Shown: piece by piece, positions 1 through 35,698 of the stretch
How positions within the stretch are numbered: position 1 is the first letter of the stretch
Layout of the letters: every line of letters begins with the position of its first letter
Source of the DNA: a virus
Virus record (IMG/VR): IMGVR_UViG_3300028197_000066
Coordinates: 1-35,698 of that record
DNA length: 35,698 nucleotides
Direction: 5' to 3' (one strand)
Translations under genes and position numbers: made by a program
The notes under the pieces: model-generated
What the model was told of the DNA's origin: nothing
Databases searched by the model: none
What the model saw: only the letters and a program-made list of their open reading frames with translations

Positions 1-60
1 CTTGATGCTATTGGATGGCATGTTGAGAAAACTGTAAACCTTGATTCATTTTTTGCCTGA
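1..60 (+). CDS. C-terminal end of an upstream gene, possibly DNA polymerase gp43 (partial)
   Basis: An open frame enters from the left edge and stops at the TGA at 58-60, leaving 19 residues that end in LDSFFA. A hydrophobic -LxxFF tail resembles sliding-clamp-binding tails, such as the C-terminus of T4 DNA polymerase. Polymerase gene 43 lies near uvsX in T4-like phages, so gp43 is a reasonable guess, but too little sequence is present to identify it. The stop overlaps the uvsX start (TGATG). Confidence 0.4.
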   Translation, partial: LDAIGWHVEKTVNLDSFFA

Positions 61-1067
61 TGGACTTCTTAAAAGATATTGTAAAAGAGATTGGTGATGA
101 GTATACACAACTTGCCTCAGACATCGATGACACAGAAACCTATGTGGACACGGGTTCTTACATCTTTAATTCACTTTGTTCAGGTAGCATATTTGGTGGT
201 GTTTCTGGGAATAAGATTACTGCCATTGCTGGTGAGTCTTCTACTGGGAAGACTTTCTTTAGTCTCGCTGTGGTTAAGAATTTTATGGATAGTAATCCTG
301 ACGGTTACTGTTTGTACTTTGACACTGAAGCAGCAGTTAACAAATCTCTTCTTTCAAGTCGTGGCATTGACCTAAGTAGACTGGTTGTTGTGAATGTAGT
401 GACAATTGAACAGTTTAGACAGAAGGCACTACAGGCTGTTGACATATATTTAAAAACACCAGAAGGGGAACGTAAACCTTGCATGTTTGTGCTAGACTCT
501 CTGGGTATGCTTTCCACAGAGAAAGAGATTCGTGATGCTCTTGATGATAAGCAGGTTAGAGACATGACCAAATCTCAACTTGTTAAAGGTGCATTTAGAA
601 TGCTCACTTTAAAACTTGGTCAAGCAAAAATCCCAATGATAGTAACCAATCACACCTATGACGTCATCGGATCATACGTTCCCACCAAAGAGATGGGCGG
701 AGGCAGTGGCCTCAAGTATGCAGCAAGTACAATCATTTATCTCAGCAAAAAGAAAGAAAAGGATGGAACAGAAGTCGTTGGCAATCTTATTAAAGCTAAG
801 ACAGCAAAGTCGCGTCTGAGTAAAGAGAATAAGCAAGTCACAGTTCGTCTCTACTATGATGAGAGAGGACTGGACAAATACTATGGTCTGCTAGAACTTG
901 GAGAACTAGGTGGTCTCTGGAAGAATGTAGCAGGCAGGTATGAGATAGATGGTAAGAAGGTCTATGCCAAGGCAATCCTGAAAGACCCTGAAACATACTT
1001 CACTCCTGAGGTGATGGAGAAACTAGACACAATTGCAAGGAAAGAATTTAGTTATGGAGAAAGTTGA
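60..1067 (+). CDS. uvsX: UvsX, RecA-like recombinase
   Basis: This 335-residue protein has a RecA-type ATPase core with Walker A GESSTGKT at residues 58-65 and a Walker-B-like strand CMFVLDSLG near residue 145. In T4, UvsX coats single-stranded DNA and drives strand invasion for recombination-dependent replication. The length is slightly below the roughly 390 residues of T4 UvsX. The ATG overlaps the preceding stop by one base, and the 3' end overlaps gene 41 by 14 bases, so the two are likely translationally coupled. Identification rests on the ATPase motif, the overall RecA pattern and adjacency to gene 41. Confidence 0.93.
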   Translation: MDFLKDIVKEIGDEYTQLASDIDDTETYVDTGSYIFNSLCSGSIFGGVSGNKITAIAGESSTGKTFFSLAVVKNFMDSNPDGYCLYFDTEAAVNKSLLSSRGIDLSRLVVVNVVTIEQFRQKALQAVDIYLKTPEGERKPCMFVLDSLGMLSTEKEIRDALDDKQVRDMTKSQLVKGAFRMLTLKLGQAKIPMIVTNHTYDVIGSYVPTKEMGGGSGLKYAASTIIYLSKKKEKDGTEVVGNLIKAKTAKSRLSKENKQVTVRLYYDERGLDKYYGLLELGELGGLWKNVAGRYEIDGKKVYAKAILKDPETYFTPEVMEKLDTIARKEFSYGES

Positions 1068-2427
1068 GTTTCTTGTTCTCAGGAACCTATTACATAATGA
1101 AGAGTATTTAAGAAAAGTAATTCCATTCATCAAACCTGAATTCTTTGAAGACTACAATCAAAAGGTAGTCTTTGAGGAGATTGTTGACTTTGTAAATCAG
1201 TATAATGAGAGACCTACTAAGGAGGTTTTGTCCATTGAGTTGCAAAAAAGAAATGATATTAATGAGAATAGTTTCAAAGAAATTGCTCAACTCATTGGTG
1301 CATTAGATGAGTTTCCAGCAGAGTATGAATGGTTGCTTGATACCACAGAGAAGTGGTGTAAAGATAGGTCCATATATCTGGCATTGATTGAGTCAATTCA
1401 GATTGCAGATGGTGGTAGCAAGGAGAAAACTCCTGATGCTATTCCATCTATTTTGTCTGATGCACTTGCAGTGAGTTTTGATAACCATGTTGGTCATGAT
1501 TATCTTTTAGACTACGAAGAAAGGTATGAGTCTTACCACAGAAAAGAGAATAGAATTCCCTTTGACCTGGAATACTTTAACAAGATTACAAAAGGTGGTC
1601 TTCCTAATAAGACACTCAACATCGCTCTTGCTGGTACTGGTGTTGGCAAGTCTTTGTTTATGTGTCATATGGCTTCTTCTGTTCTTCTTGCTGGTAAGAA
1701 CGTATTGTATATTACTATGGAGATGGCTGAGGAGAAAATTGCAGAAAGGATTGATGCTAATCTTTTGAATGTAAATATTCAAGACATAGGTGAACTTCCT
1801 AAACAGACTTTTGAGAAGAAGGTAACAAACCTAGCACAAAAGACTCAAGGAACACTTATCATCAAAGAATACCCAACTGCAAGTGCTCATAGTGGACATT
1901 TTACAGCACTTCTTAATGAACTTGCACTTAAGAAGTCATTTAGACCTGACATTATTTTCATTGATTACCTTAATATTTGTGCTTCCTCTAGGTATAGGGG
2001 AGGCAGCAATGTTAATTCATATACAGTTATTAAAAGTATTGCTGAAGAACTTAGAGGGATGGCTTGTGAAGCAAACGTCCCTATCGTTTCTGCCACGCAG
2101 ACCACTCGTTCTGGTTTTGGTAGCTCTGATGTTGAGCTTACTGATACAAGTGAGTCCTTTGGTCTCCCTGCTACTGCTGATCTTATGTTTGCCCTTATTT
2201 CTACTGAAGAGCTCGAATCCTTGGGACAGATACTTGTAAAACAATTGAAGAATAGATATAATGATGTGAATATCTTTAAAAGATTTGTGGTAGGTATTGA
2301 CAGATCAAAGATGAGACTGCATGACTGTGAGCAAGTAGCACAGGATGACCTTCTTGACAATAAGAAAGAAGAGGAGTATAGTTATGATGAAAAACCAAAG
2401 AAGTCATTTGATGGATTCAAATTCTGA
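1054..2427 (+). CDS. 41: gp41, DnaB-like replicative helicase
   Basis: The protein is 457 residues when started at the ATG at 1054; a TTG 21 bases upstream is less likely. The C-terminal RecA-like half has Walker A AGTGVGKS at residues 193-200, the DnaB H1a-type segment YITMEMAEEKIAERI near 219-233, and a Walker B strand DIIFIDYLN near residue 305. In T4, hexameric gp41 unwinds the fork and pairs with primase gp61, which is also in this window. The protein ends in KKSFDGFKF, a tail that resembles the NrdB C-terminus encoded at 16203 (see findings). Confidence 0.93.
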   Translation: MEKVEFLVLRNLLHNEEYLRKVIPFIKPEFFEDYNQKVVFEEIVDFVNQYNERPTKEVLSIELQKRNDINENSFKEIAQLIGALDEFPAEYEWLLDTTEKWCKDRSIYLALIESIQIADGGSKEKTPDAIPSILSDALAVSFDNHVGHDYLLDYEERYESYHRKENRIPFDLEYFNKITKGGLPNKTLNIALAGTGVGKSLFMCHMASSVLLAGKNVLYITMEMAEEKIAERIDANLLNVNIQDIGELPKQTFEKKVTNLAQKTQGTLIIKEYPTASAHSGHFTALLNELALKKSFRPDIIFIDYLNICASSRYRGGSNVNSYTVIKSIAEELRGMACEANVPIVSATQTTRSGFGSSDVELTDTSESFGLPATADLMFALISTEELESLGQILVKQLKNRYNDVNIFKRFVVGIDRSKMRLHDCEQVAQDDLLDNKKEEEYSYDEKPKKSFDGFKF

Positions 2428-2428
2428 C

Positions 2429-2740
2429 ATGGGACTTACTACCAAGAAATTGCAATCCCAACTTGCATCAAAAGAGTTACCACACTATTATATGTTGTAT
2501 ACTGGTAATCCAGTAGCACCTACCAGGTGTTGTGGAACATTGCAAGATCTAATGACAATGTTGGATCATTATCCACATGCCAAGTGGGAGAAAGTTTATT
2601 TACCTAACCCTGAGACTGTTGATGTGAAAGCAATTGCAGTTGAAGAACCACTTGCACTACTACCACTTAAACTTAAAGGGCAGGAGATTCCCTTACAACA
2701 AAATCTCCCTCAATCTGAACTTAAAGAATTAGAACTATGA
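2429..2740 (+). CDS. Small protein of unknown function downstream of gene 41
   Basis: This 103-residue protein starts at the ATG one base after the gp41 stop; in-frame ATGs upstream would lie inside gene 41. The N-terminal half holds KELPHYYMLYTGNP and a CC pair (TRCCGTLQDL), followed by an acidic, Pro- and Leu-rich tail. There is no signal peptide or membrane segment. Its stop overlaps the next ATG (ATGA). Position suggests an early or replication-associated role, but no function can be assigned. Confidence 0.75.
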   Translation: MGLTTKKLQSQLASKELPHYYMLYTGNPVAPTRCCGTLQDLMTMLDHYPHAKWEKVYLPNPETVDVKAIAVEEPLALLPLKLKGQEIPLQQNLPQSELKELEL

Positions 2741-3141
2741 CAGTAGACACAGAGAAGTATCTTGAATTTGTAGAAGGTGTGACTAGTGAACCTAGTCTTT
2801 ATCTTGATTTTTTGATGAGGCGTATTGCTGAACTTGAAGTTCAGGAAGCAAATGTTCCTCAACTCCTGACTGCTGCACTTGGGATGTCTGCTGAAGCAGG
2901 TGAGTTTACTGAGGTTGTCAAGAAGATTCTTCTTCAAGGTAAACCATATGATGAAGATAATATCTTCCATATGAAGCGTGAATTGGGAGACATTTGTTGG
3001 TACATTGCTCAGGCATGTATGGCACTTGACACTACCTTTGATGAAATCATTGAAATGAATGTAGAGAAACTGAAAGCACGCTACCCTGGTGGTGAGTTTG
3101 ATGTTCACAAATCTGAAAATCGTAAAGAAGGAGATGTATGA
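2737..3141 (+). CDS. mazG: MazG-like nucleotide pyrophosphohydrolase
   Basis: This 134-residue all-alpha protein has the MazG-superfamily pattern: SAEAGEFTEVVKK (an ExxE-like metal site) about 50 residues in, then RELGDICWYIAQ (ExxD) near residues 85-96 and the typical ending NVEKLKARYPGG. MazG-type enzymes hydrolyse (d)NTPs or alarmone-like nucleotides to monophosphates, and cyanophages commonly carry one. Substrate cannot be read from sequence. It overlaps both neighbours by four bases (ATGA). Confidence 0.85.
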   Translation: MTVDTEKYLEFVEGVTSEPSLYLDFLMRRIAELEVQEANVPQLLTAALGMSAEAGEFTEVVKKILLQGKPYDEDNIFHMKRELGDICWYIAQACMALDTTFDEIIEMNVEKLKARYPGGEFDVHKSENRKEGDV

Positions 3142-3323
3142 TTAATCTTGAGCTAGATATTAGGAGTGCAGTGGCTGTAAGACAGGCATTGTTTCGTGAA
3201 CAGAATGGGTATACATTAGATATAACTTGTTGTCCAACAAGAATCATTGATATCCGTAACATCATTGTAGAAATTGACACACAAATTGAGGAGACATTGA
3301 AAAATGAAACTACTAACACTTGA
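3138..3323 (+). CDS. Small hypothetical protein (61 aa)
   Basis: The ATG overlaps the mazG stop (ATGA), and the 3' end overlaps the next gene by 20 bases. The product is helical-looking with a CCPTR turn and an Ile/Glu-rich second half. Only the tight coupling and the continuous frame support it as a real gene. No function is recognised. Confidence 0.65.
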   Translation: MINLELDIRSAVAVRQALFREQNGYTLDITCCPTRIIDIRNIIVEIDTQIEETLKNETTNT

Positions 3324-3531
3324 AGATTATGAATTAGCAGGTCAAACATTTTGGCCTAAGTATTGGTATATTGCCAAAGAACTTGGTGAAGGTGCTAAGA
3401 CAGAAGATATCTTAAGAGTTATGGAAGCAGTTGGTGGTGTTGCATTGAAGTTAGCATTAGAAGAAAAATCAGTAGGTCCATTTGGATTTAATAAAGTAAA
3501 AGAGGGAGAGGATGATTCAGACATCTGTTAG
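3304..3531 (+). CDS. Small hypothetical protein (75 aa)
   Basis: This acidic, soluble protein begins MKLLTLEDYELAGQ and ends in DDSDIC. It overlaps both neighbours by 20 bases, in keeping with the compact early-type string from 2429 to 3966. No family is recognised and no membrane segment is present. Confidence 0.7.
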   Translation: MKLLTLEDYELAGQTFWPKYWYIAKELGEGAKTEDILRVMEAVGGVALKLALEEKSVGPFGFNKVKEGEDDSDIC

Positions 3532-3763
3532 TGAAGTAGTTGCTCCAGAAGGAGCAGAACTTATTGATGAATGTTTCTATGTCTGGGAAACTAGGTATGG
3601 ATTATATTCTACTATGACAAAGCAAGGTCGTAAGATGATGACTGGTGCTACCAAAGATGGTGTTACCATTATAACTCGTTGGCATCTTAAGTGTGAACAA
3701 GATGGCACTCTTGATCAATACACAAGAGTTGTTGGGGATGCTATTGTTGATGGTAAGTTATAA
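3512..3763 (+). CDS. Small hypothetical protein (83 aa)
   Basis: The product looks beta-rich, with residues such as ECFYVWETRYGLYS and GVTIITRWHLKCEQDG. It starts inside the end of the previous gene, and its stop (TAATG) overlaps the next start by one base. No function is recognised. Confidence 0.7.
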   Translation: MIQTSVSEVVAPEGAELIDECFYVWETRYGLYSTMTKQGRKMMTGATKDGVTIITRWHLKCEQDGTLDQYTRVVGDAIVDGKL

Positions 3764-3966
3764 TGCTGACGATTGTTAATCACCTTTCTGCTTTTTGGGC
3801 AGTGGTGGTTATGAATTGTGTTCATCCTGCCAACTGGGAGTATTGTCTTCCAGTTCAAGACTGGTTGATACCTGGTATAATGGAGGGAGTTGAGATTTAT
3901 CTTAATCCCTCTTCAATATATGAAAGTGAAAGAGAAGTTCTACGTGATATAAATATAAAAAAGTAA
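3763..3966 (+). CDS. Small hypothetical protein (67 aa)
   Basis: The N-terminal 20 residues are hydrophobic (LSAFWAVVVMNC), followed by a Trp/Pro-rich middle (PANWEYCLPVQDW) and a charged C-terminus. The N-terminus could be a short membrane segment, but the stretch is brief. It is joined by one-base TAATG overlaps on both sides. Function unknown. Confidence 0.65.
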   Translation: MLTIVNHLSAFWAVVVMNCVHPANWEYCLPVQDWLIPGIMEGVEIYLNPSSIYESEREVLRDINIKK

Positions 3967-5042
3967 TGTATGTAAGAAAGATGTCTTCATCAATGCGTAA
4001 CTTTATGGAAGCATATTCTGCTGTTCATAATACAGAAGCAAGAGAAGAACTCAGTTCAGGTAGAGATCACATCAGTGAGATGGATCTTTCTCATCTGACT
4101 TCTGGTGATCTAGTTGAGATCGCAGAACAAGTTCTTGAAGTTGTTTTTGAAACACTGACAGTGAAAGAAGCACATGAAGTTGTAACTTCAGTGTTTGATA
4201 TTGAAACTGGAATTGACGGAAGAGCACATAAAGTTGACAGATTGAATGAAGCATTTGATAGTGCTTTTGCTGAAGTTGGTACAAAGGCAGCATCAGTTGC
4301 ACTTGAGCACTTTGCACAATATAGACATAACAAGAGACTTCAAGAGACTTGGAGTGCTAGGTTCAATCAAGAGAAGAGAGTTGCTAGAGTTCATGGTAGA
4401 CTGGTAGCAGAAGAAGTAGCATCTATTACAGCAAGACTTCTCACTATGATTGATGAGAAGGCACAGAAGTGTTGGGATACTCACAAGAAAGTGGGTATGA
4501 AAAAGAAGGGTGGTAAGATGGTTAATAACTGTGTCCCTAAGAATGAAGGATACATGGCTCTTCCAAAAGTGAAGATGGCACGTCAGGCTGATAAGGCATA
4601 TGGCAAGGAGCAATCTGCTGTTAGTAAGGGTGATGAGAAAGAAGTTAATAAGCAGATGCAACGCAGAATTGCTATGAAGGACCCTGCTGGTCGTAAGCAA
4701 TCTTTGAAAAAGGAAGAATTTGTAGCAGAAAAGAAAGGTTCTAAACCTGACTATCTTGATTTTGATGGTGATGGTGATGAGAAGGAGTCAATGAAGAAGG
4801 CACTTTCTGATAAGAAGAAAGGTAAGAAAGGCATGAAAGAGGGCATTGATCCTAAAGGTGCTGCTAGAATGGATGCTGCCAAGGGTAAGAAGAAAGAGAC
4901 AGAAGATGAAACCAATAAGCGTTTGATGTTAGGTAAGCATTCACCTGCTGTAAAGTATGCTAAGATGAAGAAGGAAAGTGTTTCATTCTCACAAAAAGAA
5001 CTTGATGCATTTGAAGCAGTTGTTAATTCCTGGGAGGACTGA
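3966..5042 (+). CDS. Lys-rich putative virion or morphogenesis protein
   Basis: This is a 358-residue protein. The helical N-terminal half (about residues 1-165) is followed by a Cys-bounded basic element, CW..KKVGMKKKGGKMV..CVP, around residues 176-200. An acidic DFDGDGDEKE loop lies near residue 265, and Lys-rich repeats follow. In my recollection similar Cys-Trp/KVGMK/CVP elements recur in cyanophage and pelagiphage structural-type proteins; that is family knowledge, not proof of function. An alternative start at 3981 would give MSSSMRNF. The DFDGDGD loop resembles a calcium loop but lacks the position-12 Glu. Confidence 0.75.
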   Translation: MYVRKMSSSMRNFMEAYSAVHNTEAREELSSGRDHISEMDLSHLTSGDLVEIAEQVLEVVFETLTVKEAHEVVTSVFDIETGIDGRAHKVDRLNEAFDSAFAEVGTKAASVALEHFAQYRHNKRLQETWSARFNQEKRVARVHGRLVAEEVASITARLLTMIDEKAQKCWDTHKKVGMKKKGGKMVNNCVPKNEGYMALPKVKMARQADKAYGKEQSAVSKGDEKEVNKQMQRRIAMKDPAGRKQSLKKEEFVAEKKGSKPDYLDFDGDGDEKESMKKALSDKKKGKKGMKEGIDPKGAARMDAAKGKKKETEDETNKRLMLGKHSPAVKYAKMKKESVSFSQKELDAFEAVVNSWED

Positions 5043-5046
5043 GTGA

Positions 5047-6312
5047 ATGGCAGATACAGCTAAATTTGAAGCTGCTAGTATTGCCTGTTATTATCAAGCT
5101 ATCAACAATGGCGAATCAACTGAACCAGGTGCTAGTCCTGAGATGACTGATGCTATGGATAAAGAATATCCTGGCATGTCAAGAGAGTGGAGAGAGGGTA
5201 TTCTTGCAGGAGCAGATGCTCTTATGGAATATCTTGGCCATAGACCTGGTACAAAAGATGGATCATATTTGTACGCTCACTATGATGGCAGAACAAAATC
5301 TATCCCTGCTAATAATTCATCAACAATCATTAATGATGTATGGGATGGATTCACTAAGGCACAGAAAGATATATTCACAGGAAAGAAAGACTCCTGGAAT
5401 ACTGCTGATGTCTATATGGTGAAGAGGAATGAAGAGTCTTCTCTTAAAAGATATATTGAGGAATTGAGAAAAGAACTTACTGAAGGTATGGATCCTGAGG
5501 TATATGTTGGCACTATCAATACATTGATGTCTAAAGCATTGAAGGAGAAGATTCTTCTTCCCATCTCATTGAAGCAGAAGACTAGGGGTGCTGATGTAAA
5601 AATTACTGAGACCAATCTGACCATGGGTCCTAATGGATTGAATGTTCAGGATGGTAGTATTGAGACACCAATGAAGACAGTATTTGATATTGCTACAAGA
5701 CGTGGTGATACTGACTTTGCTGGTAACTCACTTAGGTTTGCTGCTAGATTTGAAGTAGGAACTTATGCTAAAAAGTATTCATGGGAGAGCAAAGGTTCTA
5801 GTAAAACAGCAGATGCTACTGAACCCAGAGACCTTGTATTGAATAATAAAGGTAAGTATACTACTGCAACTGCTAGAAATGGTTCTATACCAGGACCAAA
5901 GATGGCAGATCTTGTAAAAGAATACTCTGGTGAAGATATTAATCACAATATCCCTATGAACAGGGTATTGAATGACAATGAGATTACTTATTGGCAATCT
6001 TATATTAAAAAGATCGTCCAGAACTCTGGTGGTATCTTACTTGATCTAGGTAACTTCACTATTGATGGTAAGAAACTGACACCTGATAAATTTATCCAAG
6101 CAATGGCACTGATGGATAAAGGAAAACCAGGTCAGAAAAATATGGACCAGAAGATTAGGGCAAAACTTAGACATCTCAGATATATTAGGATGTTTATTGA
6201 TGCTAAGAAGGCAGGTAAGATGGCAGAATTGATTACTCATGCTTACTTCCTTTCTTCCAAAATGAATATTTCTCAGGCAGATATGGCTGGTCCTTTCATC
6301 AAGGTCCAGTAA
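5047..6312 (+). CDS. Hypothetical protein, possibly virion-associated (421 aa)
   Basis: This soluble 421-residue protein has no Cys-rich or membrane regions. The segment KKDSWNTADVYMVKRNEE near residue 115-130 and the LLPISLKQ strand near residue 175 are the most distinctive parts. It starts four bases after the preceding Lys-rich gene and probably shares its transcript. A sigma-70 promoter for the next gene lies just after its stop. I recognise no enzymatic motif; a structural or packaged role is inferred only from neighbours. Confidence 0.7.
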   Translation: MADTAKFEAASIACYYQAINNGESTEPGASPEMTDAMDKEYPGMSREWREGILAGADALMEYLGHRPGTKDGSYLYAHYDGRTKSIPANNSSTIINDVWDGFTKAQKDIFTGKKDSWNTADVYMVKRNEESSLKRYIEELRKELTEGMDPEVYVGTINTLMSKALKEKILLPISLKQKTRGADVKITETNLTMGPNGLNVQDGSIETPMKTVFDIATRRGDTDFAGNSLRFAARFEVGTYAKKYSWESKGSSKTADATEPRDLVLNNKGKYTTATARNGSIPGPKMADLVKEYSGEDINHNIPMNRVLNDNEITYWQSYIKKIVQNSGGILLDLGNFTIDGKKLTPDKFIQAMALMDKGKPGQKNMDQKIRAKLRHLRYIRMFIDAKKAGKMAELITHAYFLSSKMNISQADMAGPFIKVQ

Positions 6313-6330
6313 AGGAACTGGCACACAGAT

Positions 6331-6359
6331 TTGACAGCAGGGCAGAGACCTGCTATGAT
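6331..6359 (+). promoter_or_regulatory. Sigma-70 promoter for the DNA methyltransferase
   Basis: TTGACA (6331-6336), a 17-base spacer and TATGAT (6354-6359) form a near-consensus promoter, with an extended -10 TGC in front. The spacer carries a perfect dyad GCAGG (6337-6341) / CCTGC (6349-6353), a possible operator. The methyltransferase ATG follows 15 bases downstream. Confidence 0.8.
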
Positions 6360-6374
6360 AAACCTATACAAGAG

Positions 6375-7151
6375 ATGACTATGATTGACCTGAGGACTGG
6401 CAACTGCATTGAACTTGCCAAAGGTCTTGAAGATAACTCAATTGACTGTACTGTAACTTCCCCTCCCTACAATAAGTGTGGTGTAGGTGGGGGTTTGTTT
6501 CGTAAGATTGAATATGCTGCCTTTGATGACACTCTCCCTGAGGATAAGTACCAGGAGCAGCAGATTGAACTGCTAGATATCCTGTTTGATAAGACAAAAG
6601 ATGGTGGTTCTTTGTTCTACAATCATAAAGTAAGGTATCACAAAGGTGGTGCTATCTCACCTTGGGCATGGTTGACAAAGACTAAGTGGAATATCAGGGA
6701 AGAGATTGTCTGGAACAGAGGTAGTGGTCCTGAGATTTCAGGATACAGGTTCATCCAGACTGATGAAAGAATCTTCTGGTTGTGTAAAGGAACTAAGCAT
6801 CCCAGACTGCCTAGACGTTCTGCTAACTGGACTAGTGTCTGGAAGTTTGGTCCTGAGATGAAGAATCCTCACCCTGCACCATACCCTATTCAACTTCCTG
6901 CACGCTGTATTCAAGCAATAATGCAAGAACCTGGTACTATTCTTGACCCTTACAGTGGTTCTGGTACTACTGGTTTGGTTGCAACTATGCTTGGTCATGA
7001 TTATATTGGGTTTGATCTGTCAGAAGAGTATCATGACATGGCAAGAAAAAGATTTGAGAACCCTTCCAAGAATGACATCAGGAAGTTTACTGATGAGACT
7101 GGTGTTGCAGCAGTAACTAATACTGATGTATTCAGTCTGGCTGATAACTAA
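6375..7151 (+). CDS. DNA methyltransferase (N4-cytosine or N6-adenine type)
   Basis: This 258-residue SAM-dependent methyltransferase has catalytic motif IV TSPPYN near residues 28-33 and SAM-binding motif I DPYSGSGTTG near residues 191-200. The IV-before-I order is the beta-type arrangement. TSPPY is more usual in N4-cytosine enzymes, but N6-adenine cannot be excluded. There is no adjacent restriction endonuclease, so it is an orphan that may mask phage DNA from host nucleases or alter expression. It has its own promoter at 6331-6359. A second possible start is the ATG at 6381. Confidence 0.88.
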   Translation: MTMIDLRTGNCIELAKGLEDNSIDCTVTSPPYNKCGVGGGLFRKIEYAAFDDTLPEDKYQEQQIELLDILFDKTKDGGSLFYNHKVRYHKGGAISPWAWLTKTKWNIREEIVWNRGSGPEISGYRFIQTDERIFWLCKGTKHPRLPRRSANWTSVWKFGPEMKNPHPAPYPIQLPARCIQAIMQEPGTILDPYSGSGTTGLVATMLGHDYIGFDLSEEYHDMARKRFENPSKNDIRKFTDETGVAAVTNTDVFSLADN

Positions 7152-7186
7152 ATAGACTTATGGGTAGTACTTATTAAGATATAGTA

Positions 7187-8524
7187 ATGAAGAGTTTTCT
7201 TTCATTCTTTACTGAAGCAAGGTCCTCTAATGCTGCTGAGACTGCAGCAAATATGGGATTAGATGGAGATGGTCACGGCAATTGGTTCAAGAAAGGACAA
7301 TTGTTTGCCAAAACTGTCAATGGAAGATTGGAGTATGTGAAGAAAAGGGAAGCATCCAAGAAGGATGAACCTAAACAGAAAGCACAAAAACCTCAAGAAC
7401 AACCATCACAATCTAAACCTAAGGCACAAGAGACTGATAATGGAGAAAAAAACACAGGAGGAGATCAAACAAACTCTGGAGAGTATGGAGCGTTTGGGGA
7501 CGGAAAACCAAGAAGAATGCCGCAACCTACAAGAGCAGATGGTACTCCTAAAGATGATCTTGGACCTCTAACTGTTACATTTGGTAGGTTTAATCCACCT
7601 ACAGTAGGGCATAAAAAGTTATTAGATCAGGCAAAGAAGGCAGCAGGTAAGGGTGCATTAAGAATTTATCCATCAAGATCACAGGATGCCAAGAAAAATC
7701 CATATGATGCTGATGAGAAAGTTGGCATTATGAAGCAGATGTTCCCAGATCATGCTGAAAGTATTGTGAATGATTCTAATTCAAGGACTATATTTGACGT
7801 TTTGAAGCAGGCACATGAAGATGGATATTCAAGTGTTAAAATTGTGGTTGGTGGTGATAGGGTCAAAGAGTTTGACAAACTCTCAGGAGATTACAATGGC
7901 AAACTCTATGATTTTTCTGGTGTGGAGACTGTATCTGCTGGAGAAAGAGATGAAGACGCTGAAGGTGTAGAGGGAATGTCTGCTTCTAAGATGAGAAAAG
8001 CAGCAGCAGACAATGATTTCAAGACATTTAGAACTGGTGTACCTGATACCCTTGATGATAAAGCAGCAAAATTGATGATGAATACTCTTCGTAAGAAGAT
8101 GCAAGTCAAGGAAGGTTGGAATCTGTGGGAGATTGCACCTAAGTTTGACTGGAAAAACTTGAGAGAGAACTATGTCTCAGGTGCTTTATTCAAGTTAGAT
8201 CAGTTAGTAGAGAACCTTAACACTGGTTTGGTTGGTAAGGTAATTAGAAGAGGAACCAACTATCTAATCTGTGTGACTGAAGATAATGTGATGTTCAAGT
8301 CCTGGATTAAAGACTTAAAAGAGTATACAGAAGTCAAGATGGATAGGAAAGAAAGAGTAAAAGGCAAACCAAATACACTTTCAGGTACTAGTGGTTACTT
8401 TAAGTATGCCTCTGACATGACACCAGGGTTTAATAAAGGTGATAATACCAATCTTCAGGATGGTGGTAAACCTTATAAAGGTGTATCTGGTAAAGATTTC
8501 ATAAATAAATACAGGAAAAAATAG
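7187..8524 (+). CDS. Nucleotidyltransferase-domain protein, possibly virion-associated
   Basis: This 445-residue protein has three parts. The N-terminal 60 residues (MKSFLSFFTEAR, then LDGDGHGNWFKK) resemble the start of cyanophage structural-type proteins. A Gln/Lys/Pro-rich linker follows. The central domain from about residue 125 has the cytidylyl/adenylyltransferase signature GRFNPPTVGH, a VVGGDRVKEFD strand and SASKMRKA, equivalent to the ISSTxxR motif. Such domains transfer NMP to phosphorylated small molecules such as NMN. The C-terminal 120 residues have no clear family. The substrate is unknown. Confidence 0.8.
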   Translation: MKSFLSFFTEARSSNAAETAANMGLDGDGHGNWFKKGQLFAKTVNGRLEYVKKREASKKDEPKQKAQKPQEQPSQSKPKAQETDNGEKNTGGDQTNSGEYGAFGDGKPRRMPQPTRADGTPKDDLGPLTVTFGRFNPPTVGHKKLLDQAKKAAGKGALRIYPSRSQDAKKNPYDADEKVGIMKQMFPDHAESIVNDSNSRTIFDVLKQAHEDGYSSVKIVVGGDRVKEFDKLSGDYNGKLYDFSGVETVSAGERDEDAEGVEGMSASKMRKAAADNDFKTFRTGVPDTLDDKAAKLMMNTLRKKMQVKEGWNLWEIAPKFDWKNLRENYVSGALFKLDQLVENLNTGLVGKVIRRGTNYLICVTEDNVMFKSWIKDLKEYTEVKMDRKERVKGKPNTLSGTSGYFKYASDMTPGFNKGDNTNLQDGGKPYKGVSGKDFINKYRKK

Positions 8525-8533
8525 TTTTTAGTG

Positions 8534-9523
8534 ATGCCAGAACAGGAAGCAATGCCACCTGAGGTTGCTGCAAAAGTATCTCAGCATACCAAAGCAATTA
8601 GATATACTGCAAGAAGAGATGGTGTACCTCTCCCAAAAGCATTTAACGATTATGTTTCTAAGAACAGTCTTTCTGGGACAGAGAGAACTGCTGTAAGAAA
8701 GAAACTGGGTATGATGGAGAGTGTGGTAAAGTCTGATTGGCGTTCTGATCTTATTGAAGTAGTTAAGATTGAAGATGCTTCAAAGGGTAAGGTAAGAGAA
8801 ATAAAAGATAAAGAAGTCTCTAACAAAGTCAAGATTAATCCTGTCCAATCAGAAGCATTTGCTGAGATTGGTGGTCAGTTGCTTGAGATTACAGAGCAGG
8901 AGATGCCAGGGGAGGATAATAAGAAAGATGATGATATGAAAGATAAGCAACTGCGTCACTCTAGACAGATGATGAGAAAGAGTCAGATGCTTGACAAGCA
9001 GAGACTGCAGATGCAGAAGCAAGGCAAACTCCCTATGGGTCATAGTGAGGAAGTTGAGTTTCAAGCAGAAGGATGTGAGTGTGATGATAAAATGAAGGAT
9101 GCACCTTCTATCAAGGATGCAAAACCACAAAAGAAAACTAATGTCAAGTATGATCCTGATATGAAATTGATGGCACCCACCATCAAGAAAGAATCACATG
9201 AGCCAGGCAAACCTGCTGAGAAACTTGGTGCTGTAACTGCTATTCCTAAACAGCAGCAGATGGATGCTAAGGCAAGACTACTTGCCAAGGCAAAGGCAAA
9301 GAGAGATGCAAGATTGAAGATGAAGGAAGAGACAGAAGATTCTCTGAGAGATAGAAGAATGGAGAGAGGTGGTGTTGATGGTAATGTAGATTACAGAAGA
9401 TCACCTAAGAATGCCAACAACTCAGGCAAGAAGAAATCATCTGGTATGTCTGCATTTGAAAAGGTCAAGGCAGACATTATTAAGAAGCATGGTAAAGGTG
9501 CCATCATAGAACCTAAAAAGTAA
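8534..9523 (+). CDS. Charged putative virion or morphogenesis protein (329 aa)
   Basis: The start is the ATG at 8534; a GTG directly upstream is possible. The N-terminal third includes RYTARRDGVPLPKAFNDY and SDWRSDLIEVV, the latter recalling a motif I associate with cyanophage structural-type proteins. The rest is Lys/Met/Gln-rich, low-complexity and helical, with a CECDD cluster near residue 178. It overlaps the next gene by one base (TAATG). A scaffold, core or packaged role is inferred from composition and neighbours only. Confidence 0.7.
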   Translation: MPEQEAMPPEVAAKVSQHTKAIRYTARRDGVPLPKAFNDYVSKNSLSGTERTAVRKKLGMMESVVKSDWRSDLIEVVKIEDASKGKVREIKDKEVSNKVKINPVQSEAFAEIGGQLLEITEQEMPGEDNKKDDDMKDKQLRHSRQMMRKSQMLDKQRLQMQKQGKLPMGHSEEVEFQAEGCECDDKMKDAPSIKDAKPQKKTNVKYDPDMKLMAPTIKKESHEPGKPAEKLGAVTAIPKQQQMDAKARLLAKAKAKRDARLKMKEETEDSLRDRRMERGGVDGNVDYRRSPKNANNSGKKKSSGMSAFEKVKADIIKKHGKGAIIEPKK

Positions 9524-9870
9524 TGCCAGTAGATATTAAGAAGGATGGGATGGGAGATGTCATCAAAGATTTCTATAAATCTGATGCTCCCCAGTTCAAA
9601 GGAAAGTCTAAAAAGAAAAAACGTGAGATGGCTATTGCTGCTAAACTGAGTAGTGAAGGATTCAAAACTGACATACTGACTGATAGAAAGTATGGTAAGG
9701 AGATGGCAGACAAAGATAAAGAGTATAAAGAACGTGATGCCAGAATGAAGTATGGTAAGTCTTATAAGAAGTTTACTTCTGATGCTAACTCTGCAAAAGA
9801 TAGACTTAGACCTGGTGAAGTGAGAAAATTTAATAAAGAAACAGGTAAATTGGAGTCAAATAAGGACTAA
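9523..9870 (+). CDS. Small basic hypothetical protein (115 aa)
   Basis: The protein begins MPVDIKKDGMGDVIKDFYKS, followed by FKGKSKKKKREMAIAAKL. It is very Lys-rich with no Cys and probably binds nucleic acid or an acidic partner. The DVIKDF..SDAPQFKGKSK pattern recalls short conserved cyanophage proteins found beside similar Lys-rich genes. Function unknown. Confidence 0.7.
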   Translation: MPVDIKKDGMGDVIKDFYKSDAPQFKGKSKKKKREMAIAAKLSSEGFKTDILTDRKYGKEMADKDKEYKERDARMKYGKSYKKFTSDANSAKDRLRPGEVRKFNKETGKLESNKD

Positions 9871-9899
9871 GGCATATATAATGCAGTTGCACCTAAACC

Positions 9900-10103
9900 A
9901 TGCTTACATTTTTACTTCCCTTGGCGTCAAAAATTATTACCGATGCCATCAACAAAATTCCAGAGAATGAAGAACTTGGTGAGAAGATGGTTGAGATCTG
10001 TCTTGTTATTCTTGCTAAGGCAGTTAAGTTGACCAAGACTGATATGGATGATCAACTCCTTGAAGTAGTTACTAAGGCAATTAAGTCAAGAGAAGAAGAG
10101 TAA
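9900..10103 (+). CDS. Small hypothetical protein (67 aa)
   Basis: The N-terminal 15 residues (MLTFLLPLASKIITD) are hydrophobic, and the remainder is an amphipathic acidic helix containing a second apolar stretch (MVEICLVILAKAV). It could be membrane-associated or a small helical bundle. It is the last gene before a strong terminator. No family is recognised. Confidence 0.65.
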   Translation: MLTFLLPLASKIITDAINKIPENEELGEKMVEICLVILAKAVKLTKTDMDDQLLEVVTKAIKSREEE

Positions 10104-10109
10104 TTCATA

Positions 10110-10142
10110 GGAGAGATTCCAATTATGGGGTCTCTCTTTTTT
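10110..10142 (+). terminator. Rho-independent terminator
   Basis: GAGAGA (10111-10116) pairs with TCTCTC (10131-10136). The stem extends through two T-G wobbles and a CC/GG pair to loop AATTAT, followed by six Ts. The T-run abuts the late promoter TATAAATA, so early transcripts end here and late ones begin. Confidence 0.85.
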
Positions 10143-10149
10143 ATAAATA
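10142..10149 (+). promoter_or_regulatory. T4-type late promoter TATAAATA
   Basis: There is an exact match to the T4 late promoter consensus directly after the terminator U-tract, 35 bases before the ATG of a likely structural gene. No -35 box is needed for this promoter class, which depends on the phage late sigma factor gp55. Confidence 0.75.
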
Positions 10150-10184
10150 TTTGATATCAAAGAAATTTTACTAGGGCATAAAAG

Positions 10185-10703
10185 ATGGCACTTTGGGGTA
10201 ATAACGACAATGTAGATAGCGTAGGAGCTGTCGTCTTAGATTATGACACGGGTATTGTCACTGGAAGTGGTACTTCTTTTGGGCAGACTGGTTCTGCTCA
10301 AGAGGGTGATGTAATTCGTTTTGGTTCAAAAGCCACTACGTACTTTGGTGATGCTGTAATTGTAAGTATTGCAAATACACAATCTTGTACTATTGGTAGT
10401 ACAATGGCACTCTCTGGTGCTGCTATTGGTGGTGTTATATTTGGAGTTTCTCAACTTCCTAAGTCAAGTATTCTTGATTCTAAGTATAGTGAAAGCACTG
10501 TTCTTGCCAATCCTGGAGACAACTTTGTTTATGGTGTAGTTAATGCCGAAGGTGTTGCTGCTGGATATAGAGTTAGTCACGAAGGTTGGGTTGGTGTTAC
10601 AACCTATACAGATGGTGAAGGTGTCGCAAGAGTGAAGACAGAAACATTAGTTGCAATGTCCGGCATCACAACTACTGGTACTGTATATCCAACCGCTGGA
10701 TGA
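10185..10703 (+). CDS. Putative virion structural protein (172 aa)
   Basis: This Gly/Thr/Ser/Val-rich, beta-looking protein has no Cys-rich or catalytic motif (for example GIVTGSGTSFGQTG and EGWVGVTTYTDGEG). The late promoter upstream and the composition support a virion protein, such as a decoration, neck or tail component. The specific role cannot be assigned. Confidence 0.75.
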   Translation: MALWGNNDNVDSVGAVVLDYDTGIVTGSGTSFGQTGSAQEGDVIRFGSKATTYFGDAVIVSIANTQSCTIGSTMALSGAAIGGVIFGVSQLPKSSILDSKYSESTVLANPGDNFVYGVVNAEGVAAGYRVSHEGWVGVTTYTDGEGVARVKTETLVAMSGITTTGTVYPTAG

Positions 10704-10706
10704 TAA

Positions 10707-11099
10707 ATGCTTTTTTCTGAATTGAATGAGGAGAACTTTCTCCTCTTTGCCATTAAACATTATGAAAACCCTCAAGCAGTAACACGTGAGGATTTTGATA
10801 AAGATCTAAGTCGCTTTAGATACGTAAAAAGATTGCTTAAAAGATATAAGTCAACAGGTGAACTTAAGGTTCACCTTTTGATTAACCACTTTATTATCTT
10901 GTATAATATTTTTGGTGAAGCAACTACACCTATGTTGTTTTACAAAATTGATAATTCTTTATGGTCATGTATCAAGACCTTTGTCATTTTTCTTGACAAA
11001 CTACCTGAATACCCCCATACTTACATACATGATATTGAGGTTGATGACAATTGTTTAGAGGCTCTTCAGAGGATTTCAAATGGAGAAAAGCAAGATTGA
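10707..11099 (+). CDS. Conserved-type cyanophage hypothetical protein (130 aa)
   Basis: The product is mostly helical and aromatic-rich: LNEENFLLFAIKHYENPQ at the N-terminus, then basic LSRFRYVKRLLKRYK and a hydrophobic LLINHFIILYNIFG near the middle. It starts three bases after the previous stop and overlaps the next gene by 20 bases. It has the look of a widely shared T4-like small protein, but I assign no function. Confidence 0.7.
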   Translation: MLFSELNEENFLLFAIKHYENPQAVTREDFDKDLSRFRYVKRLLKRYKSTGELKVHLLINHFIILYNIFGEATTPMLFYKIDNSLWSCIKTFVIFLDKLPEYPHTYIHDIEVDDNCLEALQRISNGEKQD

Positions 11100-11388
11100 T
11101 AGATTTGTTGATGCATTTCGCACAGCAATGTATAGTGAATTCAGTGTCTCTGAGGAAGGCATGGTGGCAAATCCTCCTGGGGGATCTGGTGGATTTAGTG
11201 GCTCCTCCCCTGCTGCTGGTCCTACTGCTGGTTACGACTCCACTCTGAAATTTGATGGTCGTAATAAGTATGTGAAGAAAGCTATTAAGGATTTGATGGA
11301 TAGAGGTCAAAAAAGAAAGAATAAGAAGGATAAAAAAAAGGCATTAAATTTTAATCCATACTTTAAACCTCATGGACGATCAAATTAA
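11080..11388 (+). CDS. Small hypothetical protein with Gly/Pro-rich centre (102 aa)
   Basis: An N-terminal helix (KIDRFVDAFRTAMYSE) is followed by a flexible MVANPPGGSGGFSGSSPA segment around residues 28-45, and a Lys-rich C-terminus ending NFNPYFKPHGRSN. It resembles conserved small cyanophage proteins of unknown role. It overlaps the genes on both sides. Confidence 0.7.
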   Translation: MEKSKIDRFVDAFRTAMYSEFSVSEEGMVANPPGGSGGFSGSSPAAGPTAGYDSTLKFDGRNKYVKKAIKDLMDRGQKRKNKKDKKKALNFNPYFKPHGRSN

Positions 11389-11749
11389 GATTGCTGTATT
11401 AGAACAAAAAATTGAAGATTTGAAGCCAATAGTTCTTAGAATTGACAAAGCAATAGAGAAATTGTCTGAGGTAAATACTACAGTTAGCAGAATGCTTGCT
11501 GTTCATGAAGAACGTATCTCCAAACAAGAAAACATCGACGTTATACTCTTTGCAAAAATTGACAAACTCCGTGATAAAATGGACGGGGATCATGAGCTCG
11601 TACTGCAAAGAATACGTGAATTAGAAAAACGTGTATGGATGGCAGTGGGTGGTCTTGCTGTATTGTCCATTGGGTTAAAGGTCATAACATCCTTCCCTAG
11701 GGTCTTGACAAACCCCCCTCCTCTGACTACAATGAGTAGGAGTATTTGA
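11372..11749 (+). CDS. Coiled-coil protein with C-terminal membrane segment (125 aa)
   Basis: Heptad-rich helices fill about residues 1-88 (for example IAVLEQKIEDLKPIVLRIDKAIEKL). One transmembrane segment follows, VWMAVGGLAVLSIGLKVI near residues 89-106, and then a short Pro-rich tail. This layout recalls XhlA-type phage accessory lysis proteins, but similar shapes arise in other membrane-anchored phage proteins. A sigma-70 promoter for the primase operon lies inside its 3' end. Confidence 0.75.
   Translation: MDDQIKIAVLEQKIEDLKPIVLRIDKAIEKLSEVNTTVSRMLAVHEERISKQENIDVILFAKIDKLRDKMDGDHELVLQRIRELEKRVWMAVGGLAVLSIGLKVITSFPRVLTNPPPLTTMSRSI
11705..11733 (+). promoter_or_regulatory. Sigma-70 promoter upstream of primase and nrdAB
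   Basis: TTGACA (11705-11710), a 17-base C-rich spacer and TACAAT (11728-11733) match the consensus. The -35 lies inside a small dyad GGGT (11700-11703) / ACCC (11712-11715). The promoter sits within the end of the preceding coding region, 25 bases before the primase ATG. Confidence 0.75.
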
Positions 11750-11757
11750 GTAGTGTC

Positions 11758-12726
11758 ATGGATTATATTGATGTTAAATACATCAATTTGATTTCTTCTA
11801 GATTATCTAAATTTAAAAAAGTAAAACCAACACTTTACAATTTCAGATGTCCTATCTGTGGAGACTCACAGAAGAATAAGACGAAAGCAAGAGGGTATCT
11901 GTACCAGGTAAAGAATAATACTAACTTCAAGTGTCACAACTGTGGCATCAGCATGTCTTTCAATAATTTATTGAAGGAAGTAGATTCAGAGACGCACAAG
12001 CAATATATTTTTGAGAAGTTTAAGGATGGTAAGACTGGAAAGAATTTTGTAACTAATGAACCTAAGATTGTTTTTGAGAAACCTAAGTTTGTACAGAAGA
12101 TCCTTCTTCCTCTATGCAGTGAGGTGGAAAGTGCTAGAACCTATCTACAAAATCGTAAACTTGATCCCACCAAATTTTATTATGCAGAAGACTTTGCAGA
12201 GTTTTGTGGTACATTCAAAGGTGTGGATCATGAGTTCTTACGTAAAGAGCCTAGAATTGTCATCCCACTACTCTACAAGAAAAATCTTGTTGGATTTCAA
12301 GGCAGAGCACTGACTCCTAACTCTGTTAAATACTTAACCATAATGCTTGATGAAGATGCCCCAAAGATCTATGGACTTGACACAATTACCAAGAGTGAAA
12401 GTTGCTACATTACAGAAGGACCCTTTGATAGCACATTTGTCACCAATGCAATTGCAATGTGTGGCGCTGATGCTGATGTTAGTAACTGGGGGATTAGCAG
12501 TCCTGTGTGGATCTATGATAACGAACCAAGGAACAGAGAGATTGTACAAAGGATTTCAAAATCAATCAATTCTGGTCAGTCAATAGTTATATGGCCCTCT
12601 TACATTGAAGAGAAAGACATCAATGATATGATTCTATCTGGACATAATGTTCAAAGTATTATAGAATTAAATACATATTCTGGTTTAGAAGCAAAACTCA
12701 AATTTACTACTTGGAAAAAGATATGA
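11758..12726 (+). CDS. 61: gp61, DNA primase
   Basis: This 322-residue protein starts at the ATG at 11758. An N-terminal zinc ribbon is formed by CPIC (residues 31-34) and CHNC (59-62). The middle holds the toprim-like segments VGFQGRAL and CYITEGPFDSTF, the latter with the E.G.D catalytic pattern. In T4, gp61 makes RNA primers on the lagging strand together with helicase gp41, encoded at 1054-2427. The stop overlaps the nrdA start (ATGA), so it is probably coexpressed with nucleotide supply. Confidence 0.9.
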   Translation: MDYIDVKYINLISSRLSKFKKVKPTLYNFRCPICGDSQKNKTKARGYLYQVKNNTNFKCHNCGISMSFNNLLKEVDSETHKQYIFEKFKDGKTGKNFVTNEPKIVFEKPKFVQKILLPLCSEVESARTYLQNRKLDPTKFYYAEDFAEFCGTFKGVDHEFLRKEPRIVIPLLYKKNLVGFQGRALTPNSVKYLTIMLDEDAPKIYGLDTITKSESCYITEGPFDSTFVTNAIAMCGADADVSNWGISSPVWIYDNEPRNREIVQRISKSINSGQSIVIWPSYIEEKDINDMILSGHNVQSIIELNTYSGLEAKLKFTTWKKI

Positions 12727-15026
12727 CCAACGGAACTAAAGTCAAGAAAAGAGATGGAAGAATTGAAGCACTTGACCTAGATAAGATGCATCTGATGGTT
12801 GCTGAGGCTTGTGAGGGTCTTGCAGGGGTCTCTGCAAGTCAAGTTGAAATGACGTCAGGTATTCAGTTTTATGATGGAATTACAACTGAAGAGATTCAGG
12901 AGATCCTTATTAAGAGTGCTTCTGATCTAATTGATCTAGACCATCCTAACTATCAGTTTGTTGCTGCTAGACTGCTTCTATTCTCTCTTAGGAAGCAACT
13001 GTTTGGTAAGATGCATGAACTGTCTAATCTCACAGATCATATTACTAAACTTGCATATGACAACATTTATGACAAGGATATCTTTAGCAAATATTCTCTT
13101 GAAGAAATTCTAAAGGCAGAGACATATGTAGATCATAATCGTGATTACCTGTTTACATATGCTGGTTTAAGACAGGTTGTGGATAAATACCTAGTACAGG
13201 ATAGAAGTTCTGGTAAAGTATACGAGACGCCACAATTCATGTATATCATGATTGCGTTGACTATGTTCAGAAACTATCCTAGTGACACTAGGATGTCCTA
13301 TGTTAAGAGGTACTACGATGCCATCTCAAGGCACAAACTCAACATCCCAACGCCAATCATGGCAGGAGTTCGTACCCCCCTCCGTCAGTTTGCGTCCTGT
13401 GTTCTGGTTGATGTTGACGATACCTTGGATAGTATTTTTACTTCTGATATGGCCATTGGTCGTTATGTTGCACAGAGGGCAGGCATTGGTATCAATGCAG
13501 GTAGAATCCGTGGCATCAACTCTAAAATCAGAGGTGGAGAAGTGCAGCACACTGGTGTTGTTCCTTTCCTTAAAAAGTTTGAATCAACTGTACGATGCTG
13601 CACGCAGAATGGGATTAGAGGTGGATCAGCCACCGTGCACTTCCCAATCTGGCACCAAGAAATAGAAGACATTCTGGTCCTTAAAAATAATAAGGGTACA
13701 GAGGACAATAGGGTAAGGAAACTTGACTACTCAATCCAACTTTCAAAGATTTTCTACGAACGTTTCATCCAGGATGGAGAGATTAGCCTCTTCTCACCGC
13801 ATGACGTACCAGGTCTCTATGATGCTTTTGGTACTGATTCATTTGACGATTGCTATGTGGGTTATGAATCAGATCAGTCTGTTCCAAGAAAGACTATTGG
13901 GGCACAAGAACTTTTCTTAGATCTCTTGAAGGAGAGAGCAGAGACTGGTCGCATTTATATTATGAATATTGACCATTGCAATAGTCACTCTTCCTTCAAG
14001 GATAAGATTAACATGAGTAATCTTTGTCAAGAGATTACATTGCCTACTGATCCTCTCAATCATATTGATGAGGAGATGCCTGGTGAGATTGCCTTGTGTA
14101 TTCTGTCTGCTGTCAATATAGGTAAGATCAAGTCTGATGAGGAACTGGAAGACCTGTGTGACCTGGCAGTCAGGGGTCTAGAAGAATTGATTGACTATCA
14201 AGAGTATCCTGTGAGAGCAGCAGAGATTGCTACAAAGGCACGTAGGTCCCTTGGGGTGGGGTTCATTGGACTGGCACACTACCTTGCCAAACTTGGATTC
14301 TCTTATGGGTCTCAAGAGGCATGGGATGCTGTTCATGGTTTATCTGAGTCATTCCAATATTATTTGTTGAAGTCTTCTAACAGACTGGCACAAGAAAAAG
14401 GGCACTGTGAATACTTTGGTAGAACTAAGTATTCTGATGGTATTCTTCCAATTGATACATATAAAAAAGAAGTTGATGAAATTAGCAACCAGGAGTTAGT
14501 TCATGATTGGGAAGGTCTTAGGGCATCTATCAACACCTTTGGTCTCAGGCACTCAACACTGTCCGCACAGATGCCTTCAGAGAGTAGTTCCGTTGTGTCA
14601 AACGCAACCAATGGAATTGAACCACCTAGAGACTACCTGTCCATTAAAAAATCAAAGAAAGGGCCTCTTAAGCAAGTTGTTCCCTCCTTCACTACTTTGA
14701 AAAATAACTACACACTTTTGTGGGAAATGCCTAACAACACAGGTTACATAAATGTGGTGTCAGTGATGCAAAAGTTCTTTGATCAAGCCATATCTGGTAA
14801 CTGGAGTTACAATCCAGAGAATTATCCTAATAATGAGGTGCCTGTTTCACAGATGGCAAATGATCTTTTGACTACATATAAGTATGGATGGAAGACTTCT
14901 TACTACCAAAACACTTATGACATCAAGACTGATGAAGTGGTAGATGAAGAGTCAGACAAATTGTCAAATCTATTAGATGAGCTATCACAAGCCGAGGAGG
15001 GAGAGTGTGAATCCTGTGCAGTTTAA
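12723..15026 (+). CDS. nrdA: NrdA, ribonucleotide reductase large (alpha) subunit
   Basis: This 767-residue protein starts at the ATG overlapping the primase stop. An N-terminal ATP-cone-like region (VKKRDGRIEALDLDKMHLMV) is followed by the catalytic barrel. The active-site Cys lies in RQFASCVLVDVDD, and NLCQEITLP corresponds to the N-C-E radical site of class I enzymes. The C-terminal ECESCAV carries the CxxC pair reduced by thioredoxin or glutaredoxin. It converts NDPs to dNDPs with NrdB and supplies dNTPs for phage replication. Confidence 0.95.
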   Translation: MTNGTKVKKRDGRIEALDLDKMHLMVAEACEGLAGVSASQVEMTSGIQFYDGITTEEIQEILIKSASDLIDLDHPNYQFVAARLLLFSLRKQLFGKMHELSNLTDHITKLAYDNIYDKDIFSKYSLEEILKAETYVDHNRDYLFTYAGLRQVVDKYLVQDRSSGKVYETPQFMYIMIALTMFRNYPSDTRMSYVKRYYDAISRHKLNIPTPIMAGVRTPLRQFASCVLVDVDDTLDSIFTSDMAIGRYVAQRAGIGINAGRIRGINSKIRGGEVQHTGVVPFLKKFESTVRCCTQNGIRGGSATVHFPIWHQEIEDILVLKNNKGTEDNRVRKLDYSIQLSKIFYERFIQDGEISLFSPHDVPGLYDAFGTDSFDDCYVGYESDQSVPRKTIGAQELFLDLLKERAETGRIYIMNIDHCNSHSSFKDKINMSNLCQEITLPTDPLNHIDEEMPGEIALCILSAVNIGKIKSDEELEDLCDLAVRGLEELIDYQEYPVRAAEIATKARRSLGVGFIGLAHYLAKLGFSYGSQEAWDAVHGLSESFQYYLLKSSNRLAQEKGHCEYFGRTKYSDGILPIDTYKKEVDEISNQELVHDWEGLRASINTFGLRHSTLSAQMPSESSSVVSNATNGIEPPRDYLSIKKSKKGPLKQVVPSFTTLKNNYTLLWEMPNNTGYINVVSVMQKFFDQAISGNWSYNPENYPNNEVPVSQMANDLLTTYKYGWKTSYYQNTYDIKTDEVVDEESDKLSNLLDELSQAEEGECESCAV

Positions 15027-15072
15027 AGTGTCACCAGTTAATGGTAAGAATATTATGAATGAAGTTAAAGGC

Positions 15073-16203
15073 ATGACAGTCTTCAACTCTGAAGTGCATG
15101 ATGCTAAGAAACAACCTATGTTTTTTGGCAAACCACTTGGAATTCAAAGATATGATTCGTATAAGTACCCTATCTTTGATAAACTAACTACACAACAGTT
15201 AGGATACTTCTGGAGACCAGAAGAAGTATCACTTCAAAAAGATAGAGCAGACTATCATACATTGAGACCAGAACAGAAGCATATCTATACTTCTAACTTG
15301 AAGTATCAGATCATGTTGGATTCTATTCAGGGACGTGGTCCTGGTATGGCATTCATTCCTTACTGTTCTCTTCCTGAACTGGAAGCATGTATGGAAGTGT
15401 GGGGATTTATGGAGATGATCCATAGTCGTTCATACACTTACATCATTAAGAACATCTATCCAGATCCTAGTGACATCTTTGATTACATCATCACAGATGA
15501 AAGGATCATGGAGAGAGCAAAGAGTGTGACTGAATCCTATGATGAGTTTATCAACAGTGCTCAACAGTGGGGAACTGGTGATATGTGGTCCAGTGAGTTT
15601 ATTGGTTCACCATCTAGGGAATACACTATCAAAGATGTTAAAAGAAAACTCTACAGAGCAGTTGCCAACGTTAACATTCTTGAGGGTATTAGGTTCTACG
15701 TTAGTTTTGCTTGTTCTTTCGCCTTTGGTGAACTTAAACTCATGGAAGGAAGTGCAAAGATTATCTCTCTGATTGCCAGAGATGAGAATCAGCATCTTGC
15801 CATCACTCAGAATATTCTTAACAAATGGAAGAAGGGTGATGATCCTGAAATGAAGCAGATCATGAAGGAAGAGGAAGAGTGGACCTATGCTATGTTTGAT
15901 AGAGCAGTCAATGAAGAGAAGAGATGGGCAGACCATCTGTTCAAAGATGGTAGTATGATAGGACTCAACGATAAACTTCTTCAACAGTATGTTGAATGGA
16001 TTGCTAATCGTAGATTGAAAGGCATTGGTTTGAAACCTGTCTATGATGTAGCAGCATCTGCTAATCCTCTGCCCTGGACACAGCACTGGATCTCTTCTAA
16101 GGGACTCCAAGTTGCTCCACAGGAGACAGAGGTTGAGTCTTATGTTGTTGGTGGCATTAAGCAAGATGTCAGCAAAGACACATTTAGTGGTTTCAAACTC
16201 TAA
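15073..16203 (+). CDS. nrdB: NrdB, ribonucleotide reductase small (beta) subunit
   Basis: The protein is 376 residues from the ATG at 15073, giving MTVFNSEV, which lines up with the T4 NrdB start; 15055 and 15007 are alternative starts. Iron-ligand regions are visible: EVWGFMEMIHSRSYTYI (ExxH) and RDENQHLAITQ (ExxH). The tyrosyl-radical region has the class Ia look. The C-terminal tail ends DTFSGFKL; such tails dock the beta subunit on NrdA. A strong terminator follows. Confidence 0.95.
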   Translation: MTVFNSEVHDAKKQPMFFGKPLGIQRYDSYKYPIFDKLTTQQLGYFWRPEEVSLQKDRADYHTLRPEQKHIYTSNLKYQIMLDSIQGRGPGMAFIPYCSLPELEACMEVWGFMEMIHSRSYTYIIKNIYPDPSDIFDYIITDERIMERAKSVTESYDEFINSAQQWGTGDMWSSEFIGSPSREYTIKDVKRKLYRAVANVNILEGIRFYVSFACSFAFGELKLMEGSAKIISLIARDENQHLAITQNILNKWKKGDDPEMKQIMKEEEEWTYAMFDRAVNEEKRWADHLFKDGSMIGLNDKLLQQYVEWIANRRLKGIGLKPVYDVAASANPLPWTQHWISSKGLQVAPQETEVESYVVGGIKQDVSKDTFSGFKL

Positions 16204-16215
16204 AAACTGTGCTTA

Positions 16216-16243
16216 AATAGGAGGAGAGATCCTCCTATTTTTT
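16216..16243 (+). terminator. Rho-independent terminator after nrdB
   Basis: A perfect 10-base stem joins AATAGGAGGA (16216-16225) to TCCTCCTATT (16230-16239) with loop GAGA, followed by a T-run to 16243. The next ATG begins directly after the run. Confidence 0.9.
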
Positions 16244-16405
16244 ATGCCTAAGAATGAATTGAAGAAAGAAGAGTTGAAGAATCGTGTAATTCAATTAAAA
16301 AATGATGTGTACGAAGAACCTGATACAGTGTGGCAGGGGGATCGAGATATGGCACATAAATATCTTGACAAGGTATTGAACATCATTGAAGAATACAGAT
16401 ACTGA
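16244..16405 (+). CDS. Small charged protein (53 aa)
   Basis: A continuous frame runs from the ATG after the terminator T-run to the TGA at 16403-16405. The product begins MPKNELKKEELKNRVIQL, contains EPDTVWQGDRDMAHKYLDKV and ends in EEYRY. It is helical and charged throughout, typical of short conserved cyanophage proteins. Its end overlaps the following gene by 20 bases. Function unknown. Confidence 0.65.
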   Translation: MPKNELKKEELKNRVIQLKNDVYEEPDTVWQGDRDMAHKYLDKVLNIIEEYRY

Positions 16406-16823
16406 TTATGAAAACCCATGGATCTATTTGGGTACTCCCTTTGATGGTAGCATTATTTGGGACAACTTTGGTTTTGTTTATCTCATTACCAATCTCACAA
16501 ACCAACGACAGTACATTGGGAGAAAGTATTTCTGGTCTTTTAGAACGCCTAAGGGAAAGAAACGCAAAGTAAAACAAGAGTCTGATTGGAGAAAATACTA
16601 TGGTTCATGTCCTGAATTAAAAGAGGATGTGGATAAACAGGGAAAGGAATTCTTCAAAAGAGAAATCCTTTCCCTTCATAGTACCAAGGGTAAGGTGAAC
16701 TTTGAGGAGACAAGGCAACTCTTTCTTAATAATGTCCTAACTGAATCTATGGATGGCATCCCTAAATATTACAACTCAAACATTTTATCAAGATACTTTA
16801 GAAAAAATTATTTTGAGGGTTGA
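16386..16823 (+). CDS. GIY-YIG nuclease-domain protein
   Basis: The start appears to be TTG at 16386, since no ATG occurs in frame before the domain. In this 145-residue protein, FGFVYLITNLTNQRQYIGRKY gives the GIY (here VYL) and YIG motifs, with a conserved Arg soon after. A Lys-rich loop and FFKREIL follow, as in small GIY-YIG endonucleases. These cut DNA in homing, repair or exclusion of rival phages. No second DNA-binding domain is evident, so homing is not proven. Confidence 0.7.
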   Translation: MKNTDTDYENPWIYLGTPFDGSIIWDNFGFVYLITNLTNQRQYIGRKYFWSFRTPKGKKRKVKQESDWRKYYGSCPELKEDVDKQGKEFFKREILSLHSTKGKVNFEETRQLFLNNVLTESMDGIPKYYNSNILSRYFRKNYFEG

Positions 16824-16848
16824 CAAACCTACCTTGGTATGCTAGTGT
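16820..16848 (+). promoter_or_regulatory. Sigma-70 promoter for the lysozyme-like lipoprotein gene
   Basis: TTGACA (16820-16825), a 17-base spacer and a weak extended -10 TGC-TAGTGT (-10 at 16843-16848). The -35 sits in a small hairpin GGTT-GACA-AACC (16818-16829). The -10 match is poor, so strength is uncertain. The gene begins 36 bases downstream. Confidence 0.55.
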
Positions 16849-16884
16849 AGATTGAGTTTGCTGATGAGTTAATTTTTTATTCTT

Positions 16885-17499
16885 ATGTCCAGACAAATTT
16901 TAAGTACCTTCTTCATAACTTGTAGTCTCCTTGCATCCTGTGCTCCACAAGTTCCCTCTAACACTGTGAATGCATCTATTGATGACACAGCAAAGGAGAT
17001 TGTGGAAGTAGAAAAAAGGTTTAAGTGTCCTTCTTGTTCTCCTAATGAAAAAGTTGCTCTTGATTTTCTTCAAGACAGAGGCATCAAAGATAAGTATGCT
17101 CTTGCTACTGTGATGGGCAACATCAAACAAGAGTCTAAGTTTCTCTCTAATATTTGTGAGGGTGGAGCAAGAGTATCATATGAGAATTGTTATTCTGGTG
17201 GTTATGGATTAATCCAATGGACTACATTGAATAGGTATATGGGTCTAGGTAAGTTTGCCAGCAGGTATGACTGTGATCCTAGTGAACTTACTTGTCAATT
17301 GAGATATATGTATACTGAACCTCAATGGATTAAGGCATCAGAGACCTTCAAGACACCTGGTTTGACTGTTGACATATACATGAATGCAGCATATTATTGG
17401 TTGGGTTGGGGTATTCATGGTAATAGAACCTCTTATTCCAATCAATATGCTAGTCAATTTATCCATACAGACAGTTGGAATTCTGGCATAGGCAGTTGA
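16885..17499 (+). CDS. Lipoprotein with phage tail-lysozyme-like domain
   Basis: In this 204-residue protein the N-terminus is a lipoprotein signal peptide with lipobox LASC (Cys19). After a short linker and a CPSC pair, residues from about 55 on resemble phage tail lysozyme domains: VMGNIKQESKF with the likely catalytic Glu, GGYGLIQWTTLNRY and a long C-terminal helical part. The enzyme would cleave peptidoglycan from a membrane anchor. It has its own promoter and lies outside the tail genes. A role in lysis, superinfection exclusion or as a virion lysin is possible; sequence alone cannot decide. Confidence 0.75.
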   Translation: MSRQILSTFFITCSLLASCAPQVPSNTVNASIDDTAKEIVEVEKRFKCPSCSPNEKVALDFLQDRGIKDKYALATVMGNIKQESKFLSNICEGGARVSYENCYSGGYGLIQWTTLNRYMGLGKFASRYDCDPSELTCQLRYMYTEPQWIKASETFKTPGLTVDIYMNAAYYWLGWGIHGNRTSYSNQYASQFIHTDSWNSGIGS

Positions 17500-17524
17500 C
17501 AGACCACTCCCTTAGGTCTATAAT
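17496..17524 (+). promoter_or_regulatory. Consensus sigma-70 promoter of the tRNA cluster
   Basis: An exact TTGACA (17496-17501), a 17-base spacer and TATAAT (17519-17524). A dyad AGACC (17501-17505) / GGTCT (17515-17519) spans the spacer, and GACCACT recurs downstream near 17541. It overlaps the stop of the lysozyme gene and should drive the tRNAs from 17599. Confidence 0.9.
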
Positions 17525-17598
17525 ATAAGGGTGGTTGAGAGACCACTGCTGTGCTCCCCTTGCTAGTTCAGGAGTAGAGGCGATAGGAACTAGCACTT
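17525..17598 (+). other. Structured leader of the tRNA transcript
   Basis: No gene is seen here. A GTGGT / ACCAC hairpin lies near 17531-17546, and a perfect 9-base stem TGCTAGTTC (17561-17569) / GAACTAGCA (17587-17595) ends four bases before tRNA-Arg. These may guide 5' processing. Confidence 0.5.
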
Positions 17599-17672
17599 GT
17601 CTCAGTAGCTCAGTGGAATAGAGCATCGCTCTTCTAAAGCGTTGGTCGCTGGTTCGAATCCAGCCTGAGACG
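17599..17672 (+). tRNA. tRNA-Arg (anticodon TCT)
   Basis: A full cloverleaf is present: acceptor GTCTCAG / CTGAGAC, D stem GCTC/GAGC, anticodon loop CTTCTAA (TCT), T arm GCTGG-TTCGAAT-CCAGC, discriminator G. It reads AGA codons, which are frequent in the phage genes here. No CCA is encoded. Confidence 0.93.
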
Positions 17673-17836
17673 TTAGGAACTTGAGACGTTCCAACCAAAG
17701 GTGCCACTAATACTTGGTGGAATCAACCCTCTTTGGATGTTCAGGGAGGATCCCTGTCCTACTCCATTGCAAACTGTCAGTATGTTAGGGTTTAAAAAAT
17801 GCCCCATAGCAAGCATACTGATAAGTGTAGTGTCAT
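17673..17836 (+). other. Non-coding spacer with several hairpins between tRNAs
   Basis: I see no gene or cloverleaf in these 164 bases. Perfect hairpins include GGAAC/GTTCC (17676-17692), CCAC/GTGG (17704-17720), CAGGGA/TCCCTG with a 3-base loop (17742-17756) and TCAGTATG/CATACTGA (17777-17821). The length and structure suggest a small RNA or decayed tRNAs. Confidence 0.5.
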
Positions 17837-17909
17837 TCCTCTATAGCTCAGTTGGTAGAGCAGGTGACTGTTAATCACCCTGTCCCTGGTTCGAGTCCAG
17901 GTGGAGGAG
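17837..17909 (+). tRNA. tRNA-Asn (anticodon GTT)
   Basis: Acceptor TCCTCTA / TGGAGGA, D stem GCTC/GAGC, anticodon stem GGTGA/TCACC with loop CTGTTAA (GTT), T arm CCTGG-TTCGAGT-CCAGG, discriminator G. The cloverleaf is complete. Confidence 0.93.
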
Positions 17910-17912
17910 CCT

Positions 17913-17984
17913 GGGAAATTAGCTCAGGGGTAGAGCACCTGCTTTACACGCAGATTGTCACAAGTTCGATCCTTGTATTTCCCA
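17913..17984 (+). tRNA. tRNA-Val (anticodon TAC)
   Basis: Acceptor GGGAAAT / ATTTCCC with discriminator A, D stem GCTC/GAGC, anticodon loop TTTACAC (TAC), T arm ACAAG-TTCGATC-CTTGT. It lies three bases after tRNA-Asn and two bases before the next ATG. Confidence 0.93.
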
Positions 17985-17986
17985 TT

Positions 17987-18556
17987 ATGAATTATCCTAT
18001 TATCTTTAAAAATGTCTTACCAGTAAAAGATTTCATATCTATGCAGGATGAACTTAAGGATTGGGTCTTTAGTAATAGAAGCGATAGTGAAACTGAGGAT
18101 CAATCAAAGGTATTTTTTGGTCAGCAAGATAGAAGAAGTAAGATGACATTTTGCCAAGCATCAACTACCATATCTTTAAAAATAAAAAGATATTTAAAGG
18201 AAGATCTTAAGTTAATTAGATTGCACTCTGGTGGTAAGTTATTTGGTACAAGACCTGAATTTCATAAAGATTATAAAGAACTTGATAAATGTTATACATT
18301 TATTCTATTTGCTAACACTAATTGGAATACTAATTGGGGAGGTGAGTTTATTGCTCAGGAACCAGAATCATCTGAGTACAAATATGTCTCATATATACCT
18401 AATAATGGGGTTTTGATACCAAGTCATTGGCAACATACTGGATCACCCCCATTAACTCCTGAGGCTGGTATAAGAAAAACTGTTGCCTTTATGTATACAC
18501 CTCAATCAAATTACAAAAATTTTTGTGAATTAAATCCAACTCATACAATTATTTAA
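17987..18556 (+). CDS. 2-oxoglutarate/Fe(II)-dependent oxygenase (prolyl 4-hydroxylase-like)
   Basis: This 189-residue protein starts at the ATG directly after tRNA-Val; longer readings would run through the tRNAs. It has the HxD iron motif FHKDYKE, the strand YTFILFANTNWNTNWGGEF, the distal His in HWQHTGSPP and the 2OG-binding Arg in IRKTVAF. These match the double-stranded beta-helix oxygenases common in cyanophages, which hydroxylate proteins or small molecules. The substrate is unknown. Cotranscription with the tRNAs is likely. Confidence 0.85.
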   Translation: MNYPIIFKNVLPVKDFISMQDELKDWVFSNRSDSETEDQSKVFFGQQDRRSKMTFCQASTTISLKIKRYLKEDLKLIRLHSGGKLFGTRPEFHKDYKELDKCYTFILFANTNWNTNWGGEFIAQEPESSEYKYVSYIPNNGVLIPSHWQHTGSPPLTPEAGIRKTVAFMYTPQSNYKNFCELNPTHTII

Positions 18557-18566
18557 ATGCTTAACT

Positions 18567-18815
18567 ATGATTACTATTAGATGCAAAGAGTGTAGAAAGG
18601 AACTGACAAGCACCAGCAAATCTCAGTTCTGTGGTTGTCCCAATCAGATGAGTATTGTAGATAACAAAATTGGTGCTATTGATTTAGAGAAAGTTGTAAT
18701 GGTGACCAATGATGTTGAGAGAAAGATTGATAGTCATTTCTCTAGTCAGGAACTCATCTATCAGGAAGAAAGACGTAGACGTAAAATTAAAAGAATGGAT
18801 TTTGAGGAGAGATAG
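18567..18815 (+). CDS. Small zinc-ribbon-like protein (82 aa)
   Basis: CKEC near residue 6 and CGC near residue 22 could bind one zinc, as in short zinc ribbons. A hydrophobic strand and a strongly basic C-terminal helix with a run of arginines (EERRRRKIKR) follow, consistent with nucleic acid binding. No specific family is identified. Confidence 0.7.
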   Translation: MITIRCKECRKELTSTSKSQFCGCPNQMSIVDNKIGAIDLEKVVMVTNDVERKIDSHFSSQELIYQEERRRRKIKRMDFEER

Positions 18816-18820
18816 ACAAT

Positions 18821-19006
18821 ATGTCACATAGATTTGATGAGATCAAACCTGACCATAATATTACTGAGCAACAGTGTCAGGATATGATTGACAAAGCTAT
18901 TGACAAGCATAATAAAACTGCTACACTTATAAGTGCCTGCATAGGATCAGTATTGCTCTTTTTCTATGCACATGGCCTTCTAAAGGTAGTAGGTTATTGG
19001 CAATAA
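18821..19006 (+). CDS. Small single-pass membrane protein (61 aa)
   Basis: A hydrophilic N-terminus (MSHRFDEIKPDHNITEQQ) precedes one membrane helix, ATLISACIGSVLLFFYAHGL, near residues 34-53. The stop lies two bases before tRNA-Ser. Function unknown. Confidence 0.65.
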   Translation: MSHRFDEIKPDHNITEQQCQDMIDKAIDKHNKTATLISACIGSVLLFFYAHGLLKVVGYWQ

Positions 19007-19007
19007 T

Positions 19008-19092
19008 GGAAGATTGGCCGAGTGGTTGATGGCGTTAGTCTTGAAAACTAATAAGGGTAATACCTTCCAGGGTTCGAATCCCTGATCTTCCT
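19008..19092 (+). tRNA. tRNA-Ser (anticodon TGA)
   Basis: Acceptor GGAAGAT / ATCTTCC, anticodon stem TTAGT/ACTAA with loop CTTGAAA (TGA), a long variable arm (AAGGGTAATACCTT), as expected for Ser, and T arm CAGGG-TTCGAAT-CCCTG. The discriminator base is T, unusual for tRNA-Ser, which normally has G. Confidence 0.92.
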
Positions 19093-19122
19093 TTGATATA
19101 TAATTCAGTGATAAAAACAAGC

Positions 19123-19296
19123 ATGGAAGTTTTTACTGTAAAAGAGTATGAAGATCGTTGGGATGAGTTGATGGAAAGAGTTGAGGGTGGAGAGCATATA
19201 GGAATTGTAAATGAAAATGGGCAGGCTGCCGTGATGATGCCTGCTGACGATGAGACTCTACGAATATACACAGAGCAAAATAATGAAGGACCCTAA
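19123..19296 (+). CDS. Phd/YefM-like antitoxin, orphan (57 aa)
   Basis: The ATG at 19123 gives MEVFTVKEYEDRWDELMERV, then EHIGIVNENGQAAVMMPADD. This is the compact beta-alpha-beta pattern of Phd/YefM antitoxins (start, helix, then the NGxxxAVMxP strand). It lies between two tRNAs and has no neighbouring toxin gene, so it could neutralise a host toxin or act as a regulator. The stop abuts tRNA-Ile. Confidence 0.7.
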   Translation: MEVFTVKEYEDRWDELMERVEGGEHIGIVNENGQAAVMMPADDETLRIYTEQNNEGP

Positions 19297-19368
19297 GGGA
19301 CTGTCGCATATTGGTTAATGCTCTCTGCTTATAACGGGGTAAACTGGGTTCAATTCCCAGCAGTCCTA
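19297..19368 (+). tRNA. tRNA-Ile (anticodon TAT)
   Basis: Acceptor GGGACTG / CAGTCCT with a G-T first pair, D stem GCAT/ATGC, anticodon stem CTCTG/CGGGG (two wobbles) with loop CTTATAA (TAT), T arm CTGGG-TTCAATT-CCCAG, discriminator A. It would read AUA. The weak anticodon stem lowers certainty slightly. Confidence 0.82.
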
Positions 19369-19371
19369 TTT

Positions 19372-19444
19372 GCTTCTTTAGCAATCTGGTGAATGCAGCA
19401 AACTCATAATTTGCCTAAGGTGAGTTCGATCCTCACAAGAAGCA
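19372..19444 (+). tRNA. tRNA-Met or tRNA-Ile2 (anticodon CAT)
   Basis: Acceptor GCTTCTT / AAGAAGC with discriminator A, D stem GCA/TGC, anticodon stem GCAAA/TTTGC with loop CTCATAA (CAT), T arm GTGAG-TTCGATC-CTCAC. The paired first position argues against an initiator tRNA. A CAT anticodon could be elongator Met or lysidine-modified Ile. Confidence 0.88.
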
Positions 19445-19468
19445 TAGGACAGCATCCTGACTGTCCAC

Positions 19469-19497
19469 TTGACCTGTCAGACCAGGTCAGTTATAAT
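19469..19497 (+). promoter_or_regulatory. Sigma-70 promoter after the tRNA cluster
   Basis: TTGACC (19469-19474), a 17-base spacer and an exact TATAAT (19492-19497). A dyad GACCTG (19471-19476) / CAGGTC (19483-19488) lies over the -35 and spacer, and GGACAG/CTGTCC forms a hairpin just upstream (19447-19466), a possible operator or terminator remnant. Confidence 0.85.
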
Positions 19498-19519
19498 ATC
19501 AGGGTACAAGACAAGGACA

Positions 19520-19735
19520 ATGACAATCACTTCCAAGTTCAAGAAAGACATCACCACTCTTCGTTCTGCTGTTGCAGGAGATTTCTTCCTGGATGTAAAG
19601 AACCCAAAACTTTACAAGAAGGTACGTAAGTTTTATGAGAATGATGGTGTCACTTTTTCTGGTGATCCTCTTGATGATTATGATATCCTCATTGATTGTA
19701 TTGCAGAGGATCTTGAAAAGATGGAGGTTGCATGA
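19520..19735 (+). CDS. Small hypothetical protein (71 aa)
   Basis: The ATG at 19520 follows the promoter by 22 bases and gives MTITSKFKKDITTLRSAV, then FYENDGVTFSGDPLDDYDIL and an acidic C-terminus. It is soluble, with no catalytic motif. It overlaps the next gene by four bases (ATGA). Confidence 0.7.
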   Translation: MTITSKFKKDITTLRSAVAGDFFLDVKNPKLYKKVRKFYENDGVTFSGDPLDDYDILIDCIAEDLEKMEVA

Positions 19736-20010
19736 ACGATTTAGATCCCAAATCTGTTGCTTCAACAAAAACTATTATCATTCATGAACGATATCCCTAT
19801 CGTTTTGTTCAAAGGGGATACATTCAGCTGAATGGCAAACCAGATTTTCGTTTGCAGAAAGCAAATGAATATACTAAAAAGTATTCTGACATCTATCTGT
19901 TTGACAATGGAGATCAGATGCTCCTTGCTATTGAAGATCAAGAATATCCTAAATGGTTAGATCCAGATGGTGTACCTTGTTATGTAAAAGATGTAGTTGG
20001 TTCTAAATAG
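19732..20010 (+). CDS. Small hypothetical protein (92 aa)
   Basis: This mixed alpha/beta protein has several aromatic residues (ERYPYRFVQRGYIQLNG; DIYLFDNGDQMLLAIEDQEY). It is four-base coupled to the preceding gene. No family is recognised. Confidence 0.7.
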   Translation: MNDLDPKSVASTKTIIIHERYPYRFVQRGYIQLNGKPDFRLQKANEYTKKYSDIYLFDNGDQMLLAIEDQEYPKWLDPDGVPCYVKDVVGSK

Positions 20011-20031
20011 TAAGAGAATTTTTTTACTATT

Positions 20032-20274
20032 ATGGCTAGCAGAAAAGCAACATCAGAAACTGGTGCTTATATGTCCCAGTATGATCAAGAAGTAGAGAAG
20101 AGGTTGACTGCTTTAGAGGCAAAACCAGCACCAGCACCAGCATCAGCATCAGGATCTCATGCTGGTTGTGATGCAAAAATTGCAGCACTAGAATCTAAAG
20201 TAGATATGTTGGTTGGTATTCTTAAGAAGACCACAGCACTCAACATTGAAAAACTATCTGGTGGTTCCCTCTGA
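20032..20274 (+). CDS. Small coiled-coil protein with Pro/Ala linker (80 aa)
   Basis: Two helical segments (YDQEVEKRLTALEAK and DAKIAALESKVDMLVGIL) flank a flexible PAPAPASASGSHAG linker. The heptad pattern suggests oligomerisation. Function unknown. Confidence 0.7.
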   Translation: MASRKATSETGAYMSQYDQEVEKRLTALEAKPAPAPASASGSHAGCDAKIAALESKVDMLVGILKKTTALNIEKLSGGSL

Positions 20275-20275
20275 T

Positions 20276-20527
20276 TTGGAAAGGGATGCTATCAATTTGA
20301 CTCTTATTCATGAGTGGATGACAGTACATGATGCAAAACTTCTACTCCATGATTACTATATGAAAGTAAGATCTCATAAAAAGTATCATGGATGGAAGAC
20401 TGTTCAGACTCATATGAATATGTTTTATGGACATCTTCAAAGAGATTCTGAAGTAAATTTGAGAGTAAGGATTGATCTCATTAAGTCACGGATGGACTCT
20501 AACAGCACTGGTCGGGATGGTCAATGA
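20276..20527 (+). CDS. Hypothetical protein, start uncertain (about 83 aa)
   Basis: The frame is open well upstream but overlaps the previous gene there. TTG at 20276, one base after that stop, or ATG at 20318 are the plausible starts. The product is basic and helical (HDAKLLLHDYYMKVRSHKKY, then HGWKTVQTHMNMFYGHL). No family is recognised. Confidence 0.55.
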   Translation: MERDAINLTLIHEWMTVHDAKLLLHDYYMKVRSHKKYHGWKTVQTHMNMFYGHLQRDSEVNLRVRIDLIKSRMDSNSTGRDGQ

Positions 20528-20636
20528 CCCTCGTGTTTCCTGGTTCACAAAATCAGGTGGTGGAGTCCTAGGACCCTCTAAGGAATTAGTTATTACCTTA
20601 TAAAAATAACTTGGCGTGCATGGAATTAACTCACTG

Positions 20637-20666
20637 AGGTGCTCTTGACAAAGGGCACCTTTTTTT
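20637..20666 (+). terminator. Rho-independent terminator whose loop holds a -35 box
   Basis: AGGTGC (20637-20642) pairs with GCACCT (20655-20660), and an inner CTT (20644-20646) pairs with AAG (20651-20653), leaving GACA as the apical loop. Seven Ts follow. The TTGACA of the next promoter is at the hairpin tip. Confidence 0.85.
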
Positions 20667-20673
20667 GTAGAAT
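20645..20673 (+). promoter_or_regulatory. Sigma-70 promoter of the glycan cluster
   Basis: TTGACA (20645-20650), a 17-base spacer made of the terminator's 3' arm and U-tract, and TAGAAT (20668-20673). The epimerase ATG is 26 bases downstream. The region 20528-20636 upstream contains no supported gene. Confidence 0.8.
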
Positions 20674-20698
20674 ACATAGGTGGTAATAGAAAGTAACT

Positions 20699-21796
20699 AT
20701 GTCTGAATATGGTAAGACAGCACTAGTGCTTGGTGCTGGTGGCTTTATTGGAAGTCATATGGTTAAGAGACTTAGGTCTGAGGGGTATTGGGTAAGAGGT
20801 GTAGACCTTAAATATCCTGAGTATGGTAATACAGAAGCAAATGAGTTTGTGCAAGGTGACTTGCGTGACGCTAGATTTGTCAGTGAAGTTATCCAGTTTA
20901 AAGGACACTCTGGCAACTTCAATGCAAATGTGCCTTATCAATATATCAAACCCTTTGATGAGATCTATCAGTTTGCTGCTGATATGGGTGGTGCAGGATT
21001 TGTATTTACTGGTGAGAATGATGCAGACATCATGCATAACTCTTGTAGCATCAACCTGAACGTTCTAGAGGAAGTTCGTAAACTGAATGCTACCTTTGAT
21101 GGTGTAGTAAAGGACTGGACTGAATGTAATCGTCCTAAACTAGATCAACCTACTAAAATATTCTACTCAGGTTCTGCCTGTATGTACCCTGAGTATAATC
21201 AACTTGACCCTGATAATCCAGACTGTCGTGAAGAATCAGCATATCCAGCAGCACCAGACTCAGAATATGGATGGGAGAAACTATTCTCTGAGCGTCTCTA
21301 CTTTGCTTACAATCGCAACCATGGTATCCCTGTTAGGGTCGCTAGGTATCATAATATTTTTGGACCAGAGGGCACCTGGGACGGTGGAAGGGAGAAAGCT
21401 CCAGCTGCAATCTGCCGTAAAGTCTCTTACCTCCCTGAGGTCGGTGGAGGCATCGAGGTGTGGGGAGATGGCTTACAGACTCGTTCCTTCTTGTTCATTG
21501 ATGAATGCATTGAAGCAACTAGAAGACTGATGGATAGTGATTTCATGGGACCAGTTAATATTGGTTCTGAAGAGATGGTTACTATCAATCAACTTGTAGA
21601 GACTGCTGCTAAGATTTCTGGTAAGGTAGTCAAGAAGGTTTATAAATTAAATGCACCTACAGGTGTCAGAGGACGTAATTCTAACAATGATCTCATTCGT
21701 GAGAAGCTTGGTTGGGATTACTCACAGACTCTTGAAGAGGGTATCAGAAAAACATATGAATGGATTAGTGAGCAGATTGGAAATGAAAAAGTTTAA
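20699..21796 (+). CDS. GDP-mannose 3,5-epimerase-like SDR enzyme
   Basis: In this 365-residue extended SDR protein, the NAD site is LVLGAGGFIGSH (residues 9-20). The active site is SGSACMYPE with Cys161, plus Tyr190-xxx-Lys194 and Lys233 in GGREKAPAAICRK. These align with Cys145, Tyr174, Lys178 and Lys217 of Arabidopsis GDP-mannose 3,5-epimerase at a constant offset of 16. Further shared blocks are HNIFGPEGTW, WGDGLQTRSF and GVRGRNSNNDL. That enzyme converts GDP-D-mannose to GDP-L-galactose (and GDP-L-gulose). Here it opens the glycan cluster and overlaps the GT10 gene by 14 bases. Confidence 0.88.
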   Translation: MSEYGKTALVLGAGGFIGSHMVKRLRSEGYWVRGVDLKYPEYGNTEANEFVQGDLRDARFVSEVIQFKGHSGNFNANVPYQYIKPFDEIYQFAADMGGAGFVFTGENDADIMHNSCSINLNVLEEVRKLNATFDGVVKDWTECNRPKLDQPTKIFYSGSACMYPEYNQLDPDNPDCREESAYPAAPDSEYGWEKLFSERLYFAYNRNHGIPVRVARYHNIFGPEGTWDGGREKAPAAICRKVSYLPEVGGGIEVWGDGLQTRSFLFIDECIEATRRLMDSDFMGPVNIGSEEMVTINQLVETAAKISGKVVKKVYKLNAPTGVRGRNSNNDLIREKLGWDYSQTLEEGIRKTYEWISEQIGNEKV

Positions 21797-22631
21797 ATTA
21801 CTTTGTGATAGTTTCACTCATCTAACCAATGGTAATAAGGGTTACTCTACCCATGCCAAGGTCTCAAAGTATATTGAGTGGGTGCATAATGGACATCAAG
21901 CACAGCAGACTACATTCAGCAACCTTCAAGAAGGTGACTATACCTTCTATGTTGATAAGTTTGTTCCTGGTGCAAAGCAGGATTCTAAAAGTGCCAAGAA
22001 GTTTGGTATGATTCTTGAGTGTGGTTGGATGAATCAACCTCTCATTGATGATATCAAGAATAACCTTGATGCTTATATGGACATCTATGATGCACTCTTT
22101 ACTTGGGATGAATCATTGGTTGAACTTCATGAGAATATCAAATGGATTCCTGGTTCAGGTTCCTGGATTAAGGAACCACAGATTTATCCTAAGAACAAAC
22201 TGGTCTCTATTATCTGTTCTAATAACACTTTCTTACCTGGTCACAAGGCAAGACTAGAAATGGTTGATCAACTTAAAGAGTATGCTCCTCTATTTGGTAG
22301 AGGGTTCAATGAAGTTGATCTTAAAGAAGAGGCACTTGCTGACTATATGTTCTCAGTTGCTATTGAGAATATGGACAACTGGTTTACAGAGAAACTACTT
22401 GATTGTTTCCTCTGTGGCACTGTTCCTATCTTCTATGGCACACCTAACATTGGTAAGTGGTTCAATATGGATGGTATTATCTTGTTGAAAAATGAATTTG
22501 ATATTGAAGAATTGAATGAGGATATGTATACTTCCAGAAAGGATGCTATCAAAGATAACTTTGAGAGAGCATTGAAGATGGAAGTTGTTGAAGATTACAT
22601 TTGGGAAAACTACAATGAATATTTTAGTTAG
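21783..22631 (+). CDS. GT10-like (alpha-1,3-fucosyltransferase family) glycosyltransferase
   Basis: This 282-residue protein starts at the ATG inside the epimerase 3' end. Its C-terminal part reads YMFSVAIENMDNWFTEKLLD then CFLCGTVPIFYGTPNI. This matches the GT10 donor-site signature (F.ENS....YVTEKL.D...AGTVPV..G). GT10 enzymes transfer L-fucose from GDP-L-fucose. Since the upstream gene would make GDP-L-galactose, the donor could be that sugar instead. No membrane anchor is visible. Confidence 0.78.
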   Translation: MKKFKLLCDSFTHLTNGNKGYSTHAKVSKYIEWVHNGHQAQQTTFSNLQEGDYTFYVDKFVPGAKQDSKSAKKFGMILECGWMNQPLIDDIKNNLDAYMDIYDALFTWDESLVELHENIKWIPGSGSWIKEPQIYPKNKLVSIICSNNTFLPGHKARLEMVDQLKEYAPLFGRGFNEVDLKEEALADYMFSVAIENMDNWFTEKLLDCFLCGTVPIFYGTPNIGKWFNMDGIILLKNEFDIEELNEDMYTSRKDAIKDNFERALKMEVVEDYIWENYNEYFS

Positions 22632-23337
22632 ACAACCTGGTGGTTTGGGTGATATCTTTTTCATCCAGAAGCTGTGTAAGGTTCTTGCACAAGATCATGA
22701 TGTATATCATCCTGTCACATCACAGATGTGGAGTGCTGGTGCTGATCAGTTAGATACTGGCAATGTTCATTGTGGTGTCAACTTGCCTATCCCAAGTGAC
22801 TCTGCTGTGTATGATTGCTCAGAGCAATATACTCTTGCTCCTGGTAGGGGTAAGGATGAGGTGATGACATCTAAGTATGATGGTGCCAGAATTGATTGGA
22901 CAGATTGGAGAAACTACTTCAAGTACAATCGTATTCCAGAAAGAGAACAAGCACTCAAGGAACAACTTGAGATTAAGGATGGAGAACCATTCATTCTTGC
23001 TAACAAACTTTATGGTTTTCAGAAGTGGCATAATGGTGTTGAACTTACTATCCCTAAGGACTATGATGGTAAGGTGATTTGGATGCATCCATCGATGACA
23101 CAGAAGTTATTTGACTGGTGTTGGATGCTTGAGAATGCAGAGCAGATTCACCTTGTAGAAACATCCATAAATTATCTTATAGATACATTGGATGTAAAAG
23201 CAACTGCATTGGTTGCTCATCCAAGACACTGGAAGAACACTGAACCTTGTGTTGGTAAATTATTCAATCAACCTTGGCAGTGGGTAGAGTATGAGAGGGA
23301 ATTTTGGAGACAAATGGTTCCTGAAGAACTTGAGTAA
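22615..23337 (+). CDS. GT9-like (heptosyltransferase-type) glycosyltransferase
   Basis: This 240-residue protein begins MNILVRQPGGLGDIFFIQ, resembling the N-terminal G.LGD motif of ADP-heptose:LPS heptosyltransferases. Near the C-terminus, HLVETSINYLIDTLDVKATAL resembles the donor-domain turn. It is shorter than typical GT9 proteins (about 320-350 residues), so it may be a reduced or divergent member. The heptose genes at 27526-30198 suggest a possible donor. Confidence 0.65.
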   Translation: MNILVRQPGGLGDIFFIQKLCKVLAQDHDVYHPVTSQMWSAGADQLDTGNVHCGVNLPIPSDSAVYDCSEQYTLAPGRGKDEVMTSKYDGARIDWTDWRNYFKYNRIPEREQALKEQLEIKDGEPFILANKLYGFQKWHNGVELTIPKDYDGKVIWMHPSMTQKLFDWCWMLENAEQIHLVETSINYLIDTLDVKATALVAHPRHWKNTEPCVGKLFNQPWQWVEYEREFWRQMVPEELE

Positions 23338-23355
23338 ACATTAAAAATTGATGGA

Positions 23356-23850
23356 ATGATTGATACAGTTGAGTATAAGGGTGAGTCATACCCTGAATTT
23401 CAAACAAAGGGAAATGCATCACAGTTTGCTATTCCCTTTGCTTTGCATGTCTGTAAAGGCAAAGGGTATGACATTGGGTGCATGAAACCTGAGTGGTCTT
23501 TCCCTGGTTCTAAGACAATTGATTTGAGTTTTGATGATCCATGGGACGCTGACAATCTTCCTGATGGTGAGGTGGATTATATTTTCTCAAGTCATTGCCT
23601 AGAGCATGTTCCTCACTGGGTAAATACCATGGATTATTGGTATGACAAACTAAAGGTTGGTGGAGTTTTGTTTCTTTATCTTCCTGACTATAGTCAAAAG
23701 TATTGGAGACCCTGGAATAACAGGCAACATAATCATGTTTTTGTTCCCAATATTATTCGTGATTATATGAACCATAAAGGATATAAAAACTTATTTGTAT
23801 CTGAGGTTGACTTAAATAATGCCTTCATGGCTATGGGAGAGAAAGCATGA
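23356..23850 (+). CDS. SAM-dependent methyltransferase (class I)
   Basis: In this 164-residue protein YDIGCMKPEW is a shortened SAM-binding motif I, and DYIFSSHCLEHVPHW matches motif II of Methyltransf_11-type enzymes, followed by LKVGGVLFLYLPDY. Such small methyltransferases commonly O-methylate sugars in glycan clusters. It overlaps the next gene by four bases. Confidence 0.8.
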   Translation: MIDTVEYKGESYPEFQTKGNASQFAIPFALHVCKGKGYDIGCMKPEWSFPGSKTIDLSFDDPWDADNLPDGEVDYIFSSHCLEHVPHWVNTMDYWYDKLKVGGVLFLYLPDYSQKYWRPWNNRQHNHVFVPNIIRDYMNHKGYKNLFVSEVDLNNAFMAMGEKA

Positions 23851-24506
23851 GTTTCGCAGAAGAGTACCTTGTATCAAGAGGGATCAAAAGAGTGCTGCAC
23901 ATTGGTGCTGATAGGGGTGGAGAACTCCCACAGTACAATAGAATGGCAGTAGATGAAGTTGTGTGGGTGGAAGCAAATCCAGATGTATATAAGGAGTTGC
24001 TGCTTAACCTTGAGGAGTTGGACATTGAAGAGGTAAAGAGTATTCCATTTAATCAGTTGCTGTCATATGAAGATGATGTAGAAACTGACTTTAATATCAT
24101 CTATGGTCATGATGCTGGTCATATGGTTGGCAACAAAGGCATGTCATCTCTACTCAAACCAAGGCATTCTTGGTGGGGTTCTGAGTGTTATAGAGGAACA
24201 ATCAAACTGAATTCTTTGACTGTGGACACATTCCTTGAGAGGAATAATCTGGGTAATGATTTTGATATGGTTAATATTGATACACAGGGTGCTGAGTTAA
24301 TGATATTGTCAGGTGCTATGAACTTCCTGTCCAATCCACAGTTAAAGTATTTGAATGTAGAGGTTACATTCTCTAACCCACAGTATGAACAGAACCCATT
24401 GTTTGATCAAATCAATGATTTGCTTATTGATTATAGGTTCAAGCATGTTCACACGGAACTGTCAGGTGAAAGAACCTGGGGTGATGCATTGTATGTGAGG
24501 GAATGA
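23847..24506 (+). CDS. FkbM-family methyltransferase
   Basis: In this 219-residue protein VLHIGADRGGELPQYNRM and VVWVEANPDVYKEL form the SAM site. LTVDTFLERN, then FDMVNIDTQGAELMILSGA, are FkbM signatures. FkbM enzymes usually O-methylate hydroxyls of polyketides or sugars, and here glycan O-methylation is likely. It overlaps the sulfotransferase gene by four bases. Confidence 0.87.
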   Translation: MSFAEEYLVSRGIKRVLHIGADRGGELPQYNRMAVDEVVWVEANPDVYKELLLNLEELDIEEVKSIPFNQLLSYEDDVETDFNIIYGHDAGHMVGNKGMSSLLKPRHSWWGSECYRGTIKLNSLTVDTFLERNNLGNDFDMVNIDTQGAELMILSGAMNFLSNPQLKYLNVEVTFSNPQYEQNPLFDQINDLLIDYRFKHVHTELSGERTWGDALYVRE

Positions 24507-25162
24507 TGGATTACGCAATTACTGGAATTTATAGAAGTGGCACAACTTTGTGCTATAACATACTTTATAAACTACTGCAAGAAAGCACTGGTATCAATGC
24601 AGTAGAGACACCTACTGGTGTAAAGATTGGTGATATTAATATTCATAAGTATCATGAGCAGGTTGTTGACCTGGATATGACAAAGTATAAATCAATCTAT
24701 TGTTATAGAGATGTACTAGACTGTCTGTCATCATTCATTATTAAGTATGATACAACCTTTGAAGACTTCAATTTACTTGGTAAGAACTCTATTGAGTTTA
24801 TCAATTGGATGATTGATATTGATAAAAAGATGTCAAACAGTAGTGGGTTTGCTGACCTATGTTATGAAGAATGTATTCAAGATATTGATAGTTTGATTGA
24901 AGATATTGCTTTCTACTACAGGATAAATATTCCTGAATCATTTGATAGAGATCAATTCAAGATTGAGAATGTCAAAAAGATTACAGACTCTAGGAAAGAA
25001 CATTCAAGGATAGATAATTTTCATCCAAAGCATGTACATAATGGTGAGGTAGGAAGATGGAAATCTTTCTTCACTGTAGAGCAGAAGAGTATTATTTTTA
25101 ATCAGACTGATTATCTTGATTGGAAGTATAATAGGTACAATGATTTTTATTGTGAACCATGA
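24503..25162 (+). CDS. PAPS-dependent sulfotransferase-like protein
   Basis: In this 219-residue protein GIYRSGTTLCYNIL (residues 8-21) is the 5'-phosphosulfate loop. CYRDVLDCLSSFI (from about residue 67) is the 3'-phosphate site with Arg69 and Ser76/77. GEVGRWKSFFT near residue 182 matches the GxxGxWKxxFT motif. The three in order are diagnostic of PAPS-dependent sulfotransferases, which place sulfate on carbohydrate or other hydroxyls. In this cluster a sugar hydroxyl is the natural target. Confidence 0.85.
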   Translation: MMDYAITGIYRSGTTLCYNILYKLLQESTGINAVETPTGVKIGDINIHKYHEQVVDLDMTKYKSIYCYRDVLDCLSSFIIKYDTTFEDFNLLGKNSIEFINWMIDIDKKMSNSSGFADLCYEECIQDIDSLIEDIAFYYRINIPESFDRDQFKIENVKKITDSRKEHSRIDNFHPKHVHNGEVGRWKSFFTVEQKSIIFNQTDYLDWKYNRYNDFYCEP

Positions 25163-25944
25163 AAAAACTATGTTTGATTGAGCAAGGTAAGTACATTGAT
25201 CATGAGATAACAAAGAAGAAGAAAGCACTTTGGCAGACTGATGATTGTGATTTCATCAGGTTCAACTGGCATTCTGATGAAGATCCCAATGCTACTTACA
25301 CTACTAAAGACACTGATGGAAAGCGTCTAAGGTGGAGTGAGGGCAGAGACTTCTTGTTCTCCAAGGTCATTGACAAGTATGACTACATCATATACACTGA
25401 TGAGGACACTGTCATTAGACATGTGGATGGTAGGAATCCGCATGATGAACTGATTTCTTTCTTGTCTGAGTGGAATCCACTTGCTCTTAATGTTCAGACT
25501 ACAAATATCTGGACTCATGATGAGAGAATTATCAAGAAGATTACAGCAGGTGTTCCTTGTATTGTGAGGAAACATGATGCTTGTAATTCAATTCTGAGAA
25601 ATGATATTGCAAAGTTGGTTCATCCTATTGAGTTTCATGGTTCTGATGCTGTGACTCACTACCAACAGTTCCTTTGTCACACACTTAGGAAAGAGTACTA
25701 TTTGTCTCCTCCTAATTTGATTGCTCTTAATATGATTGAAGAGCAGCACTACCATGTTGATGATAGGGAAAGAGCATGGCAGACAATTATGCTTAACAAC
25801 TTCAGGGATAAACTTGTGGACCCAGAACCCTGGGTAGCATTCACACAGAATGCAAAAGTTACCACTGATGAATTAGTAGCACTTGTCCCACAAAAAGATG
25901 CTCCTATTGTCACCAAAGAAGAGTTCAACACATTATTCAAATAA
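25159..25944 (+). CDS. Glycosyltransferase-like protein (261 aa)
   Basis: The segment SEGRDFLFSKVIDKYDYIIY followed by TDEDT resembles GT-A glycosyltransferases, where the acidic DED binds the nucleotide sugar metal. HVDGRNPHDELISFLSEWNP and HGSDAVTHYQQFLCHT follow. I cannot place it in a CAZy family. It is overlapped by four bases with the sulfotransferase. Confidence 0.6.
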   Translation: MKKLCLIEQGKYIDHEITKKKKALWQTDDCDFIRFNWHSDEDPNATYTTKDTDGKRLRWSEGRDFLFSKVIDKYDYIIYTDEDTVIRHVDGRNPHDELISFLSEWNPLALNVQTTNIWTHDERIIKKITAGVPCIVRKHDACNSILRNDIAKLVHPIEFHGSDAVTHYQQFLCHTLRKEYYLSPPNLIALNMIEEQHYHVDDRERAWQTIMLNNFRDKLVDPEPWVAFTQNAKVTTDELVALVPQKDAPIVTKEEFNTLFK

Positions 25945-25946
25945 TT

Positions 25947-26606
25947 ATGCCAGTCACTAAAATCAACAGAGAAGTTCAGAAACTGAAAAAGATTACAGGT
26001 TCATCAGAGAAGACTGGATGGGTAAAGGAGAATGTTGCCCACCTACTTTCTGGTTTTGTGCGCTATGCTGATGTGAACTTGGTTGTGAACATTGGTCACT
26101 TGTGGGGCAAGAGTGCTCTGGTATTCTGTGATGCAATGTTTAATAACAGAGACTTTGAAGACAATTGGGATCCTGGTGATGATCCATTCTCTACACACTC
26201 CAGAAGAAACACCAATGATAGTGAGATTAGAGAGGTGCATTCTGTTGACCCTCTGATTCAACCACTGGGTCATAGACCTCTACATGCTCACCCTGAGGGC
26301 ACAGACTTTATCAAGAAGTGCTATCCTGGTTTTACATTCCACAATGAGAAGAGTGACCTATTCTTCTTGACCTTTGACTTTGCTCCTTACAAGCGTAAGA
26401 TGATCTTTATTGATGGGGATCATTCTTATGAGGGTGCTCTGAGAGATTGTCAGAATGCTATCAGGAACAACTTTGATTTCATTATCATTGATGACACTTC
26501 TTACATCCCTCATATTGAGAAAGCAGCAAGAGATTCATTGGTTAAGTCCTATGATTTCCTGAGTCTTCCATACTGGAATGGTCTTAACATTATGGTAAAA
26601 AAATGA
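25947..26606 (+). CDS. Class I methyltransferase, Methyltransf_24-like
   Basis: In this 219-residue protein VVNIGHLWGKSALVF corresponds to the SAM loop. KMIFIDGDHSYEGALRDCQNA and FDFIIIDDTSYIP match the acidic strand and following motif of Methyltransf_24-type enzymes. The glycan context suggests sugar methylation. It overlaps the next gene by four bases. Confidence 0.75.
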   Translation: MPVTKINREVQKLKKITGSSEKTGWVKENVAHLLSGFVRYADVNLVVNIGHLWGKSALVFCDAMFNNRDFEDNWDPGDDPFSTHSRRNTNDSEIREVHSVDPLIQPLGHRPLHAHPEGTDFIKKCYPGFTFHNEKSDLFFLTFDFAPYKRKMIFIDGDHSYEGALRDCQNAIRNNFDFIIIDDTSYIPHIEKAARDSLVKSYDFLSLPYWNGLNIMVKK

Positions 26607-27529
26607 GCAGTGCATACAATATGAAAAAGTTTATTGTCACTACAACTGTTAATAGTCCTACTGAAGCAACCAGAAAATTTGCTGAAATGGGTGACTGGAC
26701 ACTGGTTGTAGTTGGTGACCTTAAGACACCACATCTAGAGTATCAAGATCTTAATTGTGTATATCTGTCACCAGATATGCAAGATCATATTGCTCCTGAG
26801 TTGTCAGAAACTATTGGTTGGGGAAGTATTCAAAGAAGAAATCTTGGATTTATTTTTGCATACAATCAGGGTGCAGATGTGATTGCTACTGTTGATGATG
26901 ATAACATCCCTTATGATAATTGGGGTCAAGATCTTTATGTAAATAATGAGATTGTCTGTGACTTGTGGGAACCAGAGGAAGATGTATTTGATCCTCTCTC
27001 AGTCACCAATACACCAGACATTTGGCATAGAGGATATCCTATTGAACTCCTTCAAAAACGTCATAGAGTAGAGTATAAAGGTAAGGTAAAGCGTAAGGTT
27101 CTTGTGCAAGCAGACCTATGGGATGGGGATCCTGACATTGATGCAATGGCAAGACTGACAATGAAACCTATTGTCAAGTATGATGTGACTGAACCTTATT
27201 GTTCTAATAAGATCTCCCCATTCAATAGTCAAAATACTTTTCTTTCCAGAGAAGTAATTCCTTATTATACTGTGCTACCACATGTAGGTAGAATGGATGA
27301 CATCTGGGGTGGTTACGTGATGCAACATTTCTTCCCTGACTCTGTAATCTATAACAGAGCATCTGTATATCAGGATAGAAATGTACAAGACTTAGTGACT
27401 AACCTTGAGAAGGAAGTCATTGGTTACAGATATACACATAAGTTGCTTCAAAATCTAGATAAATTTAAGTCATTCTTCCCTGATGAGACATACCATTTTT
27501 ATGAAGAATATAGGAAAGTTTTTCGATGA
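26603..27529 (+). CDS. GT-A glycosyltransferase resembling STELLO/RGP-type proteins
   Basis: In this 308-residue protein, after WTLVVVGDLKTPHLEY comes GWGSIQRRNLGFIFAYNQGA and then DVIATVDDDNIPY, a DDD metal site preceded by an RRNLG helix. This layout recalls DUF288/STELLO proteins and reversibly glycosylated polypeptides. It could be a glycosyltransferase or a pyranose/furanose mutase. An alternative start is the ATG at 26621. Confidence 0.65.
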   Translation: MSSAYNMKKFIVTTTVNSPTEATRKFAEMGDWTLVVVGDLKTPHLEYQDLNCVYLSPDMQDHIAPELSETIGWGSIQRRNLGFIFAYNQGADVIATVDDDNIPYDNWGQDLYVNNEIVCDLWEPEEDVFDPLSVTNTPDIWHRGYPIELLQKRHRVEYKGKVKRKVLVQADLWDGDPDIDAMARLTMKPIVKYDVTEPYCSNKISPFNSQNTFLSREVIPYYTVLPHVGRMDDIWGGYVMQHFFPDSVIYNRASVYQDRNVQDLVTNLEKEVIGYRYTHKLLQNLDKFKSFFPDETYHFYEEYRKVFR

Positions 27530-27939
27530 ATGTGCAACCCTGGTCTGAAGTGTTTGTGAATGGTACATTTGACATTCTACATCCTGGACACTTAGCACTC
27601 CTCAAGTTTGCTAAGAGCAAAGGGGAATGGTTGACCATAGGTATTGATTCAGATCAAAGAGTTAAGAAACTCAAAGGAGAGTCAAGACCTGTTAATGATG
27701 AATATGCAAGAAAAGAAATGCTACTGGCTCTCAGTGTTGTAGATGATGTGTATATCTTCAATTCTGATGAGCAATTGTGCGACTTGATTAAACACATCAA
27801 ACCTGATACAATGATTGTAGGATCAGACTATAAAGACAAACCAGTTATTGGTAGTCAGTATGCTAAAAAATTGATGTTCTTTGAAAAAATTAATGGATAC
27901 TCAACAACTAAAATCATTAAGAATATTGCTAATAGGTGA
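27526..27939 (+). CDS. hldC: Heptose-1-phosphate adenylyltransferase-like (HldC / HldE C-domain)
   Basis: This 137-residue protein begins VFVNGTFDILHPGHLALLKFAKS, with the HxGH nucleotidyltransferase motif, and ends GYSTTKIIKNI, the ISSTxxI element. Family members with this length and layout activate D-glycero-D-manno-heptose 1-phosphate to ADP-heptose (or GDP-heptose). Cytidylyltransferases of glycerol or ethanolamine phosphate look similar. The adjoining kinase of the matching HldE half supports the heptose reading. Confidence 0.8.
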   Translation: MNVQPWSEVFVNGTFDILHPGHLALLKFAKSKGEWLTIGIDSDQRVKKLKGESRPVNDEYARKEMLLALSVVDDVYIFNSDEQLCDLIKHIKPDTMIVGSDYKDKPVIGSQYAKKLMFFEKINGYSTTKIIKNIANR

Positions 27940-28672
27940 ATCTTGTATAGATGAATACCATTATGGACAGTGCAACAGGTTAAGTCCTGAGGCACCTGTT
28001 CCTGTGCTTGATCATGTGTATAGTAAATCTTGTCCTGGTATGGCAGCAAATGTTCTGCAGAATTTAGAATCATTTGGGGCACAAGTAGATGTTATTACTA
28101 ATGATCCAAGTGAACTTATTAAGGAGAGATATGTTGATGCTAGATCAAAGCATCAATTGCTTAGAGTTGATAGAGGAAAGAAGGTAGAACCTATCAGCAA
28201 TACAAACTTATACTTGTCTGACCTGACAGTATATGATGCAATTATATTCTCAGACTATGAGAAAGGACTCATCCCATATAATATTGCAAAAGATATTTGC
28301 ATGACTTCCTCTTGTCCCATTTTTGTAGATACAAAAAAAGTTGATCTAACCTGCTTCCCCAAGTGCTTCATCAAGATCAATGAGTTTGAAGAGATGGAAT
28401 CTCATGCTTTCAGTACTGATTCAGAAATGATTGTAACTAAGGGTAAGCAAGGTGCATTCTGGAATAGTATAAGTTTTCCTGCACCTTCTGTTGATGTATA
28501 TGATGTATCAGGTGCTGGTGATGTGTTCCTAGCAACCTTTGCTATGTCTGTTACTTGTGATGATCCTATTGGGACATCAATTGAAAGAGCAGTAAAGATG
28601 GCATCTAGATCTGTACAACACTTTGGGACATATAAACTTACTGAGGAAGATGTAAATGAGATATGTAGTTGA
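27893..28672 (+). CDS. hldA: PfkB-family heptose-7-phosphate kinase-like (HldA / HldE N-domain)
   Basis: This 259-residue protein, started at the ATG at 27893, contains RLSPEAPVPVLDH, a characteristic element of RfaE/HldE kinases. The PfkB catalytic motif VSGAGDVFLATFA lies toward the C-terminus, and KINEFEEME, then IVTKGKQGAFW, are typical of this fold. The family is usually about 310 residues, so it is short. It would phosphorylate heptose 7-phosphate at C1. It overlaps the adenylyltransferase gene by 47 bases. Confidence 0.8.
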   Translation: MDTQQLKSLRILLIGESCIDEYHYGQCNRLSPEAPVPVLDHVYSKSCPGMAANVLQNLESFGAQVDVITNDPSELIKERYVDARSKHQLLRVDRGKKVEPISNTNLYLSDLTVYDAIIFSDYEKGLIPYNIAKDICMTSSCPIFVDTKKVDLTCFPKCFIKINEFEEMESHAFSTDSEMIVTKGKQGAFWNSISFPAPSVDVYDVSGAGDVFLATFAMSVTCDDPIGTSIERAVKMASRSVQHFGTYKLTEEDVNEICS

Positions 28673-28985
28673 TATTGATGGTACTATTTGTGTGCCAGGT
28701 AAAACAAATGAAACAAGATATACTGAAGCATTGCCAATTCAGGGTAGAATTGATAAAATAAATAAGTTGTATGATGAGGGACACACCATTGTGTATCTCA
28801 CTGCTAGAGGTATGGGTAGGTTTAATAATATTGCTGACCTAGCTACAAAAGAATTCTATGAATTTACAGAGATACAATTAAGTTTGTGGGGATGTAAATA
28901 TCATCAGTTATTCTTGGGTAAACCCTCTGGTGACTTCTATATTGACGACAAAGGGGTACACTCTGATGACTTCTTCAAGACCTAG
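28656..28985 (+). CDS. HAD-superfamily phosphatase-like protein
   Basis: This 109-residue protein begins MRYVVDIDGTIC with the DxDGT nucleophile motif, contains IVYLTARG (motif II) and ends with GDFYIDDKGVHSDDF (motif IV acidic pair). In its context it could serve the bisphosphate phosphatase step (GmhB-like) of heptose activation, though it is smaller than GmhB and may act on other phosphosugars. Confidence 0.72.
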   Translation: MRYVVDIDGTICVPGKTNETRYTEALPIQGRIDKINKLYDEGHTIVYLTARGMGRFNNIADLATKEFYEFTEIQLSLWGCKYHQLFLGKPSGDFYIDDKGVHSDDFFKT

Positions 28986-29340
28986 AGCAGGTAATCCTGT
29001 CAAATTTGTACCCAAGGGGTGGGGATTTGAAAAGTGGATTGTCAACTGCGAAGATTACTGTGGTAAGATCTTGTTTATTACCAAGGGCAAGCAATGTTCT
29101 TGGCATCATCATAACCAAAAGGATGAAGTATTCTATGTCCAAAGTGGCAAGATTAGAATCTTATATGGATGGGAAGATGAATTAGACTTAGCATCTGTTG
29201 CTGTCTTAGAACGTGGAGATAAGTTCCATGTACCTACAGGAATGCGCCATAGAATGTATGCACTTGAAGATACTGAATTATTTGAATTCAGTACAGAACA
29301 TTTTGACGAAGATAGTATTAGGATTGAAAAAGGAGACTGA
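28966..29340 (+). CDS. Cupin-fold sugar-metabolism protein
   Basis: This 124-residue single cupin barrel has a GKQCSWHHHNQKDEVFYV metal-binding element and GDKFHVPTGMRHRMYAL as the second motif. It resembles the cupin domains of type II phosphomannose isomerases and other sugar isomerases or epimerases. An isomerase step in the surrounding pathway is possible but not shown. Confidence 0.72.
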   Translation: MTSSRPRAGNPVKFVPKGWGFEKWIVNCEDYCGKILFITKGKQCSWHHHNQKDEVFYVQSGKIRILYGWEDELDLASVAVLERGDKFHVPTGMRHRMYALEDTELFEFSTEHFDEDSIRIEKGD

Positions 29341-30198
29341 ATGAAAATTACAGTATTGGGATCAAGTGGGCAGATTGGTGCCTACCTCACTGACTATTTG
29401 CGTGACAAGGGACACTATGTCTATGAGTTTGACAAAAATCATAACCCACATGAAGACCTCACACTCATCCCTAATCCTTTATTGGAAGAACGCATTGCTG
29501 ATTCTGATTTTGTGTTCTTTCTCGCATTTGATGTTGGAGGCTCAAGATACCTCAAGAAGTATCAACACACCTTCAACTTCGTTGACAACAACACAAGATT
29601 GATGGCCAATGTATTTGGTTTGTTAGAGAAGTATAATAAGAGATTTGTATTTGCATCATCTCAGATGAGTAATATGAGTCACTCTCCTTATGGTACACTC
29701 AAAAGAGTTGGTGAACTCTATACTCAGACACTAGAAGGACTCACTGTGAAGTTCTGGAATGTCTATGGCATTGAGAAAGACATGGCAAAAGCACATGTCA
29801 TCACTGATTTCATCAAGAAAGGATTTGAGCATGGTGACTTTGATATGTTGACTGATGGTACAGAAGAACGTCAGTTCCTGTATGCTGAAGACTGCTGTGA
29901 GGCACTAGAAACAGTGATGGATTGCTATACACAATTCAAACCAGAAGACCCACTACATATTACTTCTTTCAATCAATCTAGTATTAAAGAAGTTGCTCAC
30001 ATTATTCAAGGTCAGTTCAATCTGATTGGTAGACCTATCAATATTAATCCAGGTTCTGCTAAGGATAGTGTCCAGATGGACAAGAGAAATGAGGCAAGCA
30101 CATACATCACAGGATGGTGGTTGCCAAAGACCAATCTTCAAGATGGTATTGCAAAAGTATTCAATGAAATGAAAAAACATTATGACGATTTCGTATAA
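29341..30198 (+). CDS. SDR NAD-dependent sugar epimerase/dehydratase
   Basis: In this 285-residue protein MKITVLGSSGQIGAYLTDYL is the NAD-binding GxxGxxG. SSQMSN followed by YGTLKRVGE supplies the YxxxK catalytic pair, and VKFWNVYG and RQFLYAEDCC are usual extended-SDR blocks. It could be the HldD-like epimerase of a heptose pathway, or a hexose epimerase. It starts directly after the cupin stop and overlaps GT11 copy 1. Confidence 0.8.
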   Translation: MKITVLGSSGQIGAYLTDYLRDKGHYVYEFDKNHNPHEDLTLIPNPLLEERIADSDFVFFLAFDVGGSRYLKKYQHTFNFVDNNTRLMANVFGLLEKYNKRFVFASSQMSNMSHSPYGTLKRVGELYTQTLEGLTVKFWNVYGIEKDMAKAHVITDFIKKGFEHGDFDMLTDGTEERQFLYAEDCCEALETVMDCYTQFKPEDPLHITSFNQSSIKEVAHIIQGQFNLIGRPININPGSAKDSVQMDKRNEASTYITGWWLPKTNLQDGIAKVFNEMKKHYDDFV

Positions 30199-31024
30199 TA
30201 GACTTGGTTCTAATGGACGACATGGGAACCAAATGTTTCAGTATGCTGGTTTTAGAGGCATTGCTGCTAACAGAGGATTTGATTGGGTAATTCCACCTGA
30301 GGATTGTCCATCAACCTGTAACTACAGTCTTTTTGAATGCTTCAAGATGGAAAGTGTTCAAGAAGATAACTTTGGATATGGTAAGGGTAAAACTATTGAC
30401 AAAGGCATCTTTCATTTTGATGAAGATCTTTATAATAATTGTCCTGATGAAGTAAATATCAATTACTATCTTCAGTCAGAGAAATATTTCAAAGACATTG
30501 AAGATGATATTAGAAAGGACTATACTTTCAAGGATGATATTGCTGAGTCCTGTAAGGAGATTATGAATGATGTTGGAGATGCTATCTTCATTCACGTCAG
30601 ACGTGGTGACTATGTTGCTACACCAGACTATCATCCTTGCCAACCTGTATCATACTATGAGAAAGCATTAGAAAAATTTGATAAGGATATTCCTGTTCTT
30701 ATTTTCTCTGATGATCTAGATTGGGTAAGACAACAAGAACTGTTTAAACCAGATAGATTCCTACTGTCTGAAAATCATATCAAGTATCCTAATAATGTAA
30801 GACTTGGTGATGGTAGTGTTCAGCAATCACTAGTTCCCTACTGGGATATGTGCTTGATGTCTATGTGTAAAGGTGCTATAATTGCGAATAGTAGTATGAG
30901 TTGGTGGGGTGCCTGGTTGCAGAACAATGCAGGCAAAGTTGTTGCACCAGATATGTGGTTTGGTCCAGCATACTCACACTATATTATGACTGATTTGTTA
31001 CCTGAGCACTGGGAGAAGATTTGA
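30182..31024 (+). CDS. GT11 glycosyltransferase (alpha-1,2-fucosyltransferase family), copy 1
   Basis: This 280-residue protein has the GT11 N-terminal signature GRHGNQMFQYAGFRGIAANR, motif HVRRGDYVA, the VLIFSDD strand and IANSSMSWWGAWLQNN at the C-terminal donor site. GT11 enzymes use GDP-L-fucose. The product would be an alpha-1,2-linked L-fucose or L-galactose. Its stop overlaps the next start (TGATG). Confidence 0.86.
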   Translation: MTISYNRLGSNGRHGNQMFQYAGFRGIAANRGFDWVIPPEDCPSTCNYSLFECFKMESVQEDNFGYGKGKTIDKGIFHFDEDLYNNCPDEVNINYYLQSEKYFKDIEDDIRKDYTFKDDIAESCKEIMNDVGDAIFIHVRRGDYVATPDYHPCQPVSYYEKALEKFDKDIPVLIFSDDLDWVRQQELFKPDRFLLSENHIKYPNNVRLGDGSVQQSLVPYWDMCLMSMCKGAIIANSSMSWWGAWLQNNAGKVVAPDMWFGPAYSHYIMTDLLPEHWEKI

Positions 31025-31881
31025 TGCTTACATTCAATAAACTTGGAAAGTCTGGGAGACTTGGTAACCAGATGTTTCAATATGCTGCCCTGAGAGGTAT
31101 TGCTGCTAACAGGGGATTTGACTGGGCAGTACCACCTCCAGGGACTTCTGGCGTTGATGAGTATGGTTGTGAGAACAACTACTGTATGTTTGAAACATTC
31201 AAGATGACTGGTGCTACACCAGAACATCATGGTTTCAATGACAATGGAAGGTGGGCAGTATGGAAAGAGTTTCATTTTAATCAGGAGTTGTTTAACCAGT
31301 GTCCTGATGATGTAAACCTTGATGGTTACTTCCAGACTGAGAGATACTTTGAGAACATCAGAGATGAAATCAGAAAGGACTTTCAGTTTCATGATTCAAT
31401 CTATGAACCATGTAAGGACATGATGGATAGTATTGATAGTGATAGAAAAATCTTCTTACATATTCGTAGAGGTGATCCTAAGCTGCCCTGGGCATATGTA
31501 AACCTTGAGAATGCACACCCAGTACAGACCTGGGAATACTATGAGGCAGCACTTAAGAAATTTCCAAAGGATATTCCTGTGGTTGTATTCTCTGATGTTA
31601 TTGAATGGTGTGCAGAACAAGAATTCTTTAAACCAGATAGGTTTATCTTATCAGAGACCACAGCAGAACTGTCTGATGGTCAGAGAGAACCTTGGACTGA
31701 CTTGTGTCTGATGTCTCTGTGTACTGATGCAATCATTGCTAATAGTTCTTTCTCCTGGTGGGGTGCATGGTTGATGAATGATCCAGAAAAGACTGTGGTA
31801 GCACCTAAGAAATGGTTTGGTCCACAGTTTGATCACTATCATATGGATGACTTGTTACCTAAGGGATGGATTCCAGTATGA
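31024..31881 (+). CDS. GT11 glycosyltransferase, copy 2
   Basis: This 285-residue protein starts at the ATG overlapping copy 1's stop. It has GRLGNQMFQYAALRGIAANR, HIRRGDPKLP, VVVFSDVIEWC and IANSSFSWWGAWL. It is clearly paralogous to copies 1 and 3 but carries an insertion before its HIRRGD motif (ENNYCMFETFK region). The Gly of NSSFSWWGAW is intact, so the enzyme is likely active. Confidence 0.86.
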   Translation: MLTFNKLGKSGRLGNQMFQYAALRGIAANRGFDWAVPPPGTSGVDEYGCENNYCMFETFKMTGATPEHHGFNDNGRWAVWKEFHFNQELFNQCPDDVNLDGYFQTERYFENIRDEIRKDFQFHDSIYEPCKDMMDSIDSDRKIFLHIRRGDPKLPWAYVNLENAHPVQTWEYYEAALKKFPKDIPVVVFSDVIEWCAEQEFFKPDRFILSETTAELSDGQREPWTDLCLMSLCTDAIIANSSFSWWGAWLMNDPEKTVVAPKKWFGPQFDHYHMDDLLPKGWIPV

Positions 31882-32693
31882 ATGACCTAACTTATATTCT
31901 TCCCACTCGTATTGAGTCAGAGGACAGACTGAAAAATGTTATCACATCAGTCACATATCTTCTTGCTAACTTCCCTACATCCAAAGTGATTGTGAAAGAG
32001 GTGAGTGAGAGAGCAACATTTAAGTTTAGGGCAATCCCTGAAATTAAAAAGTTTATTGGTACTAAAAATCTTGAATACATATTTGAAGAGAGTAGTGATC
32101 CACTCTTTCATAAGACTAGAATTCTGAATGACCTTATTCTTGAGGCAGACACTGAGTTCATTTGTAGTCATGATGTAGATTGCATCTATCCTCATACCAG
32201 CCACAAGACTGCCTATGATATGTTGAAAACTAATCAGGCAGATGTTGTTTACCCTTATGGATGTGGTGTCTATCAGTATCAAGTAGACTATCCTATGGAA
32301 GTTTTCCAACAGTTTATGGAAAGCAGATTTGATATGAATGTCATCCAACCTAAATGTAGAACAGAATCATCCACTATTGGTTGGACACAGTTCTATAACA
32401 AACAGAAATGTATCCAAGGTGGTATGTGGAATGAGAACTTCCTCTCTTGGGGTGCAGAAGATTGTGAGTTTTACTTTAGGTTTAACATCCTAGGGTTTAA
32501 AGTGGCAAGAGTGGATGATTGGATTTGGCATTTTGAACATTCAAGAAGTCATAACTCTCACTATCACAATCCAAAGTTTCAGGATAATCATAACCTGTGG
32601 CAGTGGATGAAGAATCAAAATAAACAAACAATTATTGATTACATGAACCAACAAGAGTATGTGAAGAGGAGATATCAAGATGCTAGCATTTAA
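31878..32693 (+). CDS. Glycosyltransferase, GT7/GT2-like with C-terminal GAED motif
   Basis: This 271-residue protein starts at the ATG at 31878. The DVDCIYPH stretch is a DxD-like metal site, and GGMWNENFLSWGAEDCEFYF matches the C-terminal W-G-x-E-D element of GT7-type and chondroitin-polymerase-like transferases. It sits between GT11 copies 2 and 3, overlapping the next gene by 14 bases. Donor and acceptor are unknown. Confidence 0.72.
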   Translation: MNDLTYILPTRIESEDRLKNVITSVTYLLANFPTSKVIVKEVSERATFKFRAIPEIKKFIGTKNLEYIFEESSDPLFHKTRILNDLILEADTEFICSHDVDCIYPHTSHKTAYDMLKTNQADVVYPYGCGVYQYQVDYPMEVFQQFMESRFDMNVIQPKCRTESSTIGWTQFYNKQKCIQGGMWNENFLSWGAEDCEFYFRFNILGFKVARVDDWIWHFEHSRSHNSHYHNPKFQDNHNLWQWMKNQNKQTIIDYMNQQEYVKRRYQDASI

Positions 32694-33468
32694 TCACCTA
32701 GGAGTTCTGGGCAGACTGGGTAACCAGATGTTCCAGTATGCTTCTCTGAGAGGCATAGCAGCAGCAAGAGGATATGACTTTGGTATCCCTCCCTCAGACT
32801 TCTCTGATGAGTGGAGGAACCATCAGTTGTTTGAGGTGTTTGACTTACCATATCTACCACAAAATAATATTAGATTCCTTGACAGTGGTTGTGCTCCTGT
32901 AGTACAAGAAAAACAATACACATTTGATGTCACACTCTTACAGCAATGCCCTAATGAGGTATCACTGTGGGGATTCTTTCAGTCAGAAAAATACTTTAAG
33001 CATATTGAATCAAGCATCAAAGAAGATTTTACTTTCAGGAATGAGATTCTAAATCCCTGTAAAGAAATGATTGGTGGTAATAAGTTTCTGTCTCTCCATA
33101 TCAGGAGGACAGACTACTTGACAAACAGTGAGAACCATCATAACCTGGGTATGGATTATTATGAGGAGGCACTAAACCACTTCCCTGATTGGGATGTAGT
33201 TATCTTCTCTGATGATCCCGAGTGGTGTAAGAAACAAAAACTGTTTCAAGATGATAGGTTCCTCATTTCAGAATCAGGAGATAACAAAGTAGATCTGTGT
33301 CTTATGACTTTATGTAAGGCACATATTATTGCAAACTCTTCCTTCTCCTGGTGGGGCTCTTGGTTGGCAGACAGTGAGAAAGTCATTGCTCCATCCAAAT
33401 GGTTTGGACCACTTAATGAACACAAAGACACATCAGACCTTATTCCTGAAAGATGGCACAGAATTTAA
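32680..33468 (+). CDS. GT11 glycosyltransferase, copy 3
   Basis: This 262-residue protein has GRLGNQMFQYASLRGIAAAR, HIRRTDYLTN, VVIFSDDPEWC and IANSSFSWWGSWLADS. HIRRTDY replaces the HIRRGD of copy 2 (Gly to Thr), a plausible specificity difference. It is shorter than copies 1 and 2, and overlaps the GT25 gene by 16 bases. Confidence 0.85.
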   Translation: MLAFNHLGVLGRLGNQMFQYASLRGIAAARGYDFGIPPSDFSDEWRNHQLFEVFDLPYLPQNNIRFLDSGCAPVVQEKQYTFDVTLLQQCPNEVSLWGFFQSEKYFKHIESSIKEDFTFRNEILNPCKEMIGGNKFLSLHIRRTDYLTNSENHHNLGMDYYEEALNHFPDWDVVIFSDDPEWCKKQKLFQDDRFLISESGDNKVDLCLMTLCKAHIIANSSFSWWGSWLADSEKVIAPSKWFGPLNEHKDTSDLIPERWHRI

Positions 33469-34271
33469 GAGATAAAAACAAGGCACTCCATAAACTTCAG
33501 GGTATGGGTCCTATCTACTGTATCAACCTTGACGATCAACCTGAAAGGTGGCAGTATATGCAAGAGCAGTTTGATTACTGGGGCGTCACTGACGTCACCA
33601 GGATCTCTGGTTATGATGGTAGGGATGATGACCTTAGTGATATCATTAAGGGAAGGTATCCAGATATGATGACTTCTGGTGAGATTGGTTGTACAACTTC
33701 ACACCTGAAAGCAATCAAGCACTGGTACGAGACATCTGACAGTCCTTATGCTATCATTATGGAAGATGACTGTGAGTTAGACCTTGCAAGATTCTGGAAC
33801 TTTACATGGAAAGACTTCTATGCTAAGATTCCTTATGATTGGGATGTCTGCCAGGTGTCTATTATTAGCACTGGTGACATTCACATCAAAATCCACAAGA
33901 GGTTTGTCAATGACTTCTCTACTGCTTGTTATCTAATCACTAGGCATCATGCTGAAAAAATGATTAGGTTGCATTGTAGAGGAGACAAGTACAAACTTGA
34001 TAATGGTGTAAGACCTAGACCTGTTGCTGATGATCTCATCTACAATTCAGGTAACACTTATGCCATTCCTCTTTTGTTATACAAGATTGAACTAGGATCT
34101 AGTATTCATCCTGAACACATTGACATGTTCCACAAGAACAATTATAATGCACAGTTCAACTTCTGGACCAACCAAGGATCCCAGATGTCAGTTGATGAAT
34201 TCATGGATTTTGACCCTTATCTAGGTAGGGTCAGTGCTCCTTCAGGTGGTAATAACCCACCAGAGGGTTGA
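33453..34271 (+). CDS. GT25-family glycosyltransferase
   Basis: This 272-residue protein has IYCINLDDQPERWQYMQEQF near the start, then SGEIGCTTSHLKAIKHW and YAIIMEDDCELD. These are the INL.....R, SG.iGC..SH and ME.DD blocks of GT25 (LPS galactosyltransferase-type) enzymes. It is the last gene of the glycan cluster. The 34244-34262 end carries a GGTGG/CCACC hairpin without a T-run, and a promoter overlaps the stop. Confidence 0.86.
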   Translation: MAQNLRDKNKALHKLQGMGPIYCINLDDQPERWQYMQEQFDYWGVTDVTRISGYDGRDDDLSDIIKGRYPDMMTSGEIGCTTSHLKAIKHWYETSDSPYAIIMEDDCELDLARFWNFTWKDFYAKIPYDWDVCQVSIISTGDIHIKIHKRFVNDFSTACYLITRHHAEKMIRLHCRGDKYKLDNGVRPRPVADDLIYNSGNTYAIPLLLYKIELGSSIHPEHIDMFHKNNYNAQFNFWTNQGSQMSVDEFMDFDPYLGRVSAPSGGNNPPEG

Positions 34272-34298
34272 CAACCTAAAAAATCTGTGGTATAAATA
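34268..34298 (+). promoter_or_regulatory. Combined sigma-70 and T4 late promoter
   Basis: TTGACA (34268-34273), a 17-base spacer and TATAAA (34291-34296). The same bases TATAAATA (34291-34298) are a perfect late promoter. The -35 lies in a GGTT-GAC-AACC hairpin (34266-34276). This would allow early host-polymerase expression and late expression. Confidence 0.75.
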
Positions 34299-34411
34299 AT
34301 TAACCTTTTGTCTTTCAGTAATTAAAGTAACAAAGGGAAACAAACTGAACCTAAGTCGAGGTTCATTTCATCTGCGGGTATTCATTCCGCAAGTAAATAA
34401 AGGTATCTAAA
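34299..34411 (+). promoter_or_regulatory. Structured 5' leader of the secreted protein gene
   Basis: Within 113 bases there are GAACCT/AGGTTC (34347-34364), TGCGG/CCGCA (34373-34391) and a longer-range CCTTTTGT/ACAAAGG pairing with a bulge (34304-34336). The leader is long for this genome and may control stability or translation. No known riboswitch is recognised. Confidence 0.5.
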
Positions 34412-34780
34412 ATGATTAAATCTGTATTCGCAGCTGCTGCTGCTCTGTCCCTGTCCGCTGGCGCTGCTGTTGCAGGTCCCTACGTTAATGTAGAAACCAA
34501 TGCTGGTTGGACTGGCGATGACTACTCTGGTGCTACCACTGACCTCCACGTAGGTTATGAAGGTGATCTGGGTGAGTCTGCTGGCTACTATGTCCAAGCA
34601 GGTCCTGCACTGGTTTCTGTTGATGGCGAAGATCTTGACACCCAATTCTCTGGTAAAGCAGGGGTTGGCGTAGCAGTTGCAGAGAACCTTGGAGTATATG
34701 GTGAGGTTTCCTTCCTAACTGCCGAAGACGAAGATGATTTCGGTCTTGGTGGTAAGTTGGGTCTTAAGTACTCCTTCTGA
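34412..34780 (+). CDS. Secreted beta-barrel-like protein (122 aa)
   Basis: A clear signal peptide (MIKSVFAAAAALSLSAGAAVAG) is followed by alternating beta strands ending in the aromatic terminus GLKYSF, typical of outer-membrane beta proteins whose last residue is Phe. Short acidic loops (EDLDTQ, EDEDDF) and repeated GKAGVGVAV / GGKLGLKYSF strands resemble porin or OmpA-like folds. Codon use is markedly GC-richer than neighbours (gctgctgc, tccctgtcc), suggesting high expression or transfer from a host. It could change the host outer membrane or be a virion protein. Confidence 0.75.
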   Translation: MIKSVFAAAAALSLSAGAAVAGPYVNVETNAGWTGDDYSGATTDLHVGYEGDLGESAGYYVQAGPALVSVDGEDLDTQFSGKAGVGVAVAENLGVYGEVSFLTAEDEDDFGLGGKLGLKYSF

Positions 34781-34796
34781 GTTACTGGCAATATGC

Positions 34797-34802
34797 TATA
34801 AT
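34797..34802 (+). promoter_or_regulatory. Candidate extended -10 promoter TGC-TATAAT
   Basis: TATAAT preceded by TGC (34794-34796) is an extended -10. No good -35 is present 17 bases upstream (CTTCTG). Transcription would start inside the adjacent terminator stem. Support is sequence only. Confidence 0.45.
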
Positions 34803-34805
34803 ACA

Positions 34806-34829
34806 GGGGACCATAGGTCCCCTTTTTTT
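34806..34829 (+). terminator. Rho-independent terminator
   Basis: A perfect stem joins GGGGACC (34806-34812) to GGTCCCC (34816-34822) with loop ATA, then seven Ts. The following ATG (34830) starts after one A. Confidence 0.9.
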
Positions 34830-35030
34830 ATGTCATATAAACAAAGAATTTTTTCTTCCCTAACCAATCCAGTACTTCACATAGTCCTTATAATAGGTGG
34901 ACTATTATTATTTGTAGGTCATGTTCATAATGAAACACATAGGACCATAGAATTAGATGTTGATTCATATGTAAAGAAGTTTTGCAATAAAAACAAATCC
35001 ACTTGCAGATCCTATGCAAATGAGGATTAA
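34830..35030 (+). CDS. Small single-pass membrane protein (66 aa)
   Basis: The ATG at 34830 directly follows the terminator run. MSYKQRIFSSLTNPVLH is followed by one membrane helix, IVLIIGGLLLFVGHVHNE, and a C-terminal part with two Cys (KFCNKNKSTCRSY). The two Cys could form a disulfide outside the membrane. Function unknown. Confidence 0.65.
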   Translation: MSYKQRIFSSLTNPVLHIVLIIGGLLLFVGHVHNETHRTIELDVDSYVKKFCNKNKSTCRSYANED

Positions 35031-35034
35031 TTCC

Positions 35035-35063
35035 AAAGGAGCCTTGACAGGTTCCTTTTTTTT
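35035..35063 (+). terminator. Rho-independent terminator with TTGACA as its loop
   Basis: AAAGGAGCC (35035-35043) pairs with GGTTCCTTT (35050-35058) through one G-T wobble, with exactly TTGACA as the six-base loop. Eight Ts (35056-35063) follow the GGTTCC. The T-run is also the spacer of the next promoter. Confidence 0.88.
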
Positions 35064-35072
35064 ATATATAAT
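35044..35072 (+). promoter_or_regulatory. Consensus sigma-70 promoter of hli
   Basis: TTGACA (35044-35049), a 17-base spacer and TATAAT (35067-35072), an exact consensus. The hli ATG at 35100 is 27 bases beyond the -10. Confidence 0.9.
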
Positions 35073-35099
35073 ATGTAAAGAAACATTACAAAGTGTATC

Positions 35100-35309
35100 A
35101 TGACTGTAACAACCAATGATCGTGGACAACAGAACTTGTTTGCCAAAGAGCCTACAATGTATGTCTCTCAGACTGATGAAGAACGTTACGGTTATGAATC
35201 TTATGCAGAGAGAGCAGAAAAACTGAATGGTCGTGCAGCAATGTTAGGATTTGCTGCAGCCTTGCTTTCTTATGCAATTACTGGTAACCTATTCTTTGGA
35301 CTGCTCTGA
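35100..35309 (+). CDS. hli: High-light-inducible protein (Hli/HLIP)
   Basis: This 69-residue protein has the chlorophyll-binding motif AEKLNGRAAMLGFAAALLSY (ExxNGRxAMxGF) in its single membrane helix, preceded by a soluble N-terminus. Hli proteins protect photosystems from excess light and are common in cyanophages. It has a consensus promoter, and its stop overlaps the next ATG (TGATG). Confidence 0.93.
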   Translation: MTVTTNDRGQQNLFAKEPTMYVSQTDEERYGYESYAERAEKLNGRAAMLGFAAALLSYAITGNLFFGLL

Positions 35310-35410
35310 TGGGATTTCTAGCAGCAGCAGTGTTTTTGCTAATACCTATTGGGGTTGCAGCATCCATAACACCTGAGAGTAGTAATGACAAAACCAAATC
35401 AACTCTATGA
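35309..35410 (+). CDS. Short membrane peptide downstream of hli (33 aa)
   Basis: ATG overlaps the hli stop. MGFLAAAVFLLIPIGVAAS is a single membrane helix followed by a Ser/Lys tail ending KTKSTL. The GFLA...P pattern loosely recalls PsbM, but the match is weak and the tail differs. The coupling to hli supports a real gene. Confidence 0.5.
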   Translation: MGFLAAAVFLLIPIGVAASITPESSNDKTKSTL

Positions 35411-35540
35411 AGACATGGAGAGATTGAATGCCCTATACGAAGAACTTTGTTGGGGACATGATGATGAATTGACCTTTACCCATGATGGTAAAAAAATTAT
35501 TATTCTAAACAAAACACAAAATGGAACCCTCTTTACTTGA
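35385..35540 (+). CDS. Small acidic protein (51 aa)
   Basis: Begins MTKPNQLYEDMERLNALYEE and contains ELTFTHDGKKIIILNK. It overlaps the previous gene by 26 bases and the next by 20. The product looks like a helix followed by a beta hairpin, of a type seen in other small cyanophage genes. Function unknown. Confidence 0.6.
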   Translation: MTKPNQLYEDMERLNALYEELCWGHDDELTFTHDGKKIIILNKTQNGTLFT

Positions 35541-35698
35541 AATTCTCACATACTATGTGATTGGTGGTGCCCTTATCATTGGACCACCTGCAATCTTCCT
35601 GATCATTGCTATGATGGGAGCTATCCAAAATACGAAAGGTCGTATGGTTGGATACAAAGACCACAAAGAATATGGTGACAGTTCTATCTACGAGAACG
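35521..35698 (+). CDS. Membrane protein, 5' part only (runs off the window)
   Basis: At least 59 residues: MEPSLLEILTYYVIGGALII, then PPAIFLIIAMMGAIQ as membrane segment(s), and a polar GRMVGYKDHKEYGDSS region. The frame is open to the edge. In cyanophages photosynthesis genes such as psbA often follow hli, but psbA is not in this window. Confidence 0.55.
   Translation, partial: MEPSLLEILTYYVIGGALIIGPPAIFLIIAMMGAIQNTKGRMVGYKDHKEYGDSSIYEN

Follow-up and report, generated by a model that had tools for sequence, protein, structure and literature searches.

The segment at positions 35035 to 35072 of a marine cyanophage sequence very likely combines an intrinsic terminator and a housekeeping sigma70/SigA-type promoter, which share about 38 bp and point in the same direction between two co-directional genes. 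The sequence is a 35,698-bp virus record (hereafter, the window) from a T4-like marine cyanophage carrying UvsX, ribonucleotide reductase genes and hli, whose nearest relatives are Synechococcus and Prochlorococcus phages. The element and its two neighbouring genes are laid out as follows.

34830–35030, plus strand: upstream gene for a 66-aa hypothetical protein (PHROG 2587), whose transcript would be ended by the 35035–35072 element
35035–35043, plus strand: AAAGGAGCC, the 5′ arm of the hairpin
35044–35049, plus strand: TTGACA, the loop of the hairpin and the −35 box of the hli promoter
35050–35058, plus strand: GGTTCCTTT, the 3′ arm, which doubles as the first half of the 17-bp spacer in the promoter
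35056–35063, plus strand: eight-T run, the terminator U-tract within the promoter spacer (three Ts in the stem, five after it)
35067–35072, plus strand: TATAAT, the −10 box of the hli promoter
35100–35309, plus strand: downstream gene hli, high-light-inducible protein of 69 aa (PHROG 178, E 1e-32)

As the first-pass annotation had described, a 9-base stem encloses exactly TTGACA, with arms at 35035–35043 and 35050–35058 and the loop at 35044–35049; the refinement is that one of the nine arm pairs is G·U. In the RNA fold a tenth pair (T-A) is added, giving a UGAC tetraloop and a stem of 9–10 bp, and the fold energy is −12.7 kcal/mol, which none of 200 shuffled sequences equalled. The same annotation had placed eight Ts after the stem; the run of eight is present, but only five of its Ts follow the stem and three lie inside it. 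The claimed 17-base spacer to TATAAT proved correct (35050–35066), being filled by the 3′ arm, the T-run and the ATA that separates the T-run from TATAAT. The hli promoter matches the consensus at 12 of 12 hexamer positions, with TTGACA and TATAAT at 17 bp, within the 16–18 bp of sigma70/SigA-type promoters, and its predicted start lies at about 35079, some 7 bp past the −10 box. Exact TTGACA-N15–19-TATAAT motifs occur three times in the window against 0.08 expected. The features of an intrinsic (Rho-independent) terminator are likewise present: a stable G+C-containing RNA stem of at least 5 bp with a small loop, a U-tract directly 3′ of the stem, and a position on the same strand just past the upstream gene, whose frame runs from the ATG at 34830 to its stop at 35030, with four bases left between it and the stem. 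Across sites, compensatory changes keep the RNA fold. The geometry of the layout follows from the 3′ arm and T-tract filling the 17-bp spacer, and the −35 box can sit in the loop because the loop alone in a hairpin needs no self-complementarity, so that a fixed hexamer fits there.

Other perfect promoters were seen in the window. The consensus promoter at 17496–17524 has an inverted repeat (AGACC/GGTCT) in its spacer and flank and a tRNA-Arg gene (17598) about 70 bp further on. A perfect TTGACA-N17-TATAAT at 34120–34148 lies within the reading frame 33453–34271 and may be an internal promoter or a chance match.

The window holds a second copy of the fused layout, upstream of an epimerase gene, which reads GAGGTGCTC-TTGACA-AAGGGCACC, seven Ts and then TAGAAT at 17 bp (20636–20673).

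20636–20661, plus strand: hairpin of the second fusion, GAGGTGCTCTT/AAGGGCACCTT, with TTGACA (20645–20650) at its apex
20668–20673, plus strand: TAGAAT, the −10 box belonging to this second copy, 17 bp past its −35 box
20699–21796, plus strand: downstream gene for an NAD-dependent nucleotide-sugar epimerase (Pfam PF01370, E 4e-33)

For hli and for the epimerase alike, we gathered 80 loci on the basis of protein similarity, with no use of the motif in their selection, and fused sites were found upstream of both genes. Once near-duplicates had been removed, the fusion was present at 9 of 43 promoters for hli and at 28 of 60 for the epimerase. The remaining 34 of 43 hli promoters were plain, that is, unfused, so the fusion is dispensable for hli. 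Whether fused or plain, hli promoters usually have 53–57 bp between the −35 box and the start codon, and the position before orthologues is kept. The isolates S-T4, Sf-CH5, Bellamy and SynMITS9220M01 place the fusion likewise before the epimerase, with a weaker −35 box in the last two. An independent scan, in which viral contigs were picked only by exact hexamers plus a T-run, returned at least 114 sites, with a hairpin in at least 24 and, of these, a 17-bp spacing in at least 23. Among the matches listed, 21 of 24 hairpin loci encode at least one protein matching a reference phage, mostly Kyanoviridae, and three have no match. The nearest upstream gene is co-directional at 35 of 38 fused sites, which is weak support since co-directional neighbours prevail in cyanophages in any case (317 of 427 intergenic promoters of the plain kind). 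The search of other cyanophage genomes proposed in the first-pass annotation thus found the architecture again, at 17 bp and with compensatory stem changes.

Several individual loci add to this picture of the sites. L164 bears a near-identical fused pair (ACCACCTCTG-CTTGA-CGGGGGTGGT) 506 bp apart (L164:14707 and 15213), which suggests a gene cassette with matching punctuation at either end, and similar stems occur in Syn1 (L245:5163) and S-CAM9 (L205:39987). P-SSM2 (L412, L417, L422) and P-SSM4 (L229) carry a variant in which the −35 box is weak or absent and an extended −10 (TTTTTTTATGCTATAAT) stands right past the T-run. The contig L306, labelled as a Rhodobacteraceae MAG, bears a cyanophage-type hli (81% identity) and is probably a mis-binned phage contig.

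The stems themselves were examined by a partner-swap test, in which the upstream flanks were exchanged among sites, keeping the composition and breaking the true partners. Pooled non-redundant T-run promoters had a stem around the −35 box in 52 of 68 cases, against 13.9 ± 2.8 when swapped (maximum 23). Among the matches listed, T-run-selected viral promoters had stems in 23 of 85 cases versus a swapped mean of 3.0 (maximum 9), and at the hli loci 18 of 27 had stems versus 3.4 with swapped partners. Swapped partners do sometimes form stems, as would be expected if AT-rich T-run promoters at times pair around the −35 box by chance; however, the observed counts exceed every swap, and the signal is sharply specific for the 17-bp spacing and for the loop centre, hairpin plus T-run at 17-bp promoters centring on the −35 box and falling to zero beyond about four bases. 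Partner swaps, the permuted hexamers described below and the spacing led us to reject chance, which is refuted at the level of the family and is hardly credible as an account of the element, although a single site could be accidental. Within each pairing register, nearly every stem position shows two to four standard pair types, with nearly all sites paired. On these comparisons, the recurrence of the layout with differing yet matching stems is a real design, not a coincidence.

Operators are commonly laid out as dyads overlapping −35 boxes, and the repeat at 35035–35058 is nearly perfect, so the inverted repeat might instead be a DNA element that surrounds the −35 box, either a cruciform or an operator recognised by a repressor or activator, and have no part in termination. 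Against this, the arms differ widely between sites (pairwise identity 0.36–0.56) while pairing is kept, unlike a protein site; the −35 boxes have 0.76–0.94 identity, although the high likeness of the −35 and −10 boxes is partly imposed by site selection. Moreover, stems with one non-Watson-Crick position carry coding-strand G·T in 14 cases versus A·C in 2 (P 0.004; a small sample of 38 stems), a bias in transcript-strand wobble which argues that the fold forms in the RNA and not as a dyad in double-stranded DNA, and the T-run right behind the 3′ arm belongs to the layout. The arm diversity with kept pairing and the G·U bias led us to reject the DNA operator or cruciform, which we consider very improbable. 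A single repeated mobile sequence was also rejected, as the arms are too different. The conserved promoter and changing arms fit a picture in which stems are gained and lost around the promoter; at hli, most promoters are plain.

The same association emerged when terminators were taken as the starting point. Among 293 non-redundant cyanophage terminators, 36 had TTGACA in the loop and TATAAT 17 bp on (one mismatch allowed in each), while permuted hexamers gave a mean of 0.41 and a maximum of 6; other spacings yielded five cases at 16 bp and two at 18 bp. TTGACA ranks best among its 180 permutations in terminator loops. In a set of 338 terminators, the bin just past the T-run held 105 −10 boxes against about 15 in typical bins, and 55 of these 105 were accompanied by TTGACA (at most one mismatch). 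For 85 non-redundant −10 fusions, a −35 box was present in 43 and an extended −10 in 19.

Across the 109 strong terminators of eight marine Kyanoviridae (each a genome or near-complete record), 29 had a −10 box at the fused position, 10 of them with TTGACA in the loop (at most one mismatch), whereas the controls (S-TIM5, T4, KVP40, PSS2, P-SSP7 and 150 kb of E. coli) gave 7 of 122 and 0 of 122, respectively (Fisher P 1.6e-5 for −10 placement and 4e-4 for the loop −35). The freshwater member S-CRM01 showed −10 placement at 5 of 18 terminators and a loop −35 at 0 of 18, and no fusion was found in the 10 terminators of Syn9. The absence of the TTGACA fusion from T4 and KVP40 excluded a general T4-like trait. 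A host-derived signal was rejected as well: a search of 101 host-family genomes for the T-run promoter pattern gave three matches, of which none had the 17-bp spacing, and 0 of 15 host cyanobacterial terminators were fused, a small sample in which few strong host terminators were found.

A related fusion, in which the predicted start lies inside the hairpin, stands before the very 66-aa gene whose 3′ end bears the 35035–35072 element.

34794–34829, plus strand: fusion of the second type, with an extended −10 box TGCTATAAT (34794–34802), a hairpin (34805–34823) and a T-run leading into the ATG at 34830

Its predicted start, at about 34809, would fall inside the hairpin, and because the 5′ arm lies between the −10 box and this start, the promoter's own RNA would be without the hairpin. 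Terminator-anchored profiles placed −10 boxes 14–17 bases before the loop centre in 33 of 236 cyanophage terminators (L126, L155, L223 and L305 are examples). The T-run leads into a start codon at 19 of 32 sites of this second type, many of which come from one orthologous family and so represent fewer independent cases, compared with 30 of 177 terminators that have no fusion of either type and 3 of 82 first-type sites. In the T4 lysozyme gene e, the 5′ strand of an RNA hairpin contains a late promoter, and the read-through and promoter-derived transcripts behave differently (PMC3014915). Its promoter overlapping an RNA hairpin recalls the logic of 34794–34829; the T4 case, however, involves a gp55 late promoter and blocked translation (PMC3014915), whereas 35035–35072 has a sigma70-type promoter after the hairpin, plus a U-tract.

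We propose that a polymerase arriving from the upstream gene would transcribe the arms of the 35035–35072 element, the RNA hairpin would form with the polymerase positioned on the U-tract, leading to release of the transcript; free holoenzyme would read TTGACA and TATAAT in duplex DNA and start hli about 7 bp past the −10 box. The earlier proposal that one 38-base element ends the upstream transcript and starts hli gains comparative support from the recurrence, the covariation and the 17-bp spacing, and both activities would take place during infection. The element would insulate hli from read-through, and economy of space may be the selective reason for the fusion. The first-pass suggestion that RNA folding and duplex-DNA recognition may compete or cooperate is better recast, since the hairpin forms in the RNA and the −35 box is read in the DNA, a separate molecule. 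Mutual exclusion would come from polymerase occupancy: a polymerase that is terminating sits over the promoter, and one bound at the promoter blocks the terminator, so that the two uses should alternate. In Synechococcus elongatus, ends resembling intrinsic terminators account for a minority of transcript ends, which makes the efficiency of the predicted terminator in the host uncertain (PMC13289151). With most transcript ends in this cyanobacterium not being canonical intrinsic terminators (PMC13289151), the hairpin might mainly stabilise processed 3′ ends of the upstream mRNA or partly attenuate, with common read-through into hli and a supplementary promoter; stem stabilities of −12.7 and −16.9 kcal/mol, together with the U-tracts, fit the usual terminator anatomy, and we regard this account as unlikely. 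Beyond the combined terminator and promoter that we favour, a relay is conceivable, albeit doubtful, in which the host polymerase releases the upstream RNA, stays on the DNA over the overlapping promoter and restarts with sigma. If so, upstream transcription would feed into the downstream gene, yet the two RNAs would remain distinct, and coupling, beyond the saving of space, would be what is selected.

In open-licence papers, we found no description of the −35-in-loop layout as a class; the first-pass annotation had likewise named no standard class for such hairpins. The promoters of phage N4 are hairpins in single-stranded DNA recognised by the virion polymerase. There too a hairpin coincides with a promoter, but in the cyanophage element the −35 and −10 boxes are spaced as in an ordinary duplex promoter and it is the RNA that folds; a full −35/−10 pair at 17 bp and the transcript-strand G·U bias set the element apart from an N4-type promoter, in which a single-stranded DNA hairpin takes the place of these boxes. 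Lambdoid morons are single genes with their own promoter and terminator, which flank the gene separately, whereas the fused cyanophage element is common to two neighbouring genes. The intergenic repeats of Halovirus HF2 were rejected as a precedent, being promoters with no described terminator. In bacteria, intrinsic terminators are found near the next promoter, and polymerase stays on the DNA after RNA release and is recycled (Kang et al. 2020, PMC6978380; Song et al. 2024, PMC11347151; recycling after termination is also treated in PMC6978322), with restart shown in vitro and stated as not shown in vivo (PMC11347151). These systems share with the cyanophage element a hairpin terminator and, behind it, a promoter that the DNA-retained polymerase can reach, but their sites are separate and up to about 1000 bp apart, whereas the cyanophage element shares bases and its −35 box is the loop (PMC6978380, PMC11347151).

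Fused elements of this kind offer natural templates for tests of polymerase restart and, for engineering, a punctuation part of very small size. Checking terminator loops for −35 boxes would improve transcription maps of marine cyanophages. Overall, these results indicate that terminators and promoters, which are usually annotated apart, can be one covarying element, and that such elements are common in abundant marine viruses.
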